A stretch of DNA of 64,000 nucleotides, taken from positions 62,001 to 126,000 of the forward strand of contig NZ_KB913017.1 of the NCBI RefSeq assembly GCF_000383975.1, read 5' to 3'. Origin of the DNA: Natronorubrum tibetense GA33. Lineage in GTDB: Archaea; Halobacteriota; Halobacteria; Halobacteriales; Natrialbaceae. Position numbers and translations under genes: made by a program. The notes beneath the pieces were generated by a model. That model worked only from the letters and a program-made list of their open reading frames with translations. It made no database searches and was not told where the DNA came from. Numbering within the stretch: position 1 is the stretch's first letter; every line of letters begins with the position of its first letter. This document shows, in pieces, positions 1 to 64,000 of this stretch.

Positions 1-765
1 GTCGGTATCCTCGACACCGAGGTCGATCCCGAGATCGGTATCCCCGTCGTCAGCGTCGTCCGGTTCCGGAATCTCGTCCTCTTCGAAGCCGAGATCGATA
101 TCCGGCGTGTCGTCCTCATCCGCGTCGGTCTCGTCGTCGACCGGCTCCGGTTCGGGATCGACATCGCCGAGATCGAGGTCGAGCCCCCCGGCTTCGTCCT
201 CGAGCTCGTCCGCGTCGTCAGCAGCCTCGGCTCCGCCGTCGTCCTCGCTGTTGTCGTCTGCGTCGTCCTCGAGTCCGGGAACGGAGTCGGACTCGCCGGA
301 GATCATATCCTTGACGGCCTGATTGCGGTCCTCCGAGACGATGTTACCAATAATGTCGTCGTCGACCTCGTCGGCCTCGGAGCCGCCATCGTCGCCGTCG
401 GAACTAACCTCGACGACCTCCGGTTCGGTCAGGAACTGTTCGGCATCGCTCTCGTCGTCGATGCGGATGCCATAGACCGTGACGAGTTCTTCGTCGGGCT
501 CGAGCGTACCGGTGAACTCGACGTGGTTATCCTGAAAGGCGGTCCAGTCGTCGCTGTTGTACTCGGGGTGGAACCCGACTTTGTCCATCGGGAACGATTC
601 GGGGATCGATTCGGAGAGTCGAAATGCAACCTGTTCGTCACGTTCGGATTCGATCTCGAAGCGGATCGCGGGTACCGGGAACTCGTCCGCCGCGAACGTT
701 TTCCGGACGGATAACCCGTCAGCATCGACCTCGATCACGTCGTCCGTGTCGGCGGTGCTACTCAT
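1..765 (-). CDS. acidic haloarchaeal protein of unknown function, C-terminus cut by window edge
   Basis: An open frame runs leftwards from an ATG at 765 to the window edge without a stop, giving at least 255 residues. Residues 1 to about 110 look like a folded domain: they begin MSSTADTDDVIEVDADG and contain motifs such as FRLSESIPESF and WTAFQDNHVEF. After that the protein becomes very rich in Asp and Glu, with short repeats of aliphatic residues such as LDLDLGD and IDLGFEEDE. The folded start followed by a long acidic, probably disordered tail is typical of haloarchaeal cytoplasmic proteins. I do not recognise a catalytic motif, signal peptide or membrane segment. It could be an adaptor or partner protein, but nothing here shows that. 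The stop codon lies outside the window. Confidence 0.75.
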   Translation of the reverse strand, partial: MSSTADTDDVIEVDADGLSVRKTFAADEFPVPAIRFEIESERDEQVAFRLSESIPESFPMDKVGFHPEYNSDDWTAFQDNHVEFTGTLEPDEELVTVYGIRIDDESDAEQFLTEPEVVEVSSDGDDGGSEADEVDDDIIGNIVSEDRNQAVKDMISGESDSVPGLEDDADDNSEDDGGAEAADDADELEDEAGGLDLDLGDVDPEPEPVDDETDADEDDTPDIDLGFEEDEIPEPDDADDGDTDLGIDLGVEDTD

Positions 766-834
766 GAGGCCAACGTTACCAGACCATTACTATAAATGAT
801 ACGGACAGTATCAGATCTGGTTCACGTAGCGGGA

Positions 835-1668
835 CTACAGATCGACGCGGTCGCCGATCTCGACCAGATCGAGTCGCGTCGGGTACTCGAAGCTTTTCGC
901 GTGGTGGTGGAGCACCTTCGGATCCGAGGTGAGCCCGCGCCACATATCCCAGTGACTTGGGAGGAGTCGCTCGAGTCCCAACGCCGACGCGGCTTCGACG
1001 ATCTGGTTCTCGTCGTTGTACCAGCGGGTCCGTTTGGGTTCGCGGGTCTCCTTGTCGGGAATTCGACCGACGGTACCGAACGCGAGGACGCCGAGATCGA
1101 TGTCGTACTCGTCGCCGATCCGTTCGAACTCGTCGGATGGTTTGGTATCGCCGCCGTGGAAAAAGGTCCCCGCGTCGTGCTCGAAAACGTAGCTCACGGG
1201 GTGGGTCGCGTCGGGATCGTTCGCGTCCTCGACGTGGACCGTGAACTCGCCGATCTCGAGGGTGTCGCCTTCGCTGACCTCGGCGAACTGCTCGTCCGTG
1301 AGGTCCCAGTCTGCGGTCCACTCCTCTTCGTCCCGGGCGACGGCAAGGCTGTCGTCGGGTGCATAGAACGTGGCCCCAGTCTGCTCGAGGATCGGCGCCT
1401 GGCTCTCGCCGTGAACGTGGTCGGTGTGTTCGTGCGTCGCGAGAACCGCATCGGCGTCCGTGACGTCCGCGGGATCGAACGGGACGGGAATCATCCGGAC
1501 GGTTCGTGGCGGATCGCCCAGCCCGAGATAGGGGTCGATGTAGACCGTCGTTCCCTCGTTCCCCTTGAGAACGAAGCCGTTGCAGCCGAGATACCAGATC
1601 GCGACCCCGTCGGGTGAAGCGTCTTCGACGTCACGAACGAGCCAGTCTCCCCAGTCACTTTGGATCAT
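835..1668 (-). CDS. metallo-beta-lactamase-fold hydrolase, UlaG-like
   Basis: A 277-residue soluble protein carries the zinc-binding motif HEHTDH at about residues 79-84. Downstream metal-ligand regions are FHGGDTKP and a late His in LPSHWDMW. The N-terminal beta strands (WYLGCNGFVLKG, VYIDPYLG) match the UlaG/YycJ-like branch of the metallo-beta-lactamase fold, whose members act on lactones, phosphoesters or nucleic acids. UlaG itself opens L-ascorbate-6-phosphate, but an archaeal homologue cannot be assigned that substrate from sequence. The length is normal for the family and the ligands appear intact. Its neighbour to the right is a regulator on the same strand, about 180 bases upstream, so they are probably separate units. 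Confidence 0.85.
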   Translation of the reverse strand: MIQSDWGDWLVRDVEDASPDGVAIWYLGCNGFVLKGNEGTTVYIDPYLGLGDPPRTVRMIPVPFDPADVTDADAVLATHEHTDHVHGESQAPILEQTGATFYAPDDSLAVARDEEEWTADWDLTDEQFAEVSEGDTLEIGEFTVHVEDANDPDATHPVSYVFEHDAGTFFHGGDTKPSDEFERIGDEYDIDLGVLAFGTVGRIPDKETREPKRTRWYNDENQIVEAASALGLERLLPSHWDMWRGLTSDPKVLHHHAKSFEYPTRLDLVEIGDRVDL

Positions 1669-1849
1669 ATGCGTGCGTGCGAGGACCGACTGGGTAAGTG
1701 TTGTTGTCTCGGCGGACCGCGGCCGGCCTCAGCGAGACCGGTGCAAAACGAACGCTGGGTGTGGAGGGCCGAAGCGGGGGATCGGGAGTAATCCGAGCCG
1801 TCGGCAGTCGGTAGGCAATCGTTCGTCGCGATCGTTCCGTCCCGTTCCG

Positions 1850-3061
1850 TTACAGTGGGATTTCGGACTGGTTGGTCTCGCCGGGGGCATCCAGGTGATC
1901 GAGTCGCGAGCCGAGCAGCTGTCGCATGAGGACGACGAACCCGTTGTCCGCCCCCTCACCGATGAGCGCGGTTTCGTCGTATTCGCCGTCGGCAGCCGGC
2001 GTTCCGAGCGTCCCCAGCAGGACCGCTTTGCGGTCCGCAAACACCAGCCTGCCGACTGACTCGCCGTTCGGCGGCAGGTTGAGCCAGTCCAACTGTGGCT
2101 CCCAGAGGACGACCTCCGGCGCGCGGTCTCGAACGATCTCCCGAACGCGCGGATCCCGCGAGCCGACGTAGACGTCGACGCCGCGGTCGATCGCGTCTTC
2201 GACCCGACGGAAACAGCCCTCCTCGAGCAGCCCTGTCGTCGTGAACATCATGAACAGTTCTTCCTCGGCTGATTCACAGAGCGACTGACCGGTCGTGACG
2301 ATCGACTCTCGTCCTCGCAGCGTCCGAACGTCGTTGCTCGCGTCGGTCTCGATCGACTGCCCAGGAGTCGACTCGGCGGCCGTCTGCAGGCGGTCGGGAT
2401 GGCTGTCGAGCCACTCGGTGCGCAGGGTCGGGTGGCCCTCGTAGGAGACGCTGCCCGTTTCGGGATCGTAGCCGACGAGACCGGCGTCGTTCAGGTGTGG
2501 CAGGTGGACGTGGACGAGCGAGGTCAGCACTTGCTCGACGCGCTCTCGAGGAACGTCGCGTGCTGCGGTCTCCGTTTCACGAGCCGCGACGTCTCGAGCG
2601 AGGGTCTCGGTCGAGAGCGGATGGTACTGGTTCCCGAGAACGGTGAGGATCGTCCGGCGTCGCGAGTCGGCGAGGGCACCGAACAGGGCGTCGAGATCGG
2701 TTTCATCGTCCGTTCGGTCGGCGAGAATCGCGTCGAATTCGGAATCGTCGAACACCCAGTGGTCGGTCGTCACTATCCTCCCGTCGTCGGTCTCCGTGAC
2801 GAGTCCGGCGTCGACCAGCGCGGGCAGGTGCCTGTGCTGACAGTCGACCAGCGCGCGCTCGTGGTCGTCGTCGGTCACCGACGCGAGTGGGGTATCAGTG
2901 GTTACTGCGACGAGTTCGAAGGCGAGATCGGTCTTCGAGACGCCGCTCGACGGTCGGCTGTGAACGAGTCGGAGAATGTCACGCCGAGTGCTGTCTGCGA
3001 GTGCGTCGAAGACCTCGTCTCGAGATCGCGGCGACCGTTCGCTGCCATCGGGATTACTCAT
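1850..3061 (-). CDS. haloarchaeal winged-helix transcriptional regulator with two HTH domains
   Basis: This 403-residue protein has two tandem winged-helix segments. The first (about residues 12-110) begins EVFDALADSTRRDILRLV, and the second (about 140-220) contains LFGALADSRRRTILTVL. Both end with HLPALVDAGLV or HLPHLNDAGLV, the recognition region of the haloarchaeal DUF7344-like ArsR relatives. The C-terminal half (GQSLCESAEEELFMMFTTTGLLEEGCFRR, VDVYVGSRDPRVREIV) resembles the TrmB-type sensor region, which is related to phospholipase D folds. The protein is therefore likely a DNA-binding regulator that senses a small molecule through its C-terminal part. The target is unknown. It has about 400 bases of non-coding DNA upstream and is probably transcribed alone. 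Confidence 0.8.
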   Translation of the reverse strand: MSNPDGSERSPRSRDEVFDALADSTRRDILRLVHSRPSSGVSKTDLAFELVAVTTDTPLASVTDDDHERALVDCQHRHLPALVDAGLVTETDDGRIVTTDHWVFDDSEFDAILADRTDDETDLDALFGALADSRRRTILTVLGNQYHPLSTETLARDVAARETETAARDVPRERVEQVLTSLVHVHLPHLNDAGLVGYDPETGSVSYEGHPTLRTEWLDSHPDRLQTAAESTPGQSIETDASNDVRTLRGRESIVTTGQSLCESAEEELFMMFTTTGLLEEGCFRRVEDAIDRGVDVYVGSRDPRVREIVRDRAPEVVLWEPQLDWLNLPPNGESVGRLVFADRKAVLLGTLGTPAADGEYDETALIGEGADNGFVVLMRQLLGSRLDHLDAPGETNQSEIPL

Positions 3062-3466
3062 CGATTACTGGTGGGGAGCTATTGGGCAAAAGAACTGCTC
3101 CAAACCACTTTGGAATCAGTACGTAATTACCAACCAAATGTTGAATATGTCTGGAATAGATCTAAAAATCCATGAATGGTAGACGACTATTCCAGGTATA
3201 CTTGGACAGTACGGTCATCTTCCCGCGACTTTCTCCTGCAATACAGTCTCAGTGGTCGATCACTTGTCGCATGAGTACTTCCTCGGAAGCGCACGGATCG
3301 AAACCGCCTCCCTCCGCGTTCGCTCGCTGGGCAACGCAGAGATACCGAACTCGAGGCCGAAGAAGAACCGATGAGATCTGTGTGCGAAGAAGCCGAGCAG
3401 AACTGACGATCGATCGTCCGGGTTCCGTCTTACCGACGATTCCGTCTCACGGACGAACCGGGGTCG
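3062..3466. other. intergenic region of about 400 bases, no gene supported
   Basis: This gap separates the winged-helix regulator (start at 3061) from the end of dph2 (3467). The part next to the regulator, 3062-3180, is noticeably AT-richer and should contain the regulator's promoter. I could not identify a convincing TATA box at leaderless distance. An open frame on the plus strand runs into the antisense of dph2, but its composition (Arg and Ser rich, no domain) looks like a shadow frame. I see no tRNA-like fold or repeat. Confidence 0.5.
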
Positions 3467-4513
3467 CTACCAGGTGCCGTGGAAGGTGTCGAACGAGAGG
3501 CTATCGAGCGGCTTGTCGCCAACCGCAATCCGGTACTCGCCAGGGGTGAGCATCGGTTTGTGGAACTGTGGCCCGTCGTCGGTCGTGATCCGCGGACAGC
3601 CGGTGTTGACGAAGGCGTCCATATCGAAGTTCCGCAGTCGATCCGGCGTCACCTCGTCCATGGTGATGAGGTAGGCGTTCTCGTTGTCGTCGATGATGTC
3701 CTGAGCGATTTCCCAGCGCCCCTGGCCGATCTTGGTACAGAAGATGACGCCCCACTTCTCGGCGTCCATCGCGCGGTGGACGGCACCGTAGCGCTGCTTC
3801 ATGAATTTGTCAGTGTCCGCGGGCGTCACAACGTTGTTGACCGGGTCCGCGATGACGACGTGTTTGTCGGGATGTTCCATCGCCAGGCCGAGCGGGTGGA
3901 ACTTCCCGCCGCCGACGTAGAGTACCTGATCCGCGGGCACGTCCGCGCTCGCGTAGTTGCAGCCGAGCACCTGTCCCTCATGGGTCAGTCGCTCGTCGCC
4001 GCGGCGACTCTGAACGTCGTAGCCCTGTTCCTCGAGGAACTCGCACATCTCCTCGTAGCGGTTCATGTGCTGGGCGGTCGTGACGAGGCCGACGCCTTCG
4101 GTCTCCTCGGGTGGCTCGAGGGTGTCGAGCGCTTCCTCCATGATCGGCAGCACCTCGACGTTCGAGAACAGCGGCACGTAGATCACCTTGTCCGTGTCCT
4201 TCATCGGCGAGTGGCCGAAGTGGACGAAGACGTCGGTGCGTTTCATCAGGTAGGTGTCGAGGTCGCAGGCACCGTAACACGGCTGCCCAGAGAGCATGAA
4301 CGTCACGCCGTCGGTGAGCTCACGGAGATCGTCGGCGACTGCGGGGCCGCGTCGTTTCAATCCCTCGGGAAACTGCAGGCCGACCTTCGTCGCATCTCGC
4401 TCCTCGATGGCCTCGACGATCTGCTCGAGTTCGTAGTCCCACTCCCGATCGTGTTTCAGCCGCATCCCGGTGTTTCGGAGGTCCCCCTCAGTGTACTCCG
4501 ACTCTTGACTCAT
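3467..4513 (-). CDS. dph2: diphthamide biosynthesis protein Dph2 (3-amino-3-carboxypropyl transferase)
   Basis: A 348-residue protein matching archaeal Dph2, the [4Fe-4S] enzyme that cleaves S-adenosylmethionine non-canonically and transfers a 3-amino-3-carboxypropyl group to a histidine of elongation factor 2. The three spaced cluster cysteines are visible at about residues 83 (CYGACDLD), 185 (LGCNY) and 306 (NTGCPR). Another hallmark is VGLQFPEGLKRRGP near residue 44. I chose the ATG at 4513 (MSQESEYTEG) because the upstream in-frame extension is basic and unlike haloarchaeal protein. Archaea use a homodimer of this one protein in place of the eukaryotic Dph1-Dph2 pair. It appears to be transcribed alone, divergently from the next gene. 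Confidence 0.93.
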   Translation of the reverse strand: MSQESEYTEGDLRNTGMRLKHDREWDYELEQIVEAIEERDATKVGLQFPEGLKRRGPAVADDLRELTDGVTFMLSGQPCYGACDLDTYLMKRTDVFVHFGHSPMKDTDKVIYVPLFSNVEVLPIMEEALDTLEPPEETEGVGLVTTAQHMNRYEEMCEFLEEQGYDVQSRRGDERLTHEGQVLGCNYASADVPADQVLYVGGGKFHPLGLAMEHPDKHVVIADPVNNVVTPADTDKFMKQRYGAVHRAMDAEKWGVIFCTKIGQGRWEIAQDIIDDNENAYLITMDEVTPDRLRNFDMDAFVNTGCPRITTDDGPQFHKPMLTPGEYRIAVGDKPLDSLSFDTFHGTW

Positions 4514-4739
4514 TGACCGATCTAACGACCACGGACGTAAATACTGCACGCTGTGCCGAATACGGCGAACTGACCGCCGTACGGTGAGCATTCGTTACTG
4601 ACTCACAGCGAGCCGTATCCCGGTCGCACGGTTCGAATTCGGCGCACTGGAGGTCGTAGATATCACGCTGCAACGGCGTTGATATAGAACTGGTAGCGCG
4701 ACCCAACAGTCATAGTACTGGAGTATAAACCCGATACCA

Positions 4740-5642
4740 ATGCCAGCGGAACAGCCTGCAGACGGGTATCTCTTCGATATCTATCGTCGATACATCGGCG
4801 AACCGGAGGACCGAACCGACGTTTACGTCGGGTTCAGCCTGTTTCTCGGTGGGATCGGACTCGCGATCGTTGCTCTCCTGCTCTTCGTGTGGAGCGGGAC
4901 CTTCGAGACTCGATCCGCATCGTACATCGCCTGGGTACAGCCCGCGTACGCGCTCGTAATGATCTCACTCCCCGTGTTCATGCTCGGGGTCGTGGTGTTG
5001 CTCCCGTCGGAGCGACGGATGCTGTACACGTCGATCGCCGGCGTCGCGATCACGATCGGTGCCGTCATCGGCTTTCTTGGTGCGTATCCCGACGACTGGA
5101 ACGGCTACGGAAACGATTACACGGTTGAAGTCGTTGCGACCTACGCCGTCGGGCTCGCGGGGATCACCGCGTCCACGGGGGCAGCGCTGATCGCTCACTA
5201 TCTGGATATGGCCCAGCAGGTCCGGACCGTCGACCCGGACGACGAAACTGACGAGGAAGACGAACTCTCCGATGCGGACGTCCGCAAGGACATCGACGAG
5301 GCGATGGAGGACGTCGAACTCTCCTGGGGTGGCGTCGAAAAGACCGAGCACAAGCGTCTCAGCTTCTCCGAAGATGAGTTCGACGCGGTGTCGGTCAATA
5401 CCGACGCCGGAACGAAGACAGCCCGTTCGACGGGCGTCGACGCGCAGGTGGCCGGTCTCAAGGGATTGAAAGGTGGCGAGACGAAGACCACGACCTCCCA
5501 ATCGACGGTCGACGATCAGACGGCGAAACTCAAGGAACTGCGCGAGCAACAGCAAGCGGAGGAGATGGCAACGGCCGAAAACGATGGCTCACCGCTCTCC
5601 GGTCTGTTCGATCGGCTTCGTGAGCTTCTCGGACGGAAGTAA
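4740..5642 (+). CDS. four-helix membrane protein with cytoplasmic charged tail, upstream of salactin
   Basis: A 300-residue protein with four predicted membrane helices in its first 165 residues: near FLGGIGLAIVALLLFVW, AYALVMISLPVFMLGVVVLL, IAGVAITIGAVIGFLGAY and AVGLAGITASTGAALIAHYL. About 130 residues of hydrophilic tail follow. The tail contains an acidic linker, a Lys/Thr-rich part and a short helical, possibly coiled-coil stretch (AKLKELREQQQAEEMA) before the end LRELLGRK. I recognise it only as a conserved haloarchaeal membrane protein. It lies 97 bases upstream of the actin homologue on the same strand, so a membrane partner for that cytoskeletal protein is conceivable, but this is inference from position only. 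Confidence 0.8.
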   Translation: MPAEQPADGYLFDIYRRYIGEPEDRTDVYVGFSLFLGGIGLAIVALLLFVWSGTFETRSASYIAWVQPAYALVMISLPVFMLGVVVLLPSERRMLYTSIAGVAITIGAVIGFLGAYPDDWNGYGNDYTVEVVATYAVGLAGITASTGAALIAHYLDMAQQVRTVDPDDETDEEDELSDADVRKDIDEAMEDVELSWGGVEKTEHKRLSFSEDEFDAVSVNTDAGTKTARSTGVDAQVAGLKGLKGGETKTTTSQSTVDDQTAKLKELREQQQAEEMATAENDGSPLSGLFDRLRELLGRK

Positions 5643-5709
5643 TCGCTTGATACTTCGAGTAAACTATTCTTATTGTCCATCCGTCTGAGCTGTAAGTTAT
5701 TCACATAGA

Positions 5710-5716
5710 TTTATAA
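5710..5716 (+). promoter_or_regulatory. TATA box of salactin
   Basis: The sequence TTTATAA sits 24-30 bases before the ATG at 5740, in a locally AT-rich stretch. This is the spacing expected of an archaeal TATA box that gives a leaderless or nearly leaderless transcript. It implies that salactin is expressed from its own promoter even though the upstream gene points the same way. Confidence 0.7.
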
Positions 5717-5739
5717 TCCATCGGCCGCCTTGCCCAACT

Positions 5740-6771
5740 ATGGCGAAAGGCCTAGACGTTGGAACGATGAACATCCTGTCTGCACAGCAGGATGGGAACG
5801 ATACGGTTTTCGTGCAACAGCGTAACTCCTTCGTAGAGATCGAATACTCGGATATGGCCGAGCAGATGCTCTCTCGAAGCGAAGTGCTTCACATTCGTAA
5901 AGACGATAAGGTGTACGTCGTCGGCGACGACGCCCTCAACTTTGCGAACATTTTCAACAAGGAAACGCGGCGACCGATGAAACACGGGATCCTCTCGAAC
6001 GACGAGAAGAGCGCGATTCCGATGATGAAGCTCATCATCGAGCAGGTCGTCGGCGAGCCCGCGTATCCGGACGAGAAGCTTTACTTCTCCTCGCCCGCGG
6101 ATCCGATCGACTCGGATCTCTCGACGCTGTACCACCAGAAAACGATCGAGTCGTTCCTCGACGATATGGGATACGACTCCGAACCGATCAACGAAGGGAT
6201 GTCCGTCATCTACAGCGAACTCGCGGACAACAACTTCACCGGACTCGGTATCTCGTTCGGCGCCGGGATGACGAACGTCTGTCTGGCATACTACGCGGTG
6301 CCGGTCATGAAGTTCTCCGTCGCCCGCGGTGGCGACTGGGTCGACGAGCAGGCTGCCCGCGCGACGGGTACGCCCGTCGACAAGGTTACCTCCATCAAGG
6401 AGGACGACTTCGAACTGGACTTCACGACGGATGTCGGCGGCGTCGAGGGTGCGCTCTCGATCTACTACGAGAACCTGCTCGACTACGTCATCGAGAACAT
6501 CGTCAAGGAGGTCGACGAGGAGGATGTCGAGGAAGGACTCGACGTTCCCGTCGTCGTCACCGGCGGTACCTCGAGCCCCAGCGGCTTCGAGGCGCTGTTC
6601 CGTGACCACCTAGAGGACGCGAACATTCCGTTCTCGATCAGCGGCGTCTCGCACGCCAACGAGCCACTGTACAGCGTTGCACGCGGTGGCCTCGTCGCCG
6701 CACGGTCCGACGAGGACGTCGACCACGACACGGGAGCGGACGACGAAGAAGTCGAAGCGGAAGCGGAGTAA
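5740..6771 (+). CDS. salactin, haloarchaeal actin-family cytoskeletal protein
   Basis: A 343-residue protein of the actin/Hsp70 fold starting [19 protein letters not shown], where GLDVGTMN is the phosphate-1 nucleotide-binding loop. A second glycine-rich phosphate loop is [17 protein letters not shown], and [14 protein letters not shown] forms the adenosine-binding motif. The sequence matches the haloarchaeal actin homologue described in Halobacterium as salactin, which forms dynamically unstable filaments involved in chromosome partitioning or cell growth. The extreme C-terminus is a short acidic tail. Its own TATA box lies just upstream, and a T-rich stretch follows the stop. The length is normal and the core motifs look intact. 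Confidence 0.92.
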
Positions 6772-6778
6772 GCGACTT

Positions 6779-6800
6779 CCGGTTTTTCCGTTTGCACAGC
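6779..6800 (+). terminator. T-rich terminator after salactin
   Basis: About ten bases after the salactin stop the plus strand reads CCGGTTTTTCCGTTTGC. T-runs like this shortly after a stop codon are the usual archaeal termination signal. There is no strong hairpin. Confidence 0.5.
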
Positions 6801-6907
6801 GTCTCGTGAGAGTTATCGCTGCGTAGCCGTGTTCGATCGCGAGAGGATCAGTCAGCAGAGTCGCCCAGTCAGCCGTCAGCAGCCGCCGCCCCGATGGCGC
6901 CGATCGC

Positions 6908-7081
6908 TCACTGCTCGTAGAAACGATTGAACGCGTCACGCCAGGACTCCGTCTCTTCCCCCTCCTGGACGTGGTCGACGGGGACGTCCGCGAAATTACA
7001 GTGCGGACACGTTACCGTCGAGACGTCACCCAGCGAGTATTCCTCCAGCGACCCCTGGCACCGTGGACACTCCATACCCAT
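6908..7081 (-). CDS. small CxxC zinc-ribbon protein
   Basis: A 57-codon gene on the minus strand encodes a microprotein beginning MGMECPRCQGSLEEYSLGD. It has two CxxC knuckles, CPRC and CPHC, about 20 residues apart, a classic one-zinc ribbon. The C-terminal half is acidic then helical and ends WRDAFNRFYEQ. The start could be either ATG, at 7081 or 7075; they are two codons apart. Haloarchaeal genomes hold many such zinc-finger microproteins, some needed for biofilm formation or adaptation, but I cannot name a function for this one. It is convergent with salactin. Confidence 0.8.
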   Translation of the reverse strand: MGMECPRCQGSLEEYSLGDVSTVTCPHCNFADVPVDHVQEGEETESWRDAFNRFYEQ

Positions 7082-7239
7082 CTCTCACACGGTCTCTCCT
7101 TAACTCTATCCACATTTGTCATGAAGCCGGCACACTTGAATCGCTCGAGCGACGCGATCGACCCCGAGGTACTTCCCACGATATATTACTACTGAGCATT
7201 TACAAAGGTTTTTGTATGCGACTCATGTATGTGGTTACA

Positions 7240-7641
7240 ATGAGTACGTCACCGACCCCCGAACCCGATCGGACGATCGACGGCTGTCGACCCGCCGACG
7301 TTACGCCAGTTACGCTCGAGGCGCCGACGCTCGAGTCGACGGCACCCGGCTACCTCCGGGATCTGAAGCGCGACCTGACCGAGGACGGGCTGCTCCCGGC
7401 GGAGTTGACCGTCGACGCCTGCTTCGACGAGGACTGCTCGCTCGCGACGCAGGCGGAGATCGACCGCGTGCGAGCGTACGTGCGGGCCGGTGCCTTCCTT
7501 GGCGTCGGAACTGTCACGCTCGAGATAGACGATATCGCCGATCCGGAGAAGGTCCGTCCCGCGCTGGCCGCCTGTGCCGAACGCGCCGAGCGCGAAGGAC
7601 TCGCGCTCGAACTCGACGGTGCTATCAGCCTCGACTCCTAA
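7240..7641 (+). CDS. conserved haloarchaeal protein of unknown function, partner of the METTL5-like gene
   Basis: The gene encodes 133 residues from an ATG at 7240 (MSTSPTPEPDRTIDG). Earlier ATGs at 7216 and 7225 would add up to eight residues, but the conserved part clearly begins later. The mid-region contains TVDACFDEDCSLATQAEIDRV, with two cysteines, followed by an alternating strand-helix pattern (GAFLGVGTVTLEIDDI, VRPALAACAERAEREGLAL). That pattern suggests a small alpha/beta domain. I do not recognise the family. The stop lies only 10 bases before the METTL5-like methyltransferase, so the two are very likely co-transcribed and may work on the same RNA-related process. Confidence 0.75.
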   Translation: MSTSPTPEPDRTIDGCRPADVTPVTLEAPTLESTAPGYLRDLKRDLTEDGLLPAELTVDACFDEDCSLATQAEIDRVRAYVRAGAFLGVGTVTLEIDDIADPEKVRPALAACAERAEREGLALELDGAISLDS

Positions 7642-7651
7642 CGACGCGGTA

Positions 7652-8287
7652 ATGTCCGGCCCGTCGCGACGTACCCTCGCTCGAGCGCTCGAAGCGCTCG
7701 CCGACTTTTCTGATCCGTCAGCCGCGCTCGAGCAGTATCTCACGCCGCCGGAGATCGCCGCTCACATCTGTCATCAGGCGCGGATGCAGGACGACCTGGC
7801 GGGCTGGGTCGTCGATCTCGGCACCGGAACCGGGATGCTCGCCATCGGGGCCTCGCTCGCGGGGGCCGACCGCGTCGTCGGTATTGACGTCGACCGCGAC
7901 GCACTCGGGTTGGCCGAAGCGAACGCCGAGCGGATCGACGAGGCGGGACGGGACGGACTCCTCGAATGGGTTCGCGGCGACGCGACTCGGCCGCCGCTCT
8001 CGGTGGACGATACCGACGTGACGGTCGTCTCGAACCCGCCGTTCGGTGCACAACGCGGGAACCGCCACGCCGACCGCGAGTTCCTCGAGACGGCCCAGTC
8101 GATCGCGGATGTCTCCTACACGATTCACAACGAGGGAAGTCAGGCGTTCGTCGAGTCGTTCGCCGCGGACGAAGGCGGCAACGTGACGCACGCGTTCCGG
8201 GCCGAGTTCCCGATCGCCAAGCGATTCGAGTTTCACACCGACGCCAAGCGGACGCTCGAGGCGGAAGTGTTCAGGATCGAGTGGTGA
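7652..8287 (+). CDS. METTL5-like adenine-N6 methyltransferase
   Basis: A 211-residue Rossmann-fold methyltransferase. The SAM-binding motif I is DLGTGTGMLAIGA (about residues 55-67), motif II is VVGIDVDRDAL, and the catalytic motif IV is NPPF at residues 128-131, in VSNPPFGAQRGN. The early EQYLTPP segment is also characteristic of the METTL5/COG2263 group. The human relative methylates N6 of one adenosine in 18S rRNA, so an rRNA N6-adenine target is the best inference. The ATG at 7652 gives the family's usual length; an upstream in-frame extension only overlaps the preceding gene. It is probably in an operon with the 7240-7641 gene. Confidence 0.88.
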   Translation: MSGPSRRTLARALEALADFSDPSAALEQYLTPPEIAAHICHQARMQDDLAGWVVDLGTGTGMLAIGASLAGADRVVGIDVDRDALGLAEANAERIDEAGRDGLLEWVRGDATRPPLSVDDTDVTVVSNPPFGAQRGNRHADREFLETAQSIADVSYTIHNEGSQAFVESFAADEGGNVTHAFRAEFPIAKRFEFHTDAKRTLEAEVFRIEW

Positions 8288-8663
8288 ACGCGGTCGCGAC
8301 GCTTTCGTCGGCGTTGATTCACAGTACGCGACTACACTGATTACGCGTGGTATCGTGTTCGACGTTCCGACTCCAGGTTCTGTTGCTCGACGACGCTCTC
8401 CGTTCCCGAGTGCACCATTCCTCCTACGAAGTTTCGTCGAAATACCGTCCCTCTCGTGGAATCACTTCTGGATTCGACGATCGGTGTCCGTTCTATTCCC
8501 ACACTCGTCGAACCGATGTCTGTCCCATCAATCATCCGTTCGTCGCTGTCGGAAGCCACGCTACCGCCTCTACGCTTGCGGTGACGAAACGATCTAATTG
8601 TTGGTCTGGGAACGACAAAACACTTATACTACCCATCAAATTCACTGAACTATCACTCCGCAG
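8288..8663. other. 376-base intergenic region with a TATA-like box near its right end
   Basis: No gene is convincing here. Short open frames exist on both strands but lack haloarchaeal amino-acid bias. At 8621-8630 the plus strand reads CACTTATACT, a TATA-like element about 35 bases before the ATG at 8664, and it is a plausible promoter of the first HTTM gene. Confidence 0.5.
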
Positions 8664-10166
8664 ATGACGAGCCCTCCACCGCGGTTGTCGGCGGTCGCGA
8701 AACACTGCACGTCGGTGCTCGAGCCGCTGCGTACGGCTTTGGGCCCGAGACTCGGGATCGATCCGCGCGCACTCGGTGCGTTTCGGATCGTGCTGGGGGT
8801 CCTGTTGCTCGTCGATTTGATCGCCTACCGACTGCCGGCGCTCGTCACCTTCTACACCGACGAGGGCGTCTTTCCACGGTCGGCGCTCGCCGAAGTCTAC
8901 CCGACGTTCGCGGCCGCTTCCCTTCACGCGATATCCGGCTCGGCGTGGGTACAGGGGATCCTGTTCGCGATAGCCGGCTGCTTCGCCATCTTCCTGCTCG
9001 TCGGCTACCGAACCCGGCTAGCCACGGGCGTCTCGCTTCTCCTGCTCGCCTCCCTGTACGCCAGGAATCCACACGTGATCAACGGCGGGAACACGATTCT
9101 GCTCACGTTCCTGTTCTTCGGTCTGTTCCTCCCGCTCGATGCGCGCTGGTCGCTCGACGGCGGTCGGCGGCATCAAAACAACCGTCGCGTCTATTCGGTC
9201 GGCACCGCGGTGATTCTCCTTCACTTCGTGATCATCTACGCGACGAACGCGGTCCGCAAGTACCAGAGTGAGCCGTGGATGTCGGGTACGGCGGTCCCCC
9301 GCATCTTCCACGTCGAAGAGTACTTCGTCGTGCTCGGCCCGCACCTCACGGAGTACACCACGGTGCTCACCGCAGCCAACTGGTTCTGGGTCGGTCTGCT
9401 CTCTATGTCCCCCTTTTTGATCCTGTCCGTCGGCCGATTTCGAATCGCGCTCGTCCTCGCGTTCGGTTTCGTACATCTCGGCATGGCTGCGACGATGCGT
9501 CTCGGTGTCTTCCCGTTCGTCATGATCGCCGGACTGCTCCTGTTTCTTCCGCCGCGGGTCTGGGATCGGATCGATGGGGTCCGTCGGGTTGGCGGCTCGA
9601 GCGCGTTCGAACCGATAACTCGGTGGATCGAGTCGATCCGGGGCGGAGAGCCCGAACCGGAAGCGACGACTTTGCCGGTTATTGGCGCTCGTATTCGCCG
9701 CGGTCTTCGGGGGTGCTGTTCGCTCGTACTCGCCTGCGTTCTGCTCTCGCTACTCGTCTGGCAGTTGGCGGGTATCGGGGTCGTCGACTCGCCGGTGTCG
9801 GATGGTGAGCTGGCCGACGCGAGCTGGGCGTTCTTTGCGCCGAACCCGCCCGATACGTCCAGTTGGTACGTTCTCGAAGCGGAACTCGAGTCAGGTGAGA
9901 CGGTCGACGCGGCCGATGGCGGGGAGGTCGCGTTCGACCGGCCGCCGGACGCTGCGGAGACGTACGAATCGGCGCTCTGGCTCGAATACGGGCTCGAAAT
10001 GCGGAACCTCGGTGAGACGCACTACGAGCCAGCAGCGGCGTACTTCTGCCAGAGTGCGGAGTTCGACGTCGAGTCGGTAACGATCCATCACGTCAAACAG
10101 CCGGTCGATTCGGATGGGGCGGTCGGCGATCCAACGTCGAACGAGCGGATCAGCTACCCGTGTTGA
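8664..10166 (+). CDS. HTTM-domain integral membrane protein, first of a convergent pair
   Basis: A 500-residue membrane protein with many hydrophobic helices. Its N-terminal three quarters match the HTTM (horizontally transferred transmembrane) domain related to vitamin K-dependent gamma-carboxylase: IDPRALGAFRIVLGVLLLVDL, then YTDEGVFPRSALAEVYP, then ARNPHVINGGNTILL. The C-terminal part after about residue 370 is soluble and contains ASWAFFAPNPPDTSSWYVLEAEL, probably an exported domain. HTTM proteins are widespread in haloarchaea but their reaction is not known, and carboxylation should not be assumed. The gene is a clear paralogue of the convergent gene at 10194-11795. The stops are only 27 bases apart. 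Confidence 0.85.
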   Translation: MTSPPPRLSAVAKHCTSVLEPLRTALGPRLGIDPRALGAFRIVLGVLLLVDLIAYRLPALVTFYTDEGVFPRSALAEVYPTFAAASLHAISGSAWVQGILFAIAGCFAIFLLVGYRTRLATGVSLLLLASLYARNPHVINGGNTILLTFLFFGLFLPLDARWSLDGGRRHQNNRRVYSVGTAVILLHFVIIYATNAVRKYQSEPWMSGTAVPRIFHVEEYFVVLGPHLTEYTTVLTAANWFWVGLLSMSPFLILSVGRFRIALVLAFGFVHLGMAATMRLGVFPFVMIAGLLLFLPPRVWDRIDGVRRVGGSSAFEPITRWIESIRGGEPEPEATTLPVIGARIRRGLRGCCSLVLACVLLSLLVWQLAGIGVVDSPVSDGELADASWAFFAPNPPDTSSWYVLEAELESGETVDAADGGEVAFDRPPDAAETYESALWLEYGLEMRNLGETHYEPAAAYFCQSAEFDVESVTIHHVKQPVDSDGAVGDPTSNERISYPC

Positions 10167-10193
10167 TTGCCTGCGTCGATCTCACGGTGGTCG

Positions 10194-11795
10194 TCAACAC
10201 TCCCACTCGATGATCGTCGTCCGATTCGGCTCCTCGTACTGTCCCTCGATGGAACTGGATTGATCGAACTTGTGGACCGTTACGCGCTCGACCGCACCGG
10301 CCTGTCCCCCGTCGGCACGCTCGCAGGCCCAGGCCGCGTAACTCTCGGCGGTAATCCCGGTGTCCGACTCGCCGCCGGAGTCGCGAACGGCTTCCATGAA
10401 CTTGCGATCGCGGAAGGTGTCGTACTCCTGTGAGGCGTCCGGCGGTCGATCCGTCGTTACGTCTCCGCCCTCGAGCGCATCGACCGTCGTTCCGTCGTCC
10501 AGATCCGCTTCGACGACGTACCAGCTGTACGATTCCGAGGGATCCGGTGCGTACAGCCCCCACCGTTGCTCCTCGAGAAGGGGCGTGTCCATCTCCTCCG
10601 GAACGTCGTGTCCGGTCGCGTGTACGACGCCGAAGAGCAGTATCCAACAGAGAACGATCACACCGAGCACCGTCAGTATCGACTGACCGTATCTACTGAC
10701 GGCCGAGCTAACCGATTCGCGTTCGCTTCGCCGGAGGCTGTTCGGAAGACGCCGTTCCACGGGTCGTCGGCTGAGTTGACGGAGGTAGGCGGCTATCGGA
10801 CGTGTATCGGGAACCTGACGAGACGAACGTACGCGGTCGACCGCCTCCCAGAAGGAGGTCGTCAGAAACGGAAGGATCGCCGCCGCAAGTACGAACGGAA
10901 ACAGGCCGATCGAGATGGTCGGTACCATTCCAAGAAACGCGCCGATATAGACGAGGGCGAACGCCGAACGCACCCGGCCGTCGGGCAACAAGAGGAACGC
11001 GACTGACCCCGCGAGGAGCGTTATCCAGATCCAATTAATCGCTTCGAGGAGCAGGGGGACGCTCCCAAGGTGGTTCCCGAGATAGATCGTCATCGCATCG
11101 TTGGCGAGCGCGATTTCGACCGCTTCGCCCGCGTACCAGGTGGTTCCGCGGTGTTTGAGGATCGCGTTTTGGGTGAACACCGCGAGGGGCTGGACGAGAA
11201 GTGCCGCGGTCGTCACGCCGACCACGGTGGTCCGAGCCGTCCCTCGTCGAACTGCATCGACCGACCACCGCTCCCCGAGCGGAGTCAGGAGCGCAACCAA
11301 GAGGAGGACCCTGAGCAGTCGATCCGCTCCGTTGAGAACCGCTGGATTTCGCCCGTGCAACGAAAGCAACAGGAGAAGCGAGACGAGGGCGACGAGTCTC
11401 GTCCGATAGCCCGCTATCAACGCGATCGCAAACAGTGCGGCCACGACGAACAGCAACTGCTGGAACCACAGTTCACCGGACGCGGCGTGGAGTGACAGCC
11501 CGCTGAACTGGGGATACGCGGCCTCGTACGCAGCCAACGGATACGCTCCGTCGTCGGTGTAGAACCGCTCGATAGTCACCGCTCGATGGAGGAGATCCAG
11601 TAGCAAGAGCAGCCCGAGGGCGATGCGGAGCACGGCGAGAGATCGCGTGTCGATTTCGAACCGAGATCGGACCGCCTCACGAATTGGTTCGAACCGCGAT
11701 CGGATCGCCTTACGAATCGCTTCGAGCCGATCGCTGCGGTCGCGACACCCGCCAGTAGTCGGCTGGCCCTGACTTCCGTTTCGGTCTCCGTCCAT
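10194..11795 (-). CDS. HTTM-domain integral membrane protein, second of a convergent pair
   Basis: A 533-residue paralogue of the gene ending at 10166. It shares the same layout: IDTRSLAVLRIALGLLLLLDL, FYTDDGAYPLAAYEAAYPQ, HGRNPAVLNGADRLL, and a soluble C-terminal domain with QRWGLYAPDPSESYSWYVVEADLDDG. The N-terminal cytoplasmic segment is longer than in its sister and holds two tandem copies of an 11-residue helix (EAIRKAIRSRF then EPIREAVRSRF), encoded by a 33-base direct repeat. As for the sister gene, the family's reaction is unknown. Tail-to-tail orientation of two paralogues suggests duplication with inversion, or repeated acquisition. Confidence 0.85.
   Translation of the reverse strand: MDGDRNGSQGQPTTGGCRDRSDRLEAIRKAIRSRFEPIREAVRSRFEIDTRSLAVLRIALGLLLLLDLLHRAVTIERFYTDDGAYPLAAYEAAYPQFSGLSLHAASGELWFQQLLFVVAALFAIALIAGYRTRLVALVSLLLLLSLHGRNPAVLNGADRLLRVLLLVALLTPLGERWSVDAVRRGTARTTVVGVTTAALLVQPLAVFTQNAILKHRGTTWYAGEAVEIALANDAMTIYLGNHLGSVPLLLEAINWIWITLLAGSVAFLLLPDGRVRSAFALVYIGAFLGMVPTISIGLFPFVLAAAILPFLTTSFWEAVDRVRSSRQVPDTRPIAAYLRQLSRRPVERRLPNSLRRSERESVSSAVSRYGQSILTVLGVIVLCWILLFGVVHATGHDVPEEMDTPLLEEQRWGLYAPDPSESYSWYVVEADLDDGTTVDALEGGDVTTDRPPDASQEYDTFRDRKFMEAVRDSGGESDTGITAESYAAWACERADGGQAGAVERVTVHKFDQSSSIEGQYEEPNRTTIIEWEC
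11655..11720 (-). repeat. 33-base tandem repeat inside the second HTTM gene
   Basis: Two adjacent 33-base units occupy 11655-11687 and 11688-11720, both beginning TTCGAACCG and followed by GATCGGA-like and ACGAAT parts. They differ at only a few positions. A partial third unit starts at 11721. The length keeps the reading frame, so the repeat adds one 11-residue basic amphipathic helix per unit to the N-terminus of the protein. Confidence 0.8.
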
Positions 11796-12082
11796 ATGTC
11801 TCGCACTCAGCCGATCGCGGCAGATTCATCGACGATCGATATGGTCGTGGATGGTTAGATTATTCTTATAGGTTTTGTGGATCAACGGGACAGCGCAGTC
11901 CTCAGTTGCAGTATCGAGGCCGTAAGAGCCGGTAGTACGCAGCGTTCGGAACCGGTACGCCGTCGACGGTACTCGCGGACGGTTCCCGAATCGACTTCGG
12001 ACCGACCGGAGTATCCCGGCTCGGTCCGACGTTCGTTGCGGGCGCGACAAAGTGAACCGAGACGTTCGCTTCGGACGACTTC

Positions 12083-13336
12083 TTACCCGTCGAGGTGCTG
12101 GATCCGCGCGTAGCGACTCGCCCGCCAGCCGGTGACGAGTGCGACCACGGTCCCGACGACGATGGCCAACGCGAGTCCGAGCAGGTAGACCTCGAGCGGC
12201 GTCTGGAGCAGTTCCCCGAAGCCGATGACCGACGACGCGAGGTAGTTCAGCCCGGCTGCGAGCAGGGGTGTCAGGACGAGCCCGAGGATCCCGCCGAGGA
12301 CGCCGATAACGAGTCCCTGGACGGCGATCGTTCCCGCGAGCACCCACCGCGAGAGCCCGATCGCCCGGAGGGCGGCGAGTTCGTCCCGCTGTTGGTAGGC
12401 GACGAGGGCGAACAAGTTGACCGTCAGGACGATCCCGCCGACGACGGCGAGTCCGATCAGCGTGGCTCCGCTGGCGAGGACGAGCGGCTGTTCTTCGAAC
12501 ATCGCACCGATCTGCTCGTCGCTGGTCCGGATGTCGTAGGCCGCGTACTCCTCGTCGAGTTCCTCGACGACGACGTCGCGATCGGCGTCGTCCTCGACGC
12601 TGGCGGTAATAAACGTCGCCCGATCCGTTCCGGTCGTCCCAGCGATGGCCTGAAGATCCGTCAGCGGGACCGTCTCCGTGTCCGAACCCAGATACTGCGA
12701 GTAGTACGCGGAGATGCCGACGACGGTGAACTCGTGGTTCGGCGCCGACTCTCGACTGGTTCCGACGTAGACCGTGTCGCCCACATCAATGTCGTGAGCC
12801 TCCGCGGTGTCCGGATCGAGCACGATCTCCTCGTTCTCCGGTTCGCTCGGGCGCTCGCCGTCCGGATGTTCGCTCGTGGTGTGGTTCATCCTGCTTTCGA
12901 ACCCGCCTCCAGCCTCGAAGCCGAACCCGTCGTGGGTCTCGTGGACCCCGACCGCGGACGTTCGCTCGAGGTCGTCGGCTTCCGTCCCGACGTAGATATC
13001 GTGCATGGCGATCGGCGCGGCCGAACTGACGTCGTCGCGCTCGCTCATTTCGGAAGCGAGGGCGTGAGAGCCGACGATCGGGTTCGCCGTCCCGCTAGCC
13101 GAGGGATCGATCGGATCGCTCGAGACCCAAATGTCCCGATCGGCGTTGTCGAGTCCGTCCTCACCGGTCTGGACGACGCCGACGCCGAGACTCGCGAGCA
13201 GCGTCACCGACAGGACCGCGAGCGCGACCGCGAACACCGTCAGTGCGGTCCGTCCGGGCGAGCGCCGAAGCTGTGCGAACGCCAGCCCGACGACGGCTCG
13301 CAGCCGCCGGCCCGCTCGTCGAAGGTCCGAGTTCAT
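12083..13336 (-). CDS. FtsX-like ABC transporter permease (MacB-type), second permease
   Basis: A 417-residue permease with the MacB/FtsX layout. One N-terminal helix (RTALTVFAVALAVLSVTLLASLGVG) is followed by a large extracellular domain of about 230 residues. Three C-terminal helices follow (LIGLAVVGGIVLTVNLFALVAY, VLAGTIAVQGLVIGVLGGILGLVL, VYLLGLALAIVVGTVVALVTG), and the protein ends RYARIQHLDG. Its start codon overlaps the stop of the upstream permease by four bases, so the three genes from 15370 down to 12083 are one operon. The two permeases probably form a heterodimer with the ATPase, exporting a lipid, peptide or lipoprotein by mechanotransmission. The substrate is not visible from sequence. 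Confidence 0.88.
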   Translation of the reverse strand: MNSDLRRAGRRLRAVVGLAFAQLRRSPGRTALTVFAVALAVLSVTLLASLGVGVVQTGEDGLDNADRDIWVSSDPIDPSASGTANPIVGSHALASEMSERDDVSSAAPIAMHDIYVGTEADDLERTSAVGVHETHDGFGFEAGGGFESRMNHTTSEHPDGERPSEPENEEIVLDPDTAEAHDIDVGDTVYVGTSRESAPNHEFTVVGISAYYSQYLGSDTETVPLTDLQAIAGTTGTDRATFITASVEDDADRDVVVEELDEEYAAYDIRTSDEQIGAMFEEQPLVLASGATLIGLAVVGGIVLTVNLFALVAYQQRDELAALRAIGLSRWVLAGTIAVQGLVIGVLGGILGLVLTPLLAAGLNYLASSVIGFGELLQTPLEVYLLGLALAIVVGTVVALVTGWRASRYARIQHLDG

Positions 13337-14613
13337 CGCCCCACCTCCTCGAGAACGGAGGTCCGCGCGGCGACGGCGAGCGGGTAGGGAATGGCGACGA
13401 GCCCCGAGACGAGCGCGACAGCGAGCGCGTAGGGGACGAGTATCGGGTGGACGACCGCTACAGCACCCGGCGCGACGGTTGCGCTGGCAACCGCGTTGAC
13501 GGCGTAGATGCCGCCGACGCCGAGGACGATTCCCACCAGCGCGCCACCGAGAGTCGTCAGCAGCGTCGAGACGGCGACGATCGAGAGCCGACTCCGCGTG
13601 GGGTAGCCGACGGCCTCGAGAACGGCGAGGGTTCGCCGGTCTTCGGTGACGGACATCCCTGCGGTCGTCGCGACGAACGAGGCACAGATGGCGATGCCGA
13701 CGACGAACGCGAGCAGGCTCGTCGCGAACGCCAGCCCGTCGCCGAACAGCGCCGATGGATCGGTTCCGTCGTGGGACTCGATCGCGGCGTCGGGATACTC
13801 GTCTGCGGCGGCCGACTCCGCTGCGTCGGTGTCGCCCCAGATCAGCACCTGATCGGCTAGTTGGTCGTTATCCGCGCCCGAAAGCGCCTGGAGTTCACTC
13901 AGATGGACGAGCGCGACCGGCGTCTCGTCGTCACCGTCACCGGCCTCCTCGACGGCAGTGGCCGTCACCGTCGGCGCGGACGCGTTCTCCGGTAGCTGCG
14001 AGCCGCCGACGGTCAGTTCGTCGTCAGTCTCCGCCTCGAGCCGTTCCGCGGCCGCCTCGGAGAGGACGATTTGGCCCTCTCGCGAGCCGTCGTACGAGCC
14101 GTTGGCGTAGTGTGGATCACCCGGCTCGAGGGCGTCGGTCGGAAGCCCGCCGACGGTTCGGGGCTCGTCGTCGGGGACGACGCCGACGAGCAAGACAGTC
14201 TCCGGTCTGTCGTCGCCCGCCGACTCGAGTTTCACCGGTTCGACCAGTACGGGCGAGGCGTGGTCGACGTCGTCGCTCGAGCGCATCGACTCCGCGCGTT
14301 CGTTGGTCTCACCGAGTCGCGGCCCTTCAACGCCGTCGACGGCCGAGAGCGCGCCGCTCTCCTCGGGAACAATCTGGACGTCGGCGTCGGTGTCGTCGAC
14401 GGCGCCGCCGCCGGCGAGGCCGAGCGCGACCCCGGTCACGACCACCAGTAGTGCGATCGTCAGGGCGACGGCACCAACCGTCGCGACGACGCGACTCGAG
14501 CGCGTTCGAACCGTTCGCTTCCAGAGCCTGACGACCGAGACGCCGACGAGGCCGCGCCAGCGCGTTCGGCGAGAGCCGTCGCGCGTGACGTCGAACTCGT
14601 CGTCATCCCCCAT
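13333..14613 (-). CDS. FtsX-like ABC transporter permease (MacB-type), first permease
   Basis: A 426-residue permease starting at the ATG at 14613 (MGDDDEFDVTRDG). This ATG lies inside the last codons of the ATPase gene and is favoured over an upstream extension. It has the same topology as its partner: one N-terminal helix (VGAVALTIALLVVVTGVALGLAG), a long extracellular acidic domain, and three C-terminal helices (FATSLLAFVVGIAICASFVA, SIVAVSTLLTTLGGALVGIVLGV, LVPYALAVALVSGLVAIPYP). The motif EDRRTLAVLEAVGYPTRSRL, just after the second helix, is the coupling segment that contacts the ATPase in this family. Confidence 0.87.
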   Translation of the reverse strand: MGDDDEFDVTRDGSRRTRWRGLVGVSVVRLWKRTVRTRSSRVVATVGAVALTIALLVVVTGVALGLAGGGAVDDTDADVQIVPEESGALSAVDGVEGPRLGETNERAESMRSSDDVDHASPVLVEPVKLESAGDDRPETVLLVGVVPDDEPRTVGGLPTDALEPGDPHYANGSYDGSREGQIVLSEAAAERLEAETDDELTVGGSQLPENASAPTVTATAVEEAGDGDDETPVALVHLSELQALSGADNDQLADQVLIWGDTDAAESAAADEYPDAAIESHDGTDPSALFGDGLAFATSLLAFVVGIAICASFVATTAGMSVTEDRRTLAVLEAVGYPTRSRLSIVAVSTLLTTLGGALVGIVLGVGGIYAVNAVASATVAPGAVAVVHPILVPYALAVALVSGLVAIPYPLAVAARTSVLEEVGR

Positions 14614-15370
14614 CCGAGACCACCCGTCCGTCGCGAAGGGTGACCACGCGGTCGGCAACGGCGAGCGTCGACTCGTCGTGCGAGGCGACCAGCAGGGCCC
14701 GATCGCGGCCGATGTCCATCAGGAGGTCGAGTACGTCCTCCCCGGTCGCCGTGTCCAGTTCGCCCGTCGGCTCGTCGGCGACGATAACGTCCGGATCGGT
14801 GACGAGCGCCCGCGCGATGGCGACGCGCTGTCGCTCGCCGCCGCTCAGTTCGCCCGGAAGGTGGTGAATCCGATCGCCGAGACCGACCTTCTCGAGCAGG
14901 GTTTCGGCGCGTTCGCGTCGGGTCGCTCGGGGAATCCCGGCCTGTACGAGCGGTAAGGCGACGTTCGCGCGGGCCGAGAGCGACGGGAGCAGATGAAAGC
15001 GCTGGAAGACGATTCCGACGTGTCGCCGCCGCAGCCGCGTTCGTTCCCGATTCGAGCAGGTCGTGAGATCGGTGTCCAACAGCTCGACGGCGCCGTCGGA
15101 GGGAACCAGCAGTCCCGAAACCGCATGGAGGATCGTCGACTTGCCGCTTCCACTCGGTCCTTCGAGACCGACGATGTCGCCCGCCTGCACGTCGAACGAG
15201 ACGTCACGCAGGGCGGTCACGGTTCGATCGTCACCCGAGCGGCCTCGGCCGCCGTTCGCCCCGTACTCGTGGGTGACGGACTCGAGCCGAACGGCCGTCG
15301 GCGATTCGACGTCGTCGCTGCTCGAGTCGCCGTCCGAGGCGGTCGCCTGCCGTAGTGCGTGGTTGCTCAT
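14603..15370 (-). CDS. ABC transporter ATP-binding protein, LolD/MacB type
   Basis: A 255-residue nucleotide-binding subunit. Visible motifs are Walker A GPSGSGKST, the Q-loop in IVFQRFHLLPSLSARANV, signature LSGGERQRVAIARAL, Walker B DVIVADEPTGELD and the switch His in LLVASHDE. The LPSLSARANV segment after the Q-loop and the wide spacing are typical of the LolD/MacB exporter family and not of importers. I chose the ATG at 15370 (MSNHALRQ); the upstream in-frame extension is not conserved in character. The gene is first in the operon with the two FtsX-type permeases, and its stop overlaps the first permease start. No adjacent binding protein or adaptor is present. Confidence 0.92.
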   Translation of the reverse strand: MSNHALRQATASDGDSSSDDVESPTAVRLESVTHEYGANGGRGRSGDDRTVTALRDVSFDVQAGDIVGLEGPSGSGKSTILHAVSGLLVPSDGAVELLDTDLTTCSNRERTRLRRRHVGIVFQRFHLLPSLSARANVALPLVQAGIPRATRRERAETLLEKVGLGDRIHHLPGELSGGERQRVAIARALVTDPDVIVADEPTGELDTATGEDVLDLLMDIGRDRALLVASHDESTLAVADRVVTLRDGRVVSDGG

Positions 15371-15623
15371 CGGTCCAGAGTTCAACTCGCTCGAACGAAC
15401 GTCGGAGCCGGATATTGTTTCTCTCCGGCTTCTCTCGGCCACGTAGCCGTTAACGAGTCGGGTGAAATTGCCAAACTGGTTCTCAGGCACCACAGTAATC
15501 GGTACGCGACCGTCTCGAGTTTCGACTGGTTCACCATCGTCGGTCGGAGACCCGTCTGGTGAAACGTCGATGTAATACTGACTGTCTCACTAAACTAGTC
15601 GTTCCTGTCAGCATCAACCGAGC

Positions 15624-15670
15624 GAAATCGCGGTCTAACTCCCGATAGAAGCACCAAGACTCGCGATTTC
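15624..15670. repeat. 9-base inverted repeat in the gap between the ABC operon and the rhomboid gene
   Basis: GAAATCGCG at 15624-15632 is matched by CGCGATTTC at 15662-15670, a perfect inverted pair with 29 bases between. It lies in the 280-base region upstream of the ABC operon and downstream of the rhomboid gene. It could be a stem-loop terminator of the rhomboid transcript, an operator, or a remnant of a mobile-element end. Confidence 0.4.
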
Positions 15671-15772
15671 ACCCCGTCGCAGTCGGCTCTCCGAACTGAA
15701 TCGGTCGCTGTCACGAACGGACGGCATACGGGCGTTCAGGCCGTGGCATCCGTCTCGCGGGATCAGGAGCGG

Positions 15773-17650
15773 CTACTCCGCGCTCGCGATGGCGATCCGC
15801 GTTCCGTCGGCGGCGGCGTACACGGTGTCGTCCTCGCGGTCGAACGTAAGTCCGGCCGCGCCGGTTGACTCGTCCGAGTCGGGCAGCGGCGTCGTCTCGA
15901 CATCCCCGGTCTCGACCGACTCGACCTCGAGGGTGAACTCGCCGTCCACGGACGAAATCGTCACGTTCTGGTCGTCGATTCGAACGTCCGCACGCGACCC
16001 GTTCGACTCGTGGGCGAGCTGGGGATCGTCGCCCTCGGCCCAGATTTCGACCTGATAGACGCTGTCGTTGCCGACCGGTTCCCAGCCGGTCCGCTCGACG
16101 TGGACGGTTTCGCGCCAGCCGGGCCCGCCGACGGCGATCGACTCCTCGGTGGAGAACTCGAGTTGCCGGGCCGGGACCACTTCCACCCAGAGCTGTCGCT
16201 CCTCGCTTGTAACGATCACCCCGCTGGCATTGAGGGCGACGGCGTCGGATAGCGGTCCGACTCTGACGGGCGAGACGAGTTCGTACTCGACATCCTCGGC
16301 GTACTGAACCGTGTAATCCTCAATCTCGACGGCTGTGTCCGAGGAGGCGGTTGCGCCGTCCAGCACGAAGAAGTTGACCGGGATCGCTATACCCGCGAGG
16401 ACGGCGAGAACAACGATCACGAGCGTGAACGCGGCCTGTCTCCGGCCGATGTTCGAGAGTCGGCTCGAGTCGCGAGAGTGTGCCGTAGCGGCGATTTCGC
16501 TGATTCGTTCGAGGGGAGCTGTCGGGGCTGTTGTGTGGGTACTGGTTTCAGACTGATCACCGCTATTCCGAGCGAGTTCGAGCGGGCGGGCGACAACCGA
16601 TTCGGACGGGGTTCGGCGGACTCGAGCGAACCGACGGCTGATGCGTTCCGGCACGACGGGTCGCTCGCTGGCCGTGATCGCGACGGTAACCACGAGTGCG
16701 AGCACCGTGACGGTCAACACGCCGGGACCCTGGAAGAGGTAGAAAACGTTCCCGCCGCCGAACCAGTAGATCTGCCAGAGCCCCTGTGCGAAGCCAAAGA
16801 TGAGCACCGCAATCCAGATTCGAAGCGCGTCGGGGCGGTGTCCGCGTCGCCGAAGCAGGGCGATCCCGAGCACGAGACCGATGAAAAAGCCGAGTGCGTG
16901 GCCTTGAATGGCGATGCCGGCCCACGACGGTGCGGAGGGTGCGCTCGACTCGGCGACGTAGACCCCGATCGGATTCCGGAGCGCACGGTAGAGCGTCAGC
17001 AACACGCCCTGTACGCCGAGAACGCCGACGATCGTCACGATGGGGTAATGAACGAGGGCGAACGCGGCGAAGGCGAAGACAACCCCCGAGAAGCCGATCA
17101 CGGGACCGAGCGCGAACAGGCTCGTGAGGATCGTGATCGCGACGACGACGAGCGGAAAGACCAGAACCGCACGGATCCGGGGGTTGGTTCGCCACGAGTT
17201 GAACGGCCCCGCGTCCCGTCTGTCGGAGTCGACCGAATCCGCTCCCCGTCCATCTGGATAGTGGCCCCAGGCGTACTCCGCGATGGGCGCGACGACGACG
17301 GCAGCGGCGAGGTTTCCAAGGAGATGATTCGGTCCGGCGTGAGAGAACGACGCCGTCAGCATTCCCAACGGATAGAAGTACGAGTACGCCCGGTAAGGGA
17401 TCGTCACGGGGTCGTCGAACGCCGTGATCCCGTCCTGGACGAACAGGTAAACACACCAGACGAGCGCGATGACGATCAGCGACCCCCACGGGACGCCCAT
17501 CACGAGCCTCGAGCGGGCCACGTCGCCCCATCGGGCGTCGGATCGGTGGAGTCGACTGACGACCGCGACGGAGAGGAACAACACCCCCACCGTGACGATC
17601 GGGAGGACGACCGTCAGGAGGACCCACTGGACGGTCTCGAGCGAAGGCAT
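15773..17650 (-). CDS. rhomboid-family intramembrane serine protease with large C-terminal domain
   Basis: A 625-residue protein from the ATG at 17650 (MPSLETVQWV). Residues 1-340 form the membrane domain with rhomboid signatures: HLLGN (His109, Asn113), the catalytic serine in GFSG (Ser188) and the catalytic histidine in IQGHALGFF (His251). A linker of about 80 residues follows, then another hydrophobic helix (AAFTLVIVVLAVLAGIAIPVNF). A soluble domain of roughly 200 residues, rich in beta strands and probably extracellular, ends the protein. Rhomboids cleave transmembrane segments of substrate proteins, and in Haloferax a rhomboid affects surface glycoprotein processing. The C-terminal extension is much larger than in minimal rhomboids and may recognise substrates. 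All catalytic residues appear present. Confidence 0.88.
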   Translation of the reverse strand: MPSLETVQWVLLTVVLPIVTVGVLFLSVAVVSRLHRSDARWGDVARSRLVMGVPWGSLIVIALVWCVYLFVQDGITAFDDPVTIPYRAYSYFYPLGMLTASFSHAGPNHLLGNLAAAVVVAPIAEYAWGHYPDGRGADSVDSDRRDAGPFNSWRTNPRIRAVLVFPLVVVAITILTSLFALGPVIGFSGVVFAFAAFALVHYPIVTIVGVLGVQGVLLTLYRALRNPIGVYVAESSAPSAPSWAGIAIQGHALGFFIGLVLGIALLRRRGHRPDALRIWIAVLIFGFAQGLWQIYWFGGGNVFYLFQGPGVLTVTVLALVVTVAITASERPVVPERISRRFARVRRTPSESVVARPLELARNSGDQSETSTHTTAPTAPLERISEIAATAHSRDSSRLSNIGRRQAAFTLVIVVLAVLAGIAIPVNFFVLDGATASSDTAVEIEDYTVQYAEDVEYELVSPVRVGPLSDAVALNASGVIVTSEERQLWVEVVPARQLEFSTEESIAVGGPGWRETVHVERTGWEPVGNDSVYQVEIWAEGDDPQLAHESNGSRADVRIDDQNVTISSVDGEFTLEVESVETGDVETTPLPDSDESTGAAGLTFDREDDTVYAAADGTRIAIASAE

Positions 17651-17991
17651 ACCCAGTGGTTCGAGCGAGAGTGTATATGGATTTACTTCTATAGCTCGTG
17701 ACTCGACTGCCACCCGGGCTACTGCGCCTCGATCGACGACCTGCGGTAGCGTGCACTGAGTCGCGGTGAACCACCGACAAACGGTCGAGAGACATGGGAG
17801 ACGTGCGAATCGGCCAGGAGACGTTGCACTCACCGCCGCCAGCGAGAGCAGCGTATTCGGACGCCCCTCCGGTACTACGAAACGGGGACGATACGCTCGA
17901 GCACCACCAAATTGACCGACCTACCTGCATCCGTCTGAACGCTCCAGTCCGAACAGAAAGGTACAAGCGGCCGACGACCGGACTTATCGAC

Positions 17992-18276
17992 ATGGAACTG
18001 CGGGTCACCGAGAGCACCGAGAACGAGCTCTCGATCGAGATCGCCGGCGAGGATCACACGTTCATGAACGTCCTGAAGGGAACGCTGCTCGAACACGACG
18101 ACATCACAGCCGCCACCTACGACGTCAACCCCGAACAGTCGGGCGGCCAGACGGAGCCGATCCTGACCATCAAGACCGTCGAAGGCGTCGACCCCCTCGA
18201 GGCGCTCGAGTCAGCAGCGGGCGACGTCCGCGGGAAAACGACGGCGTTCCGCGACGCGTTCGAAGCGGCCGCCTAA
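17992..18276 (+). CDS. rpo11: DNA-directed RNA polymerase subunit L (Rpo11)
   Basis: A 94-residue protein beginning [26 protein letters not shown]. It matches archaeal Rpo11 (RpoL), the equivalent of eukaryotic RPB11, which pairs with Rpo3 to form the assembly platform of RNA polymerase, much like the bacterial alpha dimer. The [20 protein letters not shown] segment is diagnostic. The ATG at 17992 gives the expected length. It is a single gene here, with no other polymerase subunit nearby. Confidence 0.95.
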
Positions 18277-18312
18277 GCAGGATCTATCGCCGACGCGTCT
18301 CGCACTTCTCTT

Positions 18313-19125
18313 TCAACACGTCAGATAGACGCCGTAGAGCGCGCCGTCGGGACCGACGTGGAGATCGAGCCCTTCGGACTCGAGTTCGGGTTCGTTCAGA
18401 CGGTCGGTCGCCAACACCGCTTCGGCCACGGTTTCGGCCAGCGCATCCTCGTCTTCGTAGTCGTCGATCGAGCCGGGAATCGGCACGCTCACACCGACCA
18501 GTTCGTTGCGACACTCCACGCCGAAGTCGCTTCCATCCACCGAATCTGGGTTTGCATCCTCGTACTCTACGGCGACGTCCGCGCGGTTCACGTATTCGGC
18601 GTACGCCGCCAGTGCGTCGTCGAGGGATCGTGACTCGTCGGCGTCTCGTTCGGCCTCGAGGCGTTCGTGAACCTCTCTTTCGGTCGCCTCGAGGTCTATT
18701 CCGGCAGCCTCCGTTCCCTCGCCGGGTGCGTCGGGCGGCGACGGCGCACCGATACCGGGAATGATCGACGGCGAGATGATTCCCGTCGCGAACAGGGCGA
18801 CGATCAGGGCGAACCCGACGATGATCGGCGCGTAGGGTCTGGCTACTTCGAACCAGCTCGGGACCTCGAGGTCCCGATCGATGTCGGAGAACGTCTCCTC
18901 GGTCTTCTCCAGTTCGTGATCGCCACAGCGCGAACAGGGCGGGTTGTTCTTCATGTGTTGGCGGCCACAGTTCGAACAGACCCACATGTACTGCGTGCCG
19001 GTGTCGACGGTCTCGAACTCCTGCTCGCGTACGACTGCCTCCTCGAACTTGTTGTGGCCGCAGCTATCGCAGGGCGGATCGTTCGACTCGTGTGGTTTGC
19101 CACACCACGTACACCGCCACTTCAC
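18313..19125 (-). CDS. double zinc-ribbon membrane protein with degenerate CAP-like domain
   Basis: From a GTG at 19125 the protein has 270 residues. The N-terminus carries two related zinc ribbons: CTWC...CDSC (residues about 5-23) and CSNC...CSRC (about 50-70). One membrane helix follows (YAPIIVGFALIVALFATGI), then about 150 residues that should lie outside the cell. The start of that region, DLEATEREVHERLEAERDAD, and the end, DGALYGVYLTC, recall the first and last elements of CAP (SCP/PR1-like) domains. The usual metal-binding His and Glu signatures are missing, so this is a weak inference. The GTG start is chosen because the ribbons begin immediately after it. Function unknown. Confidence 0.78.
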   Translation of the reverse strand: MKWRCTWCGKPHESNDPPCDSCGHNKFEEAVVREQEFETVDTGTQYMWVCSNCGRQHMKNNPPCSRCGDHELEKTEETFSDIDRDLEVPSWFEVARPYAPIIVGFALIVALFATGIISPSIIPGIGAPSPPDAPGEGTEAAGIDLEATEREVHERLEAERDADESRSLDDALAAYAEYVNRADVAVEYEDANPDSVDGSDFGVECRNELVGVSVPIPGSIDDYEDEDALAETVAEAVLATDRLNEPELESEGLDLHVGPDGALYGVYLTC

Positions 19126-19250
19126 TGATAGTAGAGCACGACCGTGCAGATATAAGCGTATTGGAAGCCGAAACGGACGGCGTGAAAGGAACCGTGCGCT
19201 CGACCTCAAAACCGGCCGCTGATTCCCCTTAAAACCGGCTAAAGTCGCAA

Positions 19251-20063
19251 TCAGAGACGAACCGGCACGTCCCGCTCGTCCAGATATCGCTTGGTTTCCT
19301 CGATCGAGTGCTCGTCGAAGTGGAAGATCGACGCCGCGAGTCCGGCGTCGGCGTCGGCCTCGGTGAACACGTCGTACATGTCCTCGGGACTGCCACAGCC
19401 CGAAGAGGCGATGACCGGGGTGTCGACGGCGTCGCAGACCGCCTTCGTCAGCGGGAGGTCGTAGCCGTCTTTCGTGCCGTCCTTGTCGATCGAGTTGACG
19501 AACAGTTCGCCCGCGCCGCGGGATTCCGCCTCTTTGGCCCACTCGAGGACGTCGATGCCCGTCCCTTCACGGCCGCCTTTCTTCGTACACTCGAACCAGC
19601 ATGACTCCCCGTCGATCTCGACGTAGTGTTCGCCCTCCTCGTCGAAGCGCCGTCTGGCGTCGACGCTGATGACGATGCACTGACTGCCGAAGGCCTTCGC
19701 GCCGTCGTTGATGAGTTCGGGTCGCTCGAGTGCGCCGGTCGTGATCGAGACCTTGTCCGCGCCTGCGCGAAGCGTCTCCTTGATGTCGTCGGTGGTGCGG
19801 ATGCCGCCGCCGACGGTCAGCGGGATGAAGACCTCGTCGGCGACGCGCTCGACGACATCGAGCATGGTCTCACGGCCCTCCGCGGAGGCCGTGATGTCGA
19901 GGAAGACGAACTCGTCCGCGCCGGACTCGTTGTACGCCTTGGCCATCTCGACCGGATCGCCGGTGTATTGCAGGTCCTCGAAGTGAACGCCGGTGTAGAC
20001 CGCCGGGTTCCCGTCCTCGTCTAAATCTACGTCGATACACGGGATGATGCGCTTGGTCAACAT
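19251..20063 (-). CDS. hisF: imidazole glycerol phosphate synthase cyclase subunit HisF
   Basis: The 270-residue protein starts [18 protein letters not shown], where Asp11 is the first catalytic acid. It shows the half-barrel repeats of His[14 protein letters not shown], then [12 protein letters not shown], and the second catalytic Asp in VISVDARR. HisF uses ammonia made by HisH to convert PRFAR into imidazole glycerol phosphate and AICAR in histidine synthesis. HisH is not in the window; haloarchaeal his genes are usually scattered. The ATG at 20063 matches the conserved start; upstream in-frame codons are not protein-like. A TATA-like element is visible about 30 bases upstream on the minus strand. 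Confidence 0.95.
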
Positions 20064-20201
20064 GTGGTCGTTAGCCGAGCCTTGGCACCCGGAGTAGTAA
20101 AGTGGTCTGCATCGGATAGCGTCCGCGGACAGACAATGTGTTGGTTTTCGTCCGACCAGCGTGACTGGGTGTCCGACTCGATCGGTCCGTAATCGCGTGT
20201 C

Positions 20202-20207
20202 TTTAAG
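20202..20207 (+). promoter_or_regulatory. TATA-like box before the small membrane protein
   Basis: TTTAAG at 20202-20207 lies 25-30 bases before the ATG at 20232, the spacing of a leaderless archaeal promoter. Confidence 0.5.
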
Positions 20208-20231
20208 GCTCTGAGTCGGAAACACGCAGCT

Positions 20232-20420
20232 ATGGCAGACGATACGGACCCAGCAGACGAACCGGATACGGCCGCCGACGTCGGCCACGACCTCGAGGCC
20301 GAACGGACGACCGCTCCGATGAGCGAGTTCTCGTCGCGCGAACTCGGGATCGGCTTCGTGATCGTGCTGATTGGCGTCGCTATCGCGTTTGGGATTCCAC
20401 TGATCGCCGTCGCTCCCTGA
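20232..20420 (+). CDS. small single-span membrane protein
   Basis: A 62-residue protein. An acidic N-terminal half (MADDTDPADEPDTAADVGHD) is followed by one hydrophobic helix, GIGFVIVLIGVAIAFGIPLI, ending at the C-terminus AVAP. It looks like a tail-anchored haloarchaeal microprotein family and not a spurious frame, because the acidic bias is strong and a promoter precedes it. No function can be assigned. It is divergent from hisF. Confidence 0.75.
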   Translation: MADDTDPADEPDTAADVGHDLEAERTTAPMSEFSSRELGIGFVIVLIGVAIAFGIPLIAVAP

Positions 20421-20448
20421 GATAGAACGCGGTGCGGAAACGTAGTCG

Positions 20449-20670
20449 TTAGAAGACGTACTCGTCGTCGTGCCCCATCATGCCGTCGTCTTCGAGGCCG
20501 CCGGGGCCACCCTCGTCTTCGTCCATCGGTCCACTGGTCTTGTAGGCTTTGATACCGGTCGACAGGAGGTCCTCGATCGCCTCTTCGCGATTGACGAACT
20601 CGCCGCGTTCGACCATCTGGGCGATCTGCATCTCGAGGTGTTCCGGTATGGTGATCTCTACTTTCGGCAT
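20449..20670 (-). CDS. ribbon-helix-helix DNA-binding protein with acidic tail
   Basis: A 73-residue protein. Residues 1-42 form a CopG/Arc-type ribbon-helix-helix: the beta strand MPKVEITIPEHL, then QIAQMVERGEFVNREEAIEDLLSTGI. The remainder is an acidic Gly/Met-rich tail (MDEDEGGPGGLEDDGMMGHDDEYVF). Related short haloarchaeal proteins such as CdrS regulate cell division genes, but this one is not beside ftsZ2 and is longer. A specific role is not claimed. A TATA-like box lies at leaderless distance. Confidence 0.82.
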   Translation of the reverse strand: MPKVEITIPEHLEMQIAQMVERGEFVNREEAIEDLLSTGIKAYKTSGPMDEDEGGPGGLEDDGMMGHDDEYVF

Positions 20671-20690
20671 CTGATTCGGCTTTCGGCGAG

Positions 20691-20700
20691 GGGGTATTTA
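20691..20700 (-). promoter_or_regulatory. TATA box of the ribbon-helix-helix gene
   Basis: Read on the minus strand, 20700-20691 is TAAATACCCC, centred about 27 bases before the start codon at 20670. This is the position of an archaeal TATA box for a leaderless transcript. Confidence 0.6.
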
Positions 20701-20964
20701 GGTTTGACGGGGACTCCACACCGGTCGGAACTGACCGCCGCGGTGGCTCCCGGCTGGCTCGGGAATCGCCGTCGTCGCACAGGCGTTGCTGACGGTACGG
20801 ATGCGTTACCACCACTGTGGTTCCGCAGAACACTACTCCGCGAACGTATCGGTATCGCTCGAGCGGAATCGACGGAGAAAACCGGGAGTCGCCGGTCGGT
20901 ACGTGATCCGGTGGTTGCGTCTCGCTGCCGCGATCGAAGCGGTTCGATCGACGTCGATATCGGT

Positions 20965-21264
20965 TTACTTGTTGCCCATCATCGAGTCGAACGCGTTCTT
21001 GAGCGACGTTCCCGGTTGGGTGATCGTCTGGAGCTGGTTGCGCATCTTTCGCTGGTTGTGGTAGCTCGCGAACGCGAGGATGGTCGGCGGCCAGAGCCCG
21101 ACGAAGGCCCCGAGCTGTCGTTCTCCGCGAATGAAGAAGTAGTAGAGCGAGAGGCCGACCGACGCGGCCGACGCGATGGCCGCGGGACCCATGAGCTCTT
21201 CGCCGACTTCTTCTGCTGTCTGTTCGCTTACATCCCGTTCGGATAGCTGTTGTCTGCTCTCCAT
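20965..21264 (-). CDS. small two-helix membrane protein
   Basis: A 99-residue protein from the ATG at 21264 (MESRQQLSERDVSEQ). Two hydrophobic stretches follow: MGPAAIASAASVGLSLYYFF and FVGLWPPTILAFASYH. The C-terminus is basic and polar, ending FDSMMGNK. It looks like a conserved haloarchaeal membrane microprotein, and I do not recognise the family. A TATA-like CTTAGTAC stands about 26 bases upstream on the minus strand, which supports the chosen start over the much longer open frame that extends upstream. Confidence 0.75.
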   Translation of the reverse strand: MESRQQLSERDVSEQTAEEVGEELMGPAAIASAASVGLSLYYFFIRGERQLGAFVGLWPPTILAFASYHNQRKMRNQLQTITQPGTSLKNAFDSMMGNK

Positions 21265-21549
21265 ACGCTCTAAGGATGGTCGAGACCGTACTAAGGGGTG
21301 GCGAGGGTTTCGACAAGAAGGCCCCGAATTGTGATGTCGACTCGACTGTTCCACTCCGTTCCAACCGTGGCGCTGTCCCCGAAAACAGGGGTTACGTGTC
21401 GGCGATCGTATCACTCGAGTCGGGTGTCGACGAGCGTAGTGCTCGAGCGCACGGCGGCGTTCGACCGGACGCCGCGTCGCCCGACGCGATCGCGAAAATC
21501 GATCGGTGCCGAACGTCACATCTACGTCCGTCGGCACTAACCCACGCGT

Positions 21550-22152
21550 ATGACCAACGACGTCACCGACGTCACGGAGCTGTACCGGGAGTTCGGCGAC
21601 GACCGACTGCCGTCCGGACAGCGTGAGACCGAGGCGTTTCCCGTCCTCTCGAAGGGGCCGACGCCCGACTGGGACCCCGAAACGTGGGAGTTCACCGTTA
21701 CCGGCGCGGTCGAGGAGGAACTCACCTTCTCGTGGGAGGAGTTCCGGGCGCTTCCCAGCGAGACGCAGAAACAGGACTTCCACTGCGTCACCGGCTGGAG
21801 CAAGTTCGACTGCGAGTTCACGGGCGTCCCGTTTCCGGAACTCGCCGAGCAGGCGGGAGTCCACGACAGTGCAGTTCACGTCATGTTCTCCGCGCTCGAC
21901 GGCTACACGACCGACCTCGCGCTCGAGGACTGCCTGCGCGAGGAGGTCCTCTTCGCGTGGGCGTACGACGGCGAGTCGCTCCCGCCGGATCACGGGGGCC
22001 CGCTGCGGGTGGTCACCCCCCACAAGTACGCGTATAAGGGGGCCAAGTGGGTCGACGGCATCGAGTTCCTCACTGAGACCGAACGCGGCTACTGGGAGAA
22101 ACGCGGCTACTCCCAGACGGCGGATCCGTGGCAAGAAGAGCGATACAGCTGA
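21550..22152 (+). CDS. sulfite-oxidase-fold molybdopterin-dependent oxidoreductase
   Basis: A 200-residue protein of the sulfite oxidase superfamily molybdenum-cofactor domain. The cofactor-ligating cysteine is in DFHCVTGWSKFD (Cys79). Later conserved segments are VMFSALDGYTTDLAL and HGGPLRVVTPHKYAYKGAKWV. There is no twin-arginine signal or heme domain, so it should be cytoplasmic and take electrons from an unknown partner. Members of this short stand-alone group resemble MsrP/YedY and YuiH, and a methionine-sulfoxide or other S/N-oxide substrate is possible but not shown. It is not in an obvious operon. Confidence 0.87.
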   Translation: MTNDVTDVTELYREFGDDRLPSGQRETEAFPVLSKGPTPDWDPETWEFTVTGAVEEELTFSWEEFRALPSETQKQDFHCVTGWSKFDCEFTGVPFPELAEQAGVHDSAVHVMFSALDGYTTDLALEDCLREEVLFAWAYDGESLPPDHGGPLRVVTPHKYAYKGAKWVDGIEFLTETERGYWEKRGYSQTADPWQEERYS

Positions 22153-22279
22153 TCGACGACCGTTCGTCTCACCGCCGCCGTTCGTTTCCGTCGACTAGAC
22201 ACACCGCACATTCCTGTCAACCCCCACACAGTGACCGGGATAGTTAGGCTGAAGGCACGGCAGTCCCGAACTGTGTTCG

Positions 22280-23629
22280 ATGGACCAATCGTCGGGTGAG
22301 CGTCGACTGGCGGGTGAGACGGGGACCAAGCCAGCCGACGGTCCGACCACCCTCACCAGCCGGAGTCGCGAACTCGAGGACGTGTCGTTCGGCGCGATCG
22401 TCGACGTCGCCACCGACTCGCGGATGCTGTGGGCCACGCCGGACGGACTGGAAGTCGTCGGTCGCGGTGTCGCCGCTCAAGTCACCGCCAGCGGGCCGGA
22501 GCGATTCGACCGTATTCGAGCGCAGACCGCTCGGGTGTTCGACGCGCTCGATCACGACGGCCCTGCGGTCGCGCGACCCCGTGCATTCGGCGGCTTTTCG
22601 TTTCACGACGGACACGAGTCCGGCCCGCCGTGGACTGGGTTCGGTGCCGCTTCCTTCGTCGTCCCGCGGACGCTCGTCGTCCGCAGCGACGAAGGTACCT
22701 GGCTGACGACCGTCGGGAACGACCCCGACGAGGCGACGGCTCGCCTCGAGCACTGGATCGAGCGATTGGACGATATGCCGACGATGCAACCCAGCGGGAC
22801 GGCGCCCGGCATCGACTCGACAACACGGACGACTTCCCGCGAGATCTGGACCGAGCAGGTCGAAACCGCACTCGAACGCATCGAACGCGGCGCGCTCACG
22901 AAGGTCGTGCTCGCGCAGGCGCTGTCGGTCGAGCTCGACGAGCCGGTCGATATCCCCGGCACGCTCGAGCGCTTACGCCGGCGGTATCCGAACTGCTATC
23001 GGTTCCTGATCGGCCACGAGGTCGGCGGGACCTTCTTCGGCGCGCCGCCGGAACGCCTCGTTTCTAAACACGGGACCCGGGTCGAGACCGAAGCCCTCGC
23101 GGGTTCGGTGCCCCGAAGCGACGCCCCCGAGGAGGACGAGGCGTACGCGGATCAGATGCGCGACAGCGAGAAGGTACAGCGCGAACACGGGCTCGTCGTC
23201 GAAGCGATCCGCGACCAGCTCGAGCCGCTTGCGTCGGAGCTCCAGATCGACGACCAGACGATCAGACGGCTGGCGAACATCCAGCACCTCCAGACACCCA
23301 TTTCGGCGACGCTCGAGGGCGATCGACACGTCCTCGAGATCGTCGAAGCGCTGCACCCGACGCCGGCCGTCGGCGGGGTTCCGCCGGCGGCGGCCTGGGA
23401 GACGATCCGTGACGCGGAAACGTTCGATCGAGGCTGGTATGCAGCCCCGGTCGGCTGGTTCGACGGCAACGGCGACGGCGAGTTCGCCGTCGGCATTCGC
23501 TCAGGGATCGCGACTGATGAGACGGTCACGCTCTTTGCGGGCAACGGCATCGTCGCCGACAGTGACCCCGACGACGAGTGGGAGGAAGTACAGCTAAAAT
23601 TCCGCCCGATCCTCGACGAGTTGCGGTGA
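22280..23629 (+). CDS. menF: isochorismate synthase MenF
   Basis: A 449-residue chorismate-binding enzyme that isomerises chorismate to isochorismate, the first committed step of menaquinone synthesis. Family landmarks are RIERGALTKVVLAQAL, the central LQTPISATLEG, HPTPAVGGVPPAAAW, and the C-terminal RGWYAAPVGWFDGNGDGEFA followed by FAGNGIVADSDPDDEWEEVQLKF. It is followed after only 24 bases by menD on the same strand, so the two form an operon. MenD fits menaquinone and not siderophore synthesis. Length and motifs are normal. Confidence 0.93.
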   Translation: MDQSSGERRLAGETGTKPADGPTTLTSRSRELEDVSFGAIVDVATDSRMLWATPDGLEVVGRGVAAQVTASGPERFDRIRAQTARVFDALDHDGPAVARPRAFGGFSFHDGHESGPPWTGFGAASFVVPRTLVVRSDEGTWLTTVGNDPDEATARLEHWIERLDDMPTMQPSGTAPGIDSTTRTTSREIWTEQVETALERIERGALTKVVLAQALSVELDEPVDIPGTLERLRRRYPNCYRFLIGHEVGGTFFGAPPERLVSKHGTRVETEALAGSVPRSDAPEEDEAYADQMRDSEKVQREHGLVVEAIRDQLEPLASELQIDDQTIRRLANIQHLQTPISATLEGDRHVLEIVEALHPTPAVGGVPPAAAWETIRDAETFDRGWYAAPVGWFDGNGDGEFAVGIRSGIATDETVTLFAGNGIVADSDPDDEWEEVQLKFRPILDELR

Positions 23630-23653
23630 GACAATGTACGTACAGGTGATTCC

Positions 23654-25474
23654 GTGACTGCGCCGAACCGCGCGACGCTGTGGGGCCGCGTCATCGTCGA
23701 CGAACTCGTGAAGGGGGGCCTCGAGGCAGTTTGTATCGCCCCCGGCAGCCGATCGACGCCGTTGACGGTCGCGTTCGCCGACCACCCCGAGATTTGCGTC
23801 TTCTCACACCTCGACGAGCGCTCGGCGAGTTACTTCGCACTCGGGCGCGCGAGACGAACCGGCGAACCGACGGCGCTGGTCTGTACCTCCGGGACGGCAG
23901 CGGCGAACTTTCATCCCGCCGTGATGGAGGCCGATCGAGCCCGGGTCCCGATGCTCGTGCTCACGGCCGATCGGCCCCACGAACTCCGCGATAGCGGCGC
24001 GAACCAGACCGTCGGTCAGGTCGGCCTCTACGGCGACGCCGTTCGGTGGGACGCGGAACTGCCGGAGCCCGAAGCCGACGAGCGAACAGTCCGAAGCCTT
24101 CGAACGACCGCGGCGCGAGCCCTGTCCGAGACGGGCGGCACCGATCCCGGACCCGTCCATTTGAACTGTCCGTTCCGGAAGCCACTCGAGCCGATCGAAG
24201 TGCCCGACGCCGTCCCGGATTCGTTTTCGGAGACGCTGGCCGGCAAGGGACGAGACGGCGCGTTCGTCGAGACGAATTCCGGGAGTATGACGCTCGATGA
24301 CGGCCAGTATCGACCGCTCGTACGGGCGCTCGAGGACGCCGATCGTCCGCTGATCGTGGCTGGACCCGCCGATCCGGTCGACCTGACCGAACTCGATTCC
24401 GGTGCTGTCGTCACCGTCGCCGAACGCATCGGCGCGCCGATTCTCGCGGATCCGCTCTCGAACCTTCGCTTCGGGCCCCACGTTTCCGACACCGACGCCA
24501 GTGATGGACCCGTCTACGGCGGTTACGACGGCTATATTTCCGATCTCCCGTCGCCGGACGTCGTCGTCCGCTTCGGCGCATCGCCGACCTCGAAACCGCT
24601 TCGCCACGCCTTGCGCGACAGCGGTTCCCGGCAGTTCCTGCTCGATCCCGCGGGCGCGTGGCGCGAGGCGACGTTCACCGCGACCGACCTGCTCGCGGCG
24701 TCGCCCGGGAGCGTGTTCGAGGGGCTGTGCGAGCGACTCGAGTCCGAATCCGACGACGGCGACAACGGAGCCACACCTGCAGCGAACGACGAGTGGGTCG
24801 CTCGGTTCGCGGCCGCAGAGCGCCGCCACTGGGACATCCGCGACGACGCGCTCACGGAGGACGCACTCGAGACTGATCCGTTCGAGGGGAGCGTCCTCGC
24901 GTCGGTGTTCGCCCACGCGCCCGATCCGGCGACGGTCTTCGTCTCGAACAGCATGCCGATCCGGGACGCGGATCGGTTTGGACGGCCGCGAGCAGCCGAT
25001 CTGACCGTGCTCGCGAATCGGGGTGCGAGCGGAATCGACGGTATCGCGAGCACGGCGCTGGGTGCCGGCAGCACGACGGACGACCCGCTCGTTCTCGTCA
25101 CCGGCGATCTGGCGTTTTACCACGATTCGAACGGCCTACTCGCGGTCGAGCGCTGCGGCGTCGATGCCACCATCGTCCTGTTGGACAACGACGGTGGCGG
25201 AATCTTCCACAAACTCCCCATCGAGGAGTTCGAGCCGCCGTTTACGGACCAGTTCAAGACGCCCCACGGCCTCGAGTTCGAGACGGTGGCCGAACTTTAC
25301 GGCCTCGAGTTCGAGCGCGTCGGTCCGGCCGAGTTCGTCGACGCCTATCGCGGGTCGCTCGAGCGGGAGGGCACGCAGGTGCTCGCCCTCGAGTTCGACT
25401 CGGAGGCGAGTCACCGGCGGCGAGAGGGGCTCGAGGAGCGGATTCGTGACGAAGTTCGACGCGAGAGCGAATAA
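23654..25474 (+). CDS. menD: MenD, SEPHCHC synthase
   Basis: A 606-residue thiamine-diphosphate enzyme that joins isochorismate and 2-oxoglutarate. It begins at a GTG at 23654. The N-terminal domain shows IAPGSRSTPLTVAF and CTSGTAAANFHPAVMEA. The C-terminal cofactor domain shows the Mg/ThDP motif GDLAFYHDSNGLLAV...NDGGGIFHKLP. Catalytic-region segments such as NSMPIRDADRFG and NRGASGIDGIAST are present. It lies 24 bases after menF and is the next step in the same pathway. Following MenH activity is not encoded in the window. Confidence 0.95.
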   Translation: MTAPNRATLWGRVIVDELVKGGLEAVCIAPGSRSTPLTVAFADHPEICVFSHLDERSASYFALGRARRTGEPTALVCTSGTAAANFHPAVMEADRARVPMLVLTADRPHELRDSGANQTVGQVGLYGDAVRWDAELPEPEADERTVRSLRTTAARALSETGGTDPGPVHLNCPFRKPLEPIEVPDAVPDSFSETLAGKGRDGAFVETNSGSMTLDDGQYRPLVRALEDADRPLIVAGPADPVDLTELDSGAVVTVAERIGAPILADPLSNLRFGPHVSDTDASDGPVYGGYDGYISDLPSPDVVVRFGASPTSKPLRHALRDSGSRQFLLDPAGAWREATFTATDLLAASPGSVFEGLCERLESESDDGDNGATPAANDEWVARFAAAERRHWDIRDDALTEDALETDPFEGSVLASVFAHAPDPATVFVSNSMPIRDADRFGRPRAADLTVLANRGASGIDGIASTALGAGSTTDDPLVLVTGDLAFYHDSNGLLAVERCGVDATIVLLDNDGGGIFHKLPIEEFEPPFTDQFKTPHGLEFETVAELYGLEFERVGPAEFVDAYRGSLEREGTQVLALEFDSEASHRRREGLEERIRDEVRRESE

Positions 25475-25559
25475 CGACCGGTAAAGCACGGTCGGATTTT
25501 CCGGACCAGGTGCTAACCGTGGCTCTCTGCGTAGTACCCGGGCCGCCGAACTGACGTGC

Positions 25560-25880
25560 AGTGGCGCGCGCTGTCGGCCGTCAGAGCGAAGCGAGGTTCG
25601 AGCGGAGTGAGAACCTCGGACAGAGAACGGTGAACGGAGTGAACCGTGAGCGAAAGCGAGGACAGGCGATACTGACGTGCGGGGTCGTCGCGAGTAGCGC
25701 GGGACCTTTGGTCCCGCGGACCGTGCGAACTGGCGCGAAGCGTCCGTAAGCAGATGAAACGAGCGACTGCGTGGACGACGCAAAGCGTCTTCCTATGGAT
25801 GATCGAGCGACTGCAAGGAGCGAGTGAATCGGATGGGGAGGGCGTGGAATTCATCGCCGCCAGCGGGAGCAGGACACCCG
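25560..25880 (+). repeat. intergenic inverted repeat, left arm
   Basis: This 320-base non-coding stretch after menD recurs in inverted orientation at 28940-29140. The best block, 25614-25653, is 40 bases identical to the reverse complement of 29043-29082. A second block at about 25820-25864 matches 28950-28996 with few changes. About 100 bases in the middle, including a perfect hairpin at 25698-25718, are present only in this arm. Its richness in GAGCGAA/GTGAGCG-type words is typical of interspersed haloarchaeal repeats, and it is probably non-coding. Confidence 0.8.
25698..25718. repeat. perfect 9-bp hairpin with TTT loop
   Basis: CGCGGGACC at 25698-25706 and GGTCCCGCG at 25710-25718 are perfect complements around a three-base TTT loop. 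It lies inside the left arm of the intergenic repeat, 220 bases after menD, and could be a termination signal or part of a repeat-element RNA fold. Confidence 0.7.
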
Positions 25881-25909
25881 TTTCTTCGGCATTCGATCGA
25901 GTCGTTCCG

Positions 25910-27079
25910 TTACGGCCGAAGCGCCCACCAGAGCGCGACGGCGTAGCCGAATGGGATCCAGACGAAGCCGAGTGTGACCAATCCCGTGATCGAAAACGCC
26001 GGGACGGACGCCAACTGATCGAGTCCGAGCGGGAACAGCACGCTCCAGAATCCGAACACCGCGGTCGCGATACGCGGTCTCGTGAGCAGATAGCCGACAA
26101 AGGCGAGCGTGCACGCGGCGACGATCGCGTTGATCGCGAGCGGAAACAGCGGCGTCACGCTTGCCGCGACGAACAGCGGATACAGCAGCCAGAGACAACC
26201 GATCGTCACTGCGGTCGTCTGCGTTATCGCCTGGCCCTCCCACTCGAGGTCGACCTCCCCCTCCCAGTCGTGGACGGCGTACCGAAAGCCCGAGGAAGCG
26301 CCCTCGTTGGGCGTACCTGAGGGGCTGGACGCCCCGGCGGCGCTAGCCGTCCCGGTGCCGGTAGCGGTGGTCGCCCCACCGACACCGTTGGCCGTCCCGG
26401 TCACACCACTCGAGGATGCGTCGCCATTCGAGGATGCTGCGTTGCTCGAGCCGTCACTCGAGCGGCCGCCCTCGGTCACGAACGTCCACCCGCCGCTGGC
26501 TCGCTGCTGGGCCGTCTTCTGCTGGCGTCGCGCGCGCTGACGGGCGTGGTGGCTCCCGGTTCGACCGCTCCGGCTCCCGGTTCGACCGTCTGAATTTCCG
26601 GCTCGATTCCGGCGGGAAGACTCTCCCCTCGAGTGCGCTCGACCGCTCCCCGTTCGCGTTCGATTCCTGTTGCCTCGGCGGTCGTGGCCCGCGGCCGTTT
26701 CGTTGGCGGTCCCTCGCGAGGTGGTGGTACTGGATCGATCCGCGGATGCCGTTTCGGTTCCCGACCGAGTCGTCCGCTCGGCAGTGGCGTCGTTGTCGGT
26801 ATCCCCGTCCGGTGGACTCGAATCCGGGGAGTTCGTCCCACTCGAGCGCTCGGCGAGGCGGACGTAGGAATCGTGGCCCAGACGGTCGTAGCGCGCTCGT
26901 TCGGTGCCGTCAGTGAGTACGGATCTGGCCCTCGAGACCCGCTTGAACTGGGCGGCAGCATCGGGGGCGTCGTTGTGATCCGGATGCGTCTCGAGGACGC
27001 GCTCGCGGTAGGCCGTCCGGATCTCGGCGCGGGTCGCGTCGGGGTCGACCTCGAGGACCTCGTAGTACGTCTGCCCCAT
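25910..27079 (-). CDS. DnaJ-domain protein with C-terminal membrane helices
   Basis: A 389-residue protein. Residues 1-70 are a J domain: YYEVLEVDPDATRAEIRTAYR and the Hsp70-stimulating HPD motif in LETHPDHND. A low-complexity region of about 180 residues follows, rich in Ser, Gly, Arg and Thr. The C-terminus has four hydrophobic helices (for example AVTIGCLWLLYPLFVAASV and ITGLVTLGFVWIPFGYAVAL). It is therefore a membrane-tethered J protein that would recruit DnaK to the membrane surface, and is distinct from the canonical zinc-finger DnaJ. It is probably monocistronic and points away from amphi-Trp/menB. Confidence 0.85.
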   Translation of the reverse strand: MGQTYYEVLEVDPDATRAEIRTAYRERVLETHPDHNDAPDAAAQFKRVSRARSVLTDGTERARYDRLGHDSYVRLAERSSGTNSPDSSPPDGDTDNDATAERTTRSGTETASADRSSTTTSRGTANETAAGHDRRGNRNRTRTGSGRAHSRGESSRRNRAGNSDGRTGSRSGRTGSHHARQRARRQQKTAQQRASGGWTFVTEGGRSSDGSSNAASSNGDASSSGVTGTANGVGGATTATGTGTASAAGASSPSGTPNEGASSGFRYAVHDWEGEVDLEWEGQAITQTTAVTIGCLWLLYPLFVAASVTPLFPLAINAIVAACTLAFVGYLLTRPRIATAVFGFWSVLFPLGLDQLASVPAFSITGLVTLGFVWIPFGYAVALWWALRP

Positions 27080-27492
27080 CGACGGTTCGTTGACACCCCG
27101 ATCAGAAAACCGCTCGGGTTAATATACTGTCACGTCTCGGTATATTTTCTTGACCCTCCGATTTACGGCCTGGAAAGCCGACCTTTCGGCAGTTCGCACG
27201 CTGATCACCAGTTCCTCGAACGGTCTTAGTACGACAAATGAAGTCTATAGTGATATACCAAATCGGAGTCGTGTGCGATCCGCAGTTTCGGCTGATTTCG
27301 GACGAAATGCGGTTAACGAAGCATGAGCCCTAGTTTTCGAACGTTGGGTGCGTCCGTATCAACAATCGCAGCGGACCCCAGCGGTCGAGAAGCCGGAGGT
27401 GGTCGTCGCTGGTCGTGGAGATTCCAACTCAGCGAGGATGGGAGGTCGGCACCGTCGAGTTCGTGTCGGCGGTCTCACCTTGGCCGGAGTCC
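27080..27492. other. 413-base intergenic region, AT-rich on the left
   Basis: The gap lies between the start of the DnaJ-like gene (27079) and the end of the amphi-Trp gene (27493). A TATA-like TATATTAAC on the minus strand at about 27119-27127 could serve the DnaJ-like gene with a short leader. Frames open on the plus strand here lack any haloarchaeal protein character. Confidence 0.45.
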
Positions 27493-27786
27493 TTACTCGA
27501 CTCGCGGTCCCGTCTCGTCGGTCCGACCGGGAAGCTCGAGTTCGATCTCGAGTTTCGGCTCGTCCATCCCGTCGAAATCGATCTCGAGTGCGACCGGGTC
27601 GCCGAACGCGAACGGGAGCACCCACTCGTCGTCGCCGATCGTGAGGTCCTCTCCGTCGCGAAGCTGTTCGCCGATCGCGATGAGGAACTCGCCGGCGTCG
27701 CTCGCGTCGAGACGATACTCCCGTTCGAAGTTACGTCCGGCGCGGATCGTCGTTCGGTCGTCGGTGTCGGGGTGGTCGGCTGTCAT
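27493..27786 (-). CDS. amphi-Trp domain protein
   Basis: A 97-residue protein beginning MTADHPDTDDRTTIRAG. The pattern FEREYRLDASDAGEFLIAIGEQLRDGEDLTI followed by short strands (WVLPFAFGDP, VALEIDFDG) and a final KLEIELELPGR matches the small amphi-Trp domain family, common and multi-copy in haloarchaea, of unknown function. The same family occurs at 51940-52188. The ATG at 27786 is chosen because the domain begins shortly after it. It is divergent from menB. Confidence 0.75.
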   Translation of the reverse strand: MTADHPDTDDRTTIRAGRNFEREYRLDASDAGEFLIAIGEQLRDGEDLTIGDDEWVLPFAFGDPVALEIDFDGMDEPKLEIELELPGRTDETGPRVE

Positions 27787-27941
27787 CGTCTGTGCTACAG
27801 GGCACCGACGGGTATGGCGTTCACGGTGGTTCCGTCTCAACCGTTAGCTCTCGAGCTCCGCGTCGTTCGCCCGCCGACGGTTTCGACTCCTCGAGACACG
27901 ACGCGAACCTATTTCACCCGCTGCCCACCAAACACGAGCCA

Positions 27942-28835
27942 ATGGTTTCGGAACTCTTCGACGCGGAACAGTGGGAACCGGTCGCGGACCTGAACGACGA
28001 GTTCGAGGACATCACCTACCATCGCGCGGTCGACTCCGGCACGGTTCGGATCGCCTTCGACCGACCCGCAGTTCGCAACGCGTTCCGGCCGGGGACGGTC
28101 GACGAACTGTACGACGCGCTCGATCACGCCAAGCGCCAGACCGACGTCGGCTGTATCCTGCTGACCGGAAACGGCCCGTCGCCGAAAGACGACGGCTGGG
28201 CCTTCTGTTCCGGCGGGGATCAGACGATCCGCGGGGAGGACGGATATCAGTACGAGGGAGACGAGGAGCGAGCCTCCGAACAGGGACGGCTACATATTCT
28301 CGAGGTGCAGCGACTCATTCGACACATTCCAAAGGTCGTCGTCTGTGTCGTTCCCGGCTGGGCCGTCGGCGGCGGCCACTCGCTGCACGTCGTCTGCGAT
28401 CTCACGCTCGCGAGCGCGGAGCACGCGAAGTTCCTCCAGACCGATCCGGACGTTGCGAGCTACGACGCCGGCTTCGGCTCGGCCTACCTCGCCAAGCAGA
28501 TTGGCCAGAAGAAGGCTCGAGAAGTGTTTTTCCTCGGAAAGACGTACAGCGCCGAGGAGGCCGAAGAGATGGGGATGGTCAACGAGGCGGTTCCGCACGA
28601 GGAACTCGAGGAGACAGCTCTCGAGTGGGGCGAACGCATCAACGCGAAGAGTCCGACGGCGATGCGGATGCTCAAGTACGCGTTCAACATGACCGACGAC
28701 GGGATGGTTGGCCAGCAGGTGTTCGCCGGCGAGGCGACGCGACTGGGCTACATGACCGACGAGGGGAAGGAGGGCCGGGACGCGTTCGTCGAGGGCCGAG
28801 ATCCCGAGTTCGACGACTATCCGTGGCACTACTGA
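27942..28835 (+). CDS. menB: MenB, 1,4-dihydroxy-2-naphthoyl-CoA synthase
   Basis: A 297-residue crotonase-fold enzyme that cyclises o-succinylbenzoyl-CoA. Diagnostic segments are RPAVRNAFRPGTVDELY, GWAFCSGGDQTIRGEDGY, the oxyanion-hole region CVVPGWAVGGGHSLHVVCDL, and QTDPDVASYDAGFGSAYLAK. The C-terminal YMTDEGKEGRDAFVEGRDP is also conserved. The ATG at 27942 gives the usual start; the upstream in-frame extension overlaps the divergent gene region. A TATA-like CCTATTTC lies about 30 bases before it, so menB appears to have its own promoter, apart from menF-menD and menA-menC-menE. Confidence 0.94.
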   Translation: MVSELFDAEQWEPVADLNDEFEDITYHRAVDSGTVRIAFDRPAVRNAFRPGTVDELYDALDHAKRQTDVGCILLTGNGPSPKDDGWAFCSGGDQTIRGEDGYQYEGDEERASEQGRLHILEVQRLIRHIPKVVVCVVPGWAVGGGHSLHVVCDLTLASAEHAKFLQTDPDVASYDAGFGSAYLAKQIGQKKAREVFFLGKTYSAEEAEEMGMVNEAVPHEELEETALEWGERINAKSPTAMRMLKYAFNMTDDGMVGQQVFAGEATRLGYMTDEGKEGRDAFVEGRDPEFDDYPWHY

Positions 28836-28879
28836 GCGAAGCGATTTGATCCGTCACCGTCGCGTGCGGCTGTGAACGT

Positions 28880-28900
28880 TTTGGGTCTATTTTTGTATCG
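28880..28900 (+). terminator. T-run after menB
   Basis: The plus strand reads GTTTTGGGTCTATTTTTGTA about 45 bases after the menB stop. Successive T-runs of this kind are typical archaeal terminators. Confidence 0.45.
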
Positions 28901-28939
28901 AGTGTCCGTCTCCGCTTGAGGCACGTGCTGTCTCCTCGA

Positions 28940-29140
28940 GCGTACTGCTCATGCTGGCGGCGGGGATTTCCACGCCCTCCCCAACCGATTCGCTCGCTTT
29001 GCTCGCTCACCCCTCGCGCAGTATCGTCATCCGACCTCGCAGTCGCTCACGGTTCACTCCGTTCACCGTTCTCTGTCCGAGGATCTCACTCCGTTCGAAC
29101 CCCGCTTCGCTCGGCTGGAACGACAGCGCGCGCCACCGCG
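28940..29140 (-). repeat. intergenic inverted repeat, right arm
   Basis: This is the reverse-complement partner of 25560-25880. The 40-base core at 29043-29082 is identical to 25614-25653 inverted. It also shares a block beginning GGCGCGCGCTGTCG near 29120-29133 on the minus strand, and a second core near 28950-28996. It is shorter than the left arm by an internal segment of about 100 bases. Together the arms bracket dnaJ-like, amphi-Trp and menB. Confidence 0.8.
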
Positions 29141-29287
29141 GAGCGTTTGACCGATCCTACCAACTTCCTTGCCGAGTACTGCCCGCCGTTGCACTCGAGC
29201 ACACCCGCTCGTCTGACCCCGACCCAATTCCGGTAGCGTCGACGGGAAGAGTAACGCTTTGGGTCTTCCAGCACCGAAACCCAGCCA

Positions 29288-30601
29288 GTGACACTTCCCG
29301 ATCGGTCCGCGCTGTCCCGTCGGGACTACCTCCGGGCGTTGGTCGCCGTCGGCGGCGCGAGCGCGCTCGCCGCCTGTACCTCCGAGAGCGACGAGATCGA
29401 CGTCCCATCGGGCACGGACGACCCGGACTCGCTTCCCGAGCGACAGCACGCCTGGAACGACGCCCTCACGCGGGACGACGACGGCAACGTCCGACCGCCG
29501 GAACACCACGTCCTGGTCGCGCTCTCGCTCGTCGACGAGCCGACCGACGAGACTCGAGCGAAGGTCGAATCTTCCTTGCAGGACCTCGAGCACGCCTACG
29601 AGTGGAGCAACGAGGGGCTGCTCTTCACGCTCGGCTACACGCCGGCGTACTTCGACCGGTTCGACGAGTCGCTGCCCGACGAGGTCGACCTCCCGGAGCC
29701 GGAGGCGATTGTGGGGAAGATCGACACTGATCTCCCGGCGTCGGAAACGAGCGAGGAGAAGGTCGATCCGGTCGACCCGTTCGACGAGTTCGACGCCGTC
29801 CTCCACCTCGCGAGCGATCACTCGCAGGTCGTCCTCGAGGCCGAGGAGGGACTGTTCGGCGAGGGCGAGGAGTTCAACGGGCGCGAGATCGAGACCGATC
29901 TAACGGGCGTCTTCGAGCGCGTCGACGACCGCCGTCGAACCGGCTTCGTCGGCGCGGGACTCCCCGCGGACCACACTGATCTCTCGGGAGTTCCCGACTC
30001 CGTTCCGGAGGACGCCCCGTTTTTCATGGGCTTTCGGTCCGGCTTCGCCGAGAGCCAGGCCACCGAGGATCGGGTGACGATCGAGGACGGGCCGTTCGCG
30101 GGCGCGACGACCCAACACGTCGAGTCGATGACCATCCAGCTACGGACCTGGCTCGAGCAGGACAGCCACTACCAGCGGGTCGCGAAGATGTTCAGCCCGG
30201 AGCACGCAGACGAGGACCTGACCGGCGACATCGGCGAGGCGCTGGGAGCCTCGAACGGGCTGACCGACGAGCGAATCGAAGGGACCGAGTCAGACGCCCG
30301 CGGCGGGGTCGTCGGCCACGCCCAGAAGGCCGCTCGAGCGAGGGAAGACGGCAACCCGCTGTTGCTCCGACGCGATTTCAACACCGTCGACGGCGACACG
30401 CCGGGACTCCACTTTCTCTCGCTGCAGGCGGGCATCGACGAGTTCGTCCGCGTTCGCGAGGCGATGGAGGGCGACGATCTCGACGCACCGAACGCGAACA
30501 ACGGCATTCGGAGTTACATCTTTCCGAATCAGCGCGGCAACTACTTGATCCCACCTCGATCGCTGCGAGCGCTTCCGCCGCCGGCGCCGGATGGAGCGTG
30601 A
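29288..30601 (+). CDS. Tat-exported lipoprotein with DyP-peroxidase-like fold
   Basis: A 437-residue protein from a GTG start. The N-terminus has a twin-arginine motif (SRRDYLRAL) and a lipobox (ALAACTS), so it is a Tat-exported lipoprotein. The C-terminal half resembles dye-decolourising peroxidases: VESMTIQLRTWLEQDSHYQ, a GVVGHAQKA segment with a possible heme-ligating His, NPLLLRRDFN, and HFLSLQAGIDEFVRVREAM. The sequence belongs to a divergent haloarchaeal subgroup, so heme binding is inferred. In bacteria a DyP-type protein (EfeB) works beside the iron uptake proteins EfeO/EfeU. Here it is followed by a P19-like metal lipoprotein, which supports an iron-related role. It starts the three-gene unit ending at 32683. 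Confidence 0.8.
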   Translation: MTLPDRSALSRRDYLRALVAVGGASALAACTSESDEIDVPSGTDDPDSLPERQHAWNDALTRDDDGNVRPPEHHVLVALSLVDEPTDETRAKVESSLQDLEHAYEWSNEGLLFTLGYTPAYFDRFDESLPDEVDLPEPEAIVGKIDTDLPASETSEEKVDPVDPFDEFDAVLHLASDHSQVVLEAEEGLFGEGEEFNGREIETDLTGVFERVDDRRRTGFVGAGLPADHTDLSGVPDSVPEDAPFFMGFRSGFAESQATEDRVTIEDGPFAGATTQHVESMTIQLRTWLEQDSHYQRVAKMFSPEHADEDLTGDIGEALGASNGLTDERIEGTESDARGGVVGHAQKAARAREDGNPLLLRRDFNTVDGDTPGLHFLSLQAGIDEFVRVREAMEGDDLDAPNANNGIRSYIFPNQRGNYLIPPRSLRALPPPAPDGA

Positions 30602-30632
30602 CGATCGGACAACCGAGCCCACGAAAATACCA

Positions 30633-31979
30633 ATGCACGAACGCGACATCGACCGACGGACGTTCGTTCGATCGACGGGAGCGACAGCCGGGGCGCTCGC
30701 GCTGGCGGGCTGTGCGGGGTTCGGCGGCGACGACTCCGGAGAAGACGGAGGCGACGATTCAGACGCCGGAGACGACCCCGACGACGAACTGCCGGCGCCG
30801 GCGTTCCCCGAGGTCGAGGACCCACCGGACGCGGTCTACCTCCCGACGCACAGGGAATCGATGCGGGTACTCGAGCCGGTCTCGGCCGGCGACTACACGC
30901 TCGCGCCGATGCTGTCCTACCCGCACCCATTCTGGCTCGTGACCGGCAGCGGCGGCGAGGACGACGTTCAGCGCGTCGACCCCGAGCAAAGCGGCGGCGT
31001 CCACCTGATGTTCGCCGTCTGGGACGACGAGACGGGCATCGTCCTCCCCGTCGACACCGGTGCCGAGATCACGGTCTCGTTGGACGGCGAGCAGGTCGGC
31101 TCGCCACAATCCGCGTGGCCGATGATCTCACAGGAGATGGGCTTTCACTTCGGCGATAACGTCCCGCTCGAGGAGGAAGGAACCTACGTCATCGACGTCG
31201 AGATACCGCCGCTCTCGGTCCGAACGACCGGCGACCTCGAGGGTCGATTCACTGAGTCGGCGAGCGCGACGTTCGAGTTCGAGTACGACCGGGAGTTCAT
31301 GCTCGAGGTAACAGACGGCGTCGAGTACCTCGACGAGTCGGAGTGGGGCGAACCCGGCGCGCTCGAGCCGATGGCACACGGAGAGCACGCGGACGACGAG
31401 CACGGTGATGGAGACGACCACGGCGACGAGCACGATCAGGGTGACGACGACCACGACGAACACGACGACCACGACGACCACGACCACCACGCCGAGATAC
31501 CCTACTCTGCACTTCCGGCGGCGGCAGCGTATCCGGGGACCCACCTCGAGCCGGTCGACGGCTCCGGTGAACCCGCCGAGCCCGAGGGCGGAGATCACGA
31601 GTCGGACGACCTCCCGCGAAGCAGCGACGCGGCGTTCGTCACGACGCTCCTCGAGTCCGAATCCCGCCTGGCCGATGGCGACGACTACTACCTGCTCGTC
31701 TCGCCGCGAACGCCGTACAACCGCGTCCCGCTCGCGGATATGTCGCTGCATGCGACGGTCGAGCGCGAGGGCGAGACGGTCACGGACGACGCGACGCTCG
31801 AGCAGACCATCGACGGCGAGTACGACCTGCACTACGGAACGTCGCTCGCCGACGTCCAGCCGGGCGATTCGGTCACGATCACAGTCGACTCGCCGCCGCA
31901 GGTGGCTCGCCATCAGGGCTACGAGACGGCGTTTCTCGAGATGTCGCCGATCGAACTGGCGGTGCCGGAGGACGGATGA
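30633..31979 (+). CDS. Tat lipoprotein with P19-like iron/metal-binding domain and His-rich segment
   Basis: A 448-residue lipoprotein from the ATG at 30633 (MHERDIDRRTFVRSTG). It has a Tat motif (DRRTF) and a lipobox (LALAGCAG). The N-terminal domain, about residues 60-250, with YLPTHRESM, AGDYTLAPMLSYPHPFWLV and MFAVWDDETGIVLP, recalls the P19/Tp34 periplasmic iron-binding family. Between about 255 and 300 lies a striking Asp/His-rich linker with more than ten histidines, likely to bind metal ions loosely. A second domain of about 150 residues follows. A start at 30591 would overlap the upstream stop and is less likely. It sits between the DyP-like protein and the anchored cohesin-like protein, all with the same orientation. 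Confidence 0.78.
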   Translation: MHERDIDRRTFVRSTGATAGALALAGCAGFGGDDSGEDGGDDSDAGDDPDDELPAPAFPEVEDPPDAVYLPTHRESMRVLEPVSAGDYTLAPMLSYPHPFWLVTGSGGEDDVQRVDPEQSGGVHLMFAVWDDETGIVLPVDTGAEITVSLDGEQVGSPQSAWPMISQEMGFHFGDNVPLEEEGTYVIDVEIPPLSVRTTGDLEGRFTESASATFEFEYDREFMLEVTDGVEYLDESEWGEPGALEPMAHGEHADDEHGDGDDHGDEHDQGDDDHDEHDDHDDHDHHAEIPYSALPAAAAYPGTHLEPVDGSGEPAEPEGGDHESDDLPRSSDAAFVTTLLESESRLADGDDYYLLVSPRTPYNRVPLADMSLHATVEREGETVTDDATLEQTIDGEYDLHYGTSLADVQPGDSVTITVDSPPQVARHQGYETAFLEMSPIELAVPEDG

Positions 31980-32683
31980 CGGGATCGCCGTCGCCACGCC
32001 GGTCGGCCGTCCTCGCGCTGGTCATCGCGTGCGCGCTCGTCGGCGTGCTGTTCGCTCCGGTAGTGGTCACCGCCGGCGACAACGCGACGACGGTCCAGTT
32101 CGATCCGCACGAACTCGAGGCGGAGCCGGGTGAGACCGTGACGATCGATCTCGTGGCGAGCACGCACGGCGGTTACGGCGGCGAAGGGATCGACGAACTG
32201 TCGATCGAACTGGCCTACGATTCGGACGCGCTGACCGTCACCGACGTCGAACACGGCCCGATGCTGACGGCCGGGAACGACGGCGCTGACGCGAACGGCT
32301 CAGCCGATGGCGACGGCGAAGCTAACGGCGGGGGTTCGGCCACCGTCGACGGCTCGGTCGATATCGACGACGAGCGCGGAACCGTCGGGATCGAACAGCA
32401 GCGCGAGCCCTCGGGCGACGGCGCCGTCGGAACGGAGACGGCGGCGATCATCACGCTCGAGGTCGCCGAAGACGCGCCGTCGACCACCAGCCTCGAGATC
32501 ACCGACGCGGAGGCGATACTCGTCACCGGCTATCCGCAAGCGTCGCTCGAGCGAGACGCGACCATCACGATCGGTGACGGCGGCGAATCGGAGGCCGGCG
32601 GAGACGACAGGATTCCCGGGTTCACGACGCTACTGGCTGTGGCCGTGACCGCTGCGACACTGTTCTACGTCAGTCGTCGATAG
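31976..32683 (+). CDS. secreted cohesin-like protein with PGF-CTERM-like anchor
   Basis: A 235-residue protein whose start overlaps the upstream stop by four bases. It has an N-terminal hydrophobic signal (SAVLALVIACALVGVLFAPVVV). A cohesin/type-I-like beta domain follows: VQFDPHELEAEPGETVTIDL and DELSIELAYDSDALTVTDVE. A Gly/Asp-rich insert is present, and the C-terminus DDRIPGFTTLLAVAV...SRR resembles the PGF-CTERM tripartite signal processed by archaeosortase. The protein is thus probably anchored on the cell surface. Cohesin-like domains bind partner proteins or carbohydrates, and this one may scaffold the two lipoproteins, though that is inference from the operon only. Confidence 0.78.
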   Translation: MTGSPSPRRSAVLALVIACALVGVLFAPVVVTAGDNATTVQFDPHELEAEPGETVTIDLVASTHGGYGGEGIDELSIELAYDSDALTVTDVEHGPMLTAGNDGADANGSADGDGEANGGGSATVDGSVDIDDERGTVGIEQQREPSGDGAVGTETAAIITLEVAEDAPSTTSLEITDAEAILVTGYPQASLERDATITIGDGGESEAGGDDRIPGFTTLLAVAVTAATLFYVSRR

Positions 32684-32813
32684 CCTGTACTGCCCTCGAG
32701 CGGCGGAATGCAGCCGCAAACGACCGTCGGATCGAACGCCGAGGATCCGGACGACCTGCTTCGGTCGGCTGCAATGCCAACGTTGACACTCCCGCGAGTC
32801 GGACTCTCGAGCA

Positions 32814-33755
32814 ATGAGTACGGCGGAGGTCGACATTTCACGGACGAAGGCGTGGCTGATGGCTGCACGCCCCCAGACCTTGCCCGCGGCGGCGGCGCCG
32901 ATAATCGTCGCCACGGGACTCGCGATTCACGAGGGCGTGTTCGCCCTGCTGCCGGCGGTCATGGCGTTCGTCGGGGCGGCACTGATCCAGATCGGAACCA
33001 ACTTCGCGAACGACTACTACGACGCGATCAAGGGTGCCGACACGGACGACCGGGAGGGGTTTACGCGGGTCACGCAGGCGGGAATCATCGAGCCCGAACG
33101 GGTGAAATTGGCGACGATCGTCACGTTCGCGCTGGCGATCGCTACCGGGACGTACCTCGTCTACGTCGGCGGGCTGCCGATCCTCGTCGTCGGACTGGTG
33201 AGCGTCGTCTGCGGCTGGGCCTACACGGGCGGTCCCTACCCGCTCGGGTACCACGGTCTCGGCGATCTGTTCGTCTTCGTCTTTTTCGGCGTCGTCGCCG
33301 TGATGGGCACGTTCTACGTCCAAGCCGCGGCGACGCTCGCGGATCCGCTCGCGACGGGGATTCCGGAGGGGACGGTGACGCGCGAGGCGTTCCTCGCGAG
33401 CCTCCCGGTCGCCGGAATTTCGACGGCGATTCTGGTGGTGAACAACGTTCGCGACCTCGAGACCGACGCCGAGACGGGCAAGCGCACGCTGGCGGTTCGA
33501 CTCGGCTACCGATGGAGTCGCGCCGAGTACGTGGCCCTGCTCGGACTCGCCTACGTTACTCCCGTCTGGCTCTGGCTCGGCGAGGCTTTCGGTCCCGGCG
33601 TGTTGCTCCCGCTAGTTACGCTCCCTTACGCGGCCGTGATCGCCCGAACCGTCTGTACCCGAACCGACGGCGAGGCGCTCAACCCGGCCCTCGAGGGGAC
33701 CGGCAAACTGCTCGCGATCTACGCGGCCCTGTTCGCTGCAGGGGTGGTGCTGTGA
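32814..33755 (+). CDS. menA: MenA, 1,4-dihydroxy-2-naphthoate polyprenyltransferase
   Basis: A 313-residue UbiA-family membrane prenyltransferase with about eight to nine helices. The two aspartate-rich Mg-diphosphate motifs are visible: [18 protein letters not shown] (about residues 64-81) and [21 protein letters not shown] (about 214-234). The start [20 protein letters not shown] is typical of MenA. It attaches the polyprenyl chain to the naphthoate ring, giving demethylmenaquinone. Its stop overlaps the start of menC by two or three bases, so menA-menC-menE form one operon. Confidence 0.94.
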
Positions 33756-34846
33756 GCGGCGACTGCGACTACGCTCGAGACCTCGAACTCGAGTATCGGC
33801 CGTTCTCGCTCTCGCTTTCCAGCCCGCTCGAGACGGCCGATGGGACGATCGAGTCGCGGGACGGCTTTCTCGTCCGCATTCTGGACGCGACGCCCGGCGA
33901 CGGCGACCCGGTGGTCGGCTACGGCGAGGCGACGCCGCTTCCCGGCTGGACGGAGTCCCGGGCGGACTGCGAGGCCGCGCTCGAACGGGCCAGCGACGCG
34001 ATCCGAACCGATCCGGACGCCGCGCTCGAGGCGGTCGAAGGACAGGTCGCGGCCAGACACGCGATCACGCTCGCGCTCGCGGACCTGCAGGCGACCCGTG
34101 AGTCGACGCCGATGTATCGGTATATCGGCAAGGGGCCGATGGTCGGTCGGGTGCCGGTCAACGCGACGGTCGGCGACGGCTCTCCGACCGAAACCGCGAG
34201 CGAGGCGGCCGCCGCCGTCGGCCGCGGTTTCGATTGCTGTAAGCTGAAAGTCGGCCGCAGGGACCTCGAGACCGATATCGAGCGCGTGAGACGCACCCGC
34301 GAGGCAGTCGGCCCCGACGTCGAACTGCGGGTCGACGCGAACGAGGCCTGGACCTACGACGAGGCGACGACCGCGCTCGAGGCGTTCTCTGACCTCAAGG
34401 TATCGGTTCTCGAGCAACCGCTGCCGGCGGGGGCGCTCGAGGGCCACGCCGATCTCAGGCGACGGGCGGGCGACGACGGCGTCGCGATCGCGCTGGACGA
34501 AGGGCTGCTCGAACACGGCGTCGACGCGATTTGCGACGCAGAGGCGGCCGACGTGCTCGTGCTCAAGCCGATGGCGCTCGGCGGCGTCGACGTCGCTCGC
34601 AAGGTCGCGGCTTGGGTCGGGATGCTCGAGGTAACGCCCATCGTGACGACGACAATCGATGCGGTCGTCGCGAGGACCGGTGCAGTTCACCTCGCGGCGT
34701 CGATTCCGGACGTGCCGGCCTGTGGGGTGGCCACGGCGGAACTGCTGGCGGAGGACCTGGGCCGCGATCCCGTGCTCCTCGAGAAGGGATCGGCCGTCGT
34801 CCCGCAGGCGAAAGGGCTCGGCGTCGAGGGGGTGTGGCAGGAGTGA
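33752..34846 (+). CDS. menC: MenC, o-succinylbenzoate synthase
   Basis: A 364-residue enolase-superfamily enzyme that dehydrates SHCHC to o-succinylbenzoate. Visible active-site elements are the lysine motif LKVGR, metal ligands in LRVDANEAWT, EQPLP and ALDEGL, and the final acid/base lysine in LVLKPMALGG. It starts at a GTG at 33752 that overlaps the menA stop; an open frame upstream merely runs antiparallel through menA in another phase. Its stop overlaps the menE start. A dedicated MenC confirms the classical o-succinylbenzoate route over the futalosine route. Confidence 0.93.
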   Translation: MSGDCDYARDLELEYRPFSLSLSSPLETADGTIESRDGFLVRILDATPGDGDPVVGYGEATPLPGWTESRADCEAALERASDAIRTDPDAALEAVEGQVAARHAITLALADLQATRESTPMYRYIGKGPMVGRVPVNATVGDGSPTETASEAAAAVGRGFDCCKLKVGRRDLETDIERVRRTREAVGPDVELRVDANEAWTYDEATTALEAFSDLKVSVLEQPLPAGALEGHADLRRRAGDDGVAIALDEGLLEHGVDAICDAEAADVLVLKPMALGGVDVARKVAAWVGMLEVTPIVTTTIDAVVARTGAVHLAASIPDVPACGVATAELLAEDLGRDPVLLEKGSAVVPQAKGLGVEGVWQE

Positions 34847-36429
34847 CGGGCGCGCCGCTCGAGTGGCCCACCCGTGACCTGCTGTCCCACCGCGCCTCGA
34901 CGACGCCGGACGCGACAGCCGTGATCGACGCCGACGGGGGCGAGTCGTGGACGTTCGGCGAGTTCGATCGGCGGGTCGATATCGTCGCGAAACGACTCGA
35001 GACGGTTCTCACCGATCCCGAGAGTGTTGCAGCCGATACCGAGCGACGACTCGGCGTCCTGATGGAGACCCGAGTCGCGTTCGCCGAGGTCTACCTCGCC
35101 GCGATGCGACGCGGGATTACGGTCGTACCGCTGAACGTTCGCGAGACGGTCCCCGAGCTCGAGTCGAAGGCTCGTCGAACCGATCTCGACGCGATCATCT
35201 GCGAGTCGGGGACGGAGGATCTCGCACTCGAGGTCGCGAACTGCCCGATCGTCTCCGTCGACGAACCCGGACCCGAACGCGACGGCGTTACCTCGCTCTC
35301 ATCGCACCAGTCGACGGACGATACGAACCCGGATCCGGTCCCGCTCGAACGCGACCGAACGCACCTGCTCATGTTTACGTCGGGTACCTCGGGCACCCCG
35401 AAGGGCGTTCGGCTGACGGTCGGCAACCTCGTCGCGAGCGCGACCGCGTCAGCGTTCCGCCTCGGCGTCACGCCGGACGATCGGTGGCTCTGCTGTCTGC
35501 CGATGTATCATATGGGCGGGCTGGCCCCGGTCGTCCGCTCGATGCTGTACGGCACGCCCGTCGTGATCCAGCGGGAGTTCGATCCCGAGAAAACCGCTCG
35601 CGTAATAAGGAAGTACGATATTTCGGGCGTTTCGCTCGTCCCCACGATGTGCAAACGGCTGCTCGATGCGGGGTGGAATCCGCCCGACTCGTTGCGATTC
35701 GTTCTACTCGGCGGCGCGCCGGCCACGAACGAGTTCCTCGAGCGCTGTCGGGCGGCCGACGTGCCGGTCTACCCCACCTACGGGATGACCGAGACGGCCT
35801 CCCAGATCGCGACGGCGACTCCAGGGGAGACAGCGACTCACGAGGGGACGGTCGGCCAGCCGCTCGTCTGTACGGATGTGACGGTCGTCGACGAGAACGG
35901 GGAGCGGGTTCCGGCCGGCGAGACCGGCGAACTGGTCGTCTCCGGGCCGACGGTGACGCCGGGATACCTTTCGGACGAGCAGACGGAAGCGGCGTTCGGC
36001 GAGTACGGACTACACACCGGCGATATCGGGTACAAAGACGCGAACGGACGGCTGTGGGTACTCAATCGGCGCAGCGACCGCATCGTCACCGGCGGCGAGA
36101 ACGTCGATCCCGGCGCGGTGCTCGAGGCGCTGCGGTCGTCTCCGCAGGTCGAGGACGCCGCCGTCGTCGGCCTCGAGGACCCTGAGTGGGGCGAGCGCGT
36201 CGCGGCGCTCGTCGTGCCCGCAGACGGCGGCCGTGAGTCAGCCGGCCCGGGGACGATCGACCTCGAGTCGCTGCTCGCCCACTCCGAGACGCGCCTCGCC
36301 CGGTTCAAACGACCGAAGACGATCGCCGTCGCCGACTCGCTCCCGCGGACGGCGTCAGGAACCGTCGATCGCGACGCGGTTCGAGCGCAGTTGCTCGAGT
36401 CGGGGACGGACGTTTCAGACCTCTCCTGA
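34843..36429 (+). CDS. menE: MenE, o-succinylbenzoate-CoA ligase
   Basis: A 528-residue acyl-adenylate-forming ligase activating o-succinylbenzoate with CoA. The phosphate-binding motif is FTSGTSGTPKGVRLT; other conserved parts are YPTYGMTETASQIA, GLHTGDIGYKD and DRIVTGGENVDPGAV, with a late catalytic lysine region FKRPKTIAVADSLPRTASG. It begins at a GTG at 34843 overlapping the menC stop, and ends 60 bases before the next gene. It completes the men operon in the usual haloarchaeal order menA-menC-menE. Confidence 0.94.
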   Translation: MTGAPLEWPTRDLLSHRASTTPDATAVIDADGGESWTFGEFDRRVDIVAKRLETVLTDPESVAADTERRLGVLMETRVAFAEVYLAAMRRGITVVPLNVRETVPELESKARRTDLDAIICESGTEDLALEVANCPIVSVDEPGPERDGVTSLSSHQSTDDTNPDPVPLERDRTHLLMFTSGTSGTPKGVRLTVGNLVASATASAFRLGVTPDDRWLCCLPMYHMGGLAPVVRSMLYGTPVVIQREFDPEKTARVIRKYDISGVSLVPTMCKRLLDAGWNPPDSLRFVLLGGAPATNEFLERCRAADVPVYPTYGMTETASQIATATPGETATHEGTVGQPLVCTDVTVVDENGERVPAGETGELVVSGPTVTPGYLSDEQTEAAFGEYGLHTGDIGYKDANGRLWVLNRRSDRIVTGGENVDPGAVLEALRSSPQVEDAAVVGLEDPEWGERVAALVVPADGGRESAGPGTIDLESLLAHSETRLARFKRPKTIAVADSLPRTASGTVDRDAVRAQLLESGTDVSDLS

Positions 36430-36493
36430 GCGGGTGTCGGCGACTGTAGCCGCCGGAACCGAAGTTAAGACGCTCGCGTTGCAACTAGTGATC

Positions 36494-37291
36494 GTGTGTA
36501 CACTCACCCTCGCCTGGCAGGTCTTCGACGACGCGCCGGTCGCGGTCGCCGCAAACAGGGACGAAGCACTCGATCGAGAGGCTCTTCCTCCCGATATCTA
36601 CCGCGAGGAGCCGTCGATCGTCGCCCCGCGGGACGCCGAAGCCGGGGGCACCTGGATCGGCTACAACGAACACGGGGTCTTCGTCGGGATTACGAACCGG
36701 TGGACCGACGCTGAGCTCGCCGCCGAGCGATCGCGCGGGCTCCTCGTCGCCGACGTTCTCGAGGCCGAAACCGCGGCGGACGCGGAGTCGATCGTCGAGG
36801 ACGCCGTTCGAACCGACGAATACGACGGATTCTACCTCGTGCTCGCCGACGCCTCGACCGCTTGCTGTTACCGGTGGGACGGAACGCTTTCGTACACGTC
36901 GTTCGACCCCGGCGTCCACGTCGTGGTCAACGTCGCCGTGGATGACACGGTCGATATTCCGTCGGTCCGTCCCGACGTGGCCCGCGAGCAGGCCGCCAAT
37001 GCCCGCGCGGTTCGCGAGGCGCTGTCCGATCCGGATGACGGGTCGGTCGCGGACTGGCTCGAGCGCGCCGGGGACGTGCTCGGCGATCACGAGTACGGCG
37101 TCTGCGTCCACGAGAACGGATACGGGACGCGATCCTCGTCGCTGATCGCACTCGGAAACGGTCCGACGCGGCACGCGTTCGCGTCGGGGCCGCCCTGTCG
37201 AATACCGTTCGAACCGGTCGTCCTCGAGGCCCCCGGCAGCGCGGAGACGGTCGGAATCAGCGGCGAGTGCGACGCCGAAGGGCACATTTAA
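36494..37291 (+). CDS. NRDE/TANGO2-family protein
   Basis: A 265-residue protein starting at the GTG at 36494, followed directly by Cys2 (CTLTLAWQ), as is typical of the NRDE family, where the cysteine may act as an Ntn-type nucleophile. The family-naming motif is in AANRDEALDR. Others are GGTWIGYNEHGVFVGITNR and RSRGLLVADVL. Human TANGO2 is linked to lipid or acyl-CoA metabolism, and worm relatives act in heme transport, so a lipid or cofactor role is possible here. It is 64 bases after menE and may be read through from that operon. Confidence 0.88.
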   Translation: MCTLTLAWQVFDDAPVAVAANRDEALDREALPPDIYREEPSIVAPRDAEAGGTWIGYNEHGVFVGITNRWTDAELAAERSRGLLVADVLEAETAADAESIVEDAVRTDEYDGFYLVLADASTACCYRWDGTLSYTSFDPGVHVVVNVAVDDTVDIPSVRPDVAREQAANARAVREALSDPDDGSVADWLERAGDVLGDHEYGVCVHENGYGTRSSSLIALGNGPTRHAFASGPPCRIPFEPVVLEAPGSAETVGISGECDAEGHI

Positions 37292-37293
37292 GC
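37288..37293 (+). promoter_or_regulatory. TATA-like box at the end of the NRDE gene
   Basis: TTTAAG at 37288-37293 overlaps the stop codon of the NRDE gene and stands 24-29 bases before an ATG at 37317. This is leaderless spacing for that ATG and not for the regulator GTG further on, which is why it draws attention to the mini-ORF. Confidence 0.45.
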
Positions 37294-37316
37294 GCCTCGC
37301 TCTATCTCATACGTAC

Positions 37317-37367
37317 ATGGACGCACTTCAGTCCCGAGCGACGAGCACGGAGCGGTGGTCACCGTGA
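37317..37367 (+). CDS. possible 16-residue leader mini-ORF coupled to the HTH gene
   Basis: An ATG at 37317 opens a 16-codon frame (MDALQSRATSTERWSP) whose TGA stop at 37365-37367 overlaps the GTG at 37364 as GTGA. It lies at leaderless distance from a TATA-like box. Such overlap allows translational coupling, so this may be a leader peptide of the downstream regulator. It could also be chance, because the frame is short and of ordinary composition. Confidence 0.3.
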   Translation: MDALQSRATSTERWSP

Positions 37368-37714
37368 GCGTGTCTGCAATCGAAGCCGAGCTCTCCGAGG
37401 ACGAGCGCGCCGGTCTCGAACTCGTCCGCCAAACGGGCGGGATCCACCAGAGCGACTTCTGGAAGGAGCTGGACGTCTCCTCACGGAAGGGAAGCCGGAT
37501 CGTCGAGTCGCTCGTCGAGAAGGAACTGGTCGACCGAGAGGAGACGGTCTACGCCGGACACAACACCTACTACATCTCGCCGACGGCTCGAGACCTCGAT
37601 TTCACGCTGCTGATGGCCGGCGACATGTTATCGCCGTTTATCGGCGAGGAAGAGGTCGATCCCAACAGCGACGCCTTCTCGCAGTGGATCATGAACCTCG
37701 CGTACGAAGAGTAG
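37364..37714 (+). CDS. winged-helix (MarR-like) transcriptional regulator
   Basis: A 116-residue protein from the GTG at 37364 (read MSVSAIEAELSEDER); a GTG three codons earlier is an alternative. The DNA-binding part is AGLELVRQTGGIHQSDFWKELDVSSRKGSRIVESLVEKELVDREE, a clear winged helix-turn-helix, followed by the wing HNTYYISPTA. The C-terminal segment (LLMAGDMLSPFIGEEEVDPNSDAF) is acidic and probably mediates dimerisation. The gene is strongly conserved in style among haloarchaea, but its target is unknown. It has a T-rich terminator directly after its stop. Confidence 0.82.
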   Translation: MSVSAIEAELSEDERAGLELVRQTGGIHQSDFWKELDVSSRKGSRIVESLVEKELVDREETVYAGHNTYYISPTARDLDFTLLMAGDMLSPFIGEEEVDPNSDAFSQWIMNLAYEE

Positions 37715-37715
37715 T

Positions 37716-37742
37716 TCGGCAGTCGGTTTTTCGGCCGTCGTT
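37716..37742 (+). terminator. terminator after the winged-helix gene
   Basis: Just after the stop the plus strand reads CGGCAGTCGGTTTTTCGGCCG. A five-base T-run between GC-rich inverted pieces is a plausible archaeal terminator. Confidence 0.5.
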
Positions 37743-37982
37743 CGGTTAGCGAATCACCCCGTTTCTCGAGTGCCCCTCCCACGAGAGTTGTCGGTGAATC
37801 GGACGGCTGCAATTTTTATTTCCCCGAAAAAGCTACACGCTCGAGAGACGGACAGAACAACAGAGTGTTTGTCAGATAGCACTGAGATTCATCGAGTCGT
37901 GCTGAATACAAAGCGCGACTGTTGCACGATATCTGGCTCTATTTGCGAAGGTAGTAATCGTTCAGTACGGGCGGGTGAATTA

Positions 37983-38477
37983 TCAATTGGCTTTTGATCG
38001 TCTCGAATACCAAACGATAGTTCCAATGATGTACCCAACCGTTCCAATGAAGATTGCAAACAGGAAGCCAGATTTAACGCCGCGTTCGATCCCACCGATT
38101 AATTCCGCATGTGCAGAACTATACGCGTATCCCAACACTCGAGGGTACGAATACCGAGAGGCTGTTCCCCAGTCACCGGTGTGATAGCCTACAAGCGGGG
38201 GGAAAACGTACCACCAGAGGGAGAAAAGCCACAGCGCACCGATAGTCGGTACGAGACCCGCCCTCACTACTCCTGCTGCAATAGCGATTCCGACCGCCAC
38301 TCCGATCCAGCCAAGAGAAAAGCCAATATCCAGCATTTCTACGACAAACCCACCAGAGAAGAGCAGCAAGAGAGCGATCACTGCCAGCAGGAGAATACCT
38401 CCTCTCCGACTCTCCCCGACAACATGCGGCCAGAAGCGGTTGAAATCACTCACGATACTAATAATTGTAGTTGTCAC
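37983..38477 (-). CDS. multi-span membrane protein in an AT-richer island
   Basis: A 164-residue protein with about four hydrophobic helices: GILLLAVIALLLLFSGGFVV, LGWIGVAVGIAIAAGVVRAG, TIGALWLFSLWWYVF and FLFAIFIGTVGYIIGTIVWY. It is poor in acidic residues, and its DNA uses more A/T at third positions than its neighbours, suggesting recent acquisition or low expression. I do not recognise the family. It is flanked on both sides by AT-rich non-coding DNA. Confidence 0.65.
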   Translation of the reverse strand: MTTTIISIVSDFNRFWPHVVGESRRGGILLLAVIALLLLFSGGFVVEMLDIGFSLGWIGVAVGIAIAAGVVRAGLVPTIGALWLFSLWWYVFPPLVGYHTGDWGTASRYSYPRVLGYAYSSAHAELIGGIERGVKSGFLFAIFIGTVGYIIGTIVWYSRRSKAN

Positions 38478-38648
38478 TATTGGTCTTTTTGCAGACGGTG
38501 GTCACCTCCATCCTCACCTGCTCGCCTGATTCAATAGATTTCACGTAATTAACGAGACTACTTGCGATCACTGTGGGAACTCCTTCGCCTGTATTGAGCG
38601 GAACGAAATCGCTCCCAGTTAATTTCAACAGAACCGGAAAACAGCCCG

Positions 38649-39060
38649 CTAGTCGTACGGATCGAATCGCTCGATGAGCACGAACGGATCCCGTTCGCGG
38701 TTATAGTAGGAGACGTCGCCGTCGATCGACTCGATGAGGCGTCTGTGGACCTCGCGTGCGGCTCGCCCCTCGTCGGGTTCCAAGTGGTGACGACCGCGCA
38801 TATCGGACCAGAAGCCGGCGTCGAGCCAGAGCAACGTCTCGTCGTTCGACTGATAGACGACCTCTCCCTTCTCCGTCAGGCCCTCGAGCGCGAACTGGCG
38901 GCCCGAGAGCTGGGTCCGTGCGAGCACGGCGAAGTTGGCGACGGGAGACGGGCGCGTGGAGCGCAACGTCGTCGACGGATTCGCCGAAATATTCCTCGAC
39001 GAGATCACATGCTCGAGAGAACTCGTCGAATTCGACCTCGTGTTCTTGAGTAATCTTCAT
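38649..39060 (-). pseudogene. frameshifted gene, small haloarchaeal protein
   Basis: Two overlapping minus-strand frames together make one plausible protein. The first starts at the ATG at 39060 (MKITQEHEVEFDEFSRAC) and keeps acidic haloarchaeal character up to ESVDDVALHAPVS. It then turns into Arg-rich nonsense. The next frame continues sensibly as VANFAVLARTQLSGRQFALEG and ends FVLIERFDPYD at 38649. The switch is near 38945-38955, in a CCCGTCTCCCGTCGCC context on the minus strand, and needs one base removed or two added. It may be a real inactivating mutation or a sequencing error in a short repeat. The intact product would be about 136 residues; family unknown. Confidence 0.7.
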
Positions 39061-39097
39061 TGGACGATCACCGAGCGACCGGTTCGGTATGGGTACC

Positions 39098-39147
39098 GTT
39101 AGCAAAAATGCTATAAAATCTATCTTTCACTTCAGCGGCTGAGCCGC
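39098..39147 (-). terminator. hairpin plus T-runs after gatA
   Basis: Just downstream of the gatA stop there is a stem GCGGC/GCCGC (39135-39139 and 39143-39147) with a TGA loop. On the minus strand it is followed by T-runs near 39110 and 39100. This fits a terminator of the gatC-gatA transcript. Confidence 0.5.
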
Positions 39148-39154
39148 GCTCGAG

Positions 39155-40429
39155 TCAGGCCAGCGCGCTCGCGGCCCGGATCAGGCGCTCCTCGCCGAAG
39201 GCCGGACCGACGAGTTGTAGCCCGACGGGGAGGCCGTCGGTCTCGCCGGCCGGCACCGAAATCGCGGGTAAGTCGGCGAGATTCACGGGGACTGTGTTCG
39301 CGTCGGCCAGATACATCTGGAGCGGATCGTCGAGGCTCTCGCCCAACTCGAACGGCGGGACCGGCATCGTCGGCGACGCGAGGACGTCGGCTTCCGAAAG
39401 CGCCTCGTCGAAGTCCTGTTTGACCCAGGCCCGTGCGTCCTGGGCCTTTTTGTAGTACTTGTCGTGGTAGCCCGCCGAGAGGGCGTACGTCCCGAGCAGG
39501 ATGCGGCGTTTGACCTCGTCACCGAAGCCCTCTTTGCGGGTCTGGGCGAAGCGCTCGTTCCAGTTGCCCTCGGCGTCGCTCGAGTGCCCGTAGCGAACGC
39601 CGTCGAACCGCGCGAGGTTCGAGGAGGCTTCGGACATCGCGATGACGTAATAGGCCTCGACGGCGTGTTCGACCGAGGGCAGCGAGACCTCGTGGTACTC
39701 CGCGCCGCGGTCCTCCAGGTCAGCAATGGCGTCCCAGAACGTCTCGACGACGCCGTCGTCGGCCCCGTCGAGCAGTTCCGTCGGAACACCGATGGAGAGC
39801 CCGTCGACATCGCCGGTGGCGGCGTCGGCGTAGCTCACCTCGTCCTCGAGCGGCGTCTCGCGAGTCGTCGCATCGCGTTCGTCGTGTCCCGCGATCACGT
39901 CGAGCAGCGCTGCGGCGTCCTCGACGGTTTCGCCAAAGGGACCGATCTGCTCGAGACTGTTGCCGTAGGCGACCAGTCCGTATCGCGAGACCAGTCCGTA
40001 GGTGGGTTTGATTCCGACGACGCCGCAGAACGCGGCGGGGCAACGAATCGAGCCGCCCGTGTCGGAGCCGAGCGCGACGTCGGCTTCGCCCGCGGCGACG
40101 GCGGCGGCCGAGCCACCGGAGGAACCGCCGGGGACGTGGCCGGGTGCGGCGGGGTTTTCCGTCGAGCCGAAGTGGGAGGTCTCGGTCGTCGACCCCATTC
40201 CGAACTCGTCCATGTTCGCCTTGCCGACGATGGTCGCGCCCGCCTCTTTCAGGCGACTCACGACCGTCGCGTCGTACGGCGGGACGTACGCTCCGAGCAT
40301 CTTCGATCCGCAGGTCGTCCGGACGCCTTCGGTCGAGATGTTGTCCTTGATGGCGACCGTCGTCCCGGCGAGCGGACCGTCGTCGTCGCCGTCGATCGTC
40401 TCCTCGGTGATGAAGATATCGCCGCTCAT
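39155..40429 (-). CDS. gatA: Glu-tRNA(Gln)/Asp-tRNA(Asn) amidotransferase subunit A
   Basis: A 424-residue amidase-signature enzyme. The catalytic Ser-cisSer-Lys triad is visible: Lys28 in TVAIKDNIS, Ser103 in PGGSSGGSAAA and Ser127 in GSDTGGSIRCP. It hydrolyses glutamine and channels ammonia to GatB for transamidation of misacylated tRNA. It follows gatC after a two-base gap, so both are one operon. gatB is not in the window. Haloarchaea also hold GatDE for Gln-tRNA, so this GatCAB may mainly serve Asn-tRNA. Confidence 0.95.
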   Translation of the reverse strand: MSGDIFITEETIDGDDDGPLAGTTVAIKDNISTEGVRTTCGSKMLGAYVPPYDATVVSRLKEAGATIVGKANMDEFGMGSTTETSHFGSTENPAAPGHVPGGSSGGSAAAVAAGEADVALGSDTGGSIRCPAAFCGVVGIKPTYGLVSRYGLVAYGNSLEQIGPFGETVEDAAALLDVIAGHDERDATTRETPLEDEVSYADAATGDVDGLSIGVPTELLDGADDGVVETFWDAIADLEDRGAEYHEVSLPSVEHAVEAYYVIAMSEASSNLARFDGVRYGHSSDAEGNWNERFAQTRKEGFGDEVKRRILLGTYALSAGYHDKYYKKAQDARAWVKQDFDEALSEADVLASPTMPVPPFELGESLDDPLQMYLADANTVPVNLADLPAISVPAGETDGLPVGLQLVGPAFGEERLIRAASALA

Positions 40430-40431
40430 GA

Positions 40432-40707
40432 TCAGGAAACGTTCGGCCCCTTGAAGTAGCCGTCCTCGGTCTCAGATGCGTTCTCGAGTGCCGCCTCGCG
40501 GTCGAGGGAGTCGCGCTCCTCGTCCGGGCGCATCACGTTCGTCAGGTCGGCCTCGCGGTCGACCTCGGGCACCTCGTCCAGCGTCTCGAAGTACTCGAGA
40601 ATGTCCGCGAACTGTCGCGTGAACTGGTCGACCTCGTCGTCTTCGAGGTCGACGCGAGCCAACTCCGCGACGTGGCGGACCTCCTCGGCACTGACGGCGT
40701 CGCTCAT
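40432..40707 (-). CDS. gatC: Glu-tRNA(Gln)/Asp-tRNA(Asn) amidotransferase subunit C
   Basis: A 91-residue protein beginning MSDAVSAEEVRHVAELARVDL, the GatC signature, followed by QFTRQFADILEYFETLDEV and the C-terminal LRPD-like NVMRPDEER. GatC is the belt-like stabiliser that wraps GatA and GatB. The ATG at 40707 is favoured over a longer frame whose upstream part is not acidic. It is first in the gatC-gatA operon and divergent from tfb. Confidence 0.93.
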   Translation of the reverse strand: MSDAVSAEEVRHVAELARVDLEDDEVDQFTRQFADILEYFETLDEVPEVDREADLTNVMRPDEERDSLDREAALENASETEDGYFKGPNVS

Positions 40708-40895
40708 GGGTGCACGCACTGGCCAACGGGGAGTAAGGGTTTCGATACGCACACCGTCGGGCCTCCGTATTCCGAACCCACCCGTAGGCTCCCAATACCG
40801 GGCACACACGCCGTCGACCCGCTGTCGGAAACGACAGACACGTACAGCAGTCTCACAGGATACTCTAGCATTCATCTCACGACACTATCGAAGAA

Positions 40896-40901
40896 TTTAA
40901 G
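40896..40901 (+). promoter_or_regulatory. TATA-like box upstream of tfb
   Basis: TTTAAG at 40896-40901 lies about 75 bases before the tfb start at 40973, which would give a 5' leader of roughly 45-50 bases. Confidence 0.4.
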
Positions 40902-40972
40902 CGTCGGCGGTTCGTCCGTATACGTCACGATAGCACGTTTTCCAGCGAGCGTTGTGATAGTTTCCCAACACA

Positions 40973-41950
40973 ATGTCAGATACCACCATCCAAACACGGA
41001 GCGGTGAGCGACGTCAGCAGGAGTCCGAAAAGTCACCAGAACGGTCGAGCGAGCGAGAGGAGTGTCCCGAATGCGGTGGACGCCTCATTTCCGACACGGA
41101 GCACGCGGAGACGGTCTGCGACGATTGCGGTCTCGTCGTCGAGGAAGGCGAGATCGACCGCGGCCCCGAGTGGCGCGCGTTCGACGCCGGCGAGAAGGAC
41201 GAAAAGTCTCGCGTCGGCGCACCCACGACGAACATGATGCACGATCAGGGGCTGTCGACCAACATCGGCTGGCAGGATAAAGACGCCTACGGCCGGTCGC
41301 TCTCGAGTCGCCAGCGCCAGAAGATGCAGCGGCTTCGCACCTGGAACGAGCGCTTCCGTACTCGCGACTCGAAAGAGCGCAACCTCAAGCAGGCGCTGGG
41401 CGAGATCGACCGCATGGCTAGCGCCCTCGGCCTTCCCGAGAGCGTTCGCGAGACCGCCAGCGTGATTTACCGTCGCGCCCTCGAGGAAGATCTCCTCCCG
41501 GGCCGTTCGATCGAGGGCGTCGCGACGGCGTCGCTGTACGCGTCCGCACGGCAGGCGGGAACCCCTCGATCACTCGACGAGATTTCGGCCGTCAGCCGCG
41601 TCGAGAAAGACGAGGTGGCACGCACTTACCGCTACGTCGTTCGGGAACTCGGTCTCGAGGTCAAGCCCGCTGATCCCGAACAGTACGTGCCGCGCTTTGC
41701 GAGCGACCTCGACCTCTCGGACGAGACTGAACGGCGCGCCCGAAGTCTCCTCTCGACCGCGAAAGAAAAGGGGATCCACAGCGGCAAGTCGCCGGTCGGC
41801 CTCGCGGCCGCCGCCGTCTACGCCGCCGCACTGCTCACCAACGAGAAAGTCACACAGAACGACGTCAGCGAGGTCGCGAACATCTCCGAGGTCACGATCC
41901 GCAATCGGTACCACGAGTTACTCGAGGCCGAAGAGGGCGCACCGGCCTGA
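40973..41950 (+). CDS. tfb: transcription initiation factor TFB
   Basis: A 325-residue archaeal TFIIB homologue. The N-terminal zinc ribbon has Cys31, Cys34, Cys49 and Cys52 (CPEC, CDDC). The B-reader/linker follows (VGAPTTNMMHDQGLSTNIGW), then two cyclin folds, about residues 130-220 and 225-320, containing ASLYASARQAGTPRSLDEIS and AAAVYAAALLTNEKVTQNDV. It recruits RNA polymerase to TBP-bound promoters and contacts the BRE. Haloarchaea carry several TFB paralogues, so which one this is cannot be told by eye. Its Arg/Glu-rich first 30 residues are a paralogue-specific extension. Confidence 0.95.
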   Translation: MSDTTIQTRSGERRQQESEKSPERSSEREECPECGGRLISDTEHAETVCDDCGLVVEEGEIDRGPEWRAFDAGEKDEKSRVGAPTTNMMHDQGLSTNIGWQDKDAYGRSLSSRQRQKMQRLRTWNERFRTRDSKERNLKQALGEIDRMASALGLPESVRETASVIYRRALEEDLLPGRSIEGVATASLYASARQAGTPRSLDEISAVSRVEKDEVARTYRYVVRELGLEVKPADPEQYVPRFASDLDLSDETERRARSLLSTAKEKGIHSGKSPVGLAAAAVYAAALLTNEKVTQNDVSEVANISEVTIRNRYHELLEAEEGAPA

Positions 41951-42091
41951 TCGAGACGCGCTGCAGCCGCGTTCCCGACGCCGATTTCGGCCCCGTCAAC
42001 GGCAGATTGACGCCAGTTATTTCTCCACTAACCGTTTCGAATCGATTATAGTCTCCTCATAGTGAATATCCCGCATCGATACGAGTCGGGT

Positions 42092-42217
42092 ATGAACTGC
42101 GACAACTGTTCGTCGGAGGAGGTCGCCTATACGCTGACGACTCACGTTTCGGATAGCCCCGGCGAACGGATCGATCTACACTTCTGTTCGAACGAGTGTC
42201 TGCGCGTCTGGACTTGA
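42092..42217 (+). CDS. 41-residue zinc-finger microprotein next to the insertion sequence
   Basis: A short gene encodes MNCDNCSSEEVAYTLTTHVS and ends FCSNECLRVWT. Two Cys pairs (CDNC and CSNEC) give a treble-clef/TRASH-like zinc site typical of haloarchaeal microproteins. Its TGA stop at 42215-42217 is at the exact right edge of the TnpB element, so the original C-terminus may have been altered by the insertion. The FC..EC...W end does match the usual end of such proteins. Function unknown. Confidence 0.72.
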   Translation: MNCDNCSSEEVAYTLTTHVSDSPGERIDLHFCSNECLRVWT

Positions 42218-42340
42218 CATCCTCCCCGCCCTGAAGGGGCATGACGAGACGCAAAGCGTCTCGTTGCACCCGAAAACGCGAAGCGTTTTCGAGGACGAGG
42301 ATTCCCACGGCACCGCGCCGCTGGGTTGGGATATTGTGGT
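42218..42340 (-). ncRNA. likely omegaRNA (reRNA) region of the TnpB element, right end
   Basis: Between the TnpB stop and the right edge lie two perfect hairpins: CGAGACGC/GCGTCTCG (42245-42252, 42256-42263, loop AAA) and CGAAAACGC/GCGTTTTCG (42271-42279, 42283-42291, loop GAA). A third stem is formed by the terminal CCTCCCCGCCCTGAAGGGG palindrome. TnpB families produce a guide RNA from this end of the element, whose guide is the flanking DNA beyond the edge. Here that would be the 3' end of the zinc-finger microprotein gene, antisense. RNA production is inferred. Confidence 0.55.
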
Positions 42341-43621
42341 TTACGACGTGACTTGTTCTTGAGGCGCGAATGCGCCAGTTTCCTTGTCAAACAGGAACGT
42401 CGATGGCTGTGCCAACCAGCCGTTACTCCTATCTCCCCCATCACAGGCAAGACTCGGAGATACTTTCTGTCGAATGTTCTCGGCACCGTTCACGTCCGCG
42501 TTTGCCGTCGTTCCGCACTCATCGCACACGTACAACCCGCGTTCGACGCGGTTTGCCTTCCGCGTACGACCACAGCACGAACACGACTTCGATGTATCGC
42601 GTTCGGACACCTGCTCAACCGAGATGCCCTCCATCTCGGCTTTGTAGGTGAGCAAGTCTGTGAAGCGGTCGAACGCCCACGAGTGCAGATCAAGGTTGCC
42701 GTGCTTGCCCCAGTTCTGCGACTCTTCGGTTTTATGTTCCTCGCGGACGCCGGAGAGGTCACCAACCACAATCGTTCCAACACACTCCTCAACACATCGC
42801 TGGACGACATGTTTCGAGAGCGTGTGGAAGTAGTGTGTGCGACGCTCCGAGTTCTTGTGGTTCAACCGTGTGGCTTGTTCGGAGTTCGACTCATCACACT
42901 GAGCGAGTCGCTTGCTGAAGTAGTAGTCGTCCTGCTTCAGACAGTTGAGCGGATACAGCTCGGCGTGGCCGTCCTCATAGGCGAGCGCGGCGAAGTTGCT
43001 GATCCCGAGATCAACACCGACGGTCTTCTCGCCGGGAGATTCGGCCACCTCGATCTCGACTTTGCACACGAAGTGTAGTTCCCACTCCTCGCCAATCCAG
43101 ACGGCCCGCACTTGCTGGACGTTCTCTACGGCAGAGAGGTCAACATCGGGCTGCGTCTGGTACTTACAGAGGATGAAGTCCGACCAGTAGTCCTTGAGGT
43201 TTGAGCCTTGGGAGAGTCGAACGCGGTTGTATTTAGTGTCAAGTTTGAAGCCAGCGGCTTTGAACGTCACCGTGCTTCGTGGGTGCTCGTCACCGTGTTT
43301 ACGGTAGCCGGGCGGGTTCGCTCTCTTATCTCCGTTGCGTCGTTTGCCGTACCAGCCGTTGAACGCCTCAGCGAGTTCTTGAAGGACTCGCTGACTTGAC
43401 TGAGAATGTAGGTCATCGTAGCGTTCGTGCGACTTCAGGTAAGTGGTGAGTTCGTTGTGGTTTGGAATGTGACCGCCCTCATCCCAGACCCGGCTGCACG
43501 TCCACCGTCCGACGTTCCAGAGTTTTGAGGCGGCAAACCCGAGGGCGTCAAGGTCGTCTTGCACCCGTGACTGGTTCCTGATGGAAGCAGTATAAGTTCG
43601 GGAGACGACCCGTTTCGCCAT
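42341..43621 (-). CDS. tnpB: TnpB-family RNA-guided nuclease-like protein
   Basis: A 426-residue TnpB (OrfB) protein. The RuvC-I aspartate is in VGVDLGISNF (Asp204) and the RuvC-III aspartate in NADVNGAENI (Asp376). A zinc finger lies between II and III: CSCC (347-350) and CDEC (366-369). In RuvC-II the usual Glu-Asp-Leu is VVGDLSG, with Gly287 where the catalytic glutamate is expected. A nearby Glu (340 in SERDTSKSC, or 294/295) could replace it, as in TnpB groups with rearranged active sites; otherwise the protein is inactive as a nuclease. It is full length, with no frameshift. Confidence 0.9.
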   Translation of the reverse strand: MAKRVVSRTYTASIRNQSRVQDDLDALGFAASKLWNVGRWTCSRVWDEGGHIPNHNELTTYLKSHERYDDLHSQSSQRVLQELAEAFNGWYGKRRNGDKRANPPGYRKHGDEHPRSTVTFKAAGFKLDTKYNRVRLSQGSNLKDYWSDFILCKYQTQPDVDLSAVENVQQVRAVWIGEEWELHFVCKVEIEVAESPGEKTVGVDLGISNFAALAYEDGHAELYPLNCLKQDDYYFSKRLAQCDESNSEQATRLNHKNSERRTHYFHTLSKHVVQRCVEECVGTIVVGDLSGVREEHKTEESQNWGKHGNLDLHSWAFDRFTDLLTYKAEMEGISVEQVSERDTSKSCSCCGRTRKANRVERGLYVCDECGTTANADVNGAENIRQKVSPSLACDGGDRSNGWLAQPSTFLFDKETGAFAPQEQVTS

Positions 43622-43995
43622 ACGTAATCTATGTAGACAAACCTACTTGAAGGTATGGATACGAGCGTGGAATATCCTGCCGTGCCATCGAACGGTAGAT
43701 TGTGTCAGAGGTGTTGGATTCATCCCCGCGCTAAAGCACGGGGCTTTCTCCTTGCACTTCCGTAAGCGAGTCTGCAACCGGGCGCAAGCGACGTCCGTCA
43801 GTGGACCACAACTGAAACGAACGAGAGTCGGACGAATCGGCTCACGCAGGTCGTCACTGTCGGATCGGATCTGCTCCGGGATGGACCGAGCGCGACACCA
43901 CTTCGTGAAACGTCGATTCGACGCTCGAGAGCCACCCCGCTGTTCGTTGCGTCTCCGCCCCAACGGATTTTACACACCGCGTGGCCAGTGTAGGT
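43622..43995. other. 374-base region: IS left end, then the upstream region of the hydrolase
   Basis: Bases 43622-43752 are the left end of the TnpB element, with a subterminal palindrome at 43724-43743 (GC-rich stem of eight pairs with one G-T, loop TAAA). From 43753 to 43995 I see no gene. An open frame starting in the element crosses into the hydrolase in another phase and is not protein-like. Confidence 0.5.
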
Positions 43996-44910
43996 ATGGC
44001 TTCGAGCACGTCAGCGCGCCTCGAGACGGCCGCGGAGCTCCCGTCGTCACTCGAGGCGGAATCGACCGTTCGAACCGTCAACGGGATCGAGTTGCACGTC
44101 GTTGCGGCCGGCGACGAAGCGGATCCGCTGGTCGTCTTGCTCCACGGCTTTCCGGAGTTCTGGTACGGCTGGCGACACCAGATCGAACCGCTCGTCGACG
44201 CCGGTTATCGCGTGCTCGTCCCCGACCAGCGGGGCTACAATCTAAGCGAGAAGCCCGACGGTGTCCGTCCGTACCGCACCCGGGAGTGCTCGCGAGATGT
44301 CGTCGAGTTGATCGCGAGCGAAGGTCGTGACGGCGCTCGCGTCGTCGGTCACGACTGGGGCGGCGCGGTGGCCTGGGATCTCGCGCTCCGACACCCCGAA
44401 GTCGTCGATCACCTCGCGATCGTCAACGCGCCCCATCCCGTCGTCTACCGCCATCACCTGCTCTCGAACCCGGAGCAGCTACGCCGAAGCTGGTACGCGT
44501 TTACGTTCCAGGTGCCGTGGCTCCCCGAACTCGCCTCCCGTGCTGGGAACTTCGCACTGCTCGAGCGGGCCCTCCGAGAGATGGCCGCACCGAATACGTT
44601 CACCGACACCGATCTCGACCGCTACCGCCGCGCCTGGCGGCAGGACGGGGCGCTCACGGCGATGCTCAACTGGTACCGGGCGGCCGCGCGATACCCGCCC
44701 ACGTTCCCCCGAGAACGAGTCGGTGTCCCGACGCTGATCGTCTGGGGCACGGACGACGTCGCGCTGACGACCGAACTGGCGATCGACGCCGACCAGTACT
44801 GCGACCGCAGTCGGCTCGAACTCCTCTCCGACACGAGCCACTGGGTTCAGCACGAGCGGCCGGAGCGGCTGACCGAACTGCTGCTCGAGTCGTTCGCGGA
44901 CGGTCCGTGA
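43996..44910 (+). CDS. alpha/beta hydrolase, epoxide-hydrolase-like
   Basis: A 304-residue enzyme. The oxyanion hole motif is LLHGFPEFWYGWRHQI, and the nucleophile elbow is VGHDWGGAVAW with an aspartate nucleophile, as in epoxide hydrolases and haloalkane dehalogenases. Catalytic acid and His are likely in WGTDDVAL and DTSHWVQHERPE. The HGFPEFWYGWR and NAPHP motifs favour soluble epoxide hydrolase over dehalogenase. An ATG at 43996 is chosen; a GTG five codons earlier is possible. It is cytoplasmic and lies alone beside the insertion sequence. Confidence 0.87.
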   Translation: MASSTSARLETAAELPSSLEAESTVRTVNGIELHVVAAGDEADPLVVLLHGFPEFWYGWRHQIEPLVDAGYRVLVPDQRGYNLSEKPDGVRPYRTRECSRDVVELIASEGRDGARVVGHDWGGAVAWDLALRHPEVVDHLAIVNAPHPVVYRHHLLSNPEQLRRSWYAFTFQVPWLPELASRAGNFALLERALREMAAPNTFTDTDLDRYRRAWRQDGALTAMLNWYRAAARYPPTFPRERVGVPTLIVWGTDDVALTTELAIDADQYCDRSRLELLSDTSHWVQHERPERLTELLLESFADGP

Positions 44911-44939
44911 GCTGACGGCCCCGGCTGGCCCTCCGGGTC

Positions 44940-45077
44940 TCAGTTCCGCCAGATGACCGTCAGGGCCTCGTCCTCGTCGCCGGTCTGCGTCCGGCTGCTC
45001 GAGGCGTCGTCGAACGGCCGGCCGTCGATCTCGCGGACGTCGAGCGTCGTCTCGGTGGCAGTGTGTTCGGGTGCCAT
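44940..45077 (-). CDS. 45-residue DUF2249-like remnant
   Basis: A short minus-strand gene encodes MAPEHTATETTLDVREIDGR followed by PFDD, a good match to the start of DUF2249 proteins (LDVREIDG.PF). After about residue 24, however, the usual helix and strands are missing, and the protein ends DEALTVIWRN. It looks like a DUF2249 gene shortened by internal deletion, or a decayed copy. DUF2249 genes commonly sit beside bat-type HTH regulators in haloarchaeal anaerobic or nitrogen-oxide gene regions, as here. Confidence 0.5.
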   Translation of the reverse strand: MAPEHTATETTLDVREIDGRPFDDASSSRTQTGDEDEALTVIWRN

Positions 45078-45183
45078 ATGCCGATAACCGGGGCGAACGA
45101 CGGAGGAGGTTCGGGCAAACCTGTTCGAACGTCTGCTATTCCCGCGGGCTGGGAACGGTCGCGGATATATTCGACGGCACGGG

Positions 45184-45189
45184 TATATA
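45184..45189 (+). promoter_or_regulatory. TATA box of the bat-type regulator
   Basis: TATATA at 45184-45189 is centred about 26 bases before the ATG at 45212, the leaderless-promoter spacing. Confidence 0.65.
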
Positions 45190-45211
45190 GTAACGAACGG
45201 AACACGTTCCT

Positions 45212-45886
45212 ATGGCCCAGGCGACACTCACAATCACGATGCCCGAACAGGTCTGGATTCAACAGCTCTCGACGGCGTATTCGACCGCGAGCTTTCGGGT
45301 GTTGGCCGCGGTCCCCGACTCCGAGACCGGCTTCGCCCTCGTCCGGATCGCCGGCCCGGAGGTCGCAGACATCGTCGAGGAGATGCGCGACCATCCCCAG
45401 ATTACCGAGCTCTCGCTCGCACAGTGGAGCGAGAACGAGGTGACCGTTCACTTCGAGACGACCGCCCCGCTGTTGCTTTTTTCCTCTCGGGAGTCAGGAA
45501 TGCCGATCGAACTTCCCGTCGAGATTGTCGACGGCGAGGCGACAGTCGAGGTGACTGGCTCGCGGAACCGGCTCGCCGAACTCGCCGAACAGCTCGAGGA
45601 GTTCGGGCTCCAGTACCGGATCGAACACGTCCGCGAGCGACTCCACGAGAGACAGTTGCTCTCGGACCGACAGCTCGAGGTCGTCGTCGCCGCCGTCGAG
45701 GAGGGCTACTACGACACGCCCCGACGCAGTTCACTGACGGAGCTCGCGGAGCACCTCGACATCGCGAAATCGACCTGCAGCGAGACGCTTCACCGGGCCG
45801 AAGAGGGGATCATCAAACGGTTCGTCGAGGATCTGCCAGGTGTCGATACTGAGGAGCGAGTCGAGGACCCGCTCGCGAGCAGTTGA
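45212..45886 (+). CDS. bat-type HTH transcriptional regulator (HTH_10 family)
   Basis: A 224-residue regulator with the haloarchaeal bacterio-opsin-activator layout. An N-terminal ligand-type domain (ATLTITMPEQVWIQQLSTAY...) is followed by the C-terminal HTH_10, LLSDRQLEVVVAAVEEGYYDTPRRSSLTELAEHLDIAKSTCSETLHRAEEGII (about residues 152-206). Relatives include DmsR, which controls DMSO/TMAO respiration, and NarO, which controls denitrification. NarO carries cysteines for an iron-sulfur centre that this protein lacks, apart from one Cys in the HTH. Its genomic place, upstream of the ferredoxin/NrfD module at 46645, makes it a candidate regulator of that module. Confidence 0.85.
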   Translation: MAQATLTITMPEQVWIQQLSTAYSTASFRVLAAVPDSETGFALVRIAGPEVADIVEEMRDHPQITELSLAQWSENEVTVHFETTAPLLLFSSRESGMPIELPVEIVDGEATVEVTGSRNRLAELAEQLEEFGLQYRIEHVRERLHERQLLSDRQLEVVVAAVEEGYYDTPRRSSLTELAEHLDIAKSTCSETLHRAEEGIIKRFVEDLPGVDTEERVEDPLASS

Positions 45887-46213
45887 TCAGTCGGCTCGCT
45901 GCGCCAACACGAGCAGTGCCGTCGTGTCCGCCTGTGCTTTTGGAGAGATTTCCTGTGCCCCGTCGAATCTGACGACGTCACCCTCTCGAACGTCGTACTC
46001 GTCGTTGCCGAGTGACACCGTGAGGTGACCCTCGAGGACGTGGAGGACGAGTTCTCGATCGGGATGTTGATGTGCCGGAATCCGTTCACCGTCGGCCAGC
46101 GCGAGTCGAATCGTCTGCGGTTCGCCGTCGAATAGGTGTGCGTGTGGGGTTTCCTCGAGCGCCTCGAGACGGCGTTGTTCCGTCGGTGTCGGCGGTTGAT
46201 CGGAATCAGTCAT
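45887..46213 (-). CDS. cupin-domain protein
   Basis: A 108-residue single cupin. Its first conserved motif is IPAHQHPDRELVLHVLEG (His-x-His and Glu ligands) and the second is YDVREGDVVRFDG. It ends LLVLAQRAD. The metal-binding histidines are present, so it likely binds a metal and a small molecule, as a sensor or enzyme. The gene's stop abuts that of the bat-type regulator, with the two genes convergent. No substrate can be named. Confidence 0.85.
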   Translation of the reverse strand: MTDSDQPPTPTEQRRLEALEETPHAHLFDGEPQTIRLALADGERIPAHQHPDRELVLHVLEGHLTVSLGNDEYDVREGDVVRFDGAQEISPKAQADTTALLVLAQRAD

Positions 46214-46644
46214 ACTCGACCCTCGGCGTTCCTCGACCGTAGGTACCGGCCCGAATCAGTTCGGTTCCTGCCGGTCTCGTCGCCGTATGCACGCCAGCTG
46301 CGGACGCGAGTTCGGTAGCTAGTTCGTCGGTGACATGTACCTCACGACGAGCGTTCAAAAACCGCTATACTTTTTATTATCGTTCCAGCGCGACTATTTC
46401 TCGCTCGCGGTGACTGTGCTCAATCTGCTATACCTGACAGCACAGGTAGTGTCTATTATGCGCCCCTTAAATATAGACGAACATATTCGCATCAATTCTC
46501 ATTTCGTGGAAATCGGCTCTACACTTGAACGTTATCTAGTTATGAGTGCGGTACAGAGGATCCATAGATGACCGTATTCAACTGCGTGTCGGCGTGTAAT
46601 TACTTCGCATCGAGCGGATTCTCGTCTCGAGGTGTTCGATCGGA
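46214..46644. other. 431-base upstream region of the ferredoxin module, with promoter-like elements
   Basis: The region is AT-rich from about 46360 to 46560. A good TATA-like element lies at 46464-46476 (CCCTTAAATATAG), followed by a short inverted motif CGAACATATTCG that could be an operator. From there the distance to the ATG at 46645 is about 170 bases, implying a long leader if it is the promoter. A 78-codon plus-strand frame at 46335-46571 has no acidic bias and is not called. Confidence 0.45.
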
Positions 46645-48387
46645 ATGAGCACGGACGACGAATCTTTCCACCCGCTCGGCCAAGAGTGGGAAACTGAACT
46701 AGAGGGGATGCTCGACGAGACCGAGTACGATTCTGATCTCGGTATGCAGATGGCCCAGGACGCGATGCGGGTCACCAAGGGCGAACTCTCGGAAGCCGAA
46801 TTCCACGAGAAGTATCACGACGATGTGATGGACGAGTTCGGCGTCGACGACCGCCCGACTGAAGCTGCCTACGAGCAGTCTCAGGAGGAGTCGAGTGGCG
46901 CCATGGGCCGGATGCTTTCGGCCTTCGACGGCGACGGTGACGAGAGTCGCCGCGACGTCATGAAGAAGATGGGCGTCGGTGCAGCGGCCGTCGGACTCGG
47001 TGCGTGGGGCACCGTCGACGACAGCCAACCAAGTCTCGGTATCTCTCAGGAAGGTGACAACGACGAGGGAGACGGCGATTTCCAGTGGGGGATGGCCATC
47101 GACCTCGAGCGGTGTGACGGCTGTCTCTCCTGCGTCGAAGCCTGCGCCGAGGAGAACAACCTCGACCAGGGTGTTAACTGGATGTACGTCCTCGAGTACG
47201 ACGAACCCAGAGAGGGCACCCCCGAGAACAGCCGTAACCGGCTCGTTCGACCGTGTCAGCACTGTACCGACGCGCCCTGTGAGAAGGTCTGTCCGACGAC
47301 GGCCCGACACACTCGGGACTCGGACGGCCTCGTCCTGACAGACTACGACGTCTGTATCGGTTGCCGATACTGTCAGGTTGCCTGTCCGTACGGCGTCAAT
47401 TACTTCCAGTGGGACGAACCGGATATCACGACCGACGAGATCGCCGAGCAGGCTGACGACATGGGCATGGGCGGCGACCACATGGTCGACGAACGTGACC
47501 GCTGGGTCGACAGCCGCGCCCCGCGGGGCACGATGAGCAAGTGTACGATGTGCCCGACCCGGCAGGACGCCGGTATGGGCGACGACAGAGTCGGCACGAC
47601 GGCCTGTCAGGAGGCCTGTCCGCCGGATGCGATCAACTTCGGGAACATGCGCGACGACACCAGCGACCCGCAGGTCTACGCGTCGAACCCGAGCCGCGGT
47701 CGCACGCTGTCGCTGCTCTCCGTCGGCGATGAATTCACCGAATCCCTCGAAGAGGATCTCGACGGCGAGGACGACGACCTCGAATCCGTCCTCGACGCGA
47801 CCAGTCTGGACGAGGATACCCTCGGACTGCTGCTCGCGATCGAGATTACCGCCGAAACCGAGATGGCCGCCGGCGATGGCACCATCGCCGGCTACGAGGA
47901 AGACGTTCAGAACGCCCTCGAGGTGCTTTCGGATCACGGACTCGACCTCGAAAGCGAAGAAGTACTCTCGGAACTCGGTCTCGCCGATGCACCCGGCGAA
48001 ACCGAACTCGACGACGAGGACGAGAACGGCGACGACGAGAACGGTGAGGAAGAGGAGAACGGTGAAGAAGACGAAGAGGAGGACGAAGACGAGTTCGACG
48101 GCCCGGACGTCGACGCCGCACAGAACCTCCTCGAGGCGTTCGCCGGCGTGCCGTCGTCGAACTTCCGACTGCTAGAGGATATGGGGACCAACCCGAACGT
48201 CGTCTACCTCGGCAACGAGCCCGGTCCGAACGCCGAACAGCGTGAGCCGACCGGTTCGGGAGTCGCCTACGAGAACATCTCCTACCAGCGCGCGGACGGC
48301 GACCGCGTGCAACTCGTCGACAACCGCAAGGACGTACTCGACGAGAAGACCGTCGGTGACACGGGACTGAACCTCGGAGGGTGGTAA
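46645..48387 (+). CDS. four-cluster ferredoxin subunit of a membrane redox complex (DmsB/PsrB-like)
   Basis: A 580-residue protein. About 100 residues of soluble N-terminus come first (GELSEAEFHEKYHDDVMDEFG), then a twin-arginine motif SRRDVMKKMG with a hydrophobic part. Four [4Fe-4S] cysteine groups follow: C157-C167 (CDGCLSCVEAC), C204-C216 (CQHCTDAPCEKVC), C237-C247 (CIGCRYCQVAC), and CTMC with CQEAC near 307-340. This is the pattern of DmsB/PsrB/TtrB subunits that carry electrons between a molybdo-enzyme and a membrane quinone subunit. A C-terminal domain with a Glu/Asp-rich stretch is added, which is unusual. It leads an operon with an NrfD-like subunit three bases on. Confidence 0.87.
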   Translation: MSTDDESFHPLGQEWETELEGMLDETEYDSDLGMQMAQDAMRVTKGELSEAEFHEKYHDDVMDEFGVDDRPTEAAYEQSQEESSGAMGRMLSAFDGDGDESRRDVMKKMGVGAAAVGLGAWGTVDDSQPSLGISQEGDNDEGDGDFQWGMAIDLERCDGCLSCVEACAEENNLDQGVNWMYVLEYDEPREGTPENSRNRLVRPCQHCTDAPCEKVCPTTARHTRDSDGLVLTDYDVCIGCRYCQVACPYGVNYFQWDEPDITTDEIAEQADDMGMGGDHMVDERDRWVDSRAPRGTMSKCTMCPTRQDAGMGDDRVGTTACQEACPPDAINFGNMRDDTSDPQVYASNPSRGRTLSLLSVGDEFTESLEEDLDGEDDDLESVLDATSLDEDTLGLLLAIEITAETEMAAGDGTIAGYEEDVQNALEVLSDHGLDLESEEVLSELGLADAPGETELDDEDENGDDENGEEEENGEEDEEEDEDEFDGPDVDAAQNLLEAFAGVPSSNFRLLEDMGTNPNVVYLGNEPGPNAEQREPTGSGVAYENISYQRADGDRVQLVDNRKDVLDEKTVGDTGLNLGGW

Positions 48388-48389
48388 CG

Positions 48390-49754
48390 ATGAGTACGAA
48401 ATCACCAACCGAAGCCGACATCCTTCGCCCAGTTAACAATGTCTCGAAACAGTACTTCATCCTGTTCGGGATCTGCGCACTGGCGCTCGGGGCCTTCCTC
48501 GTCGGCTGGATGTACCAGCTGGCCGAAGGGATGGCCGTCACCGGACTCTCCGACTGGGGGAGCGGTGGCGGTGTGACCTGGGGGCTGTACATCGGCGCGT
48601 TCATCTGGTGGGTCGGGATCGCTCACGGCGGGATCATCCTCTCCGCCGCGGTCCGACTGCTCGGCATGGATCGATACATGCCGGTCGCCCGCCTCGCAGA
48701 ACTGCTGACCATTGCCGGTCTCTCCGCGGCCGGCTTCTACATTCTGGTCCACATGGGCCGTCCGGACCGGATGGTCACGAGCGTGCTGGGACACTACCAC
48801 ATCACGGTGAACAATTCGCCGCTGGTGTGGGACGTGACCGTCATCACGGCCTACTTCGTGCTGACGGCGACCTACCTCGCACTGACGCTTCGGTACGACA
48901 TTACGCGTCTCCGTGACGATCTGCCCGGCTACTTCTCGCCCGTCTACAACGTCCTGACCCTCGGCTACACCGAGGACGAGGACGAAATCGTCGAGCGGAT
49001 GGTCTGGTGGCTCGCACTCGCGATCATCATCATGGCCCCGCTCCTGCTTCACGGCGGTGTGATTCCGTGGCTGTTCGCGGTGCTTCCCGGCATGCCGGCC
49101 TGGTTCAGCGCAGTACAGGGACCACAGTTCCTGACGATCGCGCTTACTTCGGCCATCAGCGGCGTCATTATCGTCGCCTACGCGTTCCGTCGTGCGTACG
49201 ACTGGGATCACATCATGACTGACGACGTTTTCCGCGGGCTGCTCCTGTGGCTCGGCTTCTTCTCTCTCCTCTTCCTCTGGCTGCAGCTCCAACAGAACGT
49301 TGTCGGACTGTTCGCTGCACCGGTGAGCACGGAGGTCGCACAGGAAGCGACGATCACACACCCGATCTACATAACCGCGATGACCCTGGTCTTCGCGACG
49401 CTTGCGTACATCTTCGCACAGACGATTCGTCCGTCGCTCTTTAGCAAGGGACGAGCCATCGTCGCGGCGCTGGCGGTGCTGTTCGCGACGCTCATCGAGA
49501 AACTGATCTTCGTCGTCGAAGGATTCCTCCACCCCGAGTTCGAGATCTACGCGGCGACGCCCGGGGCGTACTTCCCGAGCGCCATCGAACTGCTCTCGCT
49601 GGTCGGAACGATCGGGATGGTCGTCCTGATCTTCCTCGTCGTCTCGAAGGTCGTTCCGGTCGTCGAACTCCACGCGGTCGAACACCTTCGCGGCGACCAC
49701 GCGCACGGACACGAAGAAGATGAAACGACGACTGAATCAGAGGTGAAAGCATGA
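48390..49754 (+). CDS. NrfD-like membrane quinone subunit
   Basis: A 454-residue protein with about ten hydrophobic helices, for example FILFGICALALGAFLVGWMY, LYIGAFIWWVGIAHGGIILS and FRGLLLWLGFFSLLFLWLQL. It matches the NrfD/PsrC/ActC family that exchanges electrons with menaquinone on the membrane. Charged residues within helices (such as in VGIAHGGIIL) are typical. The ATG at 48390, two bases after the ferredoxin stop, is chosen over a GTG three codons earlier. The C-terminus is His/Glu rich. No catalytic molybdopterin subunit lies beside it. Confidence 0.88.
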   Translation: MSTKSPTEADILRPVNNVSKQYFILFGICALALGAFLVGWMYQLAEGMAVTGLSDWGSGGGVTWGLYIGAFIWWVGIAHGGIILSAAVRLLGMDRYMPVARLAELLTIAGLSAAGFYILVHMGRPDRMVTSVLGHYHITVNNSPLVWDVTVITAYFVLTATYLALTLRYDITRLRDDLPGYFSPVYNVLTLGYTEDEDEIVERMVWWLALAIIIMAPLLLHGGVIPWLFAVLPGMPAWFSAVQGPQFLTIALTSAISGVIIVAYAFRRAYDWDHIMTDDVFRGLLLWLGFFSLLFLWLQLQQNVVGLFAAPVSTEVAQEATITHPIYITAMTLVFATLAYIFAQTIRPSLFSKGRAIVAALAVLFATLIEKLIFVVEGFLHPEFEIYAATPGAYFPSAIELLSLVGTIGMVVLIFLVVSKVVPVVELHAVEHLRGDHAHGHEEDETTTESEVKA

Positions 49755-50086
49755 GTACCATCGCCGCACTCGCGGAACCGCTCTACCACGGCTACAGTGG
49801 CACCGACGGCGTTACCGGATTCCCCAACATCGGAACCTACCTGATCTTCGGTGTCGTCCTGGTTCCGATCTACATCATGGTCGTCTCCTGGTTCGCCGGC
49901 ACACCCCGCGACACGAAGACCGGGATGCTCGGCGTCTCCTACCTCGTTGCCATCACGGCGCAGATGTGGATCGGGATGTTCATCCTGACCATCATCATCG
50001 GCTTCGTGTTCTACGGCGGTCTGCCGGAGCCACTCGGCTCCCCCGGCCCCACTGGCGACATCCCGATCTTCGGGTTCCTGTTCTAA
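49751..50086 (+). CDS. small membrane protein of the redox module, copy 1
   Basis: A 111-residue protein overlapping the end of the NrfD-like gene by four bases (ATGA). It has two helices (IGTYLIFGVVLVPIYIMVVSW and MWIGMFILTIIIGFVFYGG) connected by the motif GTPRDTKTGMLGVSYL. It shares about half its residues with the next gene (50301-50588). Small subunits like this are found beside NrfD-type quinone modules in haloarchaea, but I know no function for this family. Confidence 0.82.
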   Translation: MSTIAALAEPLYHGYSGTDGVTGFPNIGTYLIFGVVLVPIYIMVVSWFAGTPRDTKTGMLGVSYLVAITAQMWIGMFILTIIIGFVFYGGLPEPLGSPGPTGDIPIFGFLF

Positions 50087-50090
50087 CCCG

Positions 50091-50140
50091 ATCGGTCGAA
50101 CCGATTTCTGGGTTTTTCGTCTCGGTTTTTGACGATTTTT
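50091..50140 (+). terminator. hairpin and T-run terminator between the small membrane genes
   Basis: A perfect stem ATCGGT/ACCGAT (50091-50096 and 50100-50105, loop CGA) begins four bases after the stop and is followed by three T-runs at 50113-50117, 50126-50130 and 50136-50140. This should end or weaken the transcript before the second small gene. Confidence 0.7.
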
Positions 50141-50300
50141 GCTGGCAGCTCTGATCGCCGATAAGGGCGTGCGTTTATAGGCAGATGCCTCGTTCTCGAG
50201 CGGGCTTCGCCAACCGTTCGACGGTGACTACGGCCTGCCGTTATGAGACCCATGCACAGTCAGGGGAAACCACGACCCCAACGGGTGGTCAAACACACTT

Positions 50301-50588
50301 ATGACACTCATTGACATTCTGTCGGCGGTCCTCTATCACGGCTACGAGGCGAACGAAGGGTGGACCGGGTTTCCAAACGAGGGAACCTACATTATCTTCG
50401 GAATCGTCCTGCTCCCGATCTACGTCATGCTCATCGCATGGTTCGCCGGTGAGCCGCGTGATACGAAGACCGGACTGCTCGGGGTCACCTATCTCGTCGG
50501 CATCGCGACCAGCATGTGGGTCTCCATGCTCATCATGACGGTCCTGATCGGGATCATCTTCTACGGGCAGGCGCCCAGTCTCTCCTGA
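50301..50588 (+). CDS. small membrane protein of the redox module, copy 2
   Basis: A 95-residue paralogue of the gene at 49751. Both share YHGY....GxTGFPNxGTY, WFAGxPRDTKTGxLGVxYLV and the last helix ending FYG. It stands after a terminator and a 160-base gap with a TATA-like TTTATAG near 50174-50180, so it may be expressed on its own. It probably forms an alternative or second copy of the small subunit. Confidence 0.82.
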   Translation: MTLIDILSAVLYHGYEANEGWTGFPNEGTYIIFGIVLLPIYVMLIAWFAGEPRDTKTGLLGVTYLVGIATSMWVSMLIMTVLIGIIFYGQAPSLS

Positions 50589-50788
50589 TACGGTTTGCTG
50601 TACCGATTTGCCGGTGGGACCGCGGACGAGTCACGGCCTCCGAGAATGACTTACAGCAGACAGTATGGGACCGGTCTCGAGTTCGAGCACGACTTCGAGA
50701 ACCGGTACTCCCCGGCGGGTTCGTACGCCGAACCATCACACGTATCCCGTTCGGCTCCCTTATGCTCGGATAACGCATACGACGTATT

Positions 50789-51880
50789 ATGAGCATTACA
50801 GAACACGAACTCCAGATCAAACTCGAGGGAATCGAAGATCCGGATATCGGCGAGGACATCGTCTCACTCGGCCTGGTCAACGACGTCCGAATCGAGGACG
50901 AGACCGCCCGAATCGACCTCGCGTTCAACGCCCCGTACGCGCCCTCCGAGATGGAACTGGGCAACCGAATCCGCGAAGTCTGTGACGAGGCGGGCCTTCA
51001 GGCGGACCTGCGCGCACACGTCGGCGAAGAACACGGCTTCGACGACGAGGTGTTGCCGCGGGTTCGCAACGTCATCGCCGTCGCCTCCGGGAAGGGTGGC
51101 GTCGGCAAGACGACGGTCGCCGCGAACATCGCATCGGGTCTCGAAAAACGCGGGGCGATGGTCGGCCTGCTCGACGCCGACATTCACGGGCCGAACATCC
51201 CGCGAATCCTGCCGGTCGAGAGCGAACCCGGCGTGACGCCCAACGAAGACATCGTCCCGCCCCGTTCGGACGGCGTCCGGGTCATTAGCATGGGAATGAT
51301 GACGGAACAGGAGGACGATCCGGCGATCCTGCGCGGTCCGATGGTCAACAAGTTCATGCTGAAGTTCTTGGAGGGCGTCGAGTGGGGTCGACTGGACTAC
51401 CTCATCATCGACCTCCCGCCGGGGACGGGTGATGCGACGCTGAACCTCTTACAGTCGATGCCGGTGACCGGTGCGGTCGTCGTCACGACGCCCCAGGAGA
51501 TGGCGCTCGACGACACCCGCAAGGGGATTCAGATGTTCAACAAACACGACACGCCGGTGCTCGGCGTCGTCGAGAACATGAGTTCGTTCGTCTGTCCGTC
51601 CTGTGGCGACCAGCACGGCCTGTTCGGCACCGAAGGGGCGAAGACGATCGTCGACAAGTACGACGTCCCGCTGCTCGGCCAGATCCCGATCCACCCCGAC
51701 TTCGGTGCGGAGGGCAGCGAGGGGGCGATCGTCAAGGACGACGAGAGCGAGGTCCAGGAGACCGTCGAGAACCTCGTCGCGGAGGTCTCCGACCGCATCG
51801 GCGAAACCAACCGCCGCACGGTCGCCGACAACGTCGAGGGCGGCCCGGAGAACCAGCTCCCAACCGAACTCGAGGACTAA
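50789..51880 (+). CDS. apbC: Mrp/ApbC-type iron-sulfur cluster carrier ATPase
   Basis: A 363-residue protein. The N-terminal MIP18/DUF59 domain (residues 1-85, LVNDVRIEDETARIDLAFNAPYAP) is followed by a deviant Walker A, GKGGVGKTT at residues 101-109. Then come GLLDADIHGPNIPRIL and the cluster-binding CPSC motif in SSFVCPSCGDQHGLFG. Members bind and transfer [4Fe-4S] clusters to apoproteins. Its position just after a module with a four-cluster ferredoxin may help maturation of that module, but this is inference. Confidence 0.93.
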   Translation: MSITEHELQIKLEGIEDPDIGEDIVSLGLVNDVRIEDETARIDLAFNAPYAPSEMELGNRIREVCDEAGLQADLRAHVGEEHGFDDEVLPRVRNVIAVASGKGGVGKTTVAANIASGLEKRGAMVGLLDADIHGPNIPRILPVESEPGVTPNEDIVPPRSDGVRVISMGMMTEQEDDPAILRGPMVNKFMLKFLEGVEWGRLDYLIIDLPPGTGDATLNLLQSMPVTGAVVVTTPQEMALDDTRKGIQMFNKHDTPVLGVVENMSSFVCPSCGDQHGLFGTEGAKTIVDKYDVPLLGQIPIHPDFGAEGSEGAIVKDDESEVQETVENLVAEVSDRIGETNRRTVADNVEGGPENQLPTELED

Positions 51881-51939
51881 CGGCCCCTATCGCGTCGGTT
51901 CGAGCGGCGCAGTGGACCGAGAGTATCGGGCGACGGCAC

Positions 51940-52188
51940 TCAGGGCTCTTCTTCGACTTCCCACTCGAGGGTCACCGTAATCTCTTCGCGCGGACCGCCG
52001 AGCATCGGTGATCGCTCCTGTACCTCGATGCCGTACTCGAGTTCCGGCGCGGGCGACAGTTTAAGCATCTTGTTGCCGACACGGACTTCGGCAACACCGC
52101 CGCTTCGGATCTCCTGTGCGAGCTCCTGTACCAGATCCGCTGCCTCTTCCCGCGAGACCTTCTCTTCGGTGTTCGTTTTCTCTCCCAT
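51940..52188 (-). CDS. amphi-Trp domain protein
   Basis: An 82-residue protein (MGEKTNTEEKVSREEAADLV) with the amphi-Trp pattern: helix AADLVQELAQEIRSGGVAEV, strands VGNKMLKLSPAPELEYGIEVQE, and the final ITVTLEWEVEEEP that names the family. It is the second member in the window, with 27493-27786. It is convergent with apbC. Function of the family is unknown. Confidence 0.82.
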   Translation of the reverse strand: MGEKTNTEEKVSREEAADLVQELAQEIRSGGVAEVRVGNKMLKLSPAPELEYGIEVQERSPMLGGPREEITVTLEWEVEEEP

Positions 52189-52333
52189 AGCAAAACGACC
52201 ACCGAACGAACATAAATAGGTTGGCCGGGAATCGGCAGGCACGACTTTGGTGACGGCCGTTTGCGGCCAGAGCTACCAGATCTCGAGACGGAGTCGAGTC
52301 GACAGGAACGAACGAAGCGACGGCGTCGGCAAC

Positions 52334-53467
52334 TCAGGGTGCTGTCGGCGGCTCCGGATCGTCCTCGAGCAGCGAGCGGACGTACTTCGTCACGTGGTCG
52401 TCGATTCGGCGCTTGTAGCCGGCCTGTCGGGCGAGGCGGTCGAGTTCGCGAGCGACGAGGCTACCGTACTGGACAGCCTTCTTCTCGCGGGAGGCGACCT
52501 CCTCGGGGAGGGAGTCTGCGGCGACGCGACGGAGCGCGCGTTTGCGCTCGGTCTCGTCGGCCAGCAGTTCGTCGGGCAGGCGGAGCGCGGCATCGACGAC
52601 GGTGTCGTGGAGGAGGGGAGCGACCGGCTCGAGACCGGTCGCTTCGATCGCGTGGACGTCCCGCGGAAGCTGCTCGGAGAGCGTCGCGATCTGTTCGCGG
52701 ACGGCCTCGCGGGTCGTCTCCGCTTCGACGCGGTGGTCGAGACGGACGACCTTCTCGTAGCCGCCGAACAGTTCGTCGGCACCCTGGCCCACCGCCAGCG
52801 CGTCGAAGCCGTCGGCGGCGATGCGCTCCCCGACGAGATATAGGGGGAGGGCGATCTGAATGTCCATCGCGTTCGTACGGCCGGTCGCGCGAGCGAGGTC
52901 CGGCACCGCTCCCTCGAGGTCGGCCGGCTCGAGATCGACGACGGTCAACTCCCGCCCCATCGCCTCGGCGGCCGTCCGCGCGGCCTCGATGTCGTGGCAG
53001 TCGGGGAAACCGACGACGTACAGGGGGGCGTCGAGTAACTCGGCGACCAGCGCCGAGTCGACGCCACCCGAGAAGGCGACGGCGATATCGCGGTCGGTGT
53101 CGAGCGCGTCGTCGGCCGCGGTTTCGATCGCCGCGGCGAGTTGCTCGAGTGCGGCGTCGTGGTTCGTCTCCGGCTCGGGATCGGGGAGCGTCCAGCGACG
53201 TTCTGGTTCGGCGTCGGGGATCGTCAGGTCGAGCGCGTTCCCGGCGGGGAGGAGTGTCGGGTTCTCGAGGGACGTCGGTTCGAATGCCCAGTCGGCGGCT
53301 GGTGTGTTACTATCTCTCTCGCGGTCGACGTACACGGGCACGCGGCCGAGTACGTCGCGGACAAGCGTGCCGTCGAGTTCGCCGGCGAAACCGGTCGTTC
53401 CCGGCAGCGGATCGCCGCTCTCGAGGGCGTCGCGAATGATGTCGGGGTCGGCGCCGCGAAGCATCAT
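52334..53467 (-). CDS. asparagine-synthetase-like PP-loop protein
   Basis: A 377-residue protein related to the asparagine synthetase superfamily. The ATP-pyrophosphatase loop is VAFSGGVDSALVAELL (Ser133-Ser138). Later parts VGQGADELFGGYEKVVR and RLPDELLADETERKRALRRVA follow AsnB. The N-terminal half is a reduced Ntn-like domain (GTTGFAGELDGTLVRDVLGRVPVYVD) without a Cys2 nucleophile, so glutamine hydrolysis is unlikely. ATG at 53467 overlaps the PHP gene stop (ATGATG). The substrate may therefore be something other than aspartate, with another ammonia donor or no amidation. It is co-transcribed with the PHP gene. Confidence 0.85.
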   Translation of the reverse strand: MMLRGADPDIIRDALESGDPLPGTTGFAGELDGTLVRDVLGRVPVYVDRERDSNTPAADWAFEPTSLENPTLLPAGNALDLTIPDAEPERRWTLPDPEPETNHDAALEQLAAAIETAADDALDTDRDIAVAFSGGVDSALVAELLDAPLYVVGFPDCHDIEAARTAAEAMGRELTVVDLEPADLEGAVPDLARATGRTNAMDIQIALPLYLVGERIAADGFDALAVGQGADELFGGYEKVVRLDHRVEAETTREAVREQIATLSEQLPRDVHAIEATGLEPVAPLLHDTVVDAALRLPDELLADETERKRALRRVAADSLPEEVASREKKAVQYGSLVARELDRLARQAGYKRRIDDHVTKYVRSLLEDDPEPPTAP

Positions 53468-54150
53468 TGGAAGAGCCCCAGCACGCCGTTTCGTACGCGG
53501 CGGGTGACACCTCCTGCAGCCTGTCGGAAGCTGATATGCCACGGCGTTCGTTTGCCCTCGACGGTGGTCTTCCCCTCGCGAACCGCCTCGAGAATGGCGT
53601 CGGCGGAGCGGTCGTCCGCCTCGACGCGGGTGACAGCCTGACCGACCATTTCGCTAATGTGGGCGTCGCTGCCGGCGGTCATCGGCAGGTCGTGGGACTT
53701 AGCGAACCGTTCGGCCTGTCGGTTCGCGCGGCCGGTAAGCAGCCGCGAGTTGTAGACCTCGATCGCGTCGCCCTCGGCGAGTTGGTCCCGAGAGATGCGG
53801 GCCATCACGCCGTGGCGCGACTCCTGGAAGGGGTGGGGGATCACCGCGAGTCCGCCTTGTTCCCAGATGGCCTCGAGCGTCGATTCGTAGGAGAGGCCGG
53901 GCGGCACAGCGTCCTCGAGTCCGAAGCCGAGGATGTGGCCGGCCTTGCTCGAAATCTCCATGGCGGGGATGCCGACCAGTCCGTACTCGGGGGCGCGTTC
54001 GGCGGCCTCGAGGCTCGCGTCGATCTCGTCGTGGTCGGTGACGGCGATCGCGTCCAGACCGACGGCCTGGGCCTGTTCGAGGATCAACTCGACCGAGTCT
54101 CGGCCGTCGTAGGAGAGCGCGGAGTGAGCGTGGAGTTCAACCGACAGCAC
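53464..54150 (-). CDS. PHP-domain metal-dependent phosphoesterase
   Basis: A 228-residue protein of the PHP family. The metal-binding motifs are HAHSALSYDG (His7, His9), TDHDEIDAS, EISS, IPHPF and GSDAHI. These residues match the three-metal site of YciV/TrpH-like 5'-nucleotidases, but substrates vary (nucleotide, RNA or phosphohistidinol). The ATG at 54150 gives the family's normal length. Its stop overlaps the start of the asparagine-synthetase-like gene, so the two are translationally coupled. Confidence 0.88.
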   Translation of the reverse strand: MLSVELHAHSALSYDGRDSVELILEQAQAVGLDAIAVTDHDEIDASLEAAERAPEYGLVGIPAMEISSKAGHILGFGLEDAVPPGLSYESTLEAIWEQGGLAVIPHPFQESRHGVMARISRDQLAEGDAIEVYNSRLLTGRANRQAERFAKSHDLPMTAGSDAHISEMVGQAVTRVEADDRSADAILEAVREGKTTVEGKRTPWHISFRQAAGGVTRRVRNGVLGLFQ

Positions 54151-54262
54151 GGGTATATCTCGGTAGTTCGTGTGGGCCGATCAAAAACAACTCGGTACAT
54201 GATAGCTCTGCGAGAACGAAATGAGTGGTGTTCACACGGCTCGGCCGGAACCCCTCGAGACC

Positions 54263-54709
54263 CTACTCGTCGATGTCGAGTTCGACCAGCTCGAGCGATC
54301 GGTCGAGGTGACAGACCTCGTGTGGTGGGTCGCCGAGGATGTTGCGAATGCGGTACTCCTCGTCGAACTCGACGGCGTCGGGTTCGCAGTACTCGTGGCT
54401 CGGGCACTCGACGTAGGGACAGGGACCGGAGAGACTCGCTTTGCTGCCGGCGAACGCTCCCTTGGAGGGAATGTTCGCACGAACGGAGACGGGTTCGACC
54501 TCGACGGCGCGGACGCCGCCGTCGTGCATGGCGCACTCGAGGGTCTGGGCGTTCTCCCGGACGGACGTGATCTGGTACTTGGTATCGGGCTGGAGGTTGA
54601 GACACTGACTGCGATACGGACAGCCGGCGCAGGCGTCGGCCTCGCCGTGGTAGACGAACTCGGTTCCCGGGTCGGCGAGCCGGGTTCCGACGAGCGTAAC
54701 GGTCGACAT
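54263..54709 (-). CDS. UPF0179 family protein
   Basis: A 148-residue archaeal protein starting MSTVTLVGTRLADPGTEFVYH. It has conserved cysteine groups CAGCPYRSQC and CPYVECPSHEYC, plus a Cys near the end (HEVCHLD), enough to bind a zinc or iron-sulfur centre. This is the UPF0179 family, common in Archaea and uncharacterised. The ATG at 54709 matches the conserved start. It stands alone. Confidence 0.88.
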   Translation of the reverse strand: MSTVTLVGTRLADPGTEFVYHGEADACAGCPYRSQCLNLQPDTKYQITSVRENAQTLECAMHDGGVRAVEVEPVSVRANIPSKGAFAGSKASLSGPCPYVECPSHEYCEPDAVEFDEEYRIRNILGDPPHEVCHLDRSLELVELDIDE

Positions 54710-54800
54710 ACGGATCTCTACTTCGCGACGCCGGTTAAGACTCACGTGTCGACTTGTCGACCAACGGATCGCCGGCCGCCGCGCTCGTCGCGATGGCCGG

Positions 54801-55253
54801 CTAGGCGAGTCCGCTCTCGGAATCGCCGTCTCCGACCGTGCCCGTCAGCTCGTCCAGTCGATCGAAGTACGCCTCGCGGGGCACCTGATAGAGTCCGCGG
54901 TAGTCGACCTCGCCGGCGTCGAACGCTTCGGCGAGGTCGAGCGCACGCTCGAGCGCCTCGCCGCGCGTCTCGAACCGTTCGTTGTCGGCGGAGACGTCCG
55001 GCTCGAGATAGAGGGTGACGTACCAGTCGTTGGTCGGACGGCTGGTCGGGTTAGTTCCGGGGCGACGGGTGCGTTTTCCGTGGGTCAGGTACAGTGTGGG
55101 GAGACAGGCCGCCGGAAAGTCGTCGGCGTTGAAAACGTCCGGTCGATACGCGAGCACGAGGCGGCCGTCGTCGCCCTGACTCCAGACGGTCCACGCGTCG
55201 GGGAGCGACGAACGCAGCGATTCGGGATCCGCGTCGGTCTCCGAGTTCGTCAT
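54801..55253 (-). CDS. small haloarchaeal protein of unknown function (DUF5820-like)
   Basis: A 150-residue protein from the ATG at 55253 (MTNSETDADPESLRSSLP). It contains AWTVWSQGDDGRLVLAYRPD, NDWYVTLYLEPDVSADNERF and GEALERALDLAEAFDAGEVDYRG, an alpha-beta pattern I associate with the haloarchaeal DUF5820 family. No catalytic motif is clear. A longer in-frame start at 55343 is less acidic and unlikely. Confidence 0.72.
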   Translation of the reverse strand: MTNSETDADPESLRSSLPDAWTVWSQGDDGRLVLAYRPDVFNADDFPAACLPTLYLTHGKRTRRPGTNPTSRPTNDWYVTLYLEPDVSADNERFETRGEALERALDLAEAFDAGEVDYRGLYQVPREAYFDRLDELTGTVGDGDSESGLA

Positions 55254-55423
55254 ACGTGGCAGTAGGTCGGGCGGTCCTAAAGCCTCGTCGTCGCTGGGAC
55301 TCGAGGCAAAGGTATGCGGTGTGTTTACATGACGAGCGCGCACGAGCGAAACCGGCCGCTGCAGGCCCGGAACTTATGCCGTCGATCGACTAAAATGTGG
55401 TGTGGTAGCGTGGGACAATATAC

Positions 55424-55448
55424 ATTCCACCCAGGTGTTCGGTGGAAT
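55424..55448. promoter_or_regulatory. 8-base inverted repeat upstream of the prkA operon
   Basis: ATTCCACC (55424-55431) and GGTGGAAT (55441-55448) are perfect complements with 9 bases between. It lies about 30 bases upstream of a TATA-like element, the place of an archaeal activator site, though the bend of a hairpin is also possible. Confidence 0.6.
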
Positions 55449-55606
55449 AATATTCTGATAAATATCTTTTGGGGCCAAATTTAAGTACCTGGATTACTCA
55501 CTCATTAAATACTATCGGTATCCGTTCGCCGGACCGATCCACTCCGCGCCCGTCCCCGGCGCGCCGTTGTCCGAGCCTCTGAGGAGGTCGTCGCGCAACG
55601 TGAGTG

Positions 55607-55618
55607 GTGATCGATCAC
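55607..55618. promoter_or_regulatory. 12-base perfect palindrome GTGATCGATCAC
   Basis: GTGATCGATCAC reads identically on both strands at 55607-55618, within the leader region of the prkA operon. It may be an operator of a dimeric repressor acting inside the leader. Chance occurrence in GC-balanced DNA is not excluded. Confidence 0.4.
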
Positions 55619-55844
55619 ATATGGCACGACAGACCGCCGCCCGCCGCAGTTCGGTTCGTTTCGAGAGCGAGTTACTCCCGAAGCCTGCCGACTGCCGTGA
55701 CGATGTGTGGTCGATGGTGACACGGCTCGACGGATCCCGACGGTTTGACCGCGACGAGAGTGGTGGTCGAACGACGTCCGCTCCGACCACTCCGTGTGAT
55801 CACGGACGATGCAGACGGGGGAGATCGCAACTGGCAATGATACC

Positions 55845-57914
55845 ATGACCGGTGACATCGAGACACTCGAGACGCTCAGTACGGATTACAAGGAATCGAT
55901 GCCCGCAGACCTGCGGGAGACCAAGTCCTTCGACTGGTACTTACAGGAGTGCTACGAGGACGCAAAGATCACCCGCAACGCTCACCAGCGCGTCGCGGAC
56001 ATGTTCGACTACTACGGGACGGCTTACGACGAGACGGAAGGCGTCGTCGAGTACCTGCTCGCGAGCGAGGATCCCCTCGGCGACGGCGAGAACACCTTCT
56101 ACGGGAAGGTGATCCACCAGTCGATCCACGAGTTCGTGAACAAGGTGAAATCGGGTGCCCGCCGGCTCGGTCCCGAACGGCGTATCAAACTCCTGCTCGG
56201 ACCGGTCGGCTCCGGGAAGTCCCACTTCGACAAACAGGTCCGCAAGTATTTCGAGGACTACACGCTCCGCGAGGAGGGACGGATGTACACCTTCCGCTGG
56301 ACCAACCTCTGTGATGTCATCAAGGACCAGGATCCCTCCGACGATACCGTCCGGTCGCCGATGAACCAGGATCCGCTCGTGCTCCTCCCGCTCAAGCAGC
56401 GCCAGCGCGTGCTCGATGACCTCAACGAGCGACTCGATGCGCCGTACACGATCCAGAACGAGCAGGCCCTAGACCCCGAGAGCGAGTTCTACATGGACCG
56501 ACTGCTGGCGTACTACGACGACGACCTCCAGCAGGTCTTAGAGAACCACGTCGAGATCGTCCGCTTTGTCGCAGACGAGAACAAGCGACAGGGCCTCGAG
56601 ACGTTCGAACCCAAGGACAAAAAGAACCAGGACGAGACGGAGCTCACCGGCGACGTCAACTACTCGAAGATCGCCATCTACGGTGAGAGCGACCCGCGCG
56701 CGTTCGACTATTCCGGTGCATTCTGTAACGCGAACCGCGGGATCTTCAGCGGGGAAGAGCTCCTGAAGCTGCAGCGCGAGTTCCTCTACGACTTCCTTCA
56801 CGCGACCCAGGAGCAGACGATCAAGCCGAAGAACAACCCCCGGATCGACATCGACCAGGTGATCGTCGGCCGGACGAACATGCCCGAGTACAAAGACAAG
56901 AAGGGCGACGAGAAGATGGAGGCCTTCAACGACCGCACCAAGCGGATCGACTTCCCCTACGTCCTCTCCTACGAGGACGAGGCCAGCATCTACGAGAAGA
57001 TGCTGAACAACGCCGACGTGCCGGATATCAACGTCGAGCCCCACACCCTGGAGATGGCGGGGCTGTTCGGCGTCCTCACGCGGGTCGAAGAGCCCGACAC
57101 CGAGACGGTCGACCTCCTCTCGAAGGCCAAGGCGTACAACGGCGAGATCGACGAGGGCGACGACATCGACATCAAGAAGCTCCGCGACGAGGCCGAACAG
57201 AAGGCCGAGATCGGTGAGGGTATGGTCGGCGTCTCGCCCCGGTTCATCGGCGACGAGATCGCCGAGGCGATCATGGACTCCAAACACCGTAGCCGCGGGT
57301 TCCTCTCGCCGCTGACGGTGTTCAACTTCTTCGAGGAGAACTTAGAGCACCACGGCTCGATCCCCGAGGAGAACTTCGAGAAGTACTACCGCTACCTCGA
57401 GACCGTGCGCGAGGAGTACAAGGAGCGAGCCATCGAGGACGTCCGTCACGCCTTGGCCTACGATATCGACGAGATCCAGCGCCAGGGCGAGAAGTACATG
57501 GACCACGTGATGGCCTACATCGACGACGATACCATCGAAGACGAGTTGACCGGCCGCGAGCAGGAACCCGACGAGACGTTCCTCCGTTCGGTCGAGGAGA
57601 AACTCGACATTCCCGAGGACCGCAAGGAGGACTTCCGCCAGGAAGTGTCGAACTGGGTCTCCCGTCGCGCACGCGAGGGCGAAGCGTTCAACCCACAAGA
57701 CAACGAGCGCCTGCGCCGCGCACTCGAGCGCAAACTCTGGGAGGACAAGAAGCACAACATCAACTTCTCCGCGCTGGTCAGCGCCAACGAGTTCGACGAC
57801 GACGAGCGCTCCTCGTGGATCGACGCGCTGATCGAACAGGGCTACTCCGAAGGCGGCGCGAAGGAAGTGCTCGAGTTCGCCGGTGCGGAGGTTGCCAAAG
57901 CCGAGATGGATTGA
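55845..57914 (+). CDS. prkA1: PrkA-family serine protein kinase / AAA-like protein, copy 1
   Basis: A 689-residue PrkA protein. The AAA-like domain carries Walker A GPVGSGKS (residues 119-126) and matches PrkA in TFRWTNLCDVIKDQDPSDDT, QVIVGRTNMPEYKDKKGDEKM and FPYVLSYEDEASIYEKML. The C-terminal part (HALAYDIDEIQRQGEKYMDHVMAYID) matches the conserved PrkA C-terminus. PrkA in Bacillus is linked to sporulation, and YeaG in E. coli to nitrogen-starvation survival; kinase activity of the fold is still debated and may be AAA+ protease-like. The ATG at 55845 is chosen over one 12 codons upstream. First gene of a four-gene operon ending at 63540. Confidence 0.92.
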   Translation: MTGDIETLETLSTDYKESMPADLRETKSFDWYLQECYEDAKITRNAHQRVADMFDYYGTAYDETEGVVEYLLASEDPLGDGENTFYGKVIHQSIHEFVNKVKSGARRLGPERRIKLLLGPVGSGKSHFDKQVRKYFEDYTLREEGRMYTFRWTNLCDVIKDQDPSDDTVRSPMNQDPLVLLPLKQRQRVLDDLNERLDAPYTIQNEQALDPESEFYMDRLLAYYDDDLQQVLENHVEIVRFVADENKRQGLETFEPKDKKNQDETELTGDVNYSKIAIYGESDPRAFDYSGAFCNANRGIFSGEELLKLQREFLYDFLHATQEQTIKPKNNPRIDIDQVIVGRTNMPEYKDKKGDEKMEAFNDRTKRIDFPYVLSYEDEASIYEKMLNNADVPDINVEPHTLEMAGLFGVLTRVEEPDTETVDLLSKAKAYNGEIDEGDDIDIKKLRDEAEQKAEIGEGMVGVSPRFIGDEIAEAIMDSKHRSRGFLSPLTVFNFFEENLEHHGSIPEENFEKYYRYLETVREEYKERAIEDVRHALAYDIDEIQRQGEKYMDHVMAYIDDDTIEDELTGREQEPDETFLRSVEEKLDIPEDRKEDFRQEVSNWVSRRAREGEAFNPQDNERLRRALERKLWEDKKHNINFSALVSANEFDDDERSSWIDALIEQGYSEGGAKEVLEFAGAEVAKAEMD

Positions 57915-57915
57915 T

Positions 57916-60204
57916 ATGACCGGAAACGACTACGTCACCGAGGCCGACCGCACCTTAGAGGAGACCTACGAGGAGCCGATGGACCTCGCGACCTACGTCG
58001 ATCGGATCTTCGCGAACCCGACGATCGCCTCCCACGCCTCGAAGTACCTCCTCGAGGCGATCGAGGCGGCGGGCACTCGGACCGTGGTCGAGGAAGGCGA
58101 GGAGAAAGAGCGGTATCGCTTCTTCGACGACCCGCACAACGACGGCGAACACGCGATCCTCGGCAACACCGAGGTGTTGAACGGGTTCGTCGACGACCTC
58201 AGATCGATCGCTGCGGGCCGAGCGAAAGACGAGAAGATCATCTGGTTCGAGGGTCCCACGGCGACGGGCAAATCCGAACTCAAGCGCTGTCTGGTCAACG
58301 GGCTGCGCGAGTACTCGAAGACTCCCGAGGGTCGCCGGTACACGGTCGAGTGGAACGTCACGACGGCCGAAGCCGAAGACCGCGGTCTGAGCTACGGTAG
58401 CGGCGACCCCACGGCGAGCGACGACCAACACTGGTACGAGAGCCCCGTCCAGGCCCACCCGCTGTCGGTGTTCCCAGAGGAGGTCCGCGAGCGAGTGCTC
58501 GACGACCTCAACGGCGATCTCGATGACCACGTTCCCGTTCGGGTCGACGCGAAACTCGACCCGTTCTCCCGGGAGGCGTACGACTTCCTCGAGGAGCGCT
58601 ACCGCCGCGACGGTGAGGAAGCGCTATTCTCGGCGATCACCGACGACGACCACCTGCGCGTGAAAAACTACGTCGTCGACGTCGGCCAGGGCGTCGGCGT
58701 CCTCCACAGCGAGGACGACGGCCCGCCTAAAGAGCGACTCGTCGGCTCCTGGATGCACGGCATGCTCCAAGAACTCGACTCGCGCGGGCGCAAGAACCCG
58801 CAGGCGTTTTCCTACGACGGCGTCCTCTCACAGGGCAACGGCGTCCTCACCATCGTCGAGGACGCGGCCCAACACGCCGACCTGCTGCAGAAACTGTTGA
58901 ACGTCCCCGACGAACAGTCCGTCAAACTGGACAAGGGAATCGGGATGGACGTCGACACGCAGATGCTGATCATCTCGAACCCCGACCTCGAGGCCCAGCT
59001 CAACCAGCACTCCGACCGGAACGGGATGGACCCACTGAAGGCGCTCAAACGCCGGCTGGACAAACACCAGTTTGGCTACCTGACGAACCTGAGCCTCGAG
59101 TCGGAGCTGATCCGCCGCGAACTGACCAACGAGTCCGCCGTCTGGGAGGCCGAGAGCTACGAGGAACTCGAGGAGCGGATCCGTGAGCCGGTTCGCGTCT
59201 CGGTCAAGGATCAGGGTGGCGACACGCGAACGGAGGAGTTCGCGCCCCACGCGATCGAAGCCGCTGCGCTGTACGCGGTCGTGACGCGACTCGACGAGGA
59301 GAACCTGCCCAACGGCCTCGATCTCGTCGACAAGGCGCTGATCTACGATCAGGGCTACCTGCAGGAAGGGGACACGCGACGCGAGAAAGACGACTTCGAC
59401 TTCAACGGCGAGGCCCACGACGGTGAACACGGGATTCCGGTTACCTACACGCGGGACACGCTCGCGGAACTCATCCAGACCGATCGGGATCGCCACCACT
59501 CCGAGCTAGCAGTCGAGGACGTCGTGATGCCGCGAGACGTGCTGAACACGATGGCCGAAGGGCTCGCGGACGCCCCCGTCTTCTCGACGGGTGAGCGCTC
59601 GGAGTTCGAGAACCGGATCGTTCCCGTAAAGAACTACATCTTCGATCGCCAGGAGAGCGACGTCATCGAGGCGATCATGCACGACAAGCGCGTCGACGAG
59701 GAGACCGTCGCCGACTACGTCGAACAGGTCTACGCCTGGGAGACCGACGAGCCGCTGTACAACGACCGCGGCGAGGAGGTCGAGCCGGATCCGCTGAAGA
59801 TGAAGCTCTTCGAAATCGAACACCTCGGTCGCTTCTCGGAGGCCGAGTACGAGGGCAACCTCCCCCGCGAGAGCGTCCGGAACTTCCGGCGGGAGAAGGT
59901 GATCACGTCGCTGAACCGCCACGCCTGGGAGCACCGCGACGAGGACTTCTCGGTCGAGGACGTCGATCTCACCGCGATTCCGGTGATCAAGAGCGTCCTC
60001 GAGAGCCACGACTGGGACGACGTCCAGCGGACATTCGAGGACTTCGACCCACGTCAGTGGGACAACCCGCCGAGCGAGACGGAGACGGCGACCGTCAAAG
60101 AGCGAACGATCGACACGATGGTCGACCTCTTCGACTACTCGGCGGCCTCGGCCGAGCTAACCAGCCGACACGTTATGGGACAGGTGAGCTACAGATGGGA
60201 CTGA
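57916..60204 (+). CDS. prkA2: PrkA-family protein, divergent copy 2
   Basis: A 762-residue second PrkA whose ATG is one base after the first prkA stop. Walker A is GPTATGKS (residues 113-120). Later segments include [57 protein letters not shown] and [21 protein letters not shown]. It is longer and clearly divergent from copy 1. The two likely form a heterocomplex or act at different steps. Having both copies next to yeaH and spoVR is the usual haloarchaeal arrangement. Confidence 0.88.
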
Positions 60205-61520
60205 GAGACGACCTCGAACGATTCCGTGAGGTGGGCGAACAGCGACGCGAAGATCTGGCTGACTTTATTCAGTACGGCGACCTCGCCGGCGGCCGCGGAT
60301 CGATCCAGATCCCGGTCAAGATCGTCTCGCTGCCGGAATTCGAGTACGACCAACGCGACAAAGGCGGCGTCGGGCAGGGCGAGGACGGCACGCCCCAGCC
60401 CGGCCAGCCGGTCGGAGAGCCCCAGCCCCAGCCGGGAGACGACGACGGCGAGGATGGCGAGCCCGGCGAGGAGGGCGGCGAGCACGAGTACTACGAAATG
60501 AACCCCGAGGAGTTCGCCCAAGAGCTCGACGAGGAGTTAGGGCTCGACCTCGATCCGAAGGGGAAGAAAGTCGTCGAGGAGAAGGAAGGCCCCTTCACCG
60601 ATATGACGCGGACCGGTCCCAACAGCACGCTCGACTTCGAGCGGATGTTCAAGGAGGGACTCAAGCGAAAGCTCGCGATGGACTTCGACGAGGAGTTCTT
60701 GAAGGAACTCTGTAAGGTCGAGGGCATCGAGCCGCGCGAGGTCTTCGAGTGGGCTCGCGGCGAGAGCCTGCCTGTCTCGATGGCGTGGGTCGAAGAGGCC
60801 CACAGCGAGATTCCCGACGAGGAACGCGGCACGTGGGCCTCGATCGAGGAAGTAGAAGAGAACGTCGAACGCGAGTCGGTCCAGCAGAAGATCCGCCGCG
60901 AGGGGATCAAACACGTCCCCTTCCGCCGTGAGGACGAACGCTACCGCCACCCCGAGATCATCGAGGAGAAAGAGAAGAACGTCGTCGTGGTCAACATCCG
61001 CGACGTCTCGGGCTCGATGCGCGAGAAGAAACGCGAACTCGTCGAGCGGACGTTCACGCCGCTGGACTGGTACCTCCAGGGCAAGTACGACAACGCCGAG
61101 TTCGTCTACATCGCCCACGACGCCGACGCCTGGGAGGTCGAACGCGACGACTTCTTCGGCATCCGTAGCGGCGGCGGGACGAAGATCTCGAGCGCGTACG
61201 AACTCGCCAACGAACTGTTAGAGGAGTACCCATGGAGCGACTGGAACCGGTACGTCTTCGCGGCTGGCGACTCGGAGAACTCGAGCAACGACACCGGCGA
61301 GCGCGTCATCCCGATGATGGAGCAGATCGACGCCAACCTCCACGCCTACGTCGAGACCCAACCCAGCGGCAACGCGATCAACGCAACCCACGCCGAGGAA
61401 CTCGAGCGACACTTCGGTACCGACGCCGAGGACGTCGCGGTGGCGTACGTCAACAGCAAGGAGGACGTGACGGACGCGATCTACGAGATCCTCTCCACGG
61501 AGAGTGACGACAATGAGTAA
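60195..61520 (+). CDS. yeaH: YeaH/YhbH-family protein with VWA domain
   Basis: A 441-residue protein whose start overlaps the end of the second prkA. The family's YeaH N-terminus is followed by an acidic Pro/Gly insert (residues 60-98). A von Willebrand A domain carries a MIDAS motif RDVSGSM (Asp270, Ser272, Ser274) and a Thr in [10 protein letters not shown]. YeaH works with YeaG (PrkA) in E. coli, and the VWA domain probably links the kinase to a metal-dependent partner. Its end overlaps the spoVR start by eight bases. Confidence 0.9.
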
Positions 61521-63540
61521 ACGCAACTCCAACGCGGATCGATTCCGCAAACAGGCGATCGCCGCCGATCTCGAGGAACCGGTCGACGAGGCAAGAAACC
61601 TCGCCGTCAAACTCGGCCTCGAGCCGTACCCCGTCAAGTACTGGATCATCGACTACGACGAGATGAACGAACTCATCGCCTACGGCGGCTTCCAGAGTCG
61701 CTACCCGCACTGGCGGTGGGGGATGCAGTACGACAAACAACAGAAGCAGGGTCAGTACGGCGGCGGGAAGGCCTTCGAGATCGTCAACAACGACAATCCG
61801 GCCCACGCCTTCCTCCAGGAGTCGAACACGATCGCCGACCAGAAGGCCGTGATCACCCACGTCGAGGCCCACTCCGATTTCTTCGCACAAAACGAGTGGT
61901 TCGGCCTCTTCACCAGCGGTCGGGCCGACGACGATCAGGTCAACGCAGCCGCGATGTTAGAGCGCCACGCTCGCGCCATCGACGAGTACATGTCCGATCC
62001 GGAGATCGACCGCGCGGAGGTCGAGAAGTGGATCGATCACTGCCTGAGCCTCGAGGACAACATCGATCAGCACCAGGTGTTCAGTCGGCGACTGGAGATC
62101 GACGGCCCTCGCGACGACCTCGACGACGACATCGCGGAGAAACTCGACGAACTCGGGCTCTCGGACGAAATCAAGGGTGAAGTGTTCGACGAAGAATGGC
62201 TCGAGAAACTCGAGGAGCGCGACGAGTCCGTTACCTTCCCCGAAGAGCCCCAGAAGGACGTTCTCTCGTTCGTCCGCGAACACGGCAAGCAGTTCGACGA
62301 CGAGGCGGGTCGGGCGGCCGAAATGGAAGAGTGGCAACGAGACATCCTCGACATGATGCGTGCGGAGGCGTACTACTTCGCCGCCCAGAAGATGACGAAG
62401 GTGATGAACGAGGGCTGGGCTGCCTACTGGGAGTCGACGATGATGACCGACGAGGGGTTCGCCGGCGACGACGAGTTCATGAACTACGCCGACCACATGG
62501 CCAAAGTGCTCGGATCCGGCGGGCTCAACCCCTACAGCCTCGGGATGGAGCTCTGGGAGTACGTCGAAAACCGGACGAACCGCCGGGAAGTCTTAGAGCG
62601 CCTGCTCCGCGTCGAGGGCGTCTCCTGGCGCAACCTGATGGACGTCGTCGACTTCGAGGCGGTCTTAGAGACGCTCGAGCCGCCGGACGCCATCGCGACG
62701 ATCACGCCGGAGACGCTCGATCGACTCGAAGAGGTTCCCGACGAGTGGGTCGACCGCGAAGCGCTCGAGCAGGCGCGGGATGGCGAGATCGACGTCGAGC
62801 AGTATCCGTGGAAGGTGCTGACTACCGAGGGGTTGGCCCGTCGCCACTACTCGCTGGTCAAGCGCCAGCATCGCGGGTTCCTGACTCGGGTGAATCAGAA
62901 CGATCTCGAGCAGATCGGTCGCTACCTCTTCGACGACGCGCGCTACGAGACCGTCGAGGAAGCGCTCGCGGACGTGGCGTTCGCTGCTGGCTGGGATCGG
63001 ATGTACGACATCCGCGAGAGTCACAACGACGTCACGTTCCTCGATGAGTTCCTCACGACGGAGTTCATCACGGAGAACAACTACTTCACCTACGAACACT
63101 CCCAGGCCACGGGGCAGTTCCACGTCGCCAGCGACGCTGCCGAGGACGTCAAGAAGAAGCTGCTCTTGCAGTTCACCAACTTCGGGAAGCCGACCATCGC
63201 GGTCTACGACGGGAACTACAACAACGCGAACGAACTCCTGTTGGGCCACCAGTACAACGGCGTTATGCTCGATCTCGGGCAGGCCAGGGAGACCTTGAAG
63301 CGGATCTTCGAACTCTGGGGCCGTCCCGTGAACCTGCTGACGATCGTCAAGGATGTCGACGAACACGATATCGAGGTGGCGAAACGGCGCAACAGGGAGC
63401 CCGAACCCGAAGAGCGCGGCAAACTCATCCGATACGACGGCGAGGATGTGACGATCGACGACGTTCCGTGGGAGGAGGTCGAACACCTCTCGGCCGACGA
63501 CGTCGATTACGACACGAAACCCGACGAGTGGCTCGCCTGA
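61513..63540 (+). CDS. spoVR: SpoVR-family protein
   Basis: A 675-residue member of the SpoVR/YcgB family, starting at the ATG at 61513 ([13 protein letters not shown]). The N-terminal hallmarks are [20 protein letters not shown] and [18 protein letters not shown]. Others are [16 protein letters not shown] and [17 protein letters not shown]. In Bacillus SpoVR affects spore cortex formation; in other organisms the gene travels with prkA and yeaH and responds to starvation. Archaea have no spore cortex, so the role here must be more general, probably stress survival. Last gene of the operon. Confidence 0.93.
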
Positions 63541-63575
63541 CCGTTCTTTCGACCGTTTTCGACCGCAGTAAACAC
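63541..63575 (+). terminator. T-rich stretch after spoVR
   Basis: The plus strand has CGTTCTTTCGACCGTTTTCGACC within 25 bases of the spoVR stop. T-runs of this kind are a plausible terminator of the long prkA operon. Confidence 0.4.
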
Positions 63576-63616
63576 TCGGAAGGCTTTTGCCGACGATCGC
63601 ACATGCTCGGGACGTG

Positions 63617-64000
63617 ATGGATGGGGAAGGGGGCGAGGCAGTTGAACAGCGACGAGTCGACGCTGACTCGTTCGATCTGCCGTCAGTCCTCGCACAACTG
63701 GATAGACGCGAACCGACCGACCAACGAGCGGCCGTCGAAACGATTCGCGACACGCTCGACGAGCGTCCCGGCGACTGCGTGCCGACAGTCCCGAAGCTCC
63801 GCGCACTGCTCGAGCAGCCAGCGCTCGAGTTTCACGAGTCGGTGGCGTACTGCCTGGCCGAACTCGCGGCCGAGTCGCCCGCTGACGTCGCGCCGTCGGT
63901 CGGCGTGATCGTGTCCTTCGTCGATGAGCATCCGAACCGGCCGGCGACTCGAGAACTCCTCCGGTGTTTGGCCGTCGTCGCCGACGAGCAGCCGTCGGCC
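63617..64000 (+). CDS. HEAT-repeat-like protein, cut at the window end
   Basis: An open frame from an ATG at 63617 (MDGEGGEAVEQRRVDADSF) runs to the window edge for 128 codons without a stop. It has repeated helical segments such as SVLAQLDRREPTDQRAAVETI, TVPKLRALLEQPALEFHESV and LLRCLAVVADEQPSA. These leucine-rich alternating helices, with Pro between them, suggest HEAT or armadillo-type repeats. It may be a scaffold protein. It lies 76 bases after spoVR and could be co-transcribed. Full length is unknown. Confidence 0.7.
   Translation, partial: MDGEGGEAVEQRRVDADSFDLPSVLAQLDRREPTDQRAAVETIRDTLDERPGDCVPTVPKLRALLEQPALEFHESVAYCLAELAAESPADVAPSVGVIVSFVDEHPNRPATRELLRCLAVVADEQPSA

Follow-up and report, generated by a model that had tools for sequence, protein, structure and literature searches.

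Three open reading frames lie consecutively and closely packed on the forward strand of the window, a 64,000-nucleotide stretch of the Natronorubrum tibetense GA33 genome, between the genes menB (27942..28835, + strand) and menA (32814..33755, + strand), both of which gave strong family matches. The first gene, P1 (29288..30601), encodes a 437-residue Tat lipoprotein of the DUF7405 family with a DyP/EfeB fold. The second, P2 (30633..31979), encodes a DUF7350 Tat lipoprotein with tandem P19-fold domains joined by a variable Asp/His-rich linker (31376..31490). The third, P3 (31976..32683), encodes a cohesin-like exported protein with a C-terminal PGF motif and transmembrane anchor. The P2 frame is open from 30591, the point from which its residues are numbered here; the ATG at 30633 is the start that agrees with the orthologue alignment and with the lipobox (DRRTF...LAGC), and leaves a gap of 32 nt after P1. 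The P3 start codon overlaps the P2 stop codon (ATGA). These features bear out the original prediction of three consecutive genes for exported proteins within a menaquinone gene region. The closest orthologous locus found is that of Natronorubrum texcoconense, where P1 identity is 87%.

P1 carries an N-terminal twin-arginine motif and lipobox (SRRDYLR...ALAAC) and matches DUF7405 (PF24152) in Pfam with an E-value of 6e-143. When searched as a single sequence against the PDB, it yielded no match, and a single EfeB sequence aligned with the P1 profile in the C-terminal part only. An AlphaFold2 model built with 47 homologues (pLDDT 84.8, pTM 0.86) matched DyP peroxidases in Foldseek (E = 2e-16), and in VIA-align its top match was Sphingomonas EfeB (6jbn; Z = 25.8, rmsd 3.1, 313 residues aligned); some DUF7405 genes (G004, G024) also score above the Pfam cut-off for Dyp_perox_C. 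We used the E. coli EfeB sequence as the reference for motif comparison: its GFKDG (D235), H329, and R347 align by motif with GFRSG (S251), H344, and R361 of P1. The proximal histidine H344 and the distal arginine R361 are invariant in 81 of 81 homologues. The aspartate of the GXXDG motif is found in none of these (0/81), position 251 being occupied instead by Ser (76), Ala (3), Asn (1), or Thr (1). In some DyPs, the distal arginine alone is sufficient. It is the fold match together with these motifs that places P1 among the DyP proteins, in agreement with its earlier description as a Tat lipoprotein resembling DyP peroxidase, and P1 is probably a heme-binding protein of this fold that lacks the canonical catalytic aspartate. 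P1 thus resembles EfeB (YcdB), an A-type DyP and proposed deferrochelatase, in the fold of the whole mature protein, in Tat export, and in the register of the proximal histidine and distal arginine. It differs from EfeB in the replacement of Asp235, in being a lipoprotein, in sharing only ~18% identity, and in having DUF7350 (P2) rather than EfeO as its partner.

P2 matches DUF7350 (PF24041) over two stretches (E = 4e-53) and, in the same Pfam search, the Fe2+ transport/P19 family PF10634 (E = 1.4e-5). Among the non-haloarchaeal members of the phylum listed (148 genomes sampled), no match to PF10634 was found. P2 comprises an N-terminal domain (residues ~74-246) and a C-terminal domain (residues ~332-461), which are mutually homologous by hhalign (E = 1.3e-9); P2 is therefore a tandem duplication of a P19 unit. 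As a single sequence, it gave no match in the PDB. In the structure model (pLDDT 82.5), residues 75-225 match P19, FetP, FtrA, and Tp34, the N-domain aligning with FetP (3nrq) over 134 residues (Z = 12.5, rmsd 2.6), and the family profile finds FtrA at an E-value of 1.5e-6. The lipobox and the P19 fold together substantiate the predicted Tat lipoprotein with a P19/Tp34-like domain.

The putative metal site of P2 was compared with that of Campylobacter jejuni P19, the sequence of which was confirmed from the PDB. P2 residues H138, M140, M178, M183, and H186 are invariant in 139 of 139 DUF7350 proteins. Three of them, H138, M178, and H186, align with H42, M88, and H95 of P19, which we take to be its copper ligands along with H132. 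The N-domain of P2 has no histidine at the H132 position; H441 of the C-domain, present in all 137 DUF7350 proteins that align there, might be its stand-in, though this is a guess. In P19, an acidic patch of Glu44, Asp46, and Asp92 is said to hold an iron analogue (PMC9174327). The corresponding positions in DUF7350 are M140, Thr/Ser/Val, and M183, with methionine in place of both E44 and D92 in 139 of 139 proteins. Judged by its residues, the predicted P2 site is copper-like, being made up of His and Met, and the iron half is absent. P2 thus resembles P19, FetP, and FtrA (PF10634) in the fold and three aligned putative ligands of its N-domain, but differs in its duplicated domain, its replaced iron-site acids, its missing N-domain H132, and the lack of an accompanying FetM or FTR1.

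The Asp/His-rich linker noted in the original prediction is real in P2 but is not a conserved feature of the family. It occurs in most DUF7350 proteins whose gene precedes a cohesin gene but is rare among the rest, the second DUF7350 copy of N. tibetense GA33 being one such case; it is missing from most DUF7350 proteins, including an orthologue within the same genus (L094/G293). The description of P3 as a PGF-CTERM-like anchored cohesin also stands in part. As a single sequence, P3 scores 0.01 against Pfam Cohesin, which is below the cut-off, whereas a profile of 20 P3 homologues finds an anchoring cohesin (3ul4) as its best PDB match (E = 3.7e-6). The C-terminus of P3 contains an IPGF motif followed by a hydrophobic stretch and RR; the PGF-CTERM model TIGR04126 is matched by seven of the 20 family members, but not by the P3 copy at 31976 itself. 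P3 differs from cellulosomal cohesins, which its family profile resembles, in having only one small domain, in its archaeal anchor of PGF type, and in the lack of neighboring scaffoldin or cellulase genes. The sole dockerin match in the genome (C1:1728657) is unlinked to P3, which may serve as a scaffold.

Both lipoprotein families are widespread in the haloarchaeal class: of 391 genomes, 346 carry DUF7405 and 337 carry DUF7350 (~86-88%). Their presence is strongly correlated, since 15 of 20 names are common to the DUF7405-negative and DUF7350-negative genomes among those listed. Synteny was surveyed in 80 named loci that were chosen by similarity to P1 and hence are biased toward relatives. 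Of these 80 loci, 64 have P2 no more than 3 kb from P1, with both genes on the same strand in 61, as expected from the predicted conservation of synteny in other haloarchaea; combined with the EfeB and P19 folds, this also upholds the broader claim of an exported, co-conserved, metal-handling set. P3 is near P1 in 23 of the 80 loci, and men genes are likewise in 23. The full triplet occurs with men genes in 17 loci and without men genes nearby in six (L121, L122, L124, L155, L156, and L174), which belong to Natronoglomus, Halostagnicola (two), Natronocalculus, Salinarchaeum, and Halorubrum. In a tree of 137 DUF7350 proteins, copies of the type found in the window form one clade irrespective of men genes (SH-aLRT 99). 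In two further Natrialbaceae genomes, menB and menA flank a lone DUF7350 gene. The suggested link to menaquinone is therefore real within Natrialbaceae, but a menaquinone-specific role is ruled out as a necessity for the triplet: the men cluster is one location of the triplet and not a requirement.

Elsewhere, the neighbors of DUF7350 and DUF7405 include genes for the assembly of heme-copper oxidases. Of 138 DUF7350 copies, close relatives counted, 10 have SCO1 no farther than 2.5 kb away, compared to 0.7 expected by chance from four SCO genes per 4.93 Mb. These SCO1-associated copies fall in two separate clades and usually have thioredoxin and CcdA-like genes alongside; the thioredoxin is TlpA-like, and the CcdA assignment rests on motif and similarity, with no Pfam match for the copy that was scanned. 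More than 10 genomes in the genus of Haloferax mucosum share the gene order DUF7350-SCO1, divergent DUF7405, CcdA, and thioredoxin. The second DUF7350 gene of N. tibetense GA33 (C4:141328) is divergent from SCO1, thioredoxin, and CcdA genes. In three further loci, CtaA, which makes heme A, is directly downstream of DUF7350. Sco and TlpA have roles in copper loading of terminal oxidases (PMC6696091). The SCO1 and CtaA neighbors belong to paralogous DUF7350 clades outside the men-type clade of P2, and hence their function need not carry over to the P2 protein of the window. Other neighbors differ in kind: a two-HTH regulator of the HVO_0163_N family is near P1 in ~38 loci, often with a small membrane protein (DUF7471), and FtsX/ABC genes adjoin the P1-P2 pair in Halarchaeum and Halobacterium. 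In a mobile cluster (L105/L106), a P1-P2-P2 arrangement is surrounded by a FeoA-domain repressor of DtxR type, a multicopper oxidase, a cupredoxin, and a heavy-metal P-type ATPase with a CPC motif, together with a weak ZIP match. We considered this ATPase as a copper pump but dropped the assignment, as the CPC motif alone does not fix the metal.

We tentatively propose, at a little under an even chance, that P1 and P2 are a copper- and heme-handling pair at the outer face of the membrane that is tied to the aerobic respiratory chain. In this model, P1-P2-P3 would be an extracytoplasmic metal-handling unit in which P1 is a lipid-anchored heme protein of DyP fold, and P2, likewise lipid-anchored, has tandem P19 folds and a copper-like site formed by H138, M140, M178, M183, and H186, possibly together with H441. 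The pair would bind copper and heme and would hand copper, or electrons between copper and heme, to proteins of the respiratory chain, a role closer to that of a PCuAC/Sco-type metallochaperone module than to the EfeUOB iron importer. In a variant found mainly in Natrialbaceae, the His-rich linker might buffer metal, and the PGF-anchored, cohesin-like P3 might tether or scaffold the set on the cell surface. We infer heme and metal binding, the identity of the metal, the direction of transfer, the client proteins, and the role of P3 from the families, folds, conserved residues, and gene neighborhoods observed. The likeness to the PCuAC/Sco1/TlpA module of oxidase copper insertion lies in the SCO1, thioredoxin-like, CcdA-like, and CtaA neighbors of DUF7350 and in the putative His/Met-only copper site of P2; the set around P2 differs from that module by the addition of a DyP-like heme protein. 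PCuAC proteins carry the motif H(M)X10MX21HXM (PMC6696091). P2 has neither this motif nor the cupredoxin-like fold, its residues occurring in the order HXM...M...M..H on a P19 fold.

The main rival to the copper and heme model is iron uptake without an FTR1 permease, in which P1 and P2 would be an archaeal pair resembling EfeOB or FtrAB that captures ferrous or heme iron, with an unlinked permease outside the FTR1 family. The best fold match of P1 is to EfeB, and P2 combines a P19/FetP fold with a PF10634 match. A role in iron uptake is compatible with a copper site, since P19 binds copper yet serves iron uptake; indeed, iron transport by P19 and FetP depends on the copper site according to the title of a reference cited in PMC10783030. 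The DtxR/FeoA repressor, multicopper oxidase, and weak ZIP match in the mobile cluster fit iron or mixed metals, and the FtsX/ABC genes beside the pair in Halarchaeum and Halobacterium are reminiscent of the Campylobacter fet cluster. Against this, FTR1/EfeU (PF03239) is absent from the whole genome, where control searches were positive; the absence of such a permease beside the set had been recognized already, and it extends genome-wide. In addition, the P19 iron-site acids are gone from all 139 DUF7350 proteins, the EfeB distal aspartate is gone from the P1 homologues, and no recurrent iron permease adjoins the P1-P2 pair. Together with the copper- and heme-assembly neighbors, these losses argue against the proposed EfeUOB/P19-type importer; the iron-uptake reading of P1-P2-P3 is weak, and we consider even its permease-unlinked form unlikely. 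The main text of an iron-starvation proteome of Haloferax mentions neither DyP nor P19 proteins (PMC11349517).

A more specific and more doubtful version of the copper and heme model is that haloarchaea recruited the DyP-P19 pair for a PCuAC-like role. DUF7350 would then be an intramolecular P19 pseudo-dimer whose second domain completes the His/Met copper site, and DUF7405 would carry heme or act as a redox partner that depends on heme; with SCO1, TlpA/CcdA, and CtaA, they would metallate terminal oxidases, one branch having become fixed among the menaquinone genes, accompanied by a cohesin as surface scaffold. Less probable again is protection from redox stress, with P1 acting as a heme peroxidase or scavenger and P2 supplying or removing copper so as to keep Fenton reactions in check around menaquinone and the respiratory chain. 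The invariant proximal histidine and distal arginine of P1, the location in the men cluster, and the thioredoxin-type neighbors are compatible with this, but the distal aspartate is lost across the P1 family, and neither catalase nor superoxide dismutase is among the recurrent neighbor families. Surface metal buffering or resistance, with the linker and P2 sequestering excess Cu, Zn, or Ni and P3 serving as a cell-surface scaffold, would account for the linker in most cohesin-associated copies and for the P-type ATPase adjoining the pair in the mobile cluster, yet is very unlikely given that the linker varies even within a genus whereas the P19-site residues are invariant, and that the families are near-universal in the class, unlike a resistance trait.

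DUF7405 and DUF7350 are already catalogued families without an assigned function. Neither is named in any paper found by our literature search, and HVO_0163 receives incidental mention in one paper; as far as this search shows, the fold, the duplication, the altered sites, and the respiratory-assembly neighborhood are new. To our knowledge, the loading of haloarchaeal oxidases with copper and heme outside the cell is poorly described. If the copper and respiration model is true, P19 proteins would have been adapted from importing iron to delivering copper, and two near-universal families would gain a testable function in Haloferax volcanii, a genetic model that has both DUF7405 and DUF7350.

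DUF7405-DUF7350-DUF7350 clusters that are much alike occur in about 12 genomes from several genera (loci L105, L106 and L032-L044), and the cluster looks mobile. Its flanks in L105/L106 encode DtxR/FeoA, a multicopper oxidase, a cupredoxin, a heavy-metal ATPase and a weak match to ZIP. Natronorubrum tibetense GA33 itself carries a second DUF7350 gene, which lies with its neighbors at L104 8326-12237 (contig C4 of this genome, about 141325-145236). The encoded protein has its own, very His-rich linker (16 of 40 residues are histidine), and SCO1-thioredoxin-CcdA-like genes are divergent from the gene.

Genes for an FtsX/MacB-type permease and an ABC ATPase are found near DUF7405-DUF7350 in Halarchaeum and Halobacterium loci (L193 3598-6660; L169 10463-12465), an arrangement that recalls the Campylobacter fet cluster. 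A two-HTH regulator of the HVO_0163_N family is encoded near DUF7405 in about 38 loci altogether, including L143 (7044-7918), and is often adjoined by the small membrane protein DUF7471. In N. tibetense GA33, a DUF7471 and regulator pair is located at 3004050 on contig C1, apart from P1, the DUF7405 lipoprotein gene of the window.

The intergenic stretch 5' of P1 (window 28925-29125) is a dispersed repeat with 44 full or partial matches genome-wide. Two inverted copies, one of 78 nt (94%) and the other of 62 nt (84%), occupy window 25584-25661 and 25819-25880; both lie across the dnaJ-amphiTrp-menB segment from the copy upstream of P1. Between menD and menB, genes for a DnaJ-domain membrane protein (25910-27079) and an amphi-Trp protein (27493-27840) are encoded on the opposite (reverse) strand, and the spacing in this part differs among relatives.

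The sole dockerin match in the N. tibetense GA33 genome is a dockerin-domain protein encoded at C1:1728657 (L257). Ahead of its dockerin domain is a stretch that, judged by eye, looks cohesin-like.

Follow-up and report, generated by a model that had tools for sequence, protein, structure and literature searches.

The beta-lactam and carbapenam synthetases derive from AsnB-type asparagine synthetases and have no glutaminase activity; they keep the whole N-terminal domain, have Tyr at position 348 (E. coli AsnB numbering) and are encoded by secondary-metabolite genes. In archaea, an AsnB-like protein fused to Dph6 (DUF71) has already been described; in the portion of PMC3541065 at hand, the AsnB part is proposed as an ammonia source, and a reviewer asks what the PP-loop of this AsnB-like part does. 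The portion of PMC8305020 at hand gives H. volcanii dph6 as a separate gene, HVO_1077. For the gene pair analysed here, an AsnB-like protein (AsnL) and the PHP-family metallohydrolase encoded next to it (hereafter PHP), we found no description in the open-licence literature.

The window, i.e. the whole stretch of DNA analysed, comprises 64,000 nt of Natronorubrum tibetense GA33 and carries the AsnL–PHP pair on its minus strand, with the following features:

52334..53467, minus strand: AsnL, predicted AsnB-type PP-loop amide ligase without the glutaminase half (377 aa, ATG start; PF00733 E 5.3e-34)
53464..54150, minus strand: PHP-family metallohydrolase (228 aa, GTG start; PF13263 E 3.6e-22, PF02811 E 5.1e-9)
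53464..53467, minus strand: ATGA overlap of 4 bases, AsnL start within PHP stop (same 4-base overlap in 61/101 relatives, 1-base in 21)
53168..53467, minus strand: what is left of the AsnB glutaminase (Ntn) domain, AsnL residues 1-100 (the part preceding E. coli position 71 is gone)
53054..53071, minus strand: PP-loop SGGVDS, AsnL residues 133-138 (SGG, D137 and S138 in 101/101 haloarchaea)
52757..52789, minus strand: GQGADELFGGY, AsnL residues 227-237 (Gln at the E. coli AsnB Glu348 position, by alignment to 1ct9)
52463..52483, minus strand: KKAVQYG clade signature, AsnL residues 329-335 (its first Lys is the counterpart of E. coli Lys449)
54124..54132, minus strand: PHP HxH metal motif, H7 and H9 (101/101)
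53659..53670, minus strand: PHP SDAH metal motif, D162 and H164 (101/101)
40438-40695, minus strand: gatC (tblastn E 3e-19), ~11.6 kb downstream of AsnL
39164-40390, minus strand: gatA (tblastn E 9e-140), same strand as AsnL

Three claims of a sequence-only reading of this DNA could be confirmed at the locus: the AsnB-like protein has the PP-loop SGGVDS, its start overlaps the PHP stop (ATGA), and its glutaminase half is degenerate and without Cys2, a loss that takes in the whole first ~70 residues and not the Cys alone. The AsnL start is the ATG at 53467, not the GTG at 53542 of the longest open reading frame. Genes for UPF0179 and DUF5820 (54263-54745 and 54801-55343), two families of no known function, precede PHP on its strand; these and amphi-Trp were considered as partners of the pair and rejected, being near it in the closest relatives only.

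AsnL matches the Asn_synthase family (PF00733, 118.9 bits; cut-off 21) and stays below the curated cut-off of the asparagine synthase model TIGR01536 (120.1 bits against 267.1), and the Dph6 models PF01902 and TIGR03679 gave no match to it at E ≤ 1. AlphaFold2 models of AsnL and PHP were each built from 43 rows (the window plus 42 haloarchaeal loci). The AsnL model has a mean pLDDT of 94.5, and its residues 1..369 align on residues 71..503 of E. coli AsnB (1ct9; VIA-align, Z 32.5, 356 residues aligned). The next structural matches are beta-lactam synthetase, human ASNS and carbapenam synthetase. According to this model, the glutaminase domain lacks ~70 N-terminal residues, including the Cys nucleophile, and no Cys start was found among the haloarchaeal AsnL sequence starts at 101 loci. 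The ATP side is intact, as SGG, D137 and D231 (the equivalent of E. coli D351) occur in 101/101 sequences and K329 (E. coli K449) in 100/101, the remaining row being gapped. The position of E. coli Glu348 is occupied by Gln (Q228) in all 101.

To define the distribution of AsnL, we searched an even sample of 391 haloarchaeal genomes from a larger group. AsnL was matched in 356, comprising 353 matches at E ≤ 1e-60 and three weak ones (G159, G238, G375); it was counted as missing from 38, i.e. 35 genomes without any match and the three with weak matches only. We then read 101 AsnL loci (27 named loci and 74 from genomes of 71 genera, with some genomes in both sets), and PHP lay directly upstream of AsnL, on the same strand, in every one. 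Conservation of the pair across haloarchaea had been set beforehand as a test of the sequence-only reading, and on this point the reading held. With starts chosen by script, the gap between the two genes was -4 in 61 loci, -1 in 21, -7 in one and 1 to 22 in 14, the last four being 95, 71, 38 and -76; thus, 82/101 pairs overlap by 4 or 1 bases. We consider the observation of the two genes and their pairing more than chance because of this upstream position in all loci and the strength of the domain matches (Asn_synthase E 5e-34, PHP_C E 4e-22, PHP E 5e-9). The translational coupling of PHP to AsnL would date from the ancestor of haloarchaea and would let the two proteins be synthesised together.

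PHP itself is more widespread than the pair. Its profile matched all 67 genomes searched, among them 23/23 AsnL-lacking haloarchaea (E of 1e-111 or lower in 19 of these, weaker or fragmented matches in four). AsnL was absent from 40 loci around PHP, 20 in AsnL-lacking haloarchaea and 20 in non-halophiles. Since PHP is present in AsnL-lacking haloarchaea and, apart from AsnL, in methanogens, it is older than, and independent of, the pairing. In haloarchaea, PHP is faced by purL in 44/74 loci with AsnL and in 17/20 without it. In non-halophiles, a dihydropteroate-synthase-like gene (TIGR00284) is near PHP in 14/20 loci (L257-L276), often in divergent orientation. This gene hints that PHP may have a pterin-linked role in methanogens, and a folate or methanopterin phosphatase was noted as a possible identity of PHP. 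The order PHP-AsnL-gatC-gatA, on one strand and within 6 kb, was found in 34/74 haloarchaeal loci, with one further locus having gatC only (35/74 for gatC), and PHP-gatC-gatA occurs in 14/20 loci of AsnL-lacking haloarchaea.

The PHP protein belongs to the PHP superfamily by two models (PF02811, 37.1 bits, cut-off 26.4; PF13263, 78.1 bits, cut-off 21.3). It had been described as a phosphoesterase, which we treat as a putative role only: the sole above-cut-off model naming a function is that of the CehA/McbA metallohydrolase domain (NF038032, 108.7 bits against 80), which does not fix the substrate. This family is named for carbamate-type hydrolases. The RNase AM model NF047791 gave 42.3 bits against a cut-off of 375. 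Nine residues are invariant in 101/101 proteins (H7, H9, D15, H40, E65, H72, H106, D162 and H164), a set that we take to be metal ligands. The predicted structure (mean pLDDT 89.8) is nearest to the solved folds of BVU_3505, TM0559, PsfC, BAD_1165, EndoQ and RNase AM (Z 21.9 to 17.2), and the fold neighbours also include 2yb1, the structure of a protein with AMP and phosphate. A conserved basic helix ends the protein (53467-53568), with a net charge of +0.20 per residue over 34 residues as the mean of 101 proteins. Such a tail in an acidic proteome was counted towards an RNA or nucleotide substrate; as proof of RNA binding it was rejected as weak, basic windows being common (20/45 open reading frames of this proteome).

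The archaeal clade whose haloarchaeal form is AsnL consists of ATP-pyrophosphatases of the AsnB type; it is old, and its genes are usually present in a single copy. The AsnL profile matches 375/392 genomes of the phylum, most of those outside the class at E below 1e-30. In a tree of 71 rows, 60 sequences (haloarchaeal AsnL together with gat-linked and Dph6-linked relatives) were separated from 11 other archaeal AsnB by a branch with support of 100/100, and haloarchaeal AsnL formed one group (100/99). The signature K[KRQT]xxQYGS is common to AsnL and its Dph6-fused relatives, and KK..QYG serves as a signature of the clade. Gene neighbours were read at 50 outgroup loci (20 + 30), and since the 30 have short flanks the counts are minima. 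gatC and gatA adjoin the AsnL relative in at least 20/50 loci, with gatB in at least 10 and topA in at least nine of these where the stretch reaches. dph6 is fused to the relative in at least 10 and adjacent in at least three of the 50 loci, purB is near it in at least 11, and at least one of gatCA, dph6 or purB is near it in at least 36. Curated models applied to example loci confirmed gatC, gatA, gatB, purB, Dph6 and PurL; Dph6 examples scored 291 and 265 bits with TIGR03679 (cut-off 197), and fused Dph6 parts were over the cut-offs of both PF01902 and TIGR03679. PHP was beside the AsnL relative in 0/50 outgroup loci.

Lineages within the clade differ in their glutaminase domain, which some keep whole, some have in decayed form and some lack (outgroup loci L207-L226 and L326-L355). 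Of the members with a Cys start, 14/15 retain the Arg of ExRxP[FY]LD, against 8/34 of those without one, which argues that loss of this Arg follows glutaminase loss and not substrate. At the Glu348 position, the AsnB–Dph6 fusions (L335, L340, L342, L343, L345, L347, L348, L350, L354, L355) have Ser, Asn or Leu. Glu replaces Asp351 in 7/13 rows of the Dph6-linked group. Given these changes, some of the AsnB halves may be inactive.

We propose, with a probability of roughly 0.4, that AsnL is an ammonia-dependent, adenylating amide ligase of the AsnB type that is tied to amidations of the translation apparatus. AsnL would adenylate a carboxylate with ATP, releasing PPi, and free ammonia rather than glutamine would then displace AMP to leave an amide. 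The carboxylate would belong to the translation apparatus and be handled alongside two known archaeal amidations, those of Asp-tRNA(Asn) by GatCAB and of EF-2 diphthine by Dph6. The GatCAB and dph6 context of the clade fits such a tRNA or translation link better than it fits a free-standing amino-acid gene. PHP probably acts on RNA or a nucleotide, which may or may not be the molecule that AsnL modifies.

The leading single candidate substrate is the Elp3 product 5-carboxymethyluridine (cm5U) at tRNA position 34, which AsnL would convert to ncm5U or cnm5U. The enzymes for cnm5U and for the step from cm5U to ncm5U are given as unknown, and cnm5U is reported from haloarchaea, Methanococcus maripaludis and M. 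jannaschii, in the portion of PMC7694415 at hand; that of PMC11323500 reports cnm5U from Thermococcus kodakarensis, and the portions of the cnm5U literature at hand name no AsnB-like enzyme. This gap, the presence of cnm5U in haloarchaea and other archaea and the finding of Elp3 in 67/67 genomes led us to the candidate. In its specific form, in which AsnL amidates (and perhaps also dehydrates, like QueC-type PP-loop enzymes) Elp3-made cm5U34 across Euryarchaeota, joined in haloarchaea by a PHP enzyme on RNA, we regard the idea as unlikely. Elp3 is found with or without AsnL, so its co-distribution was dropped as uninformative and lends the cm5U link no phyletic support. If the wobble reading were true, the ties to GatCAB and Dph6 would join three amidations of the archaeal translation machinery.

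The main competitor is that AsnL is an ammonia-dependent asparagine synthetase, turning aspartate into free L-asparagine, and that the gatCAB neighbourhood reflects a common asparagine theme. A gatCAB context is shared by asparagine metabolism itself and so counts against a non-asparagine product, and AsnL has the whole AsnB synthetase fold, the PP-loop and the D351 and K449 equivalents. AsnA was found in 0/30 genomes searched and AsnB over the TIGR01536 cut-off in 16/33; the N. tibetense genome has none over this cut-off, and in G664, G496, G522 and G416 an AsnL-clade member is the only protein above it. In two AsnRS-bearing genomes, G407 and G416, the clade member has an intact Cys start, keeps its glutaminase and lies beside gatCAB, and no other AsnB- or AsnA-type candidate was found, which fits a synthetase of free asparagine. 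However, GatB is present in 63/63 genomes (split in one) and AsnRS exceeds its cut-off in only these 2/63; therefore transamidation can provide Asn-tRNA in nearly all, and their translation does not depend on free asparagine, although most of them keep AsnL. Fusion or adjacency to Dph6 in 13/50 outgroup loci also speaks against asparagine synthesis, which would moreover leave PHP without a role. E. coli AsnB reportedly needs a carboxylate at position 348, where AsnL has Gln, but the 11 other archaeal AsnB have Asp (five), Gln (five) or Met (one) there, so this Gln does not rule out aspartate. As proofs of a changed substrate we accordingly dropped the Glu348 to Gln exchange, the loss of Arg325, which is missing from other archaeal AsnB too, and the loss of the ExRxP[FY]LD Arg, which follows that of the glutaminase. 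Judged from sequence, the AsnL residues do not settle the choice between asparagine and another product, and the earlier statement that the pair serves something other than ordinary asparagine synthesis is neither proven nor disproven. Overall, we consider an asparagine synthetase somewhat doubtful. Nanohaloarchaea that are auxotrophic for amino acids and make few of them keep an AsnB, which may or may not belong to the AsnL clade (PMC10266531, portion at hand); we count this in favour of the amide ligase of translation.

The remaining explanations turn on PHP or on the loss of the glutaminase. In the sequence-only reading, one nucleotide, tRNA or small metabolite is modified in two steps, by AsnL and PHP in succession. 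Its tRNA option agrees with the gatCAB and dph6 context, and the constant pairing, the frequent overlap and the RNase AM and 2yb1 fold neighbours would suit a shared pathway; PHP as an obligate second step does not stand, given its presence in all 23 AsnL-lacking haloarchaea, its absence beside outgroup AsnL relatives and the TIGR00284 gene near it instead in most non-halophile loci. We therefore rate two steps on one molecule as quite improbable. Similar objections meet the idea that PHP supplies ammonia to AsnL as an amidohydrolase replacing the lost glutaminase domain: the coupling does occur in a lineage whose AsnL lost that domain, and a carbamate-type substrate would match the CehA/McbA assignment, but many non-halophile members also lack the glutaminase with no PHP beside them, and PHP persists without AsnL, making this explanation far-fetched. 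A last possibility, that AsnL merely binds nucleotides, in a degenerate or regulatory role, and has no amide-ligase chemistry, would account for the lost glutaminase and for the loss of the gene in 38/391 genomes, but is very unlikely in view of the invariant ATP-side residues.

About nine tenths of haloarchaea and most of the phylum keep AsnL. Its Pfam match would probably lead to annotation as a plain asparagine synthase, although nearly all tested genomes can make asparagine on tRNA. We conclude from sequence comparison that AsnL represents a conserved putative amide-ligase family with a haloarchaeal branch coupled to PHP, and that it possibly serves translation as an amide-forming enzyme that has gone unrecognised. 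If AsnL does amidate a translation component, it would fill the known gap of the cnm5U/ncm5U enzymes (PMC7694415, portion at hand). The natural losers of AsnL within haloarchaea make its function open to comparison by mass spectrometry.

Set against known systems, PHP shares its fold with TM0559 (2anu), BVU_3505 (3e38), PsfC (7rty) and the PHP domain of RNase AM (7ug9), and we count the invariant HxH, H40, E65, H106 and SDAH as likeness to the solved PHP proteins; it differs from them in its conserved basic C-terminal tail and in a score of only 42 bits, against 375, with the RNase AM model. With E. coli AsnB (1ct9; COG0367/TIGR01536), AsnL shares the synthetase domain fold, SGGxDS and the equivalents of D351 and K449, but it has no counterparts of residues 1-70 and no Cys nucleophile, carries Gln for Glu348 and falls below the TIGR01536 cut-off. 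The AsnB–DUF71 (Dph6) fusions found here, of the kind reported from Methanohalophilus and Methanosalsum (PMC3541065, portion at hand), belong to the same clan as AsnL, whereas haloarchaeal AsnL is unfused and has Gln where the fusions have Ser, Asn or Leu at position 348. The beta-lactam and carbapenam synthetases match AsnL in structure (Z 26-30), but, unlike them, AsnL is near-universal in its class.
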